Shown piece by piece: positions 1 to 64,000 of a stretch of 64,000 nt of DNA. The notes under the pieces are model-generated. The model saw nothing but the letters and a program-made list of their open reading frames with translations. It had not been told where the DNA came from and ran no database searches. The DNA lies in NCBI GenBank assembly GCA_003971905.1, contig RSEE01000158.1, forward strand, positions 1 through 64,000. The letters run 5' to 3'. Each line of letters begins with the position of its first letter. Positions within the stretch are counted from its first letter, which is position 1. Both the position numbers and the translations under genes were made by a program. The stretch comes from Moniliella sp. 'wahieum' (Eukaryota > Basidiomycota > Moniliellomycetes > Moniliellales > Moniliellaceae).

Positions 1-11
1 AACCCTAACCC
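1..11. repeat. Telomere repeat remnant (CCCTAA)n
   Basis: The window opens with aaccctaaccc, just under two units of the TTAGGG-type telomere repeat in the orientation expected at a left chromosome end. Retroelement sequence starts immediately after, within a base or two. The tract is too short to prove a telomere alone, but a broken element starting exactly here fits a chromosome end trimmed by the assembler. Confidence 0.7.
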
Positions 12-2642
12 GGGTTCAAGGAGGCGGCCGGACGCATGGGCCGCGGTACCTCGCGCGCCCCTCGGACCACGCCGTGTTCAACCTGCTGGCGCTGCCCAAG
101 TGCGGCCTGCAGGGCGACTCGTCGTCGACCGTGTGTGCGTCGCTGCGTGCCTACCCCGAGGTGCCCTGGCCGCAGGCGGCCAAGCGTCCGACGCGCGAGA
201 TGCGCCGGCGCGATGTGCTGGACAAGGCCCACGCCAAGTGACGCAGGGCATGCTCGGCCGCGCGGTCCGGACGCTGGAAGCGGACCAGGACACGGGTGTC
301 ACTGACCGAGGCGACGTACCAGTCGCTGCAGGACAAGCACCGACCGGCCCGCGCAACCCGATGGCCGGTGTTGTGGTCCGGCAGGTTGCGAGCGCCGCCG
401 CCGACGCTGACCGGCGACGCGATCGAGGACGACGAGGGCCACCTGCTGGAAGATCTCGAGGTTCAAGACAAGGATGTGGACCGTGCTGCTAGCTCTCCCG
501 CGACGTGGGAGGCGGCGTCAGTGGCTGGTCCCAGCCGCTGTGCGGCTCGCGCTCCAGCACGACGACTTCAAGGCGGCGGTCAAGTCGATGGCCACCGCCA
601 TGTAGCGGGCACCTGCCCCGGCGCCCAGCTGCTCTGCACCAGCAGGCTCACGGCTCTTGCCAAGCCGGACGGGGTGTGCGCCCCATTGCCTGTGGGGAGC
701 TCCTACCGGCTCCTGGCCAAGATCCTCCTGCTGCACATCGACGTCCGCTCGCCCTCTTGCGCACCCAGCTGGGTGTCAAGTCCAAGGGCGGCGTGGAGCC
801 GATTGTGCGGCTGCTGGACCGCGTCGTCACCGGAGGCGACCAAGGCAACGGCCCCGCGTGGGAGGACCGGTTCAAGTATGTGACGTCGCTCGACTTAAGA
901 ACGCGTTCAACAGCGTGGACCGACATGTGATGGCGCAGGCCGTCAACGACCACTGCCGCGAGCTGGTGCCCTTCTACCGCTGGGCATACGGACACGGACA
1001 GCACACGCAGCTGGTCGCGGGCGGTGCGGGGAACGTGCGCACGATTGTCAGCCAGCAAGGCGTCCGGCAAGGCGATCCCTTTGGCCCCTTTTTCTTTTCC
1101 GTCGCGATCCGGGACACGCTCGCCGCGGCGCAGCGCGCGCTCGGCGACGCAGGTGTGGTCGTGTCCTACCTGGACGACACCTACCTGCTGTCGCGCGAGC
1201 CAACGCACTGTCGCTCGTGTCGGGCGCCTGAAGCACGGAAAGACGGGGCTGGAGCTCAACGTGGCCAAGACCAGCGTCACCAGCGTGCAAGAGATGCAGG
1301 CCCAGGGTGCCAGGTCCTCGGCTCGTGCATTGGGCCCCGGGACGCCCGCCTGGCCTTTCTGCGGGACAAGATTGCGGACCAAGCCTCCCGCTACCCCGCC
1401 CTGCATGGCCTTGCACTGCAGGACCGGCTGCTGCTCTTGCGGTCGTGCCTGCAGCACAACCTCCGCCACCTGCTGCGCTGCATGCGGACTGACGATCTCG
1501 CGGAGGAGCTGGCGCCGCGAGATTGATGGGCAGCTGTGGCAAGAGGTCAAGGCCATCCGGGGCGCCGACCCGAACGACGTGGAGGGACAACGGTGGGACG
1601 AAGCTCTTCTTTCCCTGCCCGCCCGCAGTGGCGGGCTTGGCTTCTTCTCCCACCTCGACGTTGCCCCACACGCGCGGGGCGGCCTCATGCGAGGAGGCGG
1701 ATGTGTGGGTGGAAAAGGTGATTGCTGGCTGCCGACCGGAGAGAGAGAGAGAGAGAGACGCGCCAGCCGCCACGCGACAGTCGCAGCGGGAACGGACGAC
1801 CGCCATGTTTGCCGACCAACAGGCGAAGCTACTGACCGAGCTGCCGCCCGAGTTGGGCCACCGGCTGCTAGAGAACGCCGAAGCGCTCAACCGGACGTGG
1901 ATGTCGGTGGTGCCCTCGACTCCAGCTTTAAACGCTTCCTGACCACGAGGTCATGGCTGGACTACACCTCCGCACCCTCTGCCGGCACGCCGCCGTCTGC
2001 CGGAACTGCAACGGACCCTGCCCAGATGTGGGGCACCTGCAGTCCTGCAACCGGTGGCGCTCGATTGGCAACTACCGCCATGAGATGCTCCGACGCTGCA
2101 TCGTCAACCTGGCCCGGCACATTCCGGCCACCGAGGTGGAGACCGAGCCCTTCACCCAGCCGCAGCGCCCCGGGCGCTACGACCGCACCGCCAACCGCAC
2201 CGACATCAAGCTGACAGGAACCGGTGCCTCCAAGGGCACCTCGACATGCTACGACCTGACGTTTTGGTCTTTCGGGAACAAGACGCGCGACGCCGACATG
2301 CGCCGCGTCCGCCAGCAACTCGCCGCCACCACGCCGGCGCCCGAGCTGCGCAGGAAGGAGATGGATGTGTTTGTCGAGACCGCCGCCAAGGACAAGCACC
2401 GCAAGTACGACGCGATTACTACAGGTGCTTTTGTGCCCTTGGTCTTTACCGCAGGCGGCTACGCCCACGGCGAGGCCAAGGCTGCTTTGGCGCACTGGAA
2501 GGGGGAGGCGAACGCCGGTGCCTACCGCACGTTCACCGCCCTCTTTTCGTCCTGGCTCTTGCGTTGTGCGGTACAAGGCATGCGAGTCGCCCCTTCCCAC
2601 CGCGCCACCCCACGGATGGCGGGGAGGGGGCGATACTCGTAG
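12..2642 (+). CDS. Retroelement polyprotein, copy A, N-terminally truncated (RT + endonuclease)
   Basis: Frame-broken reading of the polyprotein described for copy C. The reverse transcriptase is recognisable (KSKGGVEPIVRLL block, GVRQGDPFGPFFFS motif B, SYLDDTYLL motif C). The best-preserved part is the C-terminal domain at 1953-2642. There a CX2CX8HX3C finger (1998-2048) is followed by YRHEML, then a TD pair at about 2199-2204 and a YD pair at about 2250-2255, about 16 residues apart. This matches the CCHC, RHN and PD-Xn-D order of the restriction-like endonuclease of R2/CRE-type elements. The stop is TAG at 2640. Frame breaks differ from those in B and C, which suggests sequencing error more than decay. 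Confidence 0.8.
1739..1758 (+). repeat. (GA)n microsatellite inside the retroelement ORF
   Basis: About nine GA dinucleotides lie between the reverse transcriptase and the endonuclease finger. The same run is present at about 5988-6007 in copy B and about 10224-10242 in copy C. In frame it would encode alternating Glu-Arg, a charged linker. Confidence 0.85.
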
Positions 2643-2708
2643 AGCCCCGCGCGGCGTAAGCCCAGATGGCGTACACCCCATCCTCGGTACTACTCCTGTC
2701 AGAGCGTT

Positions 2709-2774
2709 TTAGGCGCCAGAAAATGCACCCCCGGGATAACTGGCTTGTGGCAGCCAAGCGTTCATAGCGACGTT

Positions 2775-2810
<36 letters not shown>

Positions 2811-2864
2811 GCCGTAGCAAAATTCGGCAAGCGTTGGATTGTTCACCCACCAATAGGGAACGTG

Positions 2865-2902
<38 letters not shown>

Positions 2903-2958
2903 TCCTACCGTAACACGCGAGTCGACAGTAGTTCCGGCGAGTACGAGAGGAACACCGG
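2709..2958 (+). rRNA. 28S rRNA fragment between copies A and B
   Basis: Contains universally conserved large-subunit strings such as gggataactggcttgtggc, gatgtcggctcttcctatca and ggtttagaccgtcgtgagac, ending in gtacgagaggaacaccgg. It corresponds to the peptidyl-transferase and sarcin-ricin side of the 3' part of 28S. The same block follows copies B and C. It is only about 245-250 nt, so it is a fragment and not a functional gene. Confidence 0.92.
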
Positions 2959-3024
2959 CGCCGCTGTGAACCTGTGCTTGACGGAGCTACGGCGCGGGAC
3001 TACGAGACGACGCTACGGACTACG

Positions 3025-6000
3025 ATGCGCGAAGAAGGAAACGTTTTGGTGCTCGCGTGCCGCACTGCGGGCTGTGCTCCCGCTACGGCCATGTGGACGC
3101 TGGTTGCCAGTCGGTGGTGACGACGGGGAAGCTCTGTGGCGTGTGCCACACCCCGGGCCACCGGCGGGACCAGTGCCAGGAGCTGGTTGACCAGTCGATC
3201 AGGCGCATGGCCGAGCAAGCCGGAGCGGAGCCGCACGATGTGGCCTTGGATGCGGCGGCCATTGTGGCCATGCGCCGAGCGACTGGGCATTGCCGCTGCG
3301 CGAGCGGCGTGCCCGTCGGCGCCCCCAGGACCGCCTCCTGGGCCAGGAACCAACAAGCGTGCCCGAAGCCCAGCCCCCTGACCAGCTCGGACGGGGAGGC
3401 AGACGACGACTGGGTGGACCAAGCCGCAGCCGCGCCGCCGCGCCGCTCGGAGCGCAGAGCCGCCGCCAACGCGGCGTTTGCGCGCCAGGCGACGCTCCTG
3501 GCCGCCGCCGCCGCTGTGCCCCTCCCCTCGTCGCCGCGGAGCTCGCCCTTGTCTTCGCCACGGCCGTCCGATGTGTCGACCAGCTCGGCCCCCCCCTCGC
3601 CCGCTCGCCCCGCCGCGGCGCTCCCGCCGGGTGTGGTGTCTGGTGAAGATCTTCTGCGCCGCCCGCCCCAGGTCCGCCCTGGGGCGGATTCCGGCGTGGG
3701 TGATGTCACCGGTGCCGCGCCCGCTGCGGCGCCCACGGGTGATGATAGCTCGGACGATGAGATTGCCCGCCTGCGACTTTTGTCCTCCCACCCCCTCCCC
3801 CCTCACCCCCACCCAAGACGTGCTCGCCACCCCCCCCCCACCTCCCGCCCGTTCATTGACTTTGACCCTCTCGACTTTGCCGCGGCGGCCGCGCGCTGTT
3901 CGCCGAGTCGCCCTCGCCTGCGCCTGACGCTGCTGCCGAGGAGCGTGGGGCCACCGGCGCTGCCCCCGCGGGCAGCGCCGACCCGCGTTTGACGCGCAGT
4001 TCCAGGAGCTGCTGCAGGAGCAGCAGTGCCCGCGCCCGCGGCGCGCCGCACCGTGGCGCCCGTGGCGCCCGCCCGAAGTGACGGCCGGCGACGCCCGCCG
4101 CGCGGCCCGTGCCCAGCTCTCGCCCTCGCCCGCGCCCCCGCCCGTCGACCTGCCCGCCGACCCGACGCTCGTGCCCGGGTGGCGCGACCAGCGCCCGCAC
4201 GCTCAAGAAGCGCTTTGCCTCGCTGGCAGAGTGTGCCGCGCCCTCCTGGCCCGGCAGCACCATGGTGCGCCGCCGGTTCAAGGAGGCGGCCGGACGCATG
4301 GGCCGCGCGTACCTCGCGCGCCCCTCGGACCACGCCGTGTTCAACCTGCTGGCGCTGCCCAAGTGCGGCCTGCAGGGCGACTCGTCGTCGACCGTGTGTG
4401 CGTCGCTGCGTGCCTACCCCGAGGTGCCCTGGCCGCAGGCGGCCAAGCGTCCGACGCGCGAGATGCGCCGGCGCGATGTGCTGGACAAGGCCCACGCCAA
4501 GTGACGCAGGGCATGCTCGGCCGCGCGGTCCGGACGCTGGAAGCGGACCAGGACACGGTGTCACTGACCGAGGCGACGTACCAGTCGCTGCAGGACAAGC
4601 ACCCGACGGCCCAGCGCAACCGATGGCCGGTGTTGTGGTCCGGCAGGTTGCCGAGCGCCCGCCGACGCTGACCGGCGACGCGATCGAGGACGACGAGGGC
4701 CACCTGCTGGAAGATCTCGAGGTTCAAGACAAGGATGTGGACCGTGCTGCTGCTAGCTTCTCCCGCGACGTGGGAGGCGGGTCAGTGGCTGGTCCCAGCC
4801 GCTGCTGCGGCTCGCGCTCCAGCACGACGACTTCAAGGCGGCGGTCAAGTCGATGGCCACCGCCATGTACGCGGGCACCTGCCCCGGCGCCCAGTGCTCT
4901 GCACCAGCAGGCTCACGGCTTGCCAAGCCGGACGGAGGTGTGCGCCCCATTGCCTGTGGGGAGCTCCTCTACCGGCTCCTGGCCAAGATCCTCCTGCTGC
5001 ACATCGACGTCCGCTCCCCTCTTGCGCACCCAGCTGGGTGTCAAGTCCAAGGGCGGCGTGGAGCCGATTGTGCGGCTGCTGGACCGCGTCGTCACCGGAG
5101 GCGACCAAGGCAACGGCCCCGCGTGGGAGGACCGGTTCAAGTATGTGACGTCGCTCGACTTTAAGAACGCGTTCAACAGCGGGACCGACATGTGATGGCG
5201 CAGGCCGTCAACGACCACTGCCGCGAGCTGGTGCCCTTCTACCGCTGGGCATACGGACAGCACACGCAGCTGGTCGCGGGCGGTGCGGGGAACGTGCGCA
5301 CGATTGTCAGCCAGCAAGGCGTCCGGCAAGGCGATCCCTTTGGCCCTTTTTCTTTTCCGTCGCGATCCGGGACACGCTCGCCGCGGCGCAGCGCGCGCTC
5401 GGCGACGCAGGTGTGGTCGTGTCCTAGGACGACACCTACCTGCTGTCGCGCGAGCCCAACGCACTGTCGTCGTGTCGGGCGCCCTGAAGCACGGAAAGAC
5501 GGGGCTGGAGCTCAACGTGGCCAAGACCAGCGTCACCAGCGTGCAAGAGATGCAGGCCCAGGGTGCCAAGGTCCTCGGCTCGTGCATTGGGCCCCGGGAC
5601 GCCCGCCTGGCCTTTCTGCGGGACAAGATTGCGGACCAAGCCTCCCGCTACCCCGCCCTGCATGGCCTTGCACTGCAGGACGGCTGCTGCTCTTGCGGTC
5701 GTGCCTGCAGCACAACCTCCGCCACCTGCTGCGCTGCATGCGGACTGACGATCTCGCGGAGGAGCGCGCGAGATTGATGGGCAGCTGTGGCAAGAGGTCA
5801 AGGCCATCCGGGGCGCCGACCCGAACGACGTGGAGGGACAACGGTGGGACGAAGCTCTTCTTTCCCTGCCCGCCCGCAGTGGCGGGCTTGGCTTCTTCTC
5901 CCACCTCGACGTTGCTCCCCACGCGCGGGCGGCCTCATGCGAGGAGGCGGATGTGGGGTGGAAAAGGTGATTGCTGGCTGCCGACCGGAGAGAGAGAGAG

Positions 6001-6885
6001 AGAGAGACGCGCCAGCCGCCACGCGACAGTCGCAGCGGGAACGGACGACCGCCATGTTTGCCGACCAACAGGCGAAGCTACTGACCGAGCTGCCGCCCGA
6101 GTTGGGCCACCGGCTGCTAGAGAACGCCGAAGCGCTCAACCGGACGTGGATGTCGGTGGTGCCTCGACTCCAGCTTTAACGCTTCCTGACCACGAGGTCA
6201 TGGCTGGACTGCACCTCCGCACCTCTGCCGGCACGCCGCCGTCTGCCGGAACTGCAACGGACCCTGCCCAGATGTGGGGCACCTGCAGTCCTGCAACGGT
6301 GGCGCTCGATTGGCAACTACCGCCATGAGATGCTCCGACGCTGCATCGTCAACCTGGCCCGGCACATTCCGGCCACCGAGGTGGAGACCGAGCCCTTCAC
6401 CCAGCCGCAGCGCCCCGGGCGCTACGACCGCACCGCCAACCGCACCGACATCAAGCTGACAGGAACCGGTGCCTCCAAGGGCACCTCGACATGCTACGAC
6501 CTGACGTTTTGGTCTTTCGGGAACAAGACGCGCGACGCCGACATGCGCCGCGTCCGCCAGCAACTCGCCGCCACACGCCGGCGCCCGAGCTGCGCAGGAA
6601 GGAGATGGATGTGTTTGTCGAGACCGCCGCCAAGGACAAGCACCGCAAGTACGACGCGATTACTACAGGTGCTTTTGTGCCCTTGGTCTTTACCGCAGGC
6701 GGCTACGCCCACGGCGAGGCCAAGGCTGCTTTGGCGCACTGGAAGGGGGAGGCGAACGCCGGTGCCTACCGCACGTTCACCGCCTCTTTTCGTCCTGGCT
6801 CTTGCGTTGTGCGGTACAAGGCATGCGAGTCGCCCTTCCCACCGCGCCACCCCCACGGATGGCGGGGAGGGGGCGATACTCGTAG
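3025..6885 (+). CDS. Retroelement polyprotein, copy B (CCHC-CCHC-RT-CCHC-RLE)
   Basis: The ATG at 3025 was chosen because in copy C the same ATG reads in frame (MREEGNVLVPRVPHC) into the first zinc knuckle; here one base is missing before it. Two perfect CX2CX4HX4C knuckles lie at 3066-3107 (CGLCSRYGHVDAGC) and 3135-3176 (CGVCHTPGHRRDQC). A Pro/Ser/Ala-rich linker of about 270 codons follows, then reverse transcriptase (about 4800-5460) and the C-terminal finger with endonuclease motif (about 6240-6520). The stop is TAG at 6883. Several one-base breaks occur, for example the loss at the YLDD box near 5426 that makes a stop. These are absent from the sister copies. Confidence 0.82.
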
Positions 6886-6953
6886 AGCCCCGCGCGGCGT
6901 AAGCCCAGATGGCGTACACCCCATCCTCGGTACTACTCCTGTCAGAGCGTTTT

Positions 6954-7017
6954 AGGCGCCAGAAAATGCACCCCCGGGATAACTGGCTTGTGGCAGCCAA
7001 GCGTTCATAGCGACGTT

Positions 7018-7052
<35 letters not shown>

Positions 7053-7095
7053 GCCGTAGCAAAATTCGGCAAGCGTTGGATTGTTCACCACCAAT

Positions 7096-7142
<47 letters not shown>

Positions 7143-7196
7143 TCCTACCGTAACACGCGAGTCGACAGTAGTTCCGGCGAGTACGAGGAACACCGG
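6954..7196 (+). rRNA. 28S rRNA fragment between copies B and C
   Basis: Second copy of the 28S block, differing from the first by a few single-base gaps (for example gtacgaggaac where the others read gtacgagaggaac). It ends at caccgg, where copy C begins. Confidence 0.92.
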
Positions 7197-10100
7197 CGCC
7201 GCCTGTGAACCTGTGCTTGACGGAGCTACGGCGCGGGACTACGAGACGACGCTACGGACTACGATGCGCGAAGAAGGAAACGTTTTGGTGCCTCGCGTGC
7301 CGCACGGGCTGTGCTCCGCTACGGCCATGTGGACGCTGGTTGCCAGTCGGTGGTGACGACGGGGAAGCTCTGTGGCGTGTGCCACACCCGGGCCACCGGC
7401 GGGACCAGTGCCAGGAGCTGGTTGACCAGTCGATCAGGGATGGCCGAGCAAGCCGGAGCGGAGCCGCACGATGTGGCCTTGGATGCGGCGGCCATTGTGG
7501 CCCATGCGCCCGAGCGATGGGCATTGCCGCTGCGCGAGCGGCGTGCCCGTCGGCGCCCCCAGGACCGCCTCCTGGGCCAGGAACCAACAAGCGTGCCCGA
7601 AGCCCCAGCCCCCTGACCAGCTCGGACGGGGAGGCAGACGACGACTGGGTGGACCAAGCCGCAGCCGCGCCGCCGCGCCGCTCGGAGCGCAGAGCCGCCG
7701 CCAACGCGGCGTTTGCGCGCCAGGCGACGCTCCTGGCCGCCGCCGCTGTGCCCCTCCCCTCGTCGCCGCGGAGCTCGCCCTTGTCTTCGCCACGGCCGTC
7801 CGATGTGTCGACAGCTCGGCCCCCCCTCGCCCGCTCGCCCCGCCGCGGCGCTCCCGCCGGGTGTGGTGTCTGGTGAAGATCTTCTGCGCCGCCCGCCCCA
7901 GGTCCGCCCTGGGGCGGATTCCGGCGTGGGTGATGTCACCGGTGCCGCGCCCGCTGCGGCGCCCACGGGTGATGATAGCTCGGACGATGAGATTGCCCCG
8001 CCTGCGACTTTTGTCCTCCCCACCCCTCCCCCCCTCACCCCCACCCAAGACGTGCTCGCCACCCCCCCCCACCTCCCCGCCGTTCATTGACTTTGACCCT
8101 CTCGACTTTGCCGCGGCGGCCGCGCGCCTGTTCGCCGAGTCGCCTCGCCTGCGCCTGACGCTGCTGCCGAGGAGCGTGGGGCCACCGGCGCTGCCCCCGC
8201 GGGCAGCGCCGACCCGCGTTTGACGCGCAGTTCCAGGAGCTGCTGCAGGAGCAGCACGTGCCCGCGCCCGCGGCGCGCCGCACCCGTGGCGCCCGTGGCG
8301 CCCGCCCGCACGTGCCGGCCGGCGCGCCCCCGCCGCGCGGCCGTGCCCAGCTCTCGCCCTCGCCCGCGCCCCCGCCCGTCGACCTGCCCGCCGACCCGAC
8401 GCTCGTGCCCGGTGGCGCGACCAGCGCCCGCACGCTCAAGAAGCGCTTTGCCTCGCTGGCAGAGTGTGCCGCGCCCTCCTGGCCCGGCAGCACCATGGTG
8501 CGCCGCCGGTTCAAGGAGGCGGCCGGACGCATGGGCCGCGCGTACCTCGCGCGCCCCTCGGACCACGCCGTGTTCAACCTGCTGGCGCTGCCCAAGTGCG
8601 GCTGCAGGGCGACTCGTCGTCGACCGTGTGTGCGTCGCTGCGTGCCTACCCGAGGTGCCCTGGCCGCAGGCGGCCAAGCGTCCGACGCGCGAGATGCGCC
8701 GGCGCGATGTGCTGGACAAGGCCCACCGCCAAGTGACGCAGGGCATGCTCGGCCGCGCGGTCCGGACGCTGGAAGCGGACCAGGACACGGTGTCACTGAC
8801 CGAGGCGACGTACCAGTCGCTGCAGGACAAGCACCCGACCGGCCCGCGCAACCCGATGGCCGGTGTTGTGGTCCGGCAGGTTGCCGAGCGCCGCCGCGAC
8901 GCTGACCGGCGACGCGATCGAGGACGACGAGGGCCACCTGCTGGAAGATCTCGAGGTTCAAGACAAGGATGTGGACCGTGCTGCTGCTAGCTTCTCCGCG
9001 ACGTGGGAGGCGGCGTCAGTGGCTGGTCCCAGCCGCTGCTGCGGCTCGCGCTCCAGCACGACGACTTCAAGGCGGCGGTCAAGTCGATGGCCACCGCCAT
9101 GTACGCGGGCACCTGCCCCGGCGCCCAGCTGCTCTGCACCAGCAGGCTCACGGCTTGCCAAGCCGGACGGAGGTGTGCGCCCCATTGCCTGTGGGGAGCT
9201 CCTCTACCGGCTCCTGGCCAAGATCCTCCTGCTGCACATCGACGTCCGCTCGCCCCTCTTGCGCACCCAGCTGGGTGTCAAGTCCAAGGGCGGCGTGGAG
9301 CCGATTGTGCGGCTGCTGGACCGCGTCGTCACCGGAGGCGACCAAGGCAACGGCCCCGCGTGGGAGGACCGGTTCAAGTATGTGACGTCGCTCGACTTTA
9401 AGAACGCGTTCAACAGCGTGGACCGACATGTGATGGCGCAGGCCGTCAACGACCACTGCCGCGAGCTGGTGCCCTTCTACCGCTGGGCATACGGACAGCA
9501 CACGCAGCTGGTCGCGGGCGGTGCGGGGAACGTGCGCACGATTGTCAGCCAGCAAGGCGTCCGGCAAGGCGATCCCTTTGGCCCCTTTTTCTTTTCCGTC
9601 GCGATCCGGGACACGCTCGCCGCGGCGCAGCGCGCGCTCGGCGACGCAGGTGTGGTCGTGTCCTACCTGGACGACACCTACCTGCTGTCGGCGGAGCCCA
9701 ACGCACGTCGCTCGTGTCGGGGCCCTGAAGCACGGAAAGACGGGGCTGGAGCTCAACGTGGCCAAGACCAGCGTCACCAGCGTGCAAGAGATGCAGGCCC
9801 AGGGTGCCAAGGTCCTCGGCTCGTGCATTGGGCCCCGGGACGCCCGCCTGGCCTTTCTGCGGGACAAGATTGCGGACCAAGCCTCCCGCTACCCCGCCCT
9901 GCATGGCCTTGCACTGCAGGACCGGCTGTGCTCTTGCGGTCGTGCCTGCAGCACAACCTCCGCCACTGCGCGCTGCATGCGGACTGACGATCTGCGGAGG
10001 AGCTGCGCGAGATTGATGGGCAGCTGTGGCAAGAGGTCAAGGCCATCCGGGGCGCGACCCGAACGACGTGGAGGGACAACGGTGGGACGAAGCTCTTCTT

Positions 10101-11323
10101 CCCTGCCCGCCGCAGTGGCGGGCTTGGCTTTCTCCCACCTCGACGTGCTCCCCACGCGCGGGCGGCCTCATGCGAGGAGGCGGATGTGTGGGTGGAAAAG
10201 GTGATTGCTGGCTGCCGACCGGAGGAGAGAGAGAGAGAGAGACGCGCCAGCCGCACGCGACAGTCGCAGCGGGAACGGACGACCGCCATGTTTGCGACCA
10301 ACAGGCGAAGCTACTGACCGAGCTGCCGCCCGAGTTGGGCCACCGGCTGCTAGAGAACGCCGAAGCGCTCAACGGACGTGGATGTCGGTGGTGCCCTCGA
10401 CTCCAGCTTTAACGCTTCCTGACCACGAGGTCATGGCTGGACTACACCTCCGCACCCTCTGCCGGCACGCCGCCGTCTGCCGGAACTGCAACGGACCTGC
10501 CCAGATGTGGGGCACCTGCAGTCCTGCAACCGGTGGCGCTCGATTGGCAACTACCGCCATGAGATGCTCCGACGCTGCATCGTCAACCTGGCCCGGCACA
10601 TTCCGGCCACCGAGGTGGAGACCGAGCCCTTCACCCAGCCGCAGCGCCCCGGGCGCTACGACCGCACCGCCAACCGCACCGACATCAAGCTGACAGGAAC
10701 CGGTGCCTCCAAGGGCACCTCGACATGCTACGACCTGACGTTTTGGTCTTTCGGGAACAAGACGCGCGACGCCGACATGCGCCGCGTCCGCCAGCAACTC
10801 GCCGCCACCACGCCGGCGCCCGAGCTGCGCAGGAAGGAGAGGATGTGTTTGTCGAGACCGCCGCCAAGGACAAGCACCGCAAGTACGACGCGATTACTAC
10901 AGGTGCTTTTGTGCCCTTGGTCTTTACCGCAGGCGGCTACGCCCACGGCGAGGCCAAGGCTGCTTTGGCGCACTGGAAGGGGGAGGCGAACGCCGGTGCC
11001 TACCGCACGTTCACCGCCCTCTTTCGTCCTGGCTCTTGCGTTGTGCGGTACAAGGCATGCGAGTCGCCCCTTCCCACCGCGCCACCCCACGGATGGGGGG
11101 AGGGGGCGATACTCGTAGAGCCCGCGCGGCGTAAGCCAGATGGCGTACACCCCACTCGGACTACTCCTGTCAGAGCGTTTTAGGCGCCAGAAAATGCACC
11201 CCGGGATAACTGGCTTGTGGCAGCCAAGCGTTCATAGCGACGTTGCTTTTTGATCCTCGATGTCGGCTCTTCCTATCATGCCGTAGCAAAATTCGGCAAG
11301 CGTTGGATTGTTCACCCACCAAT

Positions 11324-11370
<47 letters not shown>

Positions 11371-11426
11371 TCCTACCGTAACACGCGAGTCGACAGTAGT
11401 TCCGGCGAGTACGAGAGGAACACCGG
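7197..11426 (+). mobile_element. 28S-associated non-LTR retrotransposon, copy C (full length, last in array)
   Basis: Third unit in the tandem. Its 28S block (11182-11426) does not lead into another element but continues as ordinary 28S sequence. Copy C therefore marks the true right-hand genomic junction of the array and shows that the 3' side of the insertion is native 28S. Confidence 0.9.
7264..11118 (+). CDS. Retroelement polyprotein, copy C (best-preserved reverse transcriptase)
   Basis: Likely function is target-primed reverse transcription into 28S rDNA. The first 17 or so codons from ATG 7264 are in frame. The reverse transcriptase is almost unbroken over about 9150-9700: motif A TSLDFKNAFNSV (9386-9420), motif B SQQGVRQGDPFGPFFF (9547-9594) and motif C VSYLDDTYLL (9658-9687) hold the three catalytic aspartates. 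The C-terminal CCHC finger and TD/YD endonuclease pair follow at about 10470-10740, and the stop is TAG at 11116. Total is about 1,280 codons. The finger-plus-endonuclease C terminus places it with restriction-like-endonuclease elements (CRE/R2/NeSL group) and not with APE-type R1 elements. Exact clade needs a tree. Confidence 0.85.
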
Positions 11427-11560
11427 GGCCGGGCCTCCAGTGAGCACCTGTCCGACCGGGCAGAGGTGCGCAGCCGCGCCCGCCGAGTAAACACCTGAAC
11501 GCTCTAAGGTGGAACTCGTGCTAGTACGCTCGCATGTGGCTGGACTGGGTACCAATAGGC
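11182..11560 (+). rRNA. 28S rRNA 3' end (partial), continuous through the insertion point
   Basis: The duplicated block (11182-11426) continues without interruption into sequence matching the terminal 28S domain, including acctgaacgctctaaggt and gtgctagta, which correspond to conserved TGAACGCCTCTAAG and ATGCTAG. The right limit is approximate because similarity fades after about 11540. Several normally invariant stretches are altered, notably the part between gttagttttatcctacc and gtacgagagg, so this copy may be divergent or degenerate. Confidence 0.85.
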
Positions 11561-12156
11561 GCAAGCCGTACACCACGGGGGGGTCTCTGGGGGGGCGACG
11601 CCCCACCACACGCCCCACAATATACACATGAAGCACACTGCAAATCCCCCGCATACGACGGGGCATGGTCCGAGCGCCGTACGCCGTAGAGTGGGCTTGT
11701 TCCCACGATCGGCTGAAGCCCATCTCGGCACCTCTGATTCCCCCCCCCCTCGGGAGGGGGTTCCTGACCAAGTCCCAACCCTACCCCCGAAAAAATATGG
11801 AAAAATAGCGCGCTGCGGCGCAAGAAAGAACGAAAAGAGGGAAAGAAAAGAGGGAAGACTGCGTGAGCGGCGCCGGACGCTCTATCAGGTTTGAGCCATA
11901 CCCTTTACTTGCCCCGTTTTCCCCCCCGTTTTACCCGCTGCGAGCACCCCCAAAACCCTACTGACCACCGCTCGCTCCACTGCGGCGAGTATCCCCTGGG
12001 GGTGTCGCTAGGGGGCTCCCTAGGGTTCTCCCTAGGGTTTCCCTTGTGGATTCTCCCTCCTCCTCCTTGTACTCTCCTACTGGGCTAGCCCCAGTAGGGT
12101 TGCCCCTTGTCAATATACGCCCCCCCCCACCATACCCCCCTCCAAACACCCTGTGT
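11561..12156. other. rDNA intergenic spacer between 28S and 5S
   Basis: No coding sequence is supported. The spacer is G-run and C-run rich. A 12-mer ctccctagggtt occurs twice back to back at 12016-12039, in a stretch with several further ccctaggg-like words that resemble degenerate telomere repeat. That could be chance in a C-rich spacer. Confidence 0.6.
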
Positions 12157-12275
12157 ATCCGCGGCCATAGAACTGTGAAAGCACCGCATCCCGTCCGATC
12201 TGCGAAGTAACCACAGTATCGCCCAGTCAGTACTACGGTGGGGGACCACGTGGGAATCCTCGGTGCCGCGGTTCT
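12157..12275 (+). rRNA. 5S rRNA
   Basis: About 118 nt with strong match to fungal 5S: agcaccgcatcccgtccgat in the 5' half, gcgaagtaacc, then agtactacggtgggggacc and acgtgggaatcct, ending ggtgccgcggttc. The internal pol III promoter (A box, IE and C box) lies in these strings. A T5 run follows immediately. Same strand as 28S, inside the rDNA spacer, as in many basidiomycetes. Confidence 0.95.
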
Positions 12276-12279
12276 TTTT
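12275..12279 (+). terminator. RNA polymerase III T-run terminator of 5S
   Basis: Five T residues directly at the 3' end of the 5S gene, the usual pol III stop signal. Confidence 0.85.
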
Positions 12280-13144
12280 GCCAACTGACCCTCTGTAAGT
12301 AACCCCCCTCCCGCTCTCCTTTGCACACCCACCCTCCATCGGCAGGGCTCCCCCCGTACTAATACACCCCGCCCCCATCGGCCACCGTTGGCGCTACACC
12401 CCATTCTACCCCCATCTTCGACCCCCCGCCCATGCCCACAACTCTTCCCCCCGCGCCCCACGCCGCCCACACCTCCGTCTCACCCCCCTCTCACTTCGTT
12501 CTAATACCACTTGGCCGTACTCCAACCATGAGGAGCTATAGCACTTCCCCGCATGCCCCCTATAGAGCACGTATGTAGTCGCTGCCCTGCCCACCGCCCC
12601 ACCTCCGGCCGTAACCTATAGAGCCCGTACATATACAGTTTGGCGTACGGGTGTAGCATCGTGCTTCCCTCAGCACGTTACCCTATAGCGTGTACACCCT
12701 CGAAGCGCGGCTTGGAATTATAATTAACCCTAGTTCAGTCGCTGCGGATTCGCAACCCTAGTGCCCCGTTGCCATTGAACTGTGCTGGTTTTTCGGGCCT
12801 GCCCCCCATCCTCTCACCCACCACCACCACTACACGTATGCCAAGGCATCGCCCTGACCACCACCTCCAGCATGCATGTTACCTCTGTCGGCTGACCTCC
12901 GCGACGTGACCAATGCCGGGCCATGCCGGGCATCCTCCCAACGGTGCTCATTTCTCTTGGCCACTCGCCCCTTCCACAACACAGTCTTCCCCTTCCAATT
13001 GCCATTTGTGTGCCGGCGAAGCGCATAAGCCGAGGAGCGCAACAACATACCGAACGTCAGTTACTCATCGGCTGAACGCATGCCCTGCTTGGAGTCACTA
13101 GTAAGTCCCACTATTGCCTCGTTGCTCATCGCTGACTGTCCAAG
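12280..13144. other. Spacer without recognisable genes
   Basis: C-rich, low-complexity sequence downstream of 5S. I see no 18S start, no conserved ORF and no tRNA. The normal rDNA unit is not continued, because a non-adjacent 28S fragment appears next. Confidence 0.55.
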
Positions 13145-13224
13145 TGCAGATATGAGTGCCTTACGGGATGTACTTGTCCCTATCTATACGTTGCGAAACC
13201 ACAGCCTAAGGAACGGGCTAGGCA
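13145..13224 (+). rRNA. 28S rRNA fragment carrying the R1-site region
   Basis: Contains tgtccctatcta, gcgaaaccacagcc and aaggaacgggctaggca, which match the conserved 28S region around the classical R1 insertion site (GCGAAACCACAGCC / AAGGGAACGGGCTTGGCA). In 28S this region lies several hundred nucleotides upstream of the block found between copies A-C. A diverged retroelement starts directly downstream. Confidence 0.85.
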
Positions 13225-13955
13225 ATTACGGCGCGGGCAAGAACATTGGTACGATGACGATGCGCCCTCGACAATGCGAGCGGTGCTCCCGATTCGGGCA
13301 TACGGCAGCGGTCTGCCAACGCGACTGGGGGCAAGAAGTGCGGCCTGTGCCGCATCCCCGGCCACCGACGCGACCAATGCCAAGACTGATTGATGCGTCG
13401 ATCAGGGCGATTGCTCGCAAGAAAGGGGTACCCCGAGCAAGTTGAATGCAGCGCAGAAGAAATCGTGGCGAACGGGTCGGAGCGAATCGGAGTGTTGGCA
13501 GCAGCGGCTGCCGCGTTGGATGCGTCCCGGGCAGGCGCGCGTGGTTCATGGAAAGAAAACGTGGTCGGTTTACTACTCCCCTCCGACTCGGAGGGGGAGT
13601 CTTTTGGCGGCGGTCAAGACGCCAGGACGGGGACGATCGCGGTCGCCGGGCGTCAATGGGGCCGGTGCGCCGCTCGACGCGGAGGGCAGCGCTCAACGCT
13701 TGTCTTTGTGCGCAGGGCTGCCGTTGCGGAGAGACGGCCTTGGTCCCCTTGCCTGGTGGATCCGACAATGGGTTGGAGTCGGGCAAGGAAGGAGGGGACG
13801 GAGTGGGAAGCGAGGGGGGTGGATCGGAGGGCGAGGGGGGCGGCGGCGAGGGTGAGGCGGCCAGCTCGGGGCGGAGGCGTTCTCGAGGCGGCCTCTGGTC
13901 TATCCCCCCCCCGTCTAGCCCCTGGCGAAGCTCCTTCCCAGTGAAAAGAAAACAG
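13225..13955 (+). mobile_element. Diverged relative of the retroelement, 5' part only (zinc knuckles)
   Basis: Starts with tacggcgcggg, shared with the 5' leader of the intact element, then encodes two CCHC knuckles in two frames: CERCSRFGHTAAVC (about 13274-13315) and CGLCRIPGHRRDQC (about 13339-13380). The second is nearly identical in type to that of copies A-C. A Ser/Arg/Gly-rich linker follows until about 13950 with several frame changes, and no reverse transcriptase follows. This is a separate, older lineage truncated after its gag-like part. Confidence 0.75.
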
Positions 13956-13993
13956 TGCCATGTTCACCAACGTCGCCTGGGGCACCATGCTAG
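13956..13993 (+). repeat. Direct repeat, left copy
   Basis: About 38 bp starting tgccatgttcaccaacgtc, repeated at 14509-14547 with a one-base difference. The two copies bracket about 515 bp of unrecognised sequence. Confidence 0.8.
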
Positions 13994-14508
13994 CCATCGC
14001 TACACACGCTCTCACACGCCGCTCCCCCACCAAGCTCGTCCCTCCACCAACACTGCCACCACAGTAAACGCCACTACTAAGCAGGTGCGTTGTTGCAGCG
14101 TTGGACATACGTCTGCATGCACATCCCCTCCCTCCTGCTTCTATTCTGCTCACCCCCGCGTCTACTCTGCGTTGCCTCCTCCCCCCCAGGCCCAGCATAC
14201 GGCTCCACACACCGGGCATATGCCATTTGTCGTTTAAGGTGGGACTTTCGGCCATCCTGTTTGCCCGGTACGTGCCGGCTCTGGCGTATCCCCTTAAAAT
14301 GCCCTTGCCTCTCACACCACCGAACGTGTCGATCCTGACGTGTTTTCCTCTCTCCTCTCTTATATAGCGGATTCTTCCCTCTGACATACCACCAGGCATC
14401 ATGGTCCCCGCCCTGCTCGACAACCCACTGCCCATGCCGGGGGGAACTGACGAGCCTGACTGGGAAACCCAGTAACGTCAAGTGATCCGGGCCAAAGGGG
14501 ATAAAACA

Positions 14509-14547
14509 TGCCATGTTCACCAACGTCGCCTGGGGCAACCATGCTAG
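14509..14547 (+). repeat. Direct repeat, right copy
   Basis: Right-hand partner of the repeat at 13956-13993 (shared cgtcgcctggggca and ccatgctagc). Confidence 0.8.
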
Positions 14548-15539
14548 CGGGCATGCCCTTGTGGAACATCTCGTGCAAGTCAATATCAAACGCGCCGACC
14601 AACGCAACCTCGGTGCTGTTGTCTCGTCACTGTCCCTCGCCCGCCTATCTACTTGCTTCCCGCCAAGAAACGGTTATTGCCACTGCGTACGAGCGACTCT
14701 GGCATGAAAGTGGTGGCAGGTGGCCGTTGCAGCCCTTTTATGAGTCCCCTCGGTTTCTCATGGCGCCCTGCCCCAGCTCTGTCTCGAAGCGCCCCACGCG
14801 TGTGCAAGACGATGAATGTGACGCAACTGAGTGCCGATGACTATGCCCCGAATCGGCAGTGGTTGGACGAACGGCTCCCCCAGCCCAGGCGACCCTGGAC
14901 GATCTCAAAGCTCGATCAAAACCGGATCATCGATATCTCTACCACGGCGGCTGTCCTGGCTAACTGTGTCAGTACATTCGATGACCCGCCATCCGTTGGG
15001 ATGCTCTTTGTCCTTTTGGCAGCCCGCCGCGGTAACAGGTGAGATGATGAAAGGGGGTAAAAGGAGAGAAAGAGCGCGAGGAGTAAGAGGTGCTAACCGC
15101 ACATGCCTCATGAGGAGATGGGGCGCCATCCCAACTCTCACGACTGCGCAAGATGATGCACTCTTCTTTGTCCGATACTCAACGTTGTACCTCAACTCAC
15201 GTCTTGGTCAGCACATCACGGGGGGGACCGCAACGTTACAACAACTGGAATGATACGGAGGACCGAATGAGTATCTGGCGACCAGAACGTACGTATATGA
15301 TGATGCTCTTTTCAGGGTCGTGACGCAAATCCCACTAGAAAAGGAACCGAAGGGGACGATATACTTACTGGATTCATTTTGCCTATCAGTTTGACCAGGC
15401 TTCGCAAGATGCCTAGCGCTGGACAGCCAAGTTGTTTGTCGCCATGGAAGGCGCTGCCCACCCCGCCAAGGAGCAGCCCCCTTGAATAATAGAGTGCCTC
15501 CTTTGACTGGAACGCTATGCATGGCTCGTCGGTGTTGAC
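14548..15539. other. Unrecognised degenerate sequence
   Basis: Short ORFs in all frames with no recognised domain. It probably belongs to the surrounding repeat graveyard, but I could not align it to either retroelement lineage by eye. Confidence 0.4.
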
Positions 15540-17230
15540 GAGCACCTCAGTGCTTCATCCCATGCCGCCTCCATCTTCCTTGCTCCAGCGACGAATGTTC
15601 TCTTGACTGGGATAAGGGCGTGGCAAGGCTGCCGTTGGCACTGGTGTTCGGTTTATGACTATCTGCCCTGCTGGCCCAGGTTGTGATGGCGGTACGTCAC
15701 CCATGTCTCTTGTACAGTTCAAGTTACTGACACAAAGCAGATCAACACCGCGCATAAGCAACTGCGACGTCCGTCCTCATGCAACAAGGAACCTGCCTGG
15801 ATCAATACCCCTTTTCCAGGCATACGCGCGTACGCGGTGGCCATTCAGGCACTGCTCCACTTGACGATGGGCAGGTGCACTGGCAACGAAAGTTCCCGCT
15901 CCACTCCCCCTTCGATGGGGTCTGCTCGACGATCTGATTGCCATTTGGCCGGGCAGGGACGTGCGAAGGCGGTGTCGGGACCTGCATCATCTCTTTTAGC
16001 GGTCGGGCGCCGCCCCTGAGGGATAGCCAGCTGCTTGGGCAACACGGTGGACGCCTTCCACGCATCATCTGCAGCACTTCCTGCTGCAGGTGCTGCATGG
16101 AGCGGCTGCTGCTCGTGCGAAAGGGAGAGACAGGTGGTTGGTAGTTTTCTTGGCCGCAACGAGAGATGTTAGGCGACACAAAGCGAGCACCCCGGCGAAC
16201 AACAACAATCGACCGACTCGGCGAGGGTGCGAGGATGACTGGCGAGTCGAGGAGCAGCCGGCAGGGCAACGGCATGCACATGGCCTCGAGGCGAAACAGC
16301 TGCAGAAGCATGGTTGCTGGGCGGGACAACAGCCAAGGAGGTAGCCAAATCGGTTGCGGCGGCTGGAACAACGGGGACAACGGCGGTGAAGGCGAGAGGG
16401 GGGACGAGACGCGAGGGGAAGGCAGGGTGTACCACCAAAAGACGCACTGGGTGCGCTGCGTGCCGGATTGGCGGGTGCGGTAGACAAGGCACCGCTTGCT
16501 TGGTCCGCTGTGCTGCCGAGCGAGGCTAACGCCTAGTGCTGTCCCCAAGAATCGGCAGGGTAGGTTGGTTCGTGGCCAGGCCAGGCCGGTAAGGACGCGC
16601 CAACAAGGCGGGTGTACATGGGCCGGGAAGCCGCGCGCGGCGAAGCGCCAGTGGCGGAGCGTGGTGCCGATGTGGGTGCGGATGCCCCCCCCGGCACACC
16701 CTGGGCCGCTCAGCGTCGTCGCGTTGCGGCCGCCGCGTCGGTTGGCGCGCGCACGCCGTTGCAAAGTCCCACATTGGCTGCGGCCACACCTACAACCCTA
16801 GCGCCGCACTCAATTTAATCTCGCCGCGTCTGCGCGGCTTTTGCTTCTGCGCCACCAACCAGCACTGGGGCCGCTGCTGCAGCTCGTCCAGCTTCTTCTC
16901 GTGTACACCAAGACGGCTGCGTTGCTCATGCGCCCCTTGCCTCCGCTTCTTGCTGCCCATCCTTGTTGATGCCGGCCCGATGCGAGAGCGCGGCTGGGAC
17001 GCAGGCCTAGACGAGTCCCAGGCCTAGGCGATGGTTGCAGCAGCATGCCGAGCAAGACCGCTGTTCCCTGACCCTCCCACCTCCAGTCATCGGTCCGAAG
17101 AACCTGGCCTTCTGTGCAAACGTGGATCGTGTCCTTCCCCAATCGGCCGCTTCTACTCAAACGCGGTCGACGCGATGCGTGGCGGAATGCAAATCAACCT
17201 GAAGGTGGCCCACCCAGGGGTCCTCACAAC
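15540..17230 (+). repeat. Unidentified dispersed repeat X, copy 1
   Basis: Begins with cagtgcttcatcccatgccg and ends near ggaatgcaaatcaacctg. Both words recur in the same order in copies 2 (about 20140-21310) and, partly, 3 (about 24960-25640). No transposase, reverse transcriptase or other domain could be read. Intron-like endings (ttgctgacatttcac...tag) in copies 2 and 3 suggest it derives from an intron-containing gene or a repeat that carries one. Confidence 0.6.
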
Positions 17231-17799
17231 TGGATTCTGCGTTTGGTGGCAACGAGGGCAGCAGCAGGGATAGCCCGCTCCCCTTTTCTGGTCAGCAACA
17301 TGCATCATGGACACCTCTCAGAGCCAGCAGCCCACCAACCAAACGCAACACCACTCGCAGACGATTCATTTGCTGGTATTTGCCGCCTTCCATTTGCGTT
17401 GCTTTCCATATTGGCCAACGGCAGCGCGCCAACCTCACTCTGCGATGGAGCACCGACAGCCCGCTTGTATCGACTTTAGTTGTCTCTCCAAATCGGCCGT
17501 GCTTGGCGCCCAAGAGCAACCATTTGCCACAAATCGGCTTGGTGGCAACTGTCGTGCCAGGAGAAGTGGTCTCATTTCCTCTTAGCAGCTGTGCGTGCGT
17601 TTGGGCTTGTCGGAGTGGGGTGAAGCAACAAGCTCTTGCCACATCAACCTTTGGAGTATTCCTGGTATGGGTATGAGCTTTACCTTGCAAACGCGGATGC
17701 CAACAATGACGACATTCCGGTATTTTTGCCAGCAGTTGCACTGGCAATGTGGGGTCGGATTTGGGTCCATTGCTGTGAGGCTGCTCGTACTGCTGCTTC

Positions 17800-18750
17800 C
17801 TCGATTGACGACCCAGGCGGGCCCATATCGTCCTGTCCCCCGTGGCGGGTTGCGGCCAAGACGGGGTTGCGCTGTTAGCAAGGTACACTGTTACGCGTGT
17901 GGCCTCTCGTCAGTCTTGTGTTGCCGTTTGCTTCCGGTAAGCCCATCTCCGCCACCTTCCTGGCCGAGGTGCAGCCAAGCCGAGGTGCTACACGTGCAAA
18001 TCCTTTTTTACATTGTCTTGCGCGACGTTGGTCCCGCTATACCCACTATGTGTTACTCAGGTACGAAAGTACCCCATGCCTTGCTCTGCTGTGATGTACT
18101 AACAGCGCGCTAAACAGGTACGACTATGCTCTGCCAGAGCCGAATAGCCGATGGAAACAGGCAAGTGGTCAACCCCGCCATCTGCAGAAGCGTCGCTTCA
18201 CATCAGATTAACATGCCGCCAGGCAGCGACAACCTTGGATGGAGGCGGAGGTTGCCAGTTTCCGCCATCCACCTGGCCTGGGATCGTTCCCAATGAACAC
18301 AATGGGCACCCTTTGCAAGAGAGCTTGAGGTCCATTATAAAGACGCGAATCAAGCCATTGCCAGTTTATACCGCGTCGTTTGTGTCGATGAAGAAGGAGC
18401 ACGCATCCGGAGATGGCCTCGCACCTTGAGGGATGGGGCAGCATGGTGGTATGAGAACAACAGATGAAAAGAATTGCTCCTACTGATCGTCCCTCATGAT
18501 GTGTTTGGTCGCGGTGCACACTTCTCTCAGGGATTACCGATCCAGGATGGGCCCAGCGTGCCAATTTTCTTGGTGTGGATGTCGATGCTTGTACGTGGTC
18601 GTTGTGCTTCTATTGTAGCCCAAGTTGTGACATCTATCATTAGCCAAGCGCAGCATCGGAGGCAATCGGGCCGGACGCATGCAGCCCTTCAACTCGTCAC
18701 GTCAACGCCCCACAGCCAGTCGTTCAAAGTGCGAATTGAGACGCACGCCG
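17800..18750 (+). repeat. Dispersed repeat Y, copy 1
   Basis: Shares an ordered series of words with about 29880-30650, for example cagcgcgctaaacaggta and ccctc(a/g)tgatgtgt followed by ttaccgaycyaggatgg. Divergence is moderate with many gaps. No protein domain was recognised. Confidence 0.6.
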
Positions 18751-19119
18751 ACACGGCACTGCCCTGTTTGGTTATCGGCGCTGCACCACAAGCCAAGCCA
18801 GTCCGGATTCGCACTCCCCGCGGTTCCGCCGACAAGGAAGGCCCTCAAGTTGCTATCGAGGAGCAAGTGCTGTTCGCTGCTGTCTGTTATGCGGGGCCGG
18901 TACAGACGTGGAGAACGGGTGCAGGGAGCGAGCGGCCACCGCGGGCTGCCTTTTGCACAGTCACAGCACTTCGAAAGAAGATGGGGTCGGCGGCGACAGG
19001 CTTGTCTGCTGCCAGAGAACGCGTTTGCTGACCGAGCAGGCCGGTCTAGCCGCAGTTCCATCCCTTCACCGTGCACGAGACCCGGTCTGTCGTTGCCATA
19101 AGGAGGGATGAAGGGCGCC

Positions 19120-19400
19120 GCATCTCGAACCCCTGAAGAGGATGCAGATGGTCTGGTTAGCGTCAATGAACCTCGCTCTCGGTAGTAGAATATTGATGAT
19201 TGATGAGACGATTGGCTCGCCGCGCTTGCCGATGGGGTGGGCTGTCGACCCCGGAACCCGAGCCGTGTCGGAGTGAATCCTCAGCCCGCTCTTCTGTTTG
19301 CCACTCCCTCATCATTCACCATTCAGCTTCCCCCTCCCCCCACCCTCGGCCCCTCCGGTGGCGTAGGAGATACACCCTTTGTCCTGGTGCTGTAAACGCG
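19120..19400 (+). repeat. Dispersed repeat Z, copy 1
   Basis: Related to about 21640-21900 and 25960-26160 (cctgaagaggatg, tgaacctcgctctcg and gtgaatcctc words in the same order). In copies 2 and 3 this block follows repeat X directly. Here about 1.9 kb separates them. Confidence 0.5.
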
Positions 19401-20139
19401 ACGGTCGTCCTGGAATTGTCTCGTTCTGCTTGGCCGGCAAGAATCGGTCCCCCCCCCGAGCGCGTTGCGGGTCATAACGAAGAGATGCAAGCGATGGGTA
19501 TACCAGCCTGTTAACCTGGTCCACCTTCGTGGCCTCCATGCCATTTTCGACCGAAGTGGATCTAAGCTGTCTTGTGCTTGCTTGTACATTACGTGTACAT
19601 CTAAGGTACATCATCTTGGGGAACTCGTTGCTGGCACTGCGTCCTGGGAGACCCAAGCATGTCCATTCATTCCTTGCGACTGCCCGGCATATATCGCACC
19701 GATCCCACCACACAGACGCCTCGGAACCCCACCGCCCAAGGAACATCACTCGCCACCAAACGGGTGTGGGTGACTGCAATGTTGGGGACTGATTCTGCTA
19801 TTCTTCCAGTGGGCAGCGCAGCTTCGGTCGCGCCAAAAGCGTGTGTGGCAGTGCGCTCGTCCTCTGTACTCGGAGCAGGAGACGACAACGTTTGGGCCCA
19901 TATTCGCTGTTCGGCAACGATTCTGACATGTGCGTGGCGTTGGTTGGGCTAAGGACGCGGCCGGTGTGCGAGCTGCAGAGCAGGGTAGCACCGGTGCCAA
20001 CACCAAAGGTACTCCTGGTGGGGTTGACGAATACGAAGGCTAGCAACGCTCCATTCGCCGAAGAGCCAGACCCCTACCGCCTAAGAGCGTCGATGGCTAG
20101 CAATAAGCGCCTTCCTTGCATGAGCATGCCAATAGCCTC

Positions 20140-22430
20140 TCAGTGCTTCATCCCATGCCGCCCCATTCCTTGCGCCAACTACGAATATCCTTGTCGGCTT
20201 GCCTGTCATGACGTATGGCAATGCCACTATCGTTATTGTTCGCCTTGGGGCCCTGGTACTGTGTGAGTGCGGTGCTGTACACCTTGTCCATGCCGTGATA
20301 ATGTGGCGCGATGTCGCCGCCGTTACCAACGATAGGATTAGCTGCTACCGGTACGGGCGGTTTCACTGCAACATTGTTGTGCACATTCGTTTCGACGAAG
20401 CTTGCTGGCTCGCATTGTGGTAATAGTACGTTTGCCCCCGCTCTCTTGTCCTCTCTTGCGATGCGAGTTACTGACAACCGACGCAGCCCAAACTCAGCAC
20501 CAGTAGTAATTGGAACGAACATGCTTGTCCAAAGAAACTGGCTGTATCAATGCCTCTTTTCCACAGCATCCGACGCGTACGCGGTAAACGTGTAGCGCTG
20601 CTCTGTGGGACGATGAGCAGTGCCCTCGCCAGTCAACTGCGTGCACTGCTCTCCCCTATGTTGTACGGAAGGCGCAGGGGCTTTGGGCAGCAAGGGACGT
20701 GCGAAGCCAGTGTCGGACGAGCGCCACCCGCCCGCTTCAGCAGCTGTGCGCCAGGCCTGCATGGTAGCGAATGTGTCTGGCACAACCGGCGGGCACCTTG
20801 CCGCCGTCGGCAACGCTCCCTGCTGCAGTGCAAGTCTACAGGGCTGCTACGGCGGCAGCGGACAGCGAGCAGCCCCGCAAGCAGCAGCAATCGACTGCCT
20901 CTCCGCGAGACGCGCAGAAAGGGCTGTTCCGTCGTGGGGTTAATGTTAAACGTGCGTTTGCCGCCGCGCTTGGCGCGCAGAAGTCCTCCACATTGGCCGC
21001 GGCCACACCGCCCAAGCCCCCTCCCCGATCTGGCCGGCTGCGTTTAAGATCGCTTTGCCTCTCCACGACCAACCCGCTGGGACTCTATGTAGGGCTCATG
21101 TCCTTGCTTCCTTCTCGCGCTGCGCACCAAGCCGGATGCATGCTCACGGGGGCCCACGCCCCTCGGCTCCGCTTTTTGCTGTCCATCCTGTCGATGCAGT
21201 GCCTGAACTGGCATCGAGAGCGCGGTTGCGTTACCGAGCTCGGCATGATGCGCAGCGGTGGAATGCAAATCAACCTGGAGGCGATCCACCCGTGGGATGC
21301 GTATCTTGATGGTGGTGATTCCTGTACGTGTCCATCTCCTTCTGCTGAAACCTAAGTTGCTGACGTTTCACCTTAGCTGGACGCAGCACTAGAAGCAATA
21401 TTGCTCACAAGCAACCATTAACTTGTCACGTCAACGTCCCCCAGCCAGTTGGGCAAGGCGCCAATACCGGGAGTATTGGCAAAGGCAGGGCACGCCTTCC
21501 GCCCCTGCGGATGCGCCGGCAGCAAAGACCTCTACGGCTGGCGAAGAGCAGAAGCTGCTCGCTGCTGCTGCGTTGGGGAATGGGCGCGTAGAACAGGTCC
21601 GGGGGGGGGGCGTGGCTGCTCTTCACTACCCTCGTTGGACCCCTGAAGAGGATGGAGACGGGGTGGGTAGTGTCAATGAGCCTCACTCTCGATTGGATAC
21701 TGATCGTGGATGTAACTGCCTCGCGGGACGCGTTTATTGATCAGGTGGACTGGGGCCAACCACTTAACCGAGCTATGCCAAAGTGAATCCTCCACCTCGT
21801 CCTTTTGTTCGCCTCTCGCAGCAGGGCTGTGCCCCATTGCGCTCCCTTTTTTCCCCTCCCGAAGTCGTGCCCCCACGCCTCCGCTGCCCGCACAGACCGG
21901 CCAGGTCCTCACCCAGTATGGCTGGGTGTTCTTTAATAGGAACCCGCCTTGATCTCCACCCAAAACTGATCGAAAATGGGCCGAACTCTCGGCTGGTCCA
22001 GCAGAAGGCCCAAGCTCTTCTCAGTCACATCGCGGCGGAGACCGCCGCACCGACCTTCACGATACGCAATCCCTTCCACACGGCGAACATTCCTCTCACC
22101 TCAAGCTTGCTGCTGCCGACAGTCAGCGCCTTTCATACCAAAGCCAAAAACGATGATCCGCGCGGCCCTACCCACTACGGGGTCATGATTCTCTCTATGG
22201 TTTAACATGTACGACGACGACCCCTACCCACACTTCCTCTGGTATGATGTATGACGACGCGCTTGTGCAGGCCCGAACGTACAAGCACAGGTGTGCTGAC
22301 GGAGATGGATCATGAAGAGTGTCCGAGAACTAACGCAAGGACATGGATCAAACCGCTGCCCGCTTTTCATTTATGTGGAAGATCTTAGCGGTTCTTTTGG
22401 AAGCTGCCAAGTGATATGCTTCCAGGCTCC
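20140..22430 (+). mobile_element. Repeat X+Z, copy 2, lying within a decayed retroelement
   Basis: Same X block as at 15.5 kb followed by Z and a further 0.6 kb shared with copy 3, including agcgcctttcata and cttcctctggtatgat. It abuts the 3' half of a decayed reverse transcriptase at about 22430, at the same point in the protein as copy 3 does, so the association is older than the duplication of the unit. I cannot name a function. Confidence 0.6.
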
Positions 22431-23715
22431 GCCTCTTCTTGGGGCCACTATCCTACTGCTCATATTAGAGCACTCTCTCCCCCCTCTCCCAGATGGGAAT
22501 CAAGTCCAAGGGAGAGTGGGGCACATTGTGCGTAGGCTAGACATTCTGTCACAGAAAGCGATCGAGGCAAAGGGCCCAAGCAAGAAAAGGTTCCAAAACG
22601 CAGCGTACAAGAGGCGCAAACGCAACGTGCCAAGATCATGGGCTTCTGCATTGGGACTAGTATCACCTGACTGACGTTCTTGCGGGCCAAGAATGTGGAT
22701 CAAAACCGCTCGCTACCCTGCCTGAAATCCCTCCCGTTGCCCCACCGGTTGTTCATTTTGCGGTTCGTGCTTGCAGCAGCCCCTCCGCCATCTGTTTCAC
22801 TCGAGGCGGAGAAACGAATCTGGCAAGGGCCAAACTCCCGTGGGTAGGTGAGCAGCAATAGCACGAGGCAAGTCATCCGGGGCGACGATCGGGCAATGTT
22901 GTCGGTCAATGGTAGGACCAAGTTATGCCCGTCACTTTGGGCAGATCACTCCTGCTCTCTCCTCTTGACTTTGCTCCACCAGCCAACGCATTGACTTGGG
23001 CAGCGAGGCGAACGTACGGGTGGACCAGGTGATCGGCAGCCAACCAGAGGGGCCCGAGCCTGCTCCTCGTCCTGGCACAAGAAAAAAGACCACGGTTTTG
23101 CTCGCCCGTCAGCATACGAAGCTGCTGCTCCTGTGACTACATCGTTGGGCCTGGCTGATTGAGAAAGCAGAAGTGCTCGATCGGAGCTGGAGGTCGGTGG
23201 TGCCCTCCAAACCAGCGTTCGCTTTTCCTGGCCACGGGATCATGGCTGGGTACGGGACATTCCGGCCACTATGGTAAAGCCCGACGACCGATCCAACAAT
23301 CCGGAGCGAATTGGACGCTCCCACGCCACTGTCACCGTCGCTGAGGTCACGATTGCAAACGCAGGTACTCCAAAGAGCCCATCCATATCGAACAGCCTAA
23401 CCCTTTGGTCCTTCGGAGACAAGACGCGCGACGCCTATCCTACGTCGTTTCTGCCATCGGCTCGCCTCCGTCCCTCCGGCACACGCGCTGTGCAAGGAGA
23501 TGAACGCCTTGTTCGACACGGAGGCCAAAGCAAGGCACCAACGTACAATCCTTGTGCAACGGGTGACTAGCTCTGTTCCCTTGGTCTTCGCTGCGGGTGA
23601 CTACGCCTATTATTAGTCCAGGCTGCTTTGGCGTACTCCAAGTGGAGAGCAAGCTTCGGTTGCCATTGCGCATTCATCTTGCCGCTCGTGCGAGCTAAGG
23701 TATAAGGATCACCCC
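22430..23715 (+). mobile_element. Decayed retroelement, 3' half (RT end and endonuclease)
   Basis: Aligns in order to the intact element from the KSKGG block (MGIKSKGEWG) through the RT C terminus, the bridging region (gtcggtggtgccctc), acattccggccac, and ttcggagacaagacgcgcgacgcc, to the ORF end. Stops and frame changes are frequent and several internal pieces are deleted, so it is not functional. Roughly 70-80 percent identity is implied by the shared words; I did not compute it. Confidence 0.8.
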
Positions 23716-23719
23716 ATCC

Positions 23720-23815
23720 AAATGCACCACTCCTTTAACACATGGATCAAGGGGCTTTTACTTGATTTCCCCGCCGACCACATTGCCAAACCACAGCCTA
23801 GGAGGCGGACTATGC
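23720..23815 (+). rRNA. Degenerate 28S fragment (R1-site region)
   Basis: Contains aaaccacagcctagg preceded by a diverged atggatcaag...gatttccc stretch. It corresponds to the 28S segment just upstream of and across the R1 site, more decayed than the copy at 13.15 kb. It separates the 3' end of one decayed element from the 5' end of the next. Confidence 0.6.
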
Positions 23816-24945
23816 ATTCGCGGTGCTTTGGCTGCCCAAAAATGCAAGACGAGCAAGATGTGTATCCGCAGAACGTTCTGGACTGCGTGCGCTACTTTAG
23901 CTACGAAAGTGTCCAGTGCACTCTTGAATGGAGATGAAGCGGGCAATACAAAACTTGTTCCTTCTCCACGTTTCTACCGCCACCTTCTCCTCCGCCTTGC
24001 CCGCCGTCTGGAGGTCGTGGCGAATCATGTGGTCCCCTTCCGTGATGCGCGTGAACTAGGCCGGTGGGAACTAGCGTAACACCAACAGCTCAGGGCGCAC
24101 GCGCTACGCCAGGCAGTCGGTGCCGGCTGTGCTCAGCCCAGTCAGGCAGCCGAAGCGGACCACCCCAGCAGTTCCGATTCGGATCCATTCGAGTGGTGGA
24201 GTGCGCTGTGCTCACTCCGCTGGGCAGCGCAATGGTGCGGCGTCGGTTCAAACGAGGCGGCCGGTCGGTTGGGAAGAGCGTATTTAGATCATCCCGACGA
24301 TGACGCCGTGTTCAACCTGCTTGCCCTGCCGAATGCGGGCTTGCGGGGGGGCTCTTCGCCGCCGCGTTTGTGCCACCCTCAGGGCCTATCCGGAGGTGGC
24401 GTGGCCGCCAGCTATGGAGAAGGGCTCTGCAGAGCGCCAGCGTTCCGATGATTTGACCCGTGCACACCGCCAGGTCAAAGAGGGCATGCTGGGACGTGCG
24501 GCGCGTACGTTGCGTCCCCAGGATGCGGCGGTGGGGTTTGGGCCGGAAACGGTTGAGGCCCTGCGCGCGAAGCACTCTGCATGCCCGAAGAAACCCGCTG
24601 GCTGGTTGGTGGTTCGGCAAATGTCGGAGCGGGTCCCGCCTGGTTTAACGGGCGACACCGCAGCGGCGGACGCCGGCGAGCCCCCAATGGTTTTGGAGTT
24701 GGATGATAAGGGCATCTATCGCGCGGCAAGCAGCTTCTCCCGGGACGTGGGGGGAGGCGTGGGCGGATGGTCGGTGCCTCTTCTCCAGTTGGCTCTAAAG
24801 CACGATGACTTTAGAGCGGCTCTCAAATCCATGGCGTGTGCATGTTTCATGGGACGTGCCCGGGTGCTCAGCTGTTGTGCACCAGTAGGCTGACGGCACT
24901 TGCGAAGCCTGACGGTGGAGTGAGACCGATTGCCGGTGCCTTCCG
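23816..24945 (+). mobile_element. Decayed retroelement, 5' half up to the reverse transcriptase
   Basis: A degenerate knuckle region (about 23850-23930) is followed by the block matching intact codons around MVRRRFKEAAGRM and FNLLALP. A long readable stretch (24300-24893) ends in the RT start SFSRDVGGGVGGW and LTALAKPDGGVRPIA. At about 24945 similarity stops abruptly inside the reverse transcriptase where repeat X begins, and resumes at about 26705. This is the best-preserved older copy. Confidence 0.82.
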
Positions 24946-26704
24946 CACCTCACTCTGTCGCGCCGACCTCCATCTCTACGAAAGAAGATGGTGGTCGGCG
25001 CCACACGCCTGCTTCAGCAGCTGTGCGCCAGGTCTGCGTTCCAGCGAGCCGTGCCTGGCCACACGGCGAGTGCCTTGCCACCGTCAAGAGTGCACCCTGC
25101 TGCTGTGCAAGTCCGGAGGGCTACTGCTCATGACAGGGAAGGGGAGCTTGGTTGTGATATTTCGTGGCCGCAGCGATGAACGGTAGCAGCCCAAGTAGCA
25201 GCAATCGACTGCCTCTCCGCGAGACTCCCCGAAAGCGCTGCTCCCGTCCCGAGGTTACGTGCGTTTGCCGCCTCGCTTGGCGAGCACACGCAGTCGCAGT
25301 TCCTCCACATTGGCCGCCGCCACAGGGCTCAGTCTTAGCCCGCGCCGATTCTGGTCTGGCCTCGTCTGGGACAGCGTTTGCCTCTCTACCACCAACACGC
25401 TGGGGCTCTGCTACGCCTCGTATCCTTGCTGTCTCTAAGCTGCGCACCAACCCGGATGCGTGCTCACGAGAGGGCACGCTCCTCGGCTCCGCTTTTTGCT
25501 GTCCGTCCTTGTTCATGCAGCACCCGAACTAGCATCGAGAGGGTGGCTGGGTTCCCGAGGTTGACACGATGCGCAGTGGCGGAATGCAAATCAACCTGGA
25601 GGCGGCCCACCCATGGGGTGCCGCAACTTTGATGGTGGTGATGCCTGTACGCGTTTATGTACCCTTCTTCTAGAACCCCAGTTGCTGACATTTCACATTA
25701 GCTCGCCGCAACTCCAGAGGCACTGTGCGCCCACTCAAGCAGTCTTTATCTCGTCGCATCCACGTCCCCCCAACACATTGTGCAAGGCGCCAATTCAGGC
25801 AATATTGGCAAGGGCAGGGCACGCTTCCCGCTCCCTGCGGATACGCCGGGAGGGAGGCCTCTACGGCTGGCGAAGAGCAGATGCTACTCCATACTGCTCT
25901 GCTGTGCGGGACGGGTGCCCATAACAGGGCCCAGAACAGGTCCGGGGGGGCGCGGCTCTTCTTCATCCCCTCGATGGACCCCTAAAAAGGATGGAGATGG
26001 TGTTGGTGAGCCTCACTCTCGATTGGATATAACTGCCTCGCCCACCTAACCCGAGCTATGCCGAAGTGAATCCTCCACCTCGCCCTTTTTGTTCGCCGCT
26101 CGTAGCAGGGCTGTGGCCCCATTGCGCCTCCCTTTGTTCTCCCTTCCCCAATTCGCAGCCCGCACGTCTCCGCTGCCCCACAGATCGGCCAGATCCTCTC
26201 CCACCAGAGTGGCTGGGTGTTCCTCAACATGGAAACCGCATTGATCCCCACCCAAGACTTATCGAATGGGCCCGGCCTGGTTCCAGCAGCAGGCCCAAAC
26301 TCTTCTCACACGCACTCCCGGCGCAGACCGCAAAGACCTCCATGATGCACAATCTCTTCCACACGGCGAACGCGTTCCTCTCCTCAAGCTTGCTGCCGCC
26401 GACCGTCAGCGCCTTTCATACTAAAGACGAAACAATCATCCACACGGCCCTATTCAATACCGGGGTCATGATTATTTCTACTGTTTTACATGTACGACGA
26501 CGATCCCCACCCACACTTCCTCTGGTATGATATACTGACCGACGCGCTTGTGCAGGCCGGAACGTACAGGCACGGGTATGCAGACGGAGATGGATGGTCA
26601 AGAGTGTCCGAGCACTACGGCACGGACATGGGTCAAACCAGTGCCCGCTCTTCATTTACGTGGGAAATGTTAGTGGTCCGGCATCGCTTTACACTTGGCC
26701 ATCC
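24946..26704 (+). mobile_element. Repeat X+Z, copy 3, inserted inside a reverse transcriptase
   Basis: About 1.76 kb splits the reverse transcriptase right after GVRPIA, where the intact protein continues CGELLYRLLAK. The sequence is homologous to 20.7-22.4 kb. No terminal inverted repeats or flanking duplication were evident by eye. The internal GT...AG-like stretches (25640-25700 and 26530-26560) look like introns. The element type is unknown. Confidence 0.6.
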
Positions 26705-28075
26705 CTCAACATGATGACGCTGTGGAAGCTGCCCATATGCTTCCAAGGTCCGTCTCGTCTTGGAGCCAATATCCTACCACTGCATATCAGAGTAACCCCC
26801 CTCTTCTCCCAGATGGGACTCAAGTCCAAGGGAGAGTGGGACAGATGGTGCGTTGGCTGGGCACTTCGTTACAGAAGGCGATCGAGGCGAAGGGCCCGAG
26901 TGAACAAAAAATCGGTTCCAATGTGTAACGTGCCTCGACTTAAACACAGCGTGCAAGATGTGCAAGCGCAACGTGCCAAGATCGTGGGCTTCTGCATTGG
27001 GGATAGTATCACCTGACTGATGATCTTGCGAGTCAAGAATGTGGATCAAACCACTCGCTACCCTGCTTAAAACCCCTCCCGTTGCCCCATCGGTTGTTCA
27101 TTTTCGGTTCGTCTTTGCAGCAACTCCTCCGCCATCTGTTTCGCTCGAGGCGGAGAAACGAATCTGGCACTGGCCAAACTCCCCCTGGGTAGGTGAGCAG
27201 GAATGACACGAGGCAAGTCATCCCGGGCGATGATCGCGGCAATGTGGTCGATCAATGGTAGGACCAAGTTGTCATCCCGATGCTCGTCGGTTTGGGCAGA
27301 TCAGTCTTGCTCTCTCCTCTTGACTTTGCTCCACAGGCCAGGCATCGACTTGCACAGAGAGGTGAACCTATTGGCGGACGAGCTCTTCGGAGTCATGTAG
27401 GGGCATAAGAGCCTGCTCCTCGCACACGGCGCAAGGAAAAGACTGCGGTTTTTCTCGCCCGCCAGCATACGAAGCTATTGCCTCCCGTGATTACACCGCT
27501 GTGGCTCCTGACTGATCGAGAAAGCAGAAGTGCTCGATCAGAGCTGGAGGTCGGGGTGCCCTCTAATCCAGCACTCACTTTTCCTGGCCACGGGGCCATG
27601 ACTGAGTCGCAGGACATTCCGACCACTATGGTAGAGCACTTATCCAACAATCCGGAGCGAATTGGGCGCATCCACGCCACTGTCACCCGGGCTGAGATCA
27701 CGATGGTTAAGGCAGGCGCTCCAAAGAGCCCATCCATATTGAACGGCCTAACGCTTTGGTCATTCGGGGACAAGACGCGCGACGCCTATCCTACGTCGTG
27801 TCTGTCATCCACACGTTGCCGCCCACACTCGTTGTGCAAGAAGGAGATGATCACCTTGCTCGACGCGGAGGCCAAAGCAACGGACCAACGTACAATTTTA
27901 GTGTAACGGGTGTCTAACTCTGTTCCCTTGGTCTTCCTTCAGGGTGACTACGCCTGTGGTTAGTCCAGGGCTGATTTGGCACACTGCCAGTGGAGAGCAA
28001 GCGTTGGTTGTCATTCCTCATTTGCCTTGCCGCTCGGTCTCTTGCGCTGCGCGAGCAAAGGTATAAGGATCACTC
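26705..28075 (+). mobile_element. Decayed retroelement, 3' half, partner of 23816-24945
   Basis: Resumes at the MGLKSKGEW block and follows the same order as 22430-23715, with which it is clearly duplicated (offset about 4.3 kb). The endonuclease-side landmarks acattccgaccac and ggacaagacgcgcgacgcc are retained. Many frame breaks. Confidence 0.8.
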
Positions 28076-28079
28076 CATC

Positions 28080-28185
28080 CAAACGCACCACCCTGTAGGG
28101 CATGTATCAAGGCGCTTTTGCTTGATTTCCCTGCCGACCATGTTGTAAAAACCACAGCCTAGGAGCCAGACTAGTCATTCGCGGT
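28080..28185 (+). rRNA. Degenerate 28S fragment (R1-site region), third copy
   Basis: The words aaaccacagcctagg and cattcgcggtgctttggctg align with 23760-23840 and, more distantly, with the clearer copy at 13145-13224. Confidence 0.55.
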
Positions 28186-28310
28186 GCTTTGGCTGCTACA
28201 AGACGAGCAAGATGTGTATCCGCAGGAACGTTCTGGACTGCGCACTCTACTTTGGCCACGAATGTGTCCAAAGCACTCTGGTGTACGACTCCTCGAGTAG
28301 TATGGAAGCG
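28186..28310 (+). mobile_element. Decayed retroelement 5' end (knuckle region)
   Basis: Near-identical words to 23850-23940 (gacgagcaagatgtgtatcc, cgttctggactgcg), marking the start of a fourth old unit. Confidence 0.6.
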
Positions 28311-28980
28311 AGTTCAGTCAAATTAGTGTGATGGCCACTTTTTGCTCTGACATTTAGCGTAAGGAGGCTCGAGCCATCAACCCCGTCATCAGGACGGTAC
28401 CCGAAATGGTGAGGTCCGTTGCCGACCCCGTTCCCGTCACACGCCGATTGCCAAGCCAAAACTGGGCCGAAAGTAGCCAGCCAGCGTAGTGGGCCGGGCG
28501 CACCCCAAGACCTCGTGGGCTGGACGGGGAGAAGCCTTGTCTCGGTCGCCCTTGCTTGAGGGGTGATGGGCGGCTCTGGCTCGCGATGTGAGGGACGGCA
28601 CTCACGGGTTCCCTGCGGTTTTCTTCGTACGTTCATCCCCCAAACAGCCGGTCGGTATGGAATGCATGACAACCACACCCTACCCGACTGTTGTTCCTCT
28701 GGTCTACGCCAAGAGCGACGGGAACGAGGTAATGGTGCGTGGTGGGATGTTGATCCCGTCTGGGCGAGATGTGGATCGGATGCAGGACCAAACGCGCCAG
28801 TTGGCGGTGGCAAGAGAGCAGTCCGAGCGGTGCTTACCGAACCGGTTCGTTTGGGCGATGGAGGCGGCTGGGGTCACCGGTCACCGGTCACCGGTCACCG
28901 GTCACTGGAGCAGGATTGATTGCTCGATTGAATCTTGAAACGATCCTGTGGCGGGTGAACCAACAAGCCGCTGGCGCCTC
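28311..28980. other. Segment unique to the fourth decayed unit
   Basis: About 670 bp between knuckle remnant and RT-side remnant that has no counterpart in the third unit. It has overlapping open frames on both strands (an 83-codon minus frame at 28354-28605 and plus frames from 28563 and 28588 that overlap each other) but no recognised domain. It could be an insertion, or the original linker deleted elsewhere. Confidence 0.4.
28872..28905. repeat. Heptamer minisatellite (ggtcacc)n
   Basis: Almost five perfect tandem copies of ggtcacc, ending in a degenerate copy. Short local expansion. Confidence 0.9.
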
Positions 28981-29800
28981 CTGACACGGCCCAAGCTGAA
29001 CTGATTCCTTCTCCATCTTTCCACCACCTCCTTCTCATCCGCCTTGCCCACCGCCTGGAGATCGTGGCGAATCATGTGGCCTGCCGTGGGCGCGTGCTCG
29101 CGGCCGGTGGGAACTCGCGTAACCACCGACAGCCGCTACGCCAGGCAGTCGGGGCTCAGCCCAAACTTGCCACACGAAGCGGACAACCTAGCAGTCCGAT
29201 TCAGGCCCATTCGAGTGGTGGAGCGCGCAGCAGCCTCGCGGCCGGGCAGCACGATGGTGACCCAAACATGCGGCGTTCGCTTGGGAATTGCCTATCTAGA
29301 TCAACTCGACGATCGCGATGCGTTTAACACTGCTTCCTTGAGAAGGCGGGCTGGCAGGGAGGCTCCTCGGTCGACATTTGCGCCTCCCTCAGGACCGATA
29401 TCGAGGAGGCCTGGCCACAGCTATCGATGATTTGGCGCGTGCGCACCGCCATGTCAACCAGGTGTCCTAGGGTGGTCGGCGCCTACGCTGCGTCCCCAGG
29501 ACGCGGGGTTGGGTTGGGCCACAGGCGGCTCTGCGCCCTCGTTGCACGGGTTGCCGCTGCAGGACCGCTTTGTTGCGGGGGTCTCTGCAACAGAATATTC
29601 GGAATCTGCCCGTTCAATGAGGGCGGAGGATCTGGCGGACCAGCTCCAGCAGATGGACGAGTAGCTCTGGCATGATGTGAAGGTAATCCGGGAGGGGTGA
29701 TCCGAGAGTGCGAGGCTGGTCAGAGGTGGGACAAAGCTCTTTTCTCCTTGCCAGCCCATATGGGTGGCTTAGTCTTTCGGGTGCCAACAGTGGTGGTATT
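28981..29800 (+). mobile_element. Decayed retroelement, 5'-to-RT remnant
   Basis: Matches 23955-24500 in order (ccttctcc, ccgccttgcccaccg, ggcgaatcatgtgg, gagtggtggagcgcgc) and then pieces of the RT C-terminal side (ggttgccgctgcaggaccg, ggtgggacaaagctctttt). It is internally deleted and out of frame. Confidence 0.65.
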
Positions 29801-29879
29801 CCGGTTGTCTATTCAAGGCACTGGTAAGACGGGGTTGGATATAGCGCCTTCCATTGCAGTGGGCCTGCTGGATCCCTGA

Positions 29880-30650
29880 TGGACTGGACTCATATCACAC
29901 CTGTCCTCCGCGGTGGTGCTGCGGCCAAGATGGGGTTGGCGCTTCCATCAGGCACTCTGTGAAGCGGTGAGATATCTCGCGGTCCGCTTTTGGTTCCTGT
30001 TCGCATGCGACAAGCCTATGGCACCACCGCCTTCCTTTCGGCCATACGGCCGCCCGAAGGGCGAGACGTGCCAATGCAGTTTCCCTCTTTCTTCTATTAC
30101 ATCCACTTGTTAGTAATCATGGCGGAACACCAACCCTTGCTCTCCAGTGACGTACTGACCAGCGCGCTAAACAGGTACCAATACGTTAGGCGCAGGAGAA
30201 TAGCCGATGGATTAAGCAAGTGATCGCCTTGCTATACTCGAGACATTTCCTCCGCCAGCGGTCAAACATCCCTCCAGGCAATGATGAGCTCGAATGGTGG
30301 CGGGGCAGGTTGGACAGGACCCGCTGTCGACGATGACTAACCATTATGAAGGTGTAGATCGAATCTTGGCCAGCTTCTTCCATGACCTGGTGCCGAGATG
30401 AAGAAGGGATCGCTCACCTGCAGATCGCCTCGTTCAAGCCGACTAATGTGGCTCAGTCATGGGGTGTACGACCTGTGGATGAGAAAGAGTGCGGGTGCTG
30501 ACTGTCCCTCGTGATGTGTGCTCGCAGTGTCCGTCTCTCCGGACTTACCGACCTAGGATGGCGCTGGCGCGCTTAATTGGTGTTCATCTGCTCTACGATG
30601 GCCCAAGTTGCTGACATTTCGCATTGGGCGGTGCTGGCGCACACACTGTA
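29880..30650 (+). repeat. Dispersed repeat Y, copy 2
   Basis: Partner of 17800-18750. Its right end at about 30650 is also the right border of the repeat-rich subtelomeric zone. Confidence 0.6.
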
Positions 30651-30832
30651 AGCCAGGCGCCGGCGAACTGCAACCGGGCGCCGAAGCGGCTGACAGTGGT
30701 CCTGATCCAAAGTAAGTAGAAGGCCCCCAACGCCATTCCAAAGGCAGCGGCCGCGAGCCCATGGCCAAACCAAGTCATGCTGGACCGCCCCTCGGAGCGT
30801 GACGCGTAAGAAAGGGGAGAGACTATGACCAT
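30593..30832 (-). CDS. Possible small membrane protein (uncertain)
   Basis: A minus-strand frame of about 80 codons includes one convincing hydrophobic helix (GLAAAAFGMALGAFYLLWIR). I do not recognise the family. The 3' part overlaps the border of repeat Y, so the true end may be earlier or may involve an intron. It could equally be a chance frame in GC-rich DNA. Confidence 0.25.
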   Translation of the reverse strand: MVIVSPLSYASRSEGRSSMTWFGHGLAAAAFGMALGAFYLLWIRTTVSRFGARLQFAGAWLTVCAPAPPNAKCQQLGPS

Positions 30833-32444
30833 CTTGGCTCACCCAGTGCCTCGCAACACCTATCTTCCAACTCCAGTCAAGTGAATACATCGTCCACCTC
30901 ATCTCTTGCTTCCCCTCTCCTGGACCCTCCATTACCCTCCTTTTCCCCAAATCAGGTTCAGCCGGTGGGGGTCCAATGACACTTGGGGCACGCCGAGGAG
31001 TCTACATCATCCCAACTGCAACACGCATCACCTCCCTCATCTGCCACCGCGTTGCCTCCAGTACATTTCCTGCTACCCTGTTCTGACCACGACAGGTGAA
31101 CAAGAGTAAAGATACTGCATACGGATAGCCCCAGGCCCAAAACCGAAGGGAGAAGATTCGATTCGTGCCGCGTACGGTGGCAGGTGTGGTTGAAGTGGGA
31201 GTGGGAAAGTGGGGAAGGACCCAATACCCTCGACAAAACACCAAGCCAAACAAGGCCGAAACAAGGAACGCAACAAGGATCATGAGCCGTTGAAGTCGGG
31301 GCTTATTAGGGCATGTTGCCCCGTTGACGGCAAAGAACGAGCGCAGCACACGAGTCCGTTGGTGGGTGGCCGAAGGTGACCCGTGGCGGTGGGTAAGAGA
31401 ACAAGGAAAGAGGTGGAGAGGCAGTGGTTGGTGAAATGTCGTCCTAACCCGGTGCAGGGTTGGTGACTGGCGTGCCCGTCTCACTTTCGTTCTACCCCAG
31501 TCAACCTTCCATTTGTACCATCATCAGCTCGGGAACGACCACCGGTCCGCTCATCACCATCTTCCGCCTCTCGATGGCGACTGCCCCATTCACTTTCAGC
31601 TTTATGCACATCCGCATTGCCCCTGCCAGTTGACATGACTATCAAACGTCCAGGGCCAAAGCTTGCGATATTCGGTCTCCCCTCCTCTACTCCTGTGCAG
31701 GCCAGCTCTATGTGCCCTTCCCCGCGTCCCCTCCTGCCAATAGCTTGGAGTCACCATCCCACCTGCTGGGACCATCCACAACAATGCCTGTCAGCCGGCC
31801 ATCGCATACGTCGGGGAAGGTTGCTGGATGAAGCAGTCAGCGACATCGTGTCACTGTGCCGAGGACGATGGCGAGTGCGCTTTGAGTGGGAAATATGGGC
31901 AATCTGAGCAGTCAGGACATCCGTAACGCGTTGCAGGAGACTTGAAAAGTGTGATGATGTGGTTAGCACAGTTCCGGAAGCATGGGGCGTGAGTCTAGCA
32001 ATGTATTTTGATGGAGAAGGAAAGGCGGGGAAGGAGAAGGAGAAGAAGGAGGGACGAGATCAGTGGTGTCAGGGTAGGATGCAAGAGTGGAACGCAAAGC
32101 GGTTACTAAGAATGGTCCTCTTCGATGATTCGAATAATCTCATCTCCCACTCTTCTTGCGTCCCCATCTCCTTCGCAAACTAACAATGCGTCTCTCGCTG
32201 CAGGTTTCTCGACATAGCGATGACACTTTTAAACCTCAACTGAACCGATAATCTATCTCAGTGCTTTTCCAGAGAAGGAGCCGGCCGAACGGGTGATATG
32301 GCTCGCTGCGGCTGGTTCTTCATCGTCGCTTCTTCTCGCAGCTTGAATTAAATTATGGTAGTATCATCTTTCCCCATCTCTTTATCTCCTGGTGCTTAGC
32401 GACCACTCAACCACACGGGCGATGTGTGCCGCTAATTCCTTAGC
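30833..32444. other. Intergenic region left of pyruvate decarboxylase
   Basis: No recognised gene. Short frames on both strands (for example 31617-31907 plus and 31002-31484 minus) have no conserved motif. Pyrimidine-rich tracts and candidate splice sites (tcgctgcag near 32207) leave room for a small intron-containing gene that I cannot define. Confidence 0.5.
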
Positions 32445-34583
32445 TTACTCGGCGTTGAAGACGCGAGACATGGCGGCTTGGCGCTTGAGTGCAGGTGGGC
32501 AGTCGCCCCGGGGCAGGAACACCTCGATAACTGTACACTTTGCAGCACGGTTAAAAGCACGGTCATCGAGGAGGTGGTCAAGCTCCTTCTTTGTGTGGAG
32601 GGCATAGTATGCCGTTTGGCTGGGCTCGGGGTCGTTGGCATGCGACTGCACCTGTGGTCGCCCATCCGGGAGGCGCACTGAAGAAATCAAGCAAGAGCGA
32701 GTGGTTCCAAGGCGCAACGCTATAAGGTTAGAGATTGAGTAGGAAAAAAAACAGAAAGGGGGAAAGAGCGTGTGGTTAGTAGGTCTTATCAAGCAAGTCG
32801 CGCGCGAGGGGCATGCTCGTTGTACGACTCGTCTTCCCCAAGATTTGCCGTTCAATTTCGTATCCATCATTGTTGAGGATTGAAGATAAGAGGGGTCAAC
32901 CGTGACGGAGAACCGTACTTATTTCCTGCGCGTGAGTTGGAAGCGAACCGTCTCCGATGAACAGAATGGTGCGGCCCGGGCGGCTAGGGTCTTCTTTCTT
33001 CAGCTGCCGCAAGCCCAGTGCTGCGCCTAGCACTGCCCCTCCAGTGTAGCCAATGGACCCCCAAAGGACCTGCGAGAGCCAATGCACATTGGTCGGGAAC
33101 GTGACGTCCATTAACCAAAGACAGAGGTACCTGTCTCGCCCAGGATCACATCGCCTGTGCGGAAAAAATTCCCGACCCGAGGCCAAAGATAGGCTTGAGT
33201 AATAGGATCCTTCTCCTTGTAACCCTCTACGCCTCCAATGGACTCAAGTGCCGTAGCATCCAGCTCGTCCAGGTCTTCCTCTGGCGTGGGCAGTTGGTTG
33301 AGCAAAGCGGCGTAGGCGGGGGCAAGGATTGTCCGTGTCTGACCCCCCGCTCGGCCTGGCGTTCTTTGAGCCCCGCGGCAATCTTGGGGATGAGGTGCTT
33401 CATGCTAATTTCTTCAAAACGAGCAAACCCGATCTCGCAGTAGGTGCTGTGGAGTTCAATGGTGAGATTTGCGAGTCCGGAAGCTGAACGAGTTGGTGTT
33501 GTAATCCGAAAGGAGTGTACCGATGGAAATGACCAGATCCGCCTGATCCTCCACAATATCCTTGACCGTAGGGTGGGACGAAGATCCGTGGTACACGCCA
33601 CCAAAATGGGAGTTTTGCTCATCCAGTCCACCCTTTCCCATGGGTGGTGTGAAAAAGGCCAAGCCGCTTTCCTCCACCAACTCGCGCACCTCGCTTGCAA
33701 CATTGTGCCGGTTGGCGCATGCATCAACGATCAAGACGGGCAGGTTTGCAGAATTGATCACCGCAAGAATCTCTTCCAACACGCTCGCCTCCTTCTCCAG
33801 GTCGTTTGGGGGAGGTTCAGTGACCAAAGGTGTTTCCAACCGGAGAGCAGACTCGGCTGGCAGTTTGTAGTCCACCAGGTTGCTTGGAAGGGCAATGTAA
33901 ACGGGAAGCGAGCGCACCAAGCAGTGCTGCACCGTGGCATCGAACGCGCGCAGCAGCATCATCTCCCCCAACCAAGGTGTCGTCGGCGTCGGTACGCTGG
34001 ATCAAGCGTCCTTCGCGGTAGAGAATGTAAAAATCAAGCTGCTTGGAAGTGATTTGACGGGCCATGTTGAGGAACGCGTCAAACTTGTGATCGCCTATAT
34101 GCACATAAGTGCGCGAATATACACGTAAGTGCGCGAAAAGGATGCAATAGCGCTTGGTTAGTTACGACTCTTTTTTTGGAGGGACGATGATGAGGCAGGA
34201 AAGGGACACATCAACGTACCAAGTGTGTGGTGAAGTAGAAGACCCTCATCCTGAGCCTTTGGGAGAGGAGTACCGACAATGTGGATAACAGGCAAGCGTT
34301 CGGCCATGCTTCCTCCCAAGGCGTTGCAAGCACTCAGTTCTCCCACGCCAAATGTAGTGGTAATCACCGACGGACGGGGTTGGTCTTCTCCCAAAACGCG
34401 GGCCAAGCCGTCTGCTGAGTATCCTGCATTGAGCTCATTTGTGTTTCCCACCCACTGGAGCCCTCCCTCGCGAAAACGGGTGAGCAGCGCCAAATTGAAG
34501 TCGCCCGGCACTCCTTGGATGTAATTGACACCAAGCTGGCGCAAGCGCTCAATCATGTAACCGGCCAAGGTCAGATCAGACAT
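32445..34583 (-). CDS. PDC1: Pyruvate decarboxylase (ThDP-dependent)
   Basis: Converts pyruvate to acetaldehyde and CO2 in fermentation; cytosolic, needs thiamine diphosphate and Mg. From ATG 34583 the protein opens LAGYMIERLRQLGV and GVPGDFNL. It then has the catalytic NTNELNAGYSADGLAR region (ThDP glutamate) and LLLHHTLG just before intron 1 (gtacgttgat to atatag, about 34105-34222). Downstream are PVYIALPSNLVD, FFTPPMGKGGLDE, SIGTLLSDYNTNSFS, GETGTS, the ThDP motif start GDGS and LNNDGYEIE, ending CTVIEVFLPRGDCP and a stop at 32445. At least three introns are likely. Single-base gaps break the frame, for example the short G run after the NNDGYEIE block. Indolepyruvate decarboxylase is the main alternative within the same family. 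Confidence 0.9.
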
Positions 34584-34673
34584 GGTGACGAAAAGCGTTG
34601 TGTGTTGCGGATGGAGGTGGTTGTAAGGGGGACGATGAGATGAAGAGGACAGGGGAGGGGCGGTCCGAAGGCG

Positions 34674-34681
34674 TATATAAT
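34674..34681 (-). promoter_or_regulatory. Candidate TATA box of the pyruvate decarboxylase gene
   Basis: tatataat lies about 90 nt upstream of the PDC start codon, in a C/T-poor stretch of otherwise GC-rich DNA. It reads as a TATA element on either strand. Confidence 0.5.
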
Positions 34682-35762
34682 AGGGGAGTCACTATAGTCA
34701 GGAGCTTATGCTGTACGGCGAGAGGGCACGCATACGCCACAAACGATAAACGCTTTCGCAGCGGAGCCCAATTCTCGTGCTAGTACTAGGCAATAATCTA
34801 TCCTGGTCCCACCCGACCACGGCGGCTGCCGGGGCTGCCGGTGTGGTGGGTGGATGCCAGCTCGTCTGATAACAGCCGCCGGCATCAGAGGAGGGGAACT
34901 CTACAGCCATTCTGCGATCTTCGGTAGCTGTGGATCAAAATGCATGATGCGCATGCGTGACCAGGGGCATTGGGCGCTCGGCGCAGCCAATCGAGATGGA
35001 GAAGAGTGAATCATGCGGACGCCGTGGCGCCGCCTGCTCCAGACAAGACAAGAGGGCCGCCGGCGCCGGTGGTGTACCAGTATCAGGACCGTGATACAGC
35101 CGCCCATAGAGCAAACACACCGGCATCATCATCGCTGCCCCCTTGGTAGCAGAAACACAAAAGGGCGGCAGTGGCGTAAGGAGACCAGTTTGATGGCGCT
35201 GTTGGGCGCTTTGGCGCGATATGATGCTATCAGCGCATCTCTCCCCATACTGCGTATATACTGGCTCACTCGGCCGAGTTGCGCAGCTGGACTACACAAG
35301 TATTAGGCCCATCCCCCTAACATTAGCCCGAATCGAGTCGCAGTCATGTCAGCGAATTCCCGAGACCAGAATGGGTAAGGAACCCTGGTCTACCTACAGC
35401 CCACCGCCACAGCCCGCCGTGACGTTCCAGCCCGGCGAAGCGCCCACCACATGCCTCTACATGTTGACGCACAAAGCCTAACTCATCTGGCAAAGGTCGT
35501 GCCTGGTCCTCCCTTTCTGGCCTCCCAACGATTGCAAGTGAAGCCGGTACCTGGTCCGCTTCCAACGTGGGATGCATAAAACACATGTAGTGCAGTGGCA
35601 GAACCTGCCCGACAGGGGTCCCATAGAGGCGGGTGACACAGGCATCGGTGAGGGCCCAGTCGAACCCACGTTTGCCTGGTACCCCTGACTTTTGGAGCAT
35701 TGCGTGCGCAATGAAACGCCCAAAGCGAGATGCGACGGGAGAAGAGTGAAGGAACAGATGAT
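34682..35762. other. Intergenic region between PDC and eS24
   Basis: Upstream region of PDC and downstream region of eS24. Frames present (for example 35478-35723 minus) show no conserved motif and probably fall in the eS24 3' untranslated region. Confidence 0.5.
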
Positions 35763-36258
35763 TTACTTCTTCTTGTTGTCCGACGCCTTGTTTTGGCGGT
35801 GCCAAAGAACTTCTTGGCGCGGTTCTTGCGCTCCTTGCGCAGCTTGCGACCAGCGCCCTCGACCTTCTCGGCCAGGCCGAGCGGACAAGACGGAACTTGG
35901 GCTCGAACTTCTTCTGGGCCTCGGCCGAGTCGTAAATCAGAGCAAAGCCCGTGGTGCGTCCACCACCAAAGTGGGTGCGCAGGCCAAAAGTGACGACCTG
36001 CTCGGCGGGCGCCTTGTAAAGCGCACCGAGCTTCTCAGAAAGCTCAGCACGGCTCACGTTAGGACGCGCGGGGTGGATGACCTCCAGCAGCACTGCCGCC
36101 GCTGGAGAAGAGCGTTGCGCATAAACTTACGCGTGCGCAGCGTCACGGGCGAGTTCGGGTCCTGCAATCGTTCGAGTTAGCACCCCGTCGTTCATCATGC
36201 GGATGGGTCCCAGCGCTGCCAGGGTCGCGCGGACGGGCAGAGGCGTAGCACTCACCAT
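35763..36258 (-). CDS. RPS24: 40S ribosomal protein eS24
   Basis: Small-subunit ribosomal protein. The first exon is just the ATG (36256-36258), followed by a 94-nt intron (GTGAGT donor at 36255, CAG acceptor at 36162). Exon 2 starts [13 protein letters not shown], the conserved eS24 N terminus. Then come [40 protein letters not shown] and a basic tail ending in a Lys-rich stretch at TAA 35763. Length (about 135 codons) fits the family. Three one-base gaps break the frame: one before LLEVIHP, one after KFRLVR and one in an A-run near the C terminus. A split right after the ATG is common in fungal ribosomal protein genes. Confidence 0.95.
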
Positions 36259-36654
36259 GTTGGGCTTGGTGAGGAGTCGTCGGCACGAACCACCGGACGC
36301 GTGGCCGCAGTGGGAGATTCCAGCAGACCAGCAACCGCCAACAGTAGGGTTGGGCCGCAATGTACTGCCGCAGCATTTGCAACCCTAGTCGTACATGGGC
36401 TCGACGGATGCAATTACTGATGGGGTGTCCATATCGGGCATGTCACGCGTGATGTGATGTGCCTTGCCGCCTGTTGTCACATGGTCACACTCCCCAGGCG
36501 CAGTTGAAATTGGGAGGGCGGTTGTGCTGCAATTTCAGATAGAAGCTGACGCGCGGACCAACGAGGGTTCCCGGTTCCCGCACTCGCTACGCCCTGAGTC
36601 GGAGGGCTCGTCGCGGTGTGTGGTTGCGTGGTTGCGTTCAGCCATTCATCCACC
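36259..36654. promoter_or_regulatory. Bidirectional promoter region, RPS24 / VMA21
   Basis: About 400 bp between the start codons of two divergently transcribed genes. No clear TATA box; no conserved element was identified with confidence. Confidence 0.5.
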
Positions 36655-37105
36655 ATGTCGAGCTCGCTCGCTGCCCCCACAACTTCCGAGGGGCAAGTCC
36701 GGCAGCGCATCGCTGCTCTTCCCCGCAACCCCCGACTGCGTTCTCTGCAGAGCAGAATGCATCCTCCTCCGCCCCCCCATCGACCTTGGCGTCGGCGCCC
36801 CTTGCCGCTGCTCCGGTGCCGCCGACGGGCAGGACAGACGGCTCGGTGTGGCGCACCTTCTCCCTCTTTTCGTTCGCCATGTTTCCTTGCCCATTGCGGT
36901 GCTCTATGGCTCAAAGGACACTCTGTTTGCCGGCAACATTAACTATGCGGGCGGGTTGGCGGCCGTAGTGGCGAACATGGTGCTGGTGGCGTACGTGGTG
37001 GTGTGCTTCTATGACGACGATGGTGCTACTCAGGCTGCGCCTGCGCCTGCGCCTGCGTCGGTCGCCACACCCACACCGCCCAAAGATCAAGGCAAGGACC
37101 AATGA
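36655..37105 (+). CDS. VMA21: Vma21-like V-ATPase assembly chaperone
   Basis: ER membrane protein that assists assembly of the V-ATPase Vo sector. ATG 36655 (MSSSLAAPTTSEG) begins a hydrophilic N terminus. Two transmembrane segments follow in the family order: TFSLFSFAMF running into LPIAVLYGSKD, then AGGLAAVVANMVLVAYVVVC, then an acidic turn (YDDD) and an Ala/Pro tail ending KDQGKDQ at 37105. Two transmembrane helices joined by a short loop with a conserved small-residue/ASN helix (AANVVL-like) are typical of Vma21. At least two frame breaks occur in C- and T-runs. A canonical C-terminal KKXX signal is not present. Identification is by pattern, not by search. Confidence 0.8.
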
Positions 37106-38589
37106 CTCAAAATGTGACGGGAGGTTGTTCGGTTGCCTGAGAGCGCCGAGCTGTCCAGCATCCCCCCCCAGCCTAGCTGCCATCGCCGTGACGCAGACGG
37201 CCTGCAAACCGGCTGTACTTTCTCAACAATCCAACCATCAACGGGTAGATGCCCAGCACGGCCGGTCCTGAAGTCTCCAGCTCACCTGTGGCTGAGCTGG
37301 ACAGAGGGAGCCTTAGCAGTACCAACGATTCCCGTTCCCGCGGTTGGATTGAGCAAGCATATAGGTAAGAATTTCTTCCAAGACGCAGTAGGCGGATGCT
37401 GGCTAGGCGGTGGGCACGTACTTGGAGTACCACACGGTGGGTGGTTGTATACGCGATGGGGTGTGCTTCGTGTCAGCGTCCCGGCCAGTTCACTGCGGCC
37501 AATTCACAGCAGGCGAAGGACCTCTGGTTGGTTGCAGGTCAAACTCGGGGGATGTGGTGGAACAGCTTAATACTCGCCCCTTAACACCCTCCTTACCCTC
37601 CCCCCCACACACACGTCTTAGTGAGGCAGTTGATCCCAGGAGGCACGCAATGGGATGGACGAGATACCAAGTGGTGTGGTGGTGGGGACCGTGGAGCGAT
37701 GCCCGAAAGGGAATCGAGCCGCCGACAGGGAGCCAAAACGAGGACGCAGGGGCAGGGACAGGGGGAGAGGGCGTTGGAAGCCAGCATGCAGATGGGGCTC
37801 ATCGCTCAGTCAGCTCATCACCCCGATGTCTGAGATGGCCTGAGAACCGGGGCTGTCCATGGATCCTCCCAGCATTGGCGCTTCCGCCCATTCAACCGAA
37901 TCACGACAACATTTGGCCCCTCCTGCTTCCGCAGAGCTGGACCCCACTTTGGTTTTTGAGGGGGGACCCCTTCCAAACCTGCAAGTCAGACGGGGAGGCA
38001 GGTTTACGTTTAACGCCGTGTAACCCCCGTACCGCTATCAGGCCTACTAAGGCTTTTATAACTGTACGGCCGGTAACACGTATCAGGTGAAGAGCGATCG
38101 CCAGTACCGCCTGCCTGTCCTGGCACCGTCCACCACACGCGCAGCAGGCCAATCTCGAGCTCATGCGCAGCGCGCCTGCCCCCATTACTAGTCATGCATT
38201 GTTGCCATCTGCGTGTGCTGCATGGCTCGCTCCATGCCAGAGGGGAGCTGAATCCATTACGAAACTCAGGAGCCGGCAACCGAGAGCCCAGCCCGTTCGG
38301 GCTAGCATTTTCCTGGTTGCATGCCTCGGACGCATTCGTCTTTCGTGTACCACAGACGATGCAGATGTAGATGTAGATGCAGATACAGATACAGATGCAC
38401 AAGTGCAAGGTGCAAGTCCGTAGCCACTCAATCCCCAACCCTGGACTTGTCGCGTCGTCGTAGGACAGCAGGGCCACCTCACCTCCACGTCCGTCCTCGC
38501 TGTCTGGGCGGGCAGACCGCAGGAGACAGGTGGCGCGTGTAATCAACCTCTGCCCATGGGTCGGGTAGGACCATGGTAGCCGTCTCCAG
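37106..38589. other. Intergenic region between VMA21 and the WD40 gene
   Basis: No gene could be supported. A minus-strand frame at 37173-37433 has a protein-like stretch (GIYPLMVGLLRKYSRFAGR) and could be an exon of a small gene, but I do not recognise it. The VMA21 and WD40 genes converge here. Confidence 0.4.
38358..38398. repeat. Hexamer microsatellite gat(g/a)(t/c)a-type
   Basis: Seven near-perfect hexamers alternating agatgt, agatgc and agatac between the WD40 gene and VMA21. Confidence 0.85.
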
Positions 38590-40086
38590 CTACGGTGCGT
38601 CGCCCGCTGAGTCGCCCGCCCCGTCATCCGCCACGTCGTCCGCCACATCGTCCGCCACGTCCATCCAGACCCGGATGCTAGGATCATGTTCCATGCTGCC
38701 CGAGGCGATGATAGGGAGGGTAGGGTGTACCTGGCAGAACGACGAGGTCAGTAATGCTGCATATCCGCAATCCCCGCCGCTGCGCTGCTGCCTGCTTCCA
38801 GGGGCCCAGACTCACCGCGAGTGCCAGAATGACGTCGGTATGTCCAAAGAGCGTCTGTACCACCTCCTTGCTCTGCACATCCCAGATCCAAACTTTTTGG
38901 TCCTCAGCCCCGCAGACGACCTGAATCTCAGGCAGTGATGCGCGCTCTCCGCCGCTGGGCCAGCGGGGCGGGTGAAAACCGCCTTGGTGGGGTACCGTTC
39001 GTTCATGTGACCAGTGTAGGTCTTGACGATCTTACCGTTGATCACGTCCCAGAGGCGGACCGAGTTGTCCAATGTGCTCGCCAGCAGAAAGGAGGAGGAA
39101 GGGGCAAATTTGACGGACGCAACAGGCGTGGCAACTGTGGCCATCATTGGACCCGTCTGGGGCACAAGCGTCTTGAGACACTGCCCCGTCAGCACGTTCC
39201 ACAGCCGCCTGAAGGGGTGCAGGTCAGCAGTCAGCGTTCAGTCCAGGGCAACCGCAGAAGCCCCCAAAGCAGAAAAAGGAGTAACGTACACCAGGCCGTC
39301 GTAGCTCCCTGTTGCGGCCATTGCGCCGTCGGCACTAAAATCCACCGAGGTCACGGCCTCAGTGTGGGCATTGATCACCTTGAGACATTCGCCTGCACAG
39401 GATACCGCGTCAGATCAGAATCGCACCTTTGCGGGGGGGGAGAGGACCTACCTCGTCGCAAATCCCACAGCCGCAGTGTTTCATCGTACCCTCCGCTGGC
39501 CACCAGCGTTCCTTGGGGGTTAAATGCCACGCACAAGATCCAGCTCTTGTGGCCTTCCAGCGTGCGCGCCAACTCGCCCTGCAGGAGAAGGAACAAGGTT
39601 AAGAGATGGCCAAGGGTTAAACGTGGGGGGGAGGTCACATACTGTCCGAGCATTCCACACCTTGACCATTTTGTCGTCGGAGGCAGAGGCGACATAGGTC
39701 GAGTCGGGACTCCATGCCACGTCGGAGATGCCTTGCGTATGACCGCGGAGCGAGAAGAGCAGGCTGCCGGTTGGCAGCGACCAGACCTGCACGACGCGGT
39801 CTGAGCCAGCGGAAGCCAGACGCGTACCGTCGGGGGAGAAAGCTAGGGCGGACACAGAGCGCGAGTGGCCATGGAGAGAGACGACTTGCTGGTAGCTGGG
39901 GCTGGGATGTGAGGCAGTGAGAGGACCTGGGGTGGTGGAACTGAGCGCTTTTGCTGCTTGTGCTGGGTCAGGCTGCTGAGGCTGGGACTCCAGACGCCGG
40001 CGCTTGCTACTGGGCGCATCCTCCTCCTTGACGGGGTCCGAGCCGAGACACGTTTGTTCCTCCGAGTCGGGGCGAAGTACGAGCAT
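38590..40086 (-). CDS. SWD3: WD40 protein, WDR5/Swd3-like (COMPASS subunit)
   Basis: Predicted seven-bladed propeller that in COMPASS (Set1/MLL) supports histone H3 lysine 4 methylation in the nucleus. ATG 40086 opens an N-terminal tail with a basic patch (SSKRRRLES). Propeller repeats follow in WDR5 order: [91 protein letters not shown], then [12 protein letters not shown] and [19 protein letters not shown], with the last repeat IRVW. The C terminus is an Ala-Asp repeat ([10 protein letters not shown]) before TAG at 38590. Introns of roughly 55-80 nt separate repeats (for example donor gtatgt near 39641). One frame break follows NERY. Divergently arranged with ALG10. Confidence 0.85.
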
Positions 40087-40524
40087 GGCGGCAGAATGTG
40101 GAGCTGCGTGGGAGCATCTGCTGTGGGGGTGGGAGGGGGGGGTCGGGCGAAGGGTGGGCGGAGGGCGAGAGTGGAGGGGCGGCGGTGGAGAGCGTGTGGT
40201 GAGTGGAGGACCCAGCACCGGCGGCGGGCGTGGCCATGGAGAGGGCGGTGGTGGCGACGGGCACGACGGAGGGAGACGCGGCGGCGGGAGCGTGGGGGCT
40301 GCTGTGGAACGCGTCGCGCAGCGTCGGGCGGGGACTCTAGCATCGGATCAGTGACCCTGGACCTGCGCCAGTTGGCCGGCGGCGGAACAGACAGCGGCCG
40401 TTTCAAACGTTCATCCAATGGGCCGTCCATCGTCACGGGTCGGTCCTCGGCGCCGTTGCGCGTGGGCTCCGCTCTGCTCCGCTCGGGTGGCAGCCACGCT
40501 CCGCCGCCTCCGCCCTGCCCGTCC
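40087..40524. promoter_or_regulatory. Bidirectional promoter region, WD40 gene / ALG10
   Basis: About 440 bp of G-rich (plus strand) sequence between divergent start codons. Long G-rich and GGC-rich stretches; no TATA box seen. Confidence 0.5.
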
Positions 40525-42143
40525 ATGCCGGCCCTGCGCTCCTTCCTGGCCGCGGCCTGGGTCCTGGGCTTGGGCCTGGTCGCCCGCCGCGTGAACGAGG
40601 AGGTGTCGGCGCCGTACATGGACGAGCTCTTCCATGCGCCCCAGGCAGCCGCCTACTGCCGCGGCGAGTGGCGCCGGTGGGACCCCAAGCTCACCACCCC
40701 GCCCGGCCTCTACCTCCTCTCTGTCCTGGGCGCCATCCCCCACCGCCTCCTCTCCGCACTGCCGTCCTTTTGCACGTCGCTGCCCTTCCTCCGCCTCGTG
40801 CCACTTCTGTCCCTCTTGGCGCTGCCGTGGCTCCTCGCCGCGCTGCGCTTCGCGTTGGCCCCCCCCGGCGGGGCCTACACCACTGCACTGCTCGAAGGCT
40901 ATGCCATCTCATCTCTCTCCCCGCTCTGGATGCTGGGCTTTCTGTACTACACTGATGTACCTAGTCTGGCCTCGTTCCTGCTCTGCTATCTGTTGGCCAC
41001 AAAACGGCACTACGCTTTGTCCTCCGTGGTACGTATTTTTCGGCTGATTCCTGGCAGCTCTCCTCTGACTGTGACTGCGGTGTTGATACCGGGTGCGCCT
41101 CGTAACGTCCAGATGGGCGTGGTCTCGCTTTTCTTCCGCCAGACAAACATCATCTGGGTCGCCTTTGTGGCCTGGACCGTGCTCCTGACCGACCTGGAAG
41201 AGGGAGGGATGTACCTGCCTCCATTGTCCAGGCAAGCGCCTGGCCATTGCGTCCCTTGACCATGATGGCTCATAGCCTAACGCATCTTTCGTGGCCTGCC
41301 TGGCGGCGGGCTGCAACCCACCTAGCCTTCTACCTCCCTTCTCCCATCCTCTTTGCCGCGTTTTTGTATTGGAACGGCGGTATCGTTCTCGGGGACAAGA
41401 GCAACCACCAAGCTGGGCTTCACTTCATGCAGCTCCCGTACCTTGCGCTCTTCACTTCCCTCTTTGCGTGGCCGTACCTGTTCGCCTTGGCGGGAGGCAC
41501 TGTGCGCGACTTGTGTACCGCCCAGTCGCGACGTACTAGGGCGACCGTGGCGCGTGGGTTTTTCGTGCTGTGCCTGGGGTTGGTGGCGCTGTCCGATGGG
41601 GCACGCTATTCCATCCTTTTCTCCTGGCTGACAACGCCCTATCCCTTCTACTTTCGTCGCCGTCGCTGGCCGGCCGGCGACGCGATACGGCGCTGGTACC
41701 GCTGTATGCATTGAGTGTGCGCTTGTGGGCGGCGCCTGGCCCAGTCCCGCAGCCGCTCTGGCTCGTTGGCCTACTCGGTCTCGGCCCTGGTGCTCGTCCC
41801 GTCGCCGCTGCTGGAGCCACGGTACTTTGTGGTGCCGTACATTATCATGCGCCTAAACCTACCTGTACCTGGGTGCCGGCTGCGATGGGCGAGGCCCAGC
41901 GGACGAGGCGGACGAGAGGGACAAGACGGGCGATGCGGACGGTACGGAGGGGCTGCCGGCGCACGTATCGGATCCGAGAGATTCTCAGTGTGCCAATGTG
42001 CGCGACGGGTCGCTCCTGCGCCGCTGGGCCACTGTCGAGCTAGGATGGGCCATGGCTCTCAATCTTGTCACCATGTCCATCTTTCTCTACCGACGTTTTC
42101 GTGGCCGCAGGAGCCGGGGCAGGCCCAGCGGTTCATGTGGTGA
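40525..42143 (+). CDS. ALG10: ALG10/DIE2 dolichyl-P-Glc alpha-1,2-glucosyltransferase
   Basis: Adds the third, terminal glucose to the lipid-linked N-glycan precursor in the ER lumen. ATG 40525 begins with a hydrophobic helix. YMDELFHAPQAAAYCRGEWR and WDPKLTTPPGLYLLS form the family signature loop. Further transmembrane segments and YTDVPSLASFLLCYL precede an intron (about 41031-41112, gtacgtatt to tccag). FFRQTNIIWVAF, NGGIVLGDKSNHQAGLHFMQ, HPFLLADN with FYFRRR, EPRYFVVPYIIMRLNL and the terminal PQEPGQAQRFMW at TGA 42141 are all ALG10 hallmarks in order. The protein is broken by at least three single-base gaps. Length is near the usual 450-500 residues. Confidence 0.93.
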
Positions 42144-42459
42144 CCACCGTGTCCCACTTCCGTCACGATTGTCCGTTGCGGGATGCGTAGAGGACGGGCG
42201 AACGAACGCCAGGCAAGAAGGTCTCCACCTATTAGAAGGATACGCCAACCCAACCCCGCCTGTCCAGTTTGCCCTTGATCCCAGCGGCTCCACCCCCTGG
42301 ATCCCATACTGCACTGCACTTTCCTACAACGCCCCCGGACTAGCTCGCACTTTCCATGGCCACGCCCCGCTCCATACCAAAGCATACTCATAACTCAAGG
42401 TGGTGTGGTACGCATGATGCTATTGGCCTGACGCCGCCCCCACAGGCACCCACTTCATT
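42144..42459. other. 3' intergenic region between ALG10 and the 94-aa gene
   Basis: Convergent 3' ends. No gene or RNA recognised. Confidence 0.6.
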
Positions 42460-42801
42460 TTAGATCGTGGGGTCTTCCACGGGCTTGGGGCCCTGGCCAC
42501 CGGGACCGCCGGTGTGGTCGTAGTCTGGCCAAGCAGGGGCACCAAAGGGAGACAAGTCAGCAGAGTCTAGGGAAAGCCGAGAACAGCATATGAAAGCAAG
42601 GCGGAAAGAGGGGTTGTTCGTACCAGCTGGATTTGCTCGTGGTGCCCGACTGGAGCGAGGTGTGCTTGGGATTTGAGGTTTGCCCTCTGCCTTGAGCTGC
42701 TGGTTGAGTTGCAGGCGCTCCTGCTCTGCCTCGGCGGCTTGCTGTGGTGTTTGGCCGGCCTTGGCGCCAGGAAGGGATTCGTTGAACGTGGCCTGGACCA
42801 T
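42460..42801 (-). CDS. Conserved-looking small hydrophilic protein, 94 aa
   Basis: Two exons: 42624-42801 and 42460-42566, with a 57-nt intron (GTACGA donor, CTAG acceptor). The spliced length is 285 nt and stays in frame without any correction, which supports the model. The protein starts MVQATFNESLPGAK, has a Gln/Glu-rich helix-forming middle (QQAAEAEQERLQLNQQLKAE), and ends in a Gly/Pro-rich tail (WPDYDHTGGPGGQGPKPVED). No signal peptide or membrane helix. The family is not recognised; small, highly charged proteins of this kind are often stress-induced, but that is only a guess. Confidence 0.7.
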   Translation of the reverse strand: MVQATFNESLPGAKAGQTPQQAAEAEQERLQLNQQLKAEGKPQIPSTPRSSRAPRANPAGTNNPSFRLAFICCSRLSLDSADLSPFGAPAWPDYDHTGGPGGQGPKPVEDPTI

Positions 42802-43848
42802 GGTTAGGCGGGTAGGGGGGGTGGGGAGCACAATCGATGGCGGAGACCGGGATGGGGTGGACGTGCGAGAGAGGAGGGTAGGGGGGAGGGCGATATATAC
42901 ACCCCCGACCTGCTGGATGGAGCCGAGGGAGGGGATGGACGAGGCCGCTGCGTTGGTGAGACGCTCTCGATCCGCACAGCGCATCTGCTTCGCCGCGTAG
43001 CGCTAAGCTCCATCGCCAACCCGATCGCAGTGACTTCTTTGCCGTCCCGGAGCCCCCCTTCCAATATGCCCCTGGTGACGTCAATTCCCGCGAGTACTAG
43101 CATCGACGTATGTGCGTGCCCCTCCACACCCCCCTCTCCTCGACTCGTCTTGCCTGTCCGATTCTCCTGCCCCCCTCGCTAGGCTCGGGGTACGCGTGCA
43201 GAGCAGATGTGGCGAGGAAAGCATAGGGAAGGCGGCGGAGCAGCAGGCACGTCAATAGCATTTAATTGAGCAAGGCGGTTCAACGTGATTGGAGAGAAGA
43301 TCGGAGGAGTGGGCGACTGAATCCTGCGTCATCACGTCATCTTACATCATAAGCACTAATCATTTGTTGCATCAACATCGCAGCGATCGTTACGCTGGTC
43401 GGCCTGCGGCCTGACTGAGGCCTGGGTCCCGAGTCGAGCCTGAACCAGCCATCGCCCTGATGGCCACAACGTAGGACACATCGGAGCGCAAGCGCGGGCG
43501 CATGCCCGCCGAGTGAAGGCCGTGCACGATACTATGGGATCAAAAGCCGGGACCGAGTCCCTCCGAGCGCAGTACCAAGAGAAAAATGCACGACCCGCGT
43601 CCCCACCACGCAGCAAGCCGAGACAAGAATGTCCTGGGTTTTCGCACTGCGGGAAAGGGGTACAGGCGGAAGGCACCCCCTTTTAGGAATGTGTAGATAT
43701 GGGTAGAGAACATGGAAATAGTGACATCATACATCTGGCCATCCACCAGTGTGGGAAGGGGTGGGGGGGTGGGGGGGTATGGTACAGAAACAGAGGACAA
43801 GGGAGAGGGACGATCGCGCCGAGCAAAAGCCACGGCGTCCCCCAGAGC
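42802..43848. other. Intergenic region with no recognised gene
   Basis: Promoter side of the 94-aa gene and 3' side of the next gene. A tatatac stretch at 42894-42900 lies about 95 nt upstream of the 94-aa start and may be its TATA box. G-runs near 43760-43780. Confidence 0.5.
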
Positions 43849-44666
43849 TTAGGACTTCGCATCGCCACCCTGATCCTGAGGAGGTTGTGTGAGCCGTTTG
43901 ATCAGTTCGGTGGCTTGGCGAGCGGCCAAGCTCTGGGGGAAGTGACTGGTGGAGCAAAGCAGAGGTTAGAACCCGATCGAGCGGGTGCATGACATGGGAA
44001 AGGAAAGCTGGGAAAGACGTACGAGTTCCAGCTGCTCGGTATCGCGCAAGGCGGCACTGAGGTGCGAGCCTGCTGATCCCTGCGTTCGGCATTGGGGAGA
44101 GGGGGGAAGAGGTTGAGTGGCAGTGTGTTGCAGGAGGGCCTTGTGAGCGCGGCCTGCGTCGCTCGGGCGTGCGTCCAAAGCAGCTTGGACCTTGCCGCGA
44201 CCCTCTCACGGTCCTCCCGTGCTTCACGGCGTGCTCTCGGAATCTCCTTCCGCCCACGCACGGCCGGTCTCGGTCAGCTCCTCCACACGGCCGTCAGCTG
44301 AGCCACACGCGCTGCAGGTCAACGTCAAACGCTTCGGTGTGACTCGACGCTGGGAGAGCAGCGCCCTGTGCGGTCCATGGCACACCGTCTACTTCGATAT
44401 TGGGAAGGAGGCGCGCGCGGGCATTGGCAAGCCACTGGGGAAGGGTATGCAGAGCGTCAGCTAGGACGGTGGGGCGGTGGGGAGGCAGGGGGCGATGGAC
44501 GTACGTCGTCAACGGCGGAGGAGCTTGCGCTCGTCGGCGGCACTGCGGAGCGGGAGGAGGAGAGCTGCTTGCGTGCCAGGTCGTGCGCATGGGACGTAAG
44601 CGCAGCGAAGGCCCACTCGAGGTCGCCTTCGGTGGCGAGCTCCAGCTTGGCAAAGTTTTCGGGCAT
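43849..44666 (-). CDS. Mis14/Nsl1-like kinetochore protein (tentative)
   Basis: Mis14/Nsl1 is a subunit of the Mis12/MIND complex that links centromeric chromatin to the Ndc80 complex. From ATG 44666 the protein reads MPENFAKLELATEGDLEWAF. After an intron it continues LADALHTLPQWLANARARL, EAFDVDLQRVW and then a charged helix (GRKEIPRARREAREDRERVA). After a second intron (gtacgt to accag near 43950-44020) it ends SLAARQATELIKRLTQPPQ and stops at TAA 43849. The order of an N-terminal L-x-L-x-x-x-x-DL motif, a D-x-x-L helix with LTxxW-E-LTE, and an R-x-x-x-P helix resembles Mis14. Frame breaks occur. Identification is by pattern only and another coiled-coil protein is possible. Confidence 0.45.
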
Positions 44667-46413
44667 GGCCGGGATGGAGGTGGAGGCGTGGCAGCCGGGG
44701 CGGTTGGGTGGGTGCGTGTGGATGGGGCGGCCCAGGGGGGGAGTGTATGGGATTGCGCCGACCAACCCAACGCGTGGGGAACGTTACCAGTCACGTGGCT
44801 GGTGACTTGGCGATCTACATCGCAACATGGCCTACGTCGCCGCCTGGCTATGGCAGCTCACATCGTCTGCTTAGCTAATCTTTTCGTGCCGTCGGTGGCG
44901 GGCTGCTGAATAAGCAGCTGCAGCATGGGGACTGGTCGCCTGGGGCTGCGCTCGGGCCTGCTCGGCACGGACACGGAAGCAACGGTAGTAACTACCAAGT
45001 GATCTCGCGATCGACCAGCGAGGTAGATAGAGCGAACTCAGCGCTAGCCGCCTGAGCCTCTGGGTGTCAGCACTGGCGCCTAGCTGGGCGCTCAGCGTCA
45101 GCAAGGATCGATGTTCAAGGTCCCAAGCCATGTGCGGCGCCGCCGGGAATAGCGGCGTTTACACCGGCGCCATCCAAGTCCATGGACGAGCGATGCGAAT
45201 GTAAGTACTGGTGACATGTTTGCTGGTGGCCAGGCACCGAAACTACCCGGTGGTGGCAGGGTGTGTGTCTGGCTGGCTGGCACCCAGAGAGCAAGCCGAT
45301 CGGAGAGAAGACACTCTACGAGGGTAAGGCCTAAGGAGGGGTAACCGGGAAGGTTGCCCTCTCTGCCCCCCTCCACGCCCGCTGCCAGCAGTGGAGGGCC
45401 CAGTGATGTGCAGACGACGAAGGAGAGGCGGTGAGTGCGACTTGGACTGGATTGGAGTGAAGCTTGAAGCTTGAAGCTTGAAGATGGAATGGCCGGCTGG
45501 TCAATGCGTGAGCGCTGAGTAGCTGAGCGCGTGAGGCGGCGATAATGAAACGCAAGCATACAGGCGTGCTGTGGGAAGGATGCGCGTTTTGTTTGGGGAG
45601 ACGCCTGACCAGTGCCGGCTGATGCCGGCTGGTACGGGGTGCCGACGCAAGCAGCAGGGAGGCTTACGTGCTTGCGCGCTTAGCGCTTGCGACGCACGGG
45701 GGCGGGGAAGGGGAGTGGGTGAATACGGAGCCACCGGGCGAGTACGGAACGCACTGATCATCCATTCGCCGCAATCCGGGGTGGGCAAGCGCGGAGCCGC
45801 GGGCGGTGCAAATAAGCGTACGCAGCCAGCCACAGCGCAGTGCGTGTGCCCCCATGCGGCCGGGGCAGGGGGCAGCGAAGCGCCTCGGGAGGCAGTCTGG
45901 GGCGCGCTGGGATCTGGGGCCCCGGGGAGCGGTCGGACTGAGTACGGGCTGATACGCGAAGGGCCGCAGCGGATAGTCGATGGCGCCCACCAGGCAGCAC
46001 AGGGCAGCACACCGCACCCACGGCCCGGCGCCGCCCGGCCGACCGCAGCGCCGCCCATGCCGCTGCCAGCCGCGGCCAGGCGCTGCCCCCCGCCGCCCTC
46101 CCGCGCGCGCACACGCAGCTGCCCAATCAGGACGCAGCCAGTGCCCCCCTGCTGCGTCCGCAAGCGCAAGGGCCGCGTGGGGCTGCGCTAAAGTACAGCC
46201 CCAGAGTAGGGTTGGTGCGGAGCATGTGCTCCCGTGCCAGCCGGAGCGAGCAGCCGCAGCCTCCACGCCCCCCCCAGAAGCACGCCCCACCAGCCACGGC
46301 CCACCCGCATTTGTCAGCCTGCTGCGCGCGCTACTTGGGGCGAATCTTACGCCCGCCCTTCTGCTTCCGGCCCCCACCACCACCACCACCCCCACCCTCT
46401 CTGCGCATCCGCC
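44667..46413. other. Long intergenic region upstream of isocitrate dehydrogenase
   Basis: No gene could be supported in about 1.7 kb. Long open frames at 45501-46395 on both strands are mutually overlapping and GC-driven, with no motif. A heptamer (aagcttg) is repeated three times at about 45460-45482. Pyrimidine-rich DNA precedes the isocitrate dehydrogenase start. Confidence 0.5.
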
Positions 46414-47791
46414 ATGAGTCCGTCCCCTCCCCTCCCGTGTCCTGCCTCACGCCCCTGCGCCCGTCTTCTCGCATCTCGACTGACTCCTGTCCTTCTCTGC
46501 AGCCTTCAGAAGATCAAGGTTGCCAACCCCGTCGTCGAGCTCGACGGGGACGAGATGACACGCATCATTGGCAGAAGATCCGGGAGGAGCTCATCCTGCC
46601 CTTCCTCGACATTGACCTCAAGTACTGTACGTCCCCTGCGCTTCATCCGACCGGCCCTGTTCCTAACCTTTTCCCACTCCCCTGCCCCTCCCCTCTAGAC
46701 GATCTTGCATTGAGCACCGCGATGCGACCGACGACAAGGTCACCGAGTCGGCCGAGGCCCATCCTCAAGTACAAGGTTGGTGTCAAGTGCGCCACCATTA
46801 CCCGGACGAGGCGCGGGTAGAGGAGTTCAAGCTCAAGAAGATGTGGCTCTCGCCCAACGGCACGATCCGCAACATTCTGGGTGGCACCGTCTTCCGCGAG
46901 CCGATTGTGCTCAAGTCCACCCGGCCCCATCCCGGGCTGGACCAAGCCCATCGTGCTCGGCCGCCACGCGTTTGGCGACCAGTACCGGGTGTGAAACTTT
47001 GTGGTGGACAAGCCGGGCAAGTTCAAGATTGTCTACACGGGACGATGGATCGGAGACCAAGGAGTGGGATGTGTTTGACTACCCGCGGTGGTGGTGTTGG
47101 TCTGGGCATGTACAACGACCGAGAGCATCATTGGCTTGCCCACGCTTCCTTCAAGATGGCGATTGAGAAGAAGAGAGCCTCTACCTCAGCACCAAGAACA
47201 CGATTCTCAAGGCGTACGATGGCAAGTTCAAGGATGTGTTCCAGGAGATTTACGAGGCCAAGTACAAGCCCGAGTTTGAAAAGCTCGGCATCTGGTACGA
47301 GCACCGCCTGATGACGACATGGTGGCCCAGGCCACCAAGTCGTCGGGCGGGTTTGTGTGGGCGTGCAAGAACTACGATGGCGACGTGCAGTCGGATGTGT
47401 GGCGCAGGGCTTTGGCTCGCTGGGGATGATGACTCGGAGCTGATCACGCCGGATGGGGATGTGATCGAAGCCGAGGCGGCGCACGGCACGGTCACTCGGC
47501 ATTACCGCCAGCACCAGCAGGGCAAGGAGACGTCGACCAACTCGGTTGCCTCATCTAGCCTGGACGCGTGGACTCAAGTTCCGCGGCAAGCTGGATGGCA
47601 ACCAGGCCCTGATCGACTTTGCGACGGCGCTGGAAGATGCGTGCGTCGAAAGCATTGACCGTGATGGCATCATGACCAAGGACCTGGCGCTGTCGGTGCA
47701 CGGCAAGGACCTCAAGCGGGAGCACTATGTACTGACGTTTGAGTACCTGGACCATTGTGCGCGACCTGCTCAAGGCCAAGCTGGGCGCTAA
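46414..47791 (+). CDS. IDP1: NADP-dependent isocitrate dehydrogenase
   Basis: Oxidatively decarboxylates isocitrate to 2-oxoglutarate with NADPH formation. The ATG at 46414 starts a tiny first exon (its donor is uncertain), then after ctctgcag comes [21 protein letters not shown] second intron follows DLKY (gtacgtcccc to cctctag, about 46628-46698). Signatures in order: [101 protein letters not shown] and a C terminus YLDH. Multiple one-base gaps occur, for example a missing T after MTRII. No obvious mitochondrial leader is visible with this start, which suggests a cytosolic or peroxisomal form, but the first exon is unsure. Confidence 0.93.
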
Positions 47792-48961
47792 TGCTGTGTA
47801 TATCCAATGCCCACCGGTGCATTGCTTTTCAGGGCGACTGCGAGCCCGAGTGCGGGATGCGCTGTTACCAGATGATTGCATGCGATGCGACATGTGTAAG
47901 AGAGACGAAAGAGCAAACACAGTGGATGTCATGATGTGTTTCCTTGCAGCATGAGAGCCGAGGGAGCGCGCTCGGCAGGGCTACAGACGAGAGTACATTC
48001 CTCACCTCTGCGGGAAGGTTGGCGCGGACAGATGCATCACGCGGCCAGTCGGAGGTAAGCGGTACGGTACGACCAAGACCGGTAACGTGTAACACCGTAG
48101 GTGCTGGTACAACGAGGTAGGATATCGGGAACTTGGTGGTGGTTACCAGCGCCATGACCGCAGCGTGTGGCGGTGTGTGCTGTCTCGAGCGGGTGCCGCG
48201 CTGCAACACACCTTCGCAAGTCTTACTTGAGTTAGAAGTTCATTACTGAAAAAACGTCTTTGTCGAGGTACCCAGCCCGCCACGCCGGTTTTCCAAGCCT
48301 CCTCGCCCACCCAAACTCAAACGTCAGTGCGTCAGTGGGTATTATGAGGAGACGTTGGGGCGTGAGAACTCATCTAGTAGCAGGGGAGCGGATATGCGCA
48401 GCAGGTGCATGATCCCATCGACCAGGGGTTGGCGATGGCGGGGGCGGGGTGATACACCTTCAAGAGAGGCCTTCAACAAAGGCCTTCCAGCTAGGAGAGC
48501 AACACGAAGCGCCCAACCCCCCTGGCCCTTGGCTGCCTCCCGGCTACAGTTGTGGGGGCGGACTGATTCGGATCCGCACTACCGCCCTCCTGTGTCCTTC
48601 ACCATGCCCATGCCCAGTCCGTAGAGGCCAGTTTCTTCGGGTCTGAGATCTGACAGACTTTCCGGCCCGCGGCGACGCCTCTCTTCCACTCCTGATGACG
48701 CCGAGCTGGATTCAAGGTCTACCTGGCTCTCTGACATGGGACCGATGGCACCAGGCGATTAGTTGGACAGTCTTCCAACGCTCCCTCGGAAGAACAAGAC
48801 CAGAGGGTTTGAGAGTCAGATCCCCTCTCCTGTACGTTTGTTACCAACCAGTGTACCTAGCAGTATTTTTCATGCATGTGTATTGTATGCGCATCTATCA
48901 CGTCTTTCCCTGCCCGATGACGCATGGGCAGCAGTGGGTAGAAGGCGGATGGTTGGTGGGT
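47792..48961. other. Intergenic region between IDP1 and the amine oxidase
   Basis: Convergent 3' ends. No gene recognised in about 1.1 kb; short plus frames at 48355-49282 are antisense shadows or unsupported. Confidence 0.55.
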
Positions 48962-50325
48962 TTAGTAGGCTGCCGGGGGAAACGAGGGCAGGTCCATCCC
49001 GGCCTGCTCGAGCATATCCTCGGCGGCCCGGAGACCCGAGCGGTAAGCGCCGTGCACGCAGCCCGCGCCATCCCAAACGGTATGTTCGCCGGCAAAGGCG
49101 ATTTTGTCATGGCCGTCGATGAAAGGCTGGACCATCTCGGGGTAGCTCTGACCAATCCTTCTTGCCGAATACGAGCCGCGGAAGAGCGGGTCCTGGGTCC
49201 ACTGCGACACTTGGACCAGTTTCGGCTGTGGAACAGGGCGGGAGCGGTCTTTTCGGATGGCCTCGAGGGACGGACGAAGTAGGTTGTAGACCGCGGCAGG
49301 GGTGGGAGTGCGTTCCAGCTCCTGGGTCAAGGGGGGGCCGGTAAGCGCGAGGAGCAGCGCGCCGCGCTCCGGGGCAAAGTGGATGAACGGGTTGACGAAA
49401 GTGACGGGTCGTTGGAGCGGGGGCAAGACAGCGTCCAGAGGTTCATCGACTAGGACCGTGAGCAAATCGGCCTCGGGCCGCCACCACACCTCGTCGAACA
49501 CAAGGAACGCCTTGCCCAGAGCGGCAATGTCGGTCGTCTGGATTGACTGCGTCAAGGCACGAGGCAAAGGGGGTGTGAAGAGGCCAGTTTCCAGGCCCCC
49601 TTGAGTGCACCCATTGGCATGGTACAAACCACCCCGTCCACCTCCACTGTACGCTTGGCCGTGCCCCCTGAACACCGCGCGTTGTCTGACTGACAGAGGT
49701 AACCGGCTCCCCCAAATGAAGTGAGACTAAGGCAGCGTTCCGCTGGGCCCACACCAAGTCCCACACCTTACGCATCCCACCTAGGACAAACGCATCGCGG
49801 CCGAGCGAACCGTGGACGGCTTCGGGCTGGGATATCCTCCCATGCCTGGGCCGTGAAGTGCTCGTTCTCCTGCAGCATGCGGCCAGCGAGGCGGCGCTGC
49901 TGCTCCGTGATCAAGGGGGCCTTGGCAAGAAAGTCAAGGACAAAGGTGCGCAGAGAGACCATAGGGGCGCATGCGCTTCGTCTGCATGGTAGGCCAAGGC
50001 AATCGCTTGCTCCACCTCGGTCTTGGCCGGGGAAGCACGTGTGTTGCTGCCCACCACCTCACCGGAGGGGAGAATGTACTGGGTAAGTGCGTCGCTGTAG
50101 GCCATCTCCACCCCCGCTTTGAGCGCGAGGGGGAAGAGAGGGTTGACCAGCGTCTCGTGCAACCAGGAGGCGCCTAGGTCCACCTCTCCGTCCAGCAGAG
50201 GGGCAGCGCACACGGCCGCCGAGCTCCTGGGACGCTTCGAACAGCACCACTTCCACCCCGGCCTTGGTGAGATGAGCGGTGGCGGCGGCGCCGGCCATGC
50301 CGCCTCCAATGACGCATACACGCAT
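48962..50325 (-). CDS. FAD-dependent amine (polyamine-type) oxidase
   Basis: Flavin oxidase of the monoamine/polyamine oxidase family, acting on primary or secondary amines with H2O2 release. ATG 50325 starts directly at the Rossmann fold (MRVCVIGGGMAGAAATAHL, GxGxxG) and LFEASQELGGRVR. VDLGASWLHE is the substrate-side motif. The middle has CTMPMGALK, LGKAFLVFDEVWW and GSYSARRIGQSYPE, and the C-terminal FAD motif is FAGEHTVWDGAG with CVHGAYRSG. The stop is TAA at 48962, giving about 450 residues, normal for the family. No signal peptide; the C terminus (SFPPAAY) is not a peroxisomal SKL signal. At least four single-base breaks occur. The exact substrate cannot be deduced. Confidence 0.88.
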
Positions 50326-51810
50326 GCTGGCAAGGGGAGGTGGAGGACGGGGTCGGGATGGGGCCGTCACTAGTCACTAGCATTCTTCGTCTTTTATGAC
50401 GCTGGGCCAGCCACAGGAACATCGGGTCGCTGTCTCAGCCCATGAGCTGATCACGCCAACCCTATTTTTTCTTCCGGGCAGCTGGTCGGCTGCGGCGCGT
50501 GGCACATGTCGCGTGTCACATGTCACGTGTCACATGTAGCATGGTGAATGATGCATGATGCATGATGCATGATGCCGATGCATGACATGTGACATGTCCC
50601 ACGCCAGCCTCGCCCGCGTGCTGGGGCGAGGCTTAATATTGGCGGCGACTTGTTCACACGGCCCAAGTGTAAGAGGCCGACAGAAGCGTGGGGGCAAAAA
50701 CAGCCAGCGCGAAAGCGAATGGGAGCGCGTAGCCGCGTTAGCCGCGGCCGTGACAGCTCCACAGATGTCGAACTCGTTGCTGCACATGCTTGATGTGGTG
50801 CCGGCCTCCGATACATATATAGGAAGAAGCACCCTTGCTTAATTGTTATCTTATCTGAGGGCTGGTGGGGGGAAGAGAGGGAGGAGCTTTTTCAAATTGG
50901 GAGAGGCAAGAGCAGCAGAGCAGAGGCTTTCCCCGGTCACCGGGGTGCCGGTGACTATCTCCCAGGCTCATCGACATCGATCATCGAGATCATCGATCGC
51001 CCTGCATCTTTTCATCATCGACATTTTGGCCATATCGAGCATCCGTCGACCACCATCGTCGTGCATTATATCGTTGACATCATCGGCATCACCAATTTTA
51101 TCTGTGAAGAGGGAGGATGTGCTAGGATTCCCCTACAGCATGCCCTCACGAGGGACGTTCGCGTAATTGGGGGAAAGAGTTCCGTCTGTGTAGTGTGGGC
51201 GCAGATTGCAGGTACGCAGCCTGTCATAGTTTGGCTGATCTCGCTCCCATTTCCAATTTCTTCGTCTCGAGCGTCTCGCTCCTTCCCTGTTCCTTCCACT
51301 TCGCACCATGTCCTCTGTTCTTGCTTCTTCCCCACGAACGATTGCTACACCCCTTGGCCTAGTCCGATCCTGGTCTCCCTCGCCTTAGCCCCGACTGTGA
51401 CACAGCCCGACCTCTCGCTTTTGTTTTCTCTGTATCTTTCCCTTTTCCGTGTGATTTGCACAGTCTATCCTAATGATGTGGCTCACCCACTACGGACGTC
51501 CTTCTGATATCATTGATTCCAGGATGTTCGACGACGTCCCAGACCGCGAAGCCTCCTCGGGAGCCAGAGGGGACCTGGGGTATCAGCGATATCAGTATAT
51601 TCGGCGATATCTAGTAGACTGCCTGAGAGGTTAGGCATTTCGGCGGGATCCTGAACACTAAACACTTCAAAAGGATTTCGTGTAGTTGATAGATGGGTTA
51701 AGCATCCAGGATTTCGGAGAGATCAGGATATGGAGGAGGATCAATGATTCCATCGAGATCGGCGGCACCACTGACAATTTCCAAAGTTGTCATGGAGGTC
51801 ATTAACAGAA
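50326..51810. other. Intergenic region with palindrome-rich stretches
   Basis: No gene recognised. Two unusual tracts: 50498-50606 is packed with acatgt, cacgtg and atgcatg words, and 50965-51060 with atcgat and catcgac words. TATA-like tacatatataggaag occurs near 50811-50825. Confidence 0.5.
50498..50606. promoter_or_regulatory. Cluster of palindromic words (acatgt, cacgtg, atgcat)
   Basis: gtcacatgt occurs repeatedly (near 50516, 50530 and in inverted form gacatgtgac near 50585), with one cacgtg E-box-like word at 50524 and four tandem atgatgc units between. The tract lies 170-280 bp upstream of the amine oxidase start and could be a regulatory cluster or a cruciform-forming repeat. Confidence 0.5.
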
Positions 51811-52855
51811 TCATATGACCGAAGGGGGAGCGTACAGATCTTGCAAGATGGGCTGCCAAACGTTCCACTTGATCTCAAACGCTTCAGTCTTCTTGATGGC
51901 CTCAGCCTCATCAACCGCGTTCGAACAGATCTTCTCAAATGCGGACTCCAAAGTCTTGATGTCGTCCCGATTTGAAGTACCACGCGGTCGTTTTGGGATC
52001 CTGCATTCGCCGTGGCAGTGGGCATGTTGTGAGGCCCCCGGTCCGCCACGCCCTCCAATGGTTCTATACTCAGACATTCCAAAGAGAAACAACGAAGGAT
52101 GCGGATGCGTCTCTGGCAATAAGCTTCTGGGTTTCATCCGCCGTGAGGGCACTGCGCGCATATAGTCCCCCACATAATAACTGGCAAAGTTCGGGTGAAA
52201 GTGGGGAAAACACTGGCAGCATCCCGCCTGGACGCGTTGTCCACACCCAGTGGTGCTTATCCACCTGCAAATGGATTCAAATGAACAAGCGATGGTCAGA
52301 TTGTTCCTTGTGGGGAGAAAAGGATCCATACAAACTTACGCACGTTGATTATATGTTCATAGCGGTTATCCGTTATGCACACTGCGTCATCTTCCCTCAA
52401 TTCCCTCGCCATAGGATCCCTCCTTAGTTACGGCTTCCACAACCTCCAGAGGAACCCCCGGTTTGGCAACGTGAGTTTGTGCCCATTTCTGCTCACCCCA
52501 GCCTTCGTTGTCAGAGAGAGGGATTTTGCTCGAGCGGCTCGGAATGGAGACGCACCGCGCAGAATTCATGTAGATGAACCGCATCTCACGGAGCTACGAA
52601 TCATGTGCAACACAACGCTAGTAGTAGTAGCTGCTTCATGTACTTGCGCTGCAAGCCGTGGTGTTTACACGGATCCTGCTGGACAGTCTTGAGCCGCCAA
52701 AGATGAAACAAGGAGGATTTACAATGTGGACGGACGTTTACAGCAGCGTTATGGGGCTGTTTATGTGGGTCTCCGTCCCTGTTCTTAGAGGTCCGCTGGT
52801 TGACCACCTCCTTAAGCTCATGAAGTTCCCGTTGCACTTTGGAGATGCCTGTCAA
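51811..52855 (-). CDS. Unrecognised intron-containing gene or relic
   Basis: Protein-like stretches lie on the minus strand in consistent order. First is a helical start MTGISKVQRELHELKEVVNQ (52855). Next is a middle block KWAQTHVAKPGVPLEVVEAV, and ELREDDAVCITDNRYEHIIN before a good donor (gtgcgtaag, about 52340). After an acceptor near 52270 (atttgcag) comes VDKHHWVWTTRPGGMLPV, then LTADETQKLIARDASASFVV. A distal frame ends KWNVWQPILQDLYAPPSVI at 51811. No known domain was recognised. Frames are broken in places, so it may be decaying or error-affected. Exon limits are approximate. Confidence 0.4.
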
Positions 52856-53199
52856 AACAGCGGCTATGGCCCCTCATTGCCAGGAGGCGGCTGGATGCCA
52901 AGATTTTGAGGTGGCTGAGCATAGAGCAGATGATCCTGCGTGAGACGGTGCCGTGTTCCCCCTCGACGAATAATATGATCCTCTTCATTATTTCCACATC
53001 TCCATCTGCTGATGGTAACGATAAAGTACTGCCTTTTTATGACGCCGAGCCATATGAGTGCAATCGAGGGCATATGATTCCGAACCGTGCATGTCACGGT
53101 GCAGCGCTCACACAACTTGAATCCGTGCCCAGAGGTGGTGGGGAGAGCATTTGGGGCGGTCCCTCCATCACTGTTCAGTGACTGCTGAGGGCAGTGTGG
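52856..53199. other. Spacer beside the Ty3 relic
   Basis: Nothing recognised; may include the upstream region of the unknown gene. Confidence 0.4.
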
Positions 53200-54510
53200 G
53201 CATTCGGCTCAGAGCGTTACAGAGAGGAAAAGAGTCAAGGGGAAGAAGTGAGGACCAAGCATGAGATGCAGGGGGTGAGAGACGAGACGTGGGTCCAGGG
53301 CAAAGCGGTCCCCAGATGAGAAACGAGGCGAGAAACCGAGTCGAAACCATAGTATACTGGAGCTCAGGCCAGAAAGTGCCCCAAAACGATGGTGGGCCTT
53401 TTTGCAGGTGGCACTTGCACAGTTGTCCATCTCCCGGGCGGCGACGGAGGCGAGAGAGGGCGAGTCGGCGGGCATAAGAGACAGGCTTTTATCGGAGTTG
53501 AGGGCATGGAAACGGAATAACAGCTCGGCGCCATGAGACATGTTCGCGGCGAGCATCATACCCACTCCCCCTCGTGGACGGGATAGCCCCGGAAGTGAAC
53601 GAAGTACTCACAATGCGACCTCCACGGCCTTTGTTGCGGCGAGAGTCGAGGACGTGTTCGACCTCGTATAATGAACAGCACCATCGTCAGCATATTTGGG
53701 GAGAAGGCGGGGACTCGATCAAGCGGGCAAGGACGACATCACCCGGGGTGTAGGCAGGTTATACCAAGGGGAGGACCTGAAACACGTCATGGAGGTGTGT
53801 AAGTAGGTAGTAGGCGGGAATTAAGGCGGACCTGCGGTATACACACGCGGCGCAGCCCACGGTGCGGACAATGGGAAAGAGGCCGAGGTAACGATCGTCG
53901 AGGCCGTGAGAAGTTAGCTGGATAGACACACATACCCGTCCCGGCGAGCTAAAACTGGCTGTCAGAGTGAAGAGAGCCGCCTCAGTGCGCTGCTGGTCGA
54001 CACAGTGCTTGTAGCGTTCTTGAGCCGCGGCGAGCGCGTCGGGCGGGCCATGCACCCATCTGGCCGGGGCTAAAGCAAATCCTCAAGGTACGACGCAGCG
54101 CGTCGCGGGCATGGGCGAAGTGGCGGGCTCCAACTCCCCCCGGGGGGAGTAACCATAAGTGAGGACAAAAGGGGACTGGCGGGTGCTTGAGTGATAGGAC
54201 GAGTTGCAGGCAAATGCGGCCGTGGGAAAGAGAGGTTAAACCAATTGTGGACTGTCGCCGCATGCTGCTGTGCTCGTCGAGTTAACAGCGCTGGTACTGT
54301 TCGAGTATCTGGTTGAGGCGCTCAGTCTGGCCGTCCGTCTGCGGGGTACGTGGCGCTGAGGCTCCACTTGACACTCATCAAGTCGGCACGCGTGGCAAAG
54401 CAATGACTCAAGCGGGATGGGGCAAGCAAAAATATTCTCTGCGCTGCGGTAAGCACAGGGAGGCTAAGCCGCGCTCGGAAGCGAACACGAGGTTTATTTG
54501 AAAAAGTGCT
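53200..54510 (-). mobile_element. Ty3/Gypsy chromovirus relic (integrase C terminus plus chromodomain)
   Basis: Read on the minus strand from high to low coordinates. The integrase core end is at about 54290-54340 (TDGQTERLNQILEQYQRC in a corrected frame). The next block is AAFACNSSYHSSTRQSPFVL, with LTYGYSP (about 54120-54230). The integrase C-terminal barrel follows (GLDDRYLG, PIVRTVG, HLHDVF; about 53760-53930). Last is a chromodomain (YEVEHVLDSRRNKGRGGR, then YFVHFRGYPVHEGEW) at about 53550-53690. The reverse transcriptase, RNase H and gag are absent, and no LTR was identified. Frame breaks are frequent. It is a 3' fragment of an element that would have integrated by chromodomain targeting to heterochromatin. 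Confidence 0.8.
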
Positions 54511-54870
54511 CAAGTCCATTTAATGATCAAGTGCGCCCCTGGGTGCTTCAAGTAAAAGGCGTGAGGCACATACCGCGAGGAACACTTGATGGACCGGTGG
54601 TACCATATAAATTTCACCATTGCCCCAGGTAACGGATTTGAACCACGGTCCCCATGCGAATGATAGGTTTATTTCTTTAGTTTTTTAGTGGCCATAAGAA
54701 ATGCTTGCATTTTCTGTGCGCACACTGCCTATGTGGTAATGAAGAAAAGTACTGATCCATGAGAGAACTGAACGCGTACAACATCAAGGTGCTGCTAACA
54801 GCTTCAGCTGGGGGCCGTCAAATATATTCCAAGGGGGCAGGGAGAGCGGGGGCCCACACAGCAGCTAATA
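54511..54870. other. Intergenic region downstream of the Zn2Cys6 gene
   Basis: AT-richer than surroundings. Contains a tRNA-like T-arm string that I did not accept as a tRNA. No gene recognised. Confidence 0.5.
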
Positions 54871-57541
54871 TTAGGTTCTAGCAAATTGGCCAAAAAGGAA
54901 CCCATTGGCCTGAGCAGTCGTAGGGAAGGCAGAACCAAGCAGGAAGTCCCCTGTGAGATCTCTGTCCCCCTCGCCGGCAGCCAGGCTCGAAGGGAAGAGT
55001 TCCAGTAAGGCGCTTGGAGGCATGGCGAACCCACTTAGGTCTGCTTCGGGCGCAAGCTCCACGACTGATGTGCTGCCATCTTGCGGACTCGTGGTAAGTT
55101 CGGGGCCGAGACGAAGCGGAGCAGGGCGGGGACGAGAGGCGGATATGGCAGGCTGTTCGGGAAGAGAGGCCTGGGGAACAGGTCGAACTGGCTCCACCGA
55201 GATGGAAGGGGCAGGGGGTGGCGGTGGAGGAGAAGGAGAATGGGCGCAGCGGGGGGAATTGCCTCCACTGAAAGAAACCAAGACGGATCGATCGGCTGCC
55301 CAAAACCCTTACGGGAAGAGGCACTTGGGTGGAAGGGGCGGAAGACGCGCCCCCATCAATGCCGGGATGCGATGAGGCTCATCAACATCGAGTGAATGAG
55401 AACGATCCACGGTTGGAGATGGAGCTGAGGTCGTGCCACCAAGCTCGGGTGCAATATCGGGTGATAGGGTAGGAGGGGCTAGATTGGAGTTGGGAACTAG
55501 AACAACTCGGCGATGTTGGATCCACTGGTCCCATTGCATACACAATCCTCGGGTAGTGCAGATGTCGTCGAGCCAACCAAAAAACTTATGCCCCATGGTG
55601 GTACCTAGATGAAGAGGCATCTGGGCTTGGTCCGCGGATGGCTGCAGAGGAAGCGTTCTGCCTCCCGTCAAGTGCCATGCCGAGTCCAAGACGCCGACCA
55701 ACGCCGTAGGGTTGATCCCACCCGTCTCGGACGCTGCCAAGTTTGGGGGCAAAAGAGCATCGAGGGCGAGCGTAGGTCCAAAAAGAACACTGTGGGTCAT
55801 ATGGAAGAACGATAGAAGCTCGTTCCAAAGCAACGGAGGGGGGTGTTCTTCCCCCACACCTCTTGTTGCAAAAGCGGCTGAAGCAGTTCGGTCCGTAGAC
55901 GCTTGACCCACTCGTTCATGTCATCCAGAGGCCCGATCTTGGTCTGTTCAAATGCGTTCACCACCGTCGCGACTTGTACTGCATCCCCTGACGCTTGCGA
56001 CAGAGCTTGAATCCACGCCCTCTGATTTGCATCGAACTTGTTCAGTCCATGTTGCTCAATGAACCGTGCAAGTTGGACGTGATGCGATAACAGTTGGAAC
56101 TGGACAGCGTGAGGATGAGTGAGCTCGTGCCCCCAAAAGCAGGTATCGTCTTGCTGGATTGCACAGATGAGTTGCTGTTGCAACTCAACATGCAGCTCGT
56201 TGTCCATCATTGACGGAAGCCGATAAGGACGTTGGGTAACCAGCCCCCCAGCTTTTCTAGCGTGTACAGTGACCAATAAAGGACCCATGCTTGGGGTGTG
56301 CCACCGTTAGGATTATGAAAGATGGTTTCGTAGGCCATACTCATCGTGCCTTCCAACCAATTCACCCATGTGGCCGAACCCAACCCGCCCGAGCCACACC
56401 AGTAATAGCCGAGCAACAACTGGGCTTGGATCAGGTCCACATTGACAGGCGCTCCCTCGCACCCGAAAAGGCTTGTATGGAGAGAAGAAGTATGGTGGTC
56501 TAATTGTTTTTGGACCGCATCGTGGGCCAGGCGCCACCCCTCGGTCCGCCCCCAGGTAAGCAATCCAGATTGATGTTCCTGTACCAAGGGACGATGACTC
56601 GATGAGCTCGCCATCGTTGCTCCGGCAGCAGCGATGGCGAGGAGGAGATGGGTTGAGATGGGTTGGATAGGAGCGACAGCAGGATCGTGTTGTGGGAGAG
56701 GTGAATTCAGCGCCGCCCATTGGTTCAGGACCGTCGTTCTGTCCAAGCTGACACTCGCTAAGCCGGAGTGATCAAAAAAATGGTGCAACAGTTGTTCGAC
56801 CACAGAAGGGAGTAAGTCGGAGGGTATGATGGCAAACCGATCTAGACCCCAAGTTTGCACATCGGAGCTAGGTCGCGGGCGATCTTGAGGCGCAGACGGT
56901 TCATTCGAGCTACCGACCAGCCCGTGGTTGGTCACCCGGGTAAAATACAGCCCGTTGCGCCAGCCCTGAGCAAAGTCGCACTTGACCCCAGCTTTGGCGC
57001 AGTTGCTGCATGGCTCGTCGTCAGCCTTATGCTTTGCATCGCACCGTAGTTTCCGCCTGCGACAGGCAGCGCAAGATGTGAAGGTGATCTCCCGGCGCTG
57101 CCGTGGACGAGGGGCCGGGCTAGGCCGCCCCCTTTGAGGGGGTAAGGGTGGCTTGCGCCGCATTTTTGACGGTGGGATGGCTAGGCTAGGGTCGAGATGG
57201 ATTGGGTTTAGATGGGGGTTGGAGCTGCTGTGTTTGCAATGGGCGTCGAGGACATCAGTACCGGATGCACCGTCGGAGGATGCGGAAGCGAAAGAGCCCT
57301 GCGGCGTTTTTCGACTATTACTCCTTGCGACCGAGGACGAAGACGAAGCGTTGGCGGATGGTGTGGTCAAAGGGGCGGCGAGGTGTGGCTGGGAAACAGT
57401 GGGGATATTGGTGGTTGTGGAGCTGTACAGTTGCCTGTGGGCAGCATAGACGACATTGGGCGGCAGGACGGTGTGGACGGTGGGGGCGATGTGCGCGTCT
57501 TCTGGGGCGGCCGGCGGCAAGCCGAGGTTGGTGCTGTCCAT
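54871..57541 (-). CDS. Zn(II)2Cys6 fungal transcription factor 1
   Basis: Nuclear DNA-binding regulator of unknown target genes. ATG 57541 starts a Ser/Pro/Thr-rich N terminus, then a basic patch (RKPPLPPQRGRPSPAPRPRQ). The binuclear zinc cluster is CAACRRRKLRCDAKHK followed by CSNCAKAGVKC, with all six cysteines in order (about 56975-57075). A central region follows with helices typical of the fungal-specific regulatory domain (LLPSVVEQLLHHFFDH, LLLAIAAAGATMA, SLYTLEKLGGWLPN). Downstream frames continue (ELHVELQQQLICAIQQDD, ALLPPNLAASETGG) to a Pro/Ser-rich C terminus ending at 54871. Total is about 890 residues with at least three one-base frame breaks. No cluster partner genes identify its pathway. 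Confidence 0.88.
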
Positions 57542-58273
57542 GAAGAAGGTGAAAGGGAGTGGCCGACGTGGCGGCGGCAGGGGCGGTGGCGATGGAGATG
57601 ACGATGGTAGGTACAGCCTCCGGCGTGCTAAGGAATATAGCAGCCCATCAACCAGTCAGTGATAGGCCCCGAGGCAGCTGCCAGAGATGTGCAGGCCAAA
57701 CCGACACAAAGGCGGGCACTGCTACGCTGCCCCCGCACCTACCCCGCGCTCTGGCACTGGCGCTGCGCTGGGGCAGCCGGGGGCTGGACGATTGGGGGCG
57801 TCATGCGCGTCATGCATCATGCGTCACGGTGCTGCTCTGCTGGAAGAGGCGGGCGCGATCCAGCCCCTTTGGTCGCATGTGGTTTGCCTAGCAGAGGCGC
57901 CGTGGTGCTTCGTCCAGGCGCGCCTGCGATTGAAGCGGCGGAGTTGCATTCAGTCACGTGCGCCAGGCGGGCTGCCAGCCAAGCATGCCAGCCCGAGCAG
58001 TGACTAGTGACTAGCTTGACGGGTTGCACGGCAAAACGCCTGCAAACGCCCCCTGCGAGCTAAGCAAATCAGACAACTCGGGCACACAGCTGCCAACCCT
58101 ACTGCGCACTGCTGGGGCGTCCAGCCACTTCTGGCCAAAAACCTCTCCTGTCCACGTCACGCGCATGGCGGCGCACAAACCAGCCGGTAGCTGCCCCCTT
58201 GCAAGCGCTCCAGCGGCTCTGATAGGCGTTGCGACTCCCTCCCGCGGCCACCCTGACGACCACGACCCTTCGC
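57542..58273. promoter_or_regulatory. Divergent upstream region, Zn2Cys6 factor 1 / SHR3
   Basis: About 730 bp between divergent starts. A tcacgtg word (57953-57959) and short direct repeats gtgactagtgactag (58000-58014) are present. No TATA box clearly placed. Confidence 0.45.
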
Positions 58274-59024
58274 ATGGCCGGCGCGATCATCAACTCGGTC
58301 GGCGGAGCGCTGGTGCTCATCTCTACTGCTACTGCCTTTCTGCTGGGTACACTCGCGGTCCACTGGACTGCGGACCATCTGGTGCTGTGGCAGCGGCCCC
58401 TGACTGCTGAGCATCTTGCTGCCGCGCACGCGTACTATGCTCGCACCTTCCCCGCGACACCTTGCCTACTGGTGGCGCGGGCGATGTGCATGCCTGGGCG
58501 CAGCGCGGCATTGCCTTGGCTGGCATCATTGGTGCCGGTGGTGCTGGTATCAAGGTCTTTGCTGGTGGCGAAGACAATTGGCTGTTTGACGGCGCGACCC
58601 TCGTACGTACGAAGCGCCTTGTCCTCCTTCTCTTCTCTCCCTCTTTTGGTGCTCGATCCGACCCGCTGACGTGCGCCTCGCCTCCCAGTTTTGCTCGGCG
58701 CTGTGGGCCTCATCACTCTGAACAGCGTGATTCCCATCCTACGTGCTCTGCCTCCTTTCCCATCCCGGCCACCCCAGGGTCAGAGTTCAAACTGAACCAG
58801 CAGCTCCAAGACCTGGCGTCGATCAACGTGACCATCGCCGCGGCCTTGGTGGGGGTGTTGCTACTGCGTGCGGGCAATACTATGCGACGCGCTCGCAGTC
58901 CAAGGAGGACGAGGCGTTGTTGGAAAAGAAAGTGAACAAAGCACGCAAGATTGTAGCTAGCGCCAATGCTGCGCCTGCCCAGAGCGCCGCGGCAAGCTCT
59001 ACCCCGGTCAAGTCGTCCAGTTAG
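58274..59024 (+). CDS. SHR3: Shr3-family ER chaperone for amino-acid permeases
   Basis: ER membrane packaging chaperone needed for folding and export of amino-acid permeases. ATG 58274 begins a hydrophobic helix (SVGGALVLISTATAFLLGTL), then HWTADHLVLWQRPLTAEHL and YYARTF, the Shr3 loop. GIALAGIIGAGGAGIKVFAG and NWLFDGATL follow, then an intron (gtacgtacg to ctcccag, about 58605-58688). VGLITLNSVIPI and NVTIAAALVGVLLLRAG complete four membrane helices. The tail is Lys/Ala/Ser-rich (KKVNKARKIVASANA) and ends at TAG 59022. One frame break is near 58464 and another near 58870. Length (about 210 residues) suits the family. Named by pattern and not by search. Confidence 0.78.
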
Positions 59025-59077
59025 ACTACACACTGGTCAAAACGTGACTTGGACATCCGCTGTCGTTCCATCTTAAG

Positions 59078-59097
59078 CCCCCCCCCCCCCCCCCCCC
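59078..59097. repeat. Poly-C tract (20 C)
   Basis: Uninterrupted run of about 20 C between the convergent SHR3 and histone H1 3' ends. The exact length is unreliable in error-prone data. Confidence 0.85.
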
Positions 59098-59483
59098 TGT
59101 GCATCTTCTTTGCAATAGGAACTACCAGTTATGGGCATCAATGTCAAAGAATGAAAAGGGGGTGAGATGATAGTGGCCTATGACTACGAGAGTGTACCAA
59201 AAGCGGCCTAGAATACAGGTCAACCGCGGAATGCACGCCACCCCTGGGAGAGGTTACCCTCGGAGAGATCAATATGCGTGCTACCCAATCTGACGAACGT
59301 TGAACCATCAGAAAAATCGGTTGGAGTGCAAGTAGCATACTGGGGGAAGGAAGAGGAGATACAGGAGAATCAAGGGAAGGGCATAGAACACTCGTAGCTG
59401 TTTGTTCCACATAGCTGAGTGGCATGTGCCGATGACGAGAAGGATACGTAGGACTATTTGCCTGATTACTTGACCTCGCTCAC

Positions 59484-60338
59484 TTACTTCTTGGATGCAG
59501 CCTTCTTGGGCGCAGGTTTCTTGGGCGCCGCCTTCTTGACTGGCTCGGTCTTCTTAGCAACAGACTTCTTGGGCGGCGCGTCCTTAGGCTTTGGCTCAGC
59601 GGGCTTCTTAGTGGGCTTAGGCTTGGCACCAGGTGCGAGCTTCACCTTACCCGAAGGGCCCTTGGGTAGCACAAACACCCTTCGTTTCCCCAAAGTGATC
59701 GCGCGGGCCAAACGCGAAGCAAACACCGTATCAGAAACGGCGGCAGTGTGGGAGTAATTGGCAAGGATCCACTTCTTGAGGATCGGACGCGAGAGGCCCA
59801 AGCGGCTCTCCTCGGGTGGGCAAGGATCGCAGCTTTGATCATCTGATCATCGAGTAGGGGCGGACAGAGACCATTTGGGGGCAGGCCAAGGCGAAAGAAA
59901 AAGGGAGCAATGGGCAGGGAGTGTAACAAAGGAGAGAGAGGGAAGTTGGGTCAGGAAACCATCCAAAACAGGCACACAGAGTACTCGGCGCAAGCTGCAT
60001 CCAAGAGCCAAATCACAGCCTCTTGGTCCGTGCCCCCGGCCTCCGCCCTGATGGCAGCGCATTCGCTAAATAACGCTTGCGCCGTGCCAGCTGCCGACGT
60101 TGGGGCGCTTGGGCGGGCAGCAGAGGCAGCACCGACATAACGACGGCGGTATGCATGCCCCGCAGCTTCACCAGCACTCCCCTAGCAGGATACAAGGCAC
60201 ACCAAGGGAGGAGAGCGACGTTGGACGGGAGCGGGCTCTGGCGGGAGTTGGGGCTGACGTGGCGGAGGGGACTTACCTCGTAACTGGGTCCGGCGGGCTT
60301 CTTGGGCGCGGCTTGGCGTCTTTGGTTGCAGCAGCCAT
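59484..60338 (-). CDS. Linker histone H1
   Basis: Binds linker DNA and compacts chromatin. Exon 1 (60277-60338) starts MAAATKDAK; one base is lost after that, so the rest is read in a shifted frame up to a PSYE motif. A 434-nt intron follows (GTAAGT donor at 60276, CAG acceptor at 59843). Exon 2 begins MIKAAILAHP, continuing after a frame break as LSRPILKKWILANYSHTA, FASRLARAITLGKRRV and PKGPSGKVKL, the winged-helix globular domain. The C-terminal tail is a Lys/Pro/Ala-rich chain with repeats (KKAAPKKPAPKKAASKK) ending at TAA 59484. Single globular domain, about 135 residues. Confidence 0.9.
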
Positions 60339-60468
60339 GTTGAGCAAGGTGGGACTGTGGAGGATGGGGCGGATGGGAGAGAAGCGCGGGCCAAGGCGAG
60401 AAACAAAGGGCGAGTGGGAGCGGGGGGTGGTGGGAGCGGGCTCGACCGCTGCTGTGCCGCTCGACGGG

Positions 60469-60474
60469 TTTATA
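60469..60474 (-). promoter_or_regulatory. Candidate TATA box of histone H1
   Basis: TATAAA on the minus strand, about 130 nt upstream of the H1 start codon, in GC-rich surroundings. Confidence 0.55.
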
Positions 60475-61776
60475 AGTCGCGCTCGACCCGCGGCACGTAG
60501 CACGCCCCCGGGCCACACTAGCCCAGTGCTCTGGATTGCAACACTGCCGAGGTAATAGCCGTGCGCATGATGCTGCGCGAGCGCCCAAAGAGGAGGCAGC
60601 CCCACGGGGGCACTTTCCAGCACGGATCTTGGCCCGCACGTCTCCATCGCGTGGTCTCTGTTCTCCCCCTCTGCCTTCATGTGGGCGCCAATCGGCTATA
60701 CTGCACTCGGACCAGAGGAAAGCCCCCTCATGAGGAACATGGTGAGAGTGCGTTCAAGTCACAGTTCATATCCCGCGGTTGGTGTCCGAGTTTCGGGGGG
60801 AGAAGTTCGTTTGTTCATGGGTCACTGGCTATAGTACTAGTATCCCGCTGACGAGGAGGACACGGGGAATGCATAGGATGTGTGGATGTGTAGGATGGAC
60901 CGGCTCATCTGACACGGCAATGGGGTATATAGTGGATCATCCTCTGCTTCATCTGTACCTCTAGCTTCAATCCCTTCTTCAAACCGACGCTGCTCTGTCT
61001 GCGAACCCGTCGTCTGTTATATATGTCCGGCTGAAAAGCAAGGCGGTCGACATGACAGACGGGATGAGGAAGCCAGAGAAAGTTCTGAACTGTGGAGAGA
61101 GAGGGCACAAGAGCCCGTATTATCCTAAACCATGATTCCCCCGATCCCTTCTACCATCCTGCCCGTCCGGTCCGCCGCGTCTGCCGTGCCATCAGCGCCC
61201 ACGCTGTCTATAGTAACCGCCCACTGTAAGGAAAGAATGGGGACGCAATTCCACCATCGGTGCGCTGTCGGGGACTGTGGGGGGCACGATGGCACTGCAC
61301 CCAGTAATGGCCGGGGCATGACACCTTCTCTGGCCTCGAGCAGTTGTCCAGTGCACTGTCCATACCACTCCCCCTTCTCACTTTTTGCTAGGCGAAGGGG
61401 CAGAGCAACGCAGATCGGTAAGATACAATATTGTTATTTTGGCACAAGGGATGGATACAAAGGGCTTTGAAGTTCTTCCTTGACCTGCACATGCGCGTTC
61501 CTCTCATCTACCACTACGCCCTCAGCGCCCATGCCGCTCTGCGAGCTGCGCTTCTTCTCCTTATTACATGGAATGACAAGAGGCGGCTGCTTGGTTGTTC
61601 CCCGCCGTGGCGCTGTGAGACCGAGTGGCAGATGTATGAGCCGCACCCCTCTTCAAGAAACCTGGTCACGCACGTCATGGTCATGAACCGGACCACGAAC
61701 GGATCCAACGCGCTCTCTATTCTTTTCCCCGTCGACCCGCGGGGCTCCGTGGCTCCAGAAAGGCATGCGTGGTGCA
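60475..61776. other. Intergenic region between histone H1 and Zn2Cys6 factor 2
   Basis: No gene supported. At 61056-61135 a plus-strand frame reads VLNCGERGHKS followed by PYYPKP, which resembles a decayed CCHC knuckle of a retroelement gag with its last cysteine lost. The rest has only unsupported short frames. Confidence 0.4.
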
Positions 61777-64000
61777 TTAGGATGTAGGGGGTTGGGAAAA
61801 TCCAAGCGGAGCCATCGCATCGCTCCATCCCAGCAGACTCGAATCTACATTGGCGTTCCCTTCGAATCCCGTGTTCAAGAGCGAGCCCGTGTCCAGGCCA
61901 AACAGATCGGCCTGTTGAAAGGAGGCAAACCAGGGCTGATCCATGATCAGCGATGCGTCTGAAGCCAAGGAGCTTTGGGGCGCGGGATGTGTCCCAACGG
62001 TGGCGGGGCCGGGGAGCGGGGGCAGAGCCGAAGCGTGTCGAGCCACCGTTGGCGCAGGCGCAAGCGCGGCGGACGCCGTTGCGGAAGAAGTTGTGGGTGG
62101 AAGAGGGGGATGAAAATCCCGCGACTGATCTGGCAAGCAAGGGTCACAGGGCAGGATGTGGGGGGGGGAGCAGCAGCAGCAGGGGTCCGCGCGGCCTCCG
62201 AGGGCTGCGCTGGCATGCCACGCTGTGCTTCTGGAGCGGCCAATAGACTGGTGAGTACTTGGTTTGGGACTTGCCACATGGGACCGGCGAGCAGGAGCAA
62301 GTGGCGCAATTCGATCAGGTCGTTTAGGATCTCGTCCTGCTTATCGGCCAAAAGGATGGGACCTGTGTCGTAGCGTTGGATCATGAAAAGGTGATGTTGA
62401 AGTAGCAGGGCAGCCAGTGCAGAGAGGCGGCCCAGCCATCCGCCCGAAGCAAGATGGAGACGATGAATGTAGAGGTCCTCGGGCTCTTCGCCGGTCTCCT
62501 TGGCCAACTGCACAGCCTGCGCGATGGGACGGAAACCCTCAGCCTCGTTCCAGATGAGCATCAGCTTCACCAGCTCGAAGGCAGCTTGGGCGGCTGCGTC
62601 GCGAGACCGGCCAAACCGTTGGGGCTCGAGCCAGCCTGGGACATAGTACCGCAGATGCAACGCGCGAAGAACAAAGAAGCGTGCCCCATGGATCGCCATC
62701 CCAATCTGCATCCGCTCCAAGCTGCTGTGGATGGGGTTGAGCACGTGCGGGGGCACTCGGTCCCAGACCGAATTAAAGTGGGCGTGGAGTTCTTGGATCA
62801 AAGCGTAGGCGTCTTCCTCTGGCATCTTATCCGTCTCGAGCACACGATGTATAATGTAGCTCACTTCCCATTGGAACTTGACGTACAGAGGCCATCGGCC
62901 ATCTTCATGGATCTCCCAAGAGCTGTCCGAGTAGAGAAAGGAAGGGGTAGGTGGATTGCGAGTGATCGCCATGGTTGCCCGGCGCGATGTAAACACAGTG
63001 AGGGATTCGAGCAGTATGTCAGCGTCCACAAGCGGTACCGGTCGTATCGTTCCTCCTCTGACGCACTCGGGGGAGGGTCCTGGTCCAGTCCAAACGCCAG
63101 GCATCGCGCCACGCACATTGCGATCATGCTGTCGCCAAAGTGGGGCGGGCGCACCCGAATGCTCAACCGAGAGAGCATCAGTTCCACACGGATTGTCTCC
63201 AGAGTGGGGTGGACCAGAGCGCTGCCGGCCACGAGAGCTGCCATGGAGAGGTCGGCCATAACGGTAATGGGATTGCCATATACGCGCAGCAGGGGCCGGT
63301 ACAGGTCTAGGTTGCTCGGCCGAGGCACGAGGAAGGAGATGGCGACCAGGACGAGAGTAAGAGCAAGGAAGATGAGCTGTTCACGCGCCTTGGCGGGGGA
63401 GAGCGGCCGATAATTTGGCATAAAGAGCCCTGTCTGGACTTCCCGTGCCCATTGGGCCCGAAGCGATGACTGTCCACAAAGAACCGGGCGAGGAAACTGT
63501 GTTCCAGGGCGACTCGGCACATGGCCTCGACCACCGCTGGCTCCGGCATGGCCTGGACGATCATACCCAACACTGTCTCCATTGCGGGCACACCTTGCTC
63601 GTTCCACCCTTGCCGCATCAGCTCCAGAGGATGCTCGCCGCGCGGGGGCGGGAACGTGTCCCCGGCTGCTGCGGGCAAGGGGGGAAGGGGTGGGTATCGG
63701 GGATAGGAAGATCGCTAATGTCCACCTCTAGTTTCTGGGCGAGGAGAGCGGCGAGGTGGTCGACCTGATCCAGCCGCTTGACCAGCTCGCTTGCAGCGGC
63801 GGTCGCGGGAGCCGGACGAGGTGGTTTGGCGCCGGGGGGCCACTTGCACAGGTGGACCTCGTTGCGGTCCACACACGCCCCACAGGGGAAGGTGCGGTCA
63901 CACTTGAGCTTGCGGCTGGGAGAGCGTCAGTGAGGAGGAGGGACAGGACAGGAGACAGGAGGCAGCGGGCAGGAAGGGATGCGTACCGCCGGCAGTTCTC
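61777..64000 (-). CDS. Zn(II)2Cys6 fungal transcription factor 2 (N terminus beyond the window)
   Basis: Nuclear regulator. The zinc cluster is split by a 71-nt intron (donor 63986, acceptor 63916): NCRR before it and RKLKCDRTFPCGACVDRNEV after it, the usual intron position in many fungal Zn clusters. A coiled-coil-like dimerisation stretch follows (ELVKRLDQVDHLAALLAQKL). The fungal_trans domain is recognisable: EAMCRVALEHSFLARFF, then VHPTLETIRVELMLSRLSIR, ARCLAFGLDQDPPP, DRYRLWTLTY and FQWEVSYIIHRVLETD. The C terminus is Pro/Ala-rich, then an acidic aromatic tail (MDQPWFASFQQADLFGLD) that could be an activation domain, ending TAA 61777. Two or more frame breaks. At least one exon is missing at the right edge. 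Confidence 0.9.

Follow-up and report, generated by a model that had tools for sequence, protein, structure and literature searches.

Introduction

R9 of bdelloid rotifers was reportedly described by Gladyshev and Arkhipova in 2009. In the available excerpts of three papers, it is 28S-specific, related to R2 and makes an exceptionally long target-site duplication (PMC6895275, PMC5035012, PMC3581529). The element that we describe here appears to resemble it in these three respects. However, R9 belongs to the R2-A clade and is found in animals (excerpt of PMC3581529), ours is fungal, and the R9 duplication measures 126 bp (excerpt of PMC6895275) against approximately 223 bp here. R2 shares with our element the 28S target and a single protein with zinc fingers, a reverse transcriptase (RT) and, as it seems, a C-terminal endonuclease, but R2Bm insertion causes a 2-bp deletion and other R2s make small staggers, according to the same excerpt of PMC6895275, in contrast to the approximately 223-bp duplication found here.

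Elements of the CRE clade (MoTeR, FoTeR, Cnl1, SLACS, CRE1), like ours, are fungal or site-specific and are located near chromosome ends. SLACS and CRE1 target spliced-leader genes. MoTeR and FoTeR insert into telomere repeats (PMC12857005, as excerpted), whereas our element targets 28S, and target duplications are described as usual in CRE in the available part of PMC3636483. Titles and abstract beginnings of papers, all of them open-licence PMC papers, mentioned no fungal non-LTR element specific for 28S, which with this scope is a weak negative.

Results

The window, 64,000 nucleotides of Moniliella sp. 'wahieum', begins at the outer end of contig C158 (C-numbers designate contigs of the host's own assembly). 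That the host is a fungus is supported by one of its genes, for which 10 of 13 named relatives come from basidiomycetes. As the earlier note had seen, it contains three non-LTR retroelement copies of approximately 4.0 kb, A, B and C, in head-to-tail order with the same stretch of 28S after each. The coordinates (Table 1) and the period of the repeat unit, approximately 4.23-4.26 kb, bear this out. As first described, each 28S block extended from the first base of what we now call the 28S look-alike to the AACACC that ends the following duplicate. After copy C, 28S indeed passes beyond the block to its own 3' end, and a 5S gene follows. Copy A has lost its 5' part, the telomeric repeat at the contig start being fused straight to the element.

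Table 1. Features of the array and its flanks, in positions of the window
Feature	Position	Strand	Rfam family
Telomeric repeat AACCCTAACCC, outer end of contig C158, abutting copy A	1..11	+	
Element copy A, 5'-truncated by telomere, 3' end including 28S look-alike	12..2732	+	
28S look-alike AGGCGCCAGAAAATGCACCCCC, 3' end of copy A	2711..2732	+	
28S target-site duplicate 1 (GGGATAACTGG...GGAACACC), A-B junction	2733..2956	+	
Element copy B, full length	2957..6975	+	
28S look-alike, 3' end of copy B	6954..6975	+	
28S target-site duplicate 2, B-C junction, shortened by assembly indels	6976..7194	+	
Element copy C, full length; RVT_1 domain in ORF 8800-9987	7195..11202	+	
28S look-alike, 3' end of copy C, minus one C	11182..11202	+	
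28S target-site duplicate 3, unbroken into native downstream 28S	11203..11424	+	
Native 28S 3' end	11425..11740	+	RF02543
5S rRNA gene, 28S strand, linked rDNA unit	12157..12274	+	RF00001

The earlier note had proposed that the two 28S strands are nicked approximately 245 bp apart, producing a very long target-site duplication and regenerating a full target beside each insertion. A lone insertion at C33:4789-8836 bears on this proposal. There, native 28S leads across the block to the element, and the block is then found again and continues into native 28S, in an otherwise continuous rDNA unit that has 5.8S, 28S and an 18S truncated at the contig start. A solitary rDNA insertion thus has a long duplication, not a short or absent one. 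The assembly contains no second independent case of a solitary insertion preceded by native 28S, as C2 carries the same 9 kb without a single difference. Altogether, four element 5' ends were found (three distinct), all of them preceded by the block. The C33 duplication measures 219-225 bp, according to which side is credited with the shared bases; placing the two cuts at CAC(A/C)^GGG (^, cut or boundary) makes it 223 bp.

The length of 245 bp has to be corrected because the 28S immediately before the nick is imitated by the element 3' end. In each block that follows an element, the leading 22 nt read AGGCGCCAGAAAATGCACCCCC, where native 28S reads AGGTGCCAGAAAAGTTACCACA; in register, the two agree at 16 of 22 positions, for which the chance probability is 3.5e-6 to 4.4e-5, depending on the base frequency used. 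These 22 nt are the element's own, since ectopic copies also end with them. All five ectopic 3' ends found stop at this common element terminus and none carries the 28S block. In two diverged relatives (C30:694k and C49:271k), the look-alike is missing and the 3' region is a different one that they have in common; no duplication was readable in them. Hybrid 28S copies in C219 and C53, native upstream and with the element-type TGCACCCCC, were considered as an excision scar. We dropped this idea and give the hybrids no weight, because polishing with element-linked reads might produce the same letters as an artefact.

Both edges of the duplication carry CAC(A/C)^GGG. On the rRNA strand of 28S, this heptamer occurs exactly twice, at these two edges (C201 and C33 copies), and on the opposite strand once; as a measure of chance, 20 of 3267 positions fit six of its seven bases within 2 bases. 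The second edge in C14, with one C too many, gives no match, and the looser CACNGGG finds one elsewhere. Of the ectopic insertions for which both flanks could be read, three of four start at (C/A)ACA^GGG, like the 28S insertions; CCACAGGG occurs twice in 102 kb of sequence, both strands counted. On the same side, these three have duplications of 53, 12 and 5 bp, far shorter than 223 bp and imperfect in C63 and C1. The motif is absent at the fourth (C30:609k), and by eye the second heptamer is seen at none of the three right-hand edges. The site in 28S at which our element inserts is not the R2 site, which we take to be AAGGTAGCC and which lies 537 nt upstream of it.

After insertion, both duplicates are imperfect as targets. 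The 3' duplicate begins at CCCCC^GGG where native 28S has CCACA^GGG, and in the 5' duplicate the second site is altered to CACC^GGC. The full target that the earlier note expected next to each insertion is thus renewed only in part, one flanking heptamer being altered per duplicate. If the heptamer matters, arrays are expected to grow in a polar manner, on the 5' side.

To look at chromosome ends, we searched the assembly for CCCTAACCCTAACCCTAA. All 25 plus-strand matches lie within the first 33 bases, on 17 contigs, and 20 minus-strand matches are found on 14 contigs, counted regardless of distance from the contig end. Because the same pattern written backwards, used as a control, matched 66+36 times, the telomere evidence is the position of these matches and not their number. 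Telomeric repeats adjoin truncated 5' ends of the element only. Insertion into telomeric repeats was not seen among the insertions read, which lie in 28S or, for three of four, at (C/A)ACAGGG sites. In C129 and C112, 28S starts at AACTGG and TAACTGG, 4-5 nt beyond the presumed nick, and is joined to telomere-associated C-rich repeats.

The element encodes a single protein with zinc fingers (the N-terminal zinc knuckles being of CCHC type), an RT and a putative C-terminal endonuclease. Copy C gave an RVT_1 match of 2e-11, above the cut-off. A profile of 23 RT sequences compared with solved structures matched R2 proteins best (8.8e-30; LINE-1, 8.9e-10), and the C33 piece alone reached R2 at only 0.024. 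By eye, the C-terminal region reads C-X2-C-X8-H-X3-C-X9-RHE, then RTD and D. It resembles the published REL motif and appears to follow the same plan as that of CRE-clade endonucleases, as far as the excerpt of PMC12857005 describes them. In a structure model with an overall pLDDT of only 63, this region is predicted to fold in alpha-beta-beta-beta-alpha-beta order. The endonuclease piece alone had no match in Pfam or PDB and no homologue at E<=0.001 among 2164 candidates. Copies are 5'-truncated with a constant 3' end, as in non-LTR retrotransposons bearing a restriction-like endonuclease (RLE). Judged from its sequence, the protein looks like the RLE type, with R2 as its closest solved kin. 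In a search for an HDV-like ribozyme at the 5' junction (L010:4700-5200), Rfam gave no match besides 28S at E<=10.

Discussion

These results point to a site-specific RLE-type non-LTR retrotransposon in fungal subtelomeric rDNA that would insert by target-primed reverse transcription with nicks approximately 223 bp apart, a reading to which we give a probability of about 0.72. The staggered cut of the earlier note is thus supported by C33, with its length and the claim of a full target corrected. The element protein would nick the 28S bottom strand at CCACA^GGGATAACTGG, at the observed junction, in what we take to be the peptidyl-transferase region. From the 3'-OH of this nick, the element RNA would be copied starting at its 3' end, ...GCACCCCC(GGG), perhaps aided by base pairing of GGG with the CCC of the primer (three pairs). 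The top strand would be cut 223 bp downstream at the second heptamer, CACC^GGG, where the boundary is observed, presumably just beyond the sarcin-ricin loop. Fill-in of the stagger would then produce the block that is seen on both sides. Arrays could form when a duplicate receives a new insertion or when duplicates exchange with each other.

Several of the results above count against this reading: the single independent solitary insertion, the absence of the motif at C30:609k, the ectopic right-hand edges that lack the second heptamer, the short ectopic duplications, the heptamer on the opposite strand of 28S, the second edge in C14 and the endonuclease piece that has no match by itself. In C33, one substitution distinguishes the two duplicates, CACGCGAG on the left and CAAGCGAG on the right, and a fresh duplication would not be expected to differ. 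The 5' block could instead be carried: in a co-transcript running from 28S through the block into the element, the donor block in the cDNA would anneal or recombine upstream of a simple nick. CAC is found in all three distinct left-hand blocks, including that of C33, and CAA in the right block of C33 and in four of four element-free 28S copies; the ectopic copies found include no full-length one that could reveal an element 5' end free of the block, and 5' integration through homologous recombination has reportedly been described for R2Bm. However, CAC also occurs in three of five blocks that lead from the element into native 28S (window copy C, C30 and C24, with CAA in C33 and C69), so it may be a local allele or result from gene conversion. 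Besides, a carried block leaves unexplained both the boundary heptamer in common with the nick site and the ectopic duplications, and we consider it unlikely. The suggestion of the earlier note that the 28S piece belongs to the element 3' UTR is contradicted by the five ectopic 3' ends, which lack the rest of the block; even with its first 22 nt being element, we give this possibility practically no credence.

Unequal exchange between 28S blocks is another matter, as it would explain the growth of the array, not the solitary insertion, and is compatible with a staggered single insertion. The blocks form direct repeats some 220 bp long, the copies are nearly identical, and such exchange is known for tandem rDNA (PMC13188248, in its available part). 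Against it, A, B and C are no closer to each other than to copies on other contigs (substitutions: B-C 1.0%, B-C33 0.3%, B-C30 0.09%), and at the one clean two-state SNP, A, C and C69 have one state, and B and the remaining copies the other. This counter-evidence is weak, because concerted evolution and assembly noise blur the comparison of copies, and we regard exchange as a serious possibility at a little under even odds. A false tandem collapsed from rDNA and element reads would agree with the noisy contig ends, the identical 9 kb in C33 and C2 and the indels in rRNA, but seems very improbable, as element-to-28S junctions with different inner flanks are present on five contigs besides C2 (C158, C30, C24, C33, C69) and the same element 3' terminus is also found at ectopic sites. 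Of these five contigs, however, C30 and C24 share 98.9% identity across 3.3 kb. Between rDNA element copies, indel events amount to 0.5-2.0% and substitutions to 0.0-0.35% (0.7-1.0% in pairs with copy C), and indels are also present inside the 28S block itself. With the assembly so noisy here, broken reading frames are no evidence of decay.

Returning to the staggered insertion, we tentatively suggest, as a rather doubtful extension, that one endonuclease reads CAC(A/C)^GGG twice per 28S, 223 bp apart, for the bottom-strand nick and then for the top-strand one, that mimicry by the element 3' end spoils the nick motif of one duplicate at each insertion, and that the nicks may also create chromosome ends. 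If so, we know of no longer target-site duplication made by a site-specific LINE. The mechanism of the second cut by LINEs is called unclear in the available part of PMC6895275, and cuts 223 bp apart with an apparently common heptamer would make it possible to test cleanly if the two sites are read by a single protein. R2-like 28S targeting would extend to a fungus, and an rDNA element may be tied to chromosome-end breakage.

The 28S block lies on both sides of a solitary insertion

The whole assembly (69.5 Mb, 223 contigs) was searched with the block, the 28S stretch duplicated around the element, which returned at least 20 places, 17 with the 28S block and 3 with the element 3' tip only. A single insertion in an rDNA unit, whose flanks the earlier note had proposed to compare, was found on contig C33. 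This unit has 5.8S and an 18S truncated by the contig start; its native 28S passes through the block and is followed by the element (4789-8836), the block again and the native 28S 3' end. Positions 1-9000 of C33 and C2 (L010, L013) are identical letter for letter over 9 kb and diverge afterwards, probably an assembly duplicate, and the insertion was therefore counted once, giving one independent solitary case. An element followed by the 28S 3' part was present on C158, C30, C24, C33/C2 and C69, and 28S without element at the insertion place on four contigs (C219, C53, C201, C14). C10 begins within the block and is uninformative.

At the left edge, native 28S reads AGGTGCCAGAAAAGTTACCACA|GGGATAACTGG (bar, inferred cut) and the sequence after elements AGGCGCCAGAAAATGCACCCCC|GGGATAACTGG. 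Since the letters left of the bar differ, those 22 nt belong to the element; this look-alike is identical to 28S in the same register at 16 of 22 positions (P 3.5e-6 to 4.4e-5). The element 3' end was detected at 15 or more places (8 rDNA, 5 ectopic, 2 diverged relatives), and none of the 5 ectopic ends, lying outside 28S, was followed by the block, all terminating at the look-alike. At the right edge, native 28S and element junctions alike read AACACC|GG, the G being common to both. The long duplication proposed earlier is supported, and its length of ~245 bp is corrected to 219 to 225 bp because the 22 nt are element sequence; it is 223 bp if both cuts are at CAC(A/C)|GGG.

Alternatively, the 5' block could be brought along by the element, which would explain one substitution between the two C33 duplicates, and assembly noise and the reliance on a single independent solitary insertion also weigh against the duplication reading, as do the missing motif at one of four ectopic sites and the missing second heptamer at ectopic right edges (both below). 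C219 (L015 1288) and C53 (L017 7004) have no element, yet their 28S has the element-type TGCACCCCC where GTTACCACA is expected, either a recombination scar or a polishing artefact.

Element protein, divergence and surroundings

Protein features were taken from separate reading-frame pieces of the C33 copy, frames as assembled. Two CCHC zinc knuckles in the N-terminal part and an RT with YLDD were found, with C-X2-C-X8-H-X3-C-X9-RHE ... RTD ... D C-terminal to the RT. RVT_1 was under its cut-off in these pieces and over it in copy C. R2 proteins were the best match, among solved structures, of a profile built from 23 RT sequences, and three of 25 RT relatives had named organisms (Tilletia laevis, Saitozyma and one labelled Rickettsiaceae MAG). 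A predicted model of the C-terminal piece, of low overall confidence, placed RTD and YD on adjacent strands.

Substitutions between rDNA copies were 0.0-0.35%, reaching 0.7-1.0% in pairs including copy C and 0.35-0.76% in pairs with C222 (ectopic, telomere-capped); differing columns mainly adjoin gaps or form single-copy runs. From sequence divergence, the rDNA element set is recent or homogenised. The ectopic C63 copy is 4.1-5.2% apart from the rDNA copies and C222. Inverted subtelomeric fragments on C69 and C14 (L016 3365-4950, L020 5580-7172), oriented opposite to 28S and with similar flanks, are 2.5-4.4% diverged from the same copies.

C158, whose first 64 kb form the window, starts with the telomeric repeat AACCCTAACCC. 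Next come the 5'-truncated copy A and then copies B and C, with a 28S block after each of the three; the 28S 3' end and a 5S gene follow. Truncated elements are joined to telomeric repeats on C158, C30, C24 and C222. On C129 (L019 610) and C112 (L021 6656), 28S starts with AACTGG and TAACTGG, 4-5 nt beyond the inferred nick, and is joined to a telomere-associated C-rich repeat present near many contig ends. Chromosome breakage by the element at this nick would be a lead only, because microhomology to CCCTAAC alone could pick the place (TAAC occurs 16 times in 28S) and the two joins may have a common origin.

A 70-bp 28S piece (native 4093-4161, L010 numbering) was also seen at window 13175-13243, directly 5' of a zinc-knuckle ORF that extends to about 13400 and resembles the element N-terminus. 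Similar stretches (13175-~13400) account for 19 of 30 matches, the others being 28S itself (6) or partial (5); the 28S piece was examined at 9 of the 19. These are perhaps remnants of a sister element with a different 28S site. A second rDNA unit on C33 (15001-17629; L011, L045) has a 28S ending at native position 4103, near the start of this piece.

For the ALG10-like host gene, 20 relatives pass E<=1e-20, with 34-43% identity across about half its length. Basidiomycetes make up 10 of the 13 named ones, the other three being a glomeromycete, a Coemansia and a plant record. The host is therefore probably a basidiomycete without a close relative among them.

Host genes in the window and ectopic sites carrying the motif
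Feature	Position or site	Duplication
ALG10-like gene and fungal Zn2-Cys6 domain protein	window 39913-41256 and 56210-57655	
C63 ectopic site	CCACCACA|GGGATG	53 bp; 8 and 3 extra nt in 3' copy
C1 ectopic site	TACAACA|GGGACA	12 bp; 3 extra nt on 5' side
C127 ectopic site	TGCCACA|GGGGGT	5 bp

Target motif and state of the duplicates

Both flanks are available for four ectopic copies (C63, C1, C127 and C30:609k), and the motif was not found at one of them, C30:609k; a fifth, C222, has telomeric repeat at its 5' side. At the CCACA positions where look-alike and native 28S disagree, ectopic targets match native 28S, wholly in C63 and C127 and at 4 of 5 positions in C1, suggesting recognition of a DNA motif by the protein and a choice of site independent of RNA-target pairing. 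The rRNA strand of 28S contains just two CAC(A/C)GGG sites, one at each duplication edge (C33 and C201 copies checked), and the other strand contains one. The second edge of C14 has an extra C and no heptamer match, a CACNGGG match lying elsewhere in C14. A fit to 6 of 7 letters within 2 bases would be expected by chance at 20 of 3267 positions; the heptamer at the second edge is suggestive, not proof. No second heptamer was found at ectopic right-hand edges.

It had been proposed that each insertion remakes a full target. This holds in part: one heptamer is kept per block and the other is altered. In the left block the native nick site is preserved and the right heptamer is changed to CACC|GGC; in the right block the nick site reads CCCCC|GGG and CACC|GGG is preserved. 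If the motif matters, the nick site is intact in the left block only, so new insertions would enter the leftmost block and arrays should grow on their 5' side.
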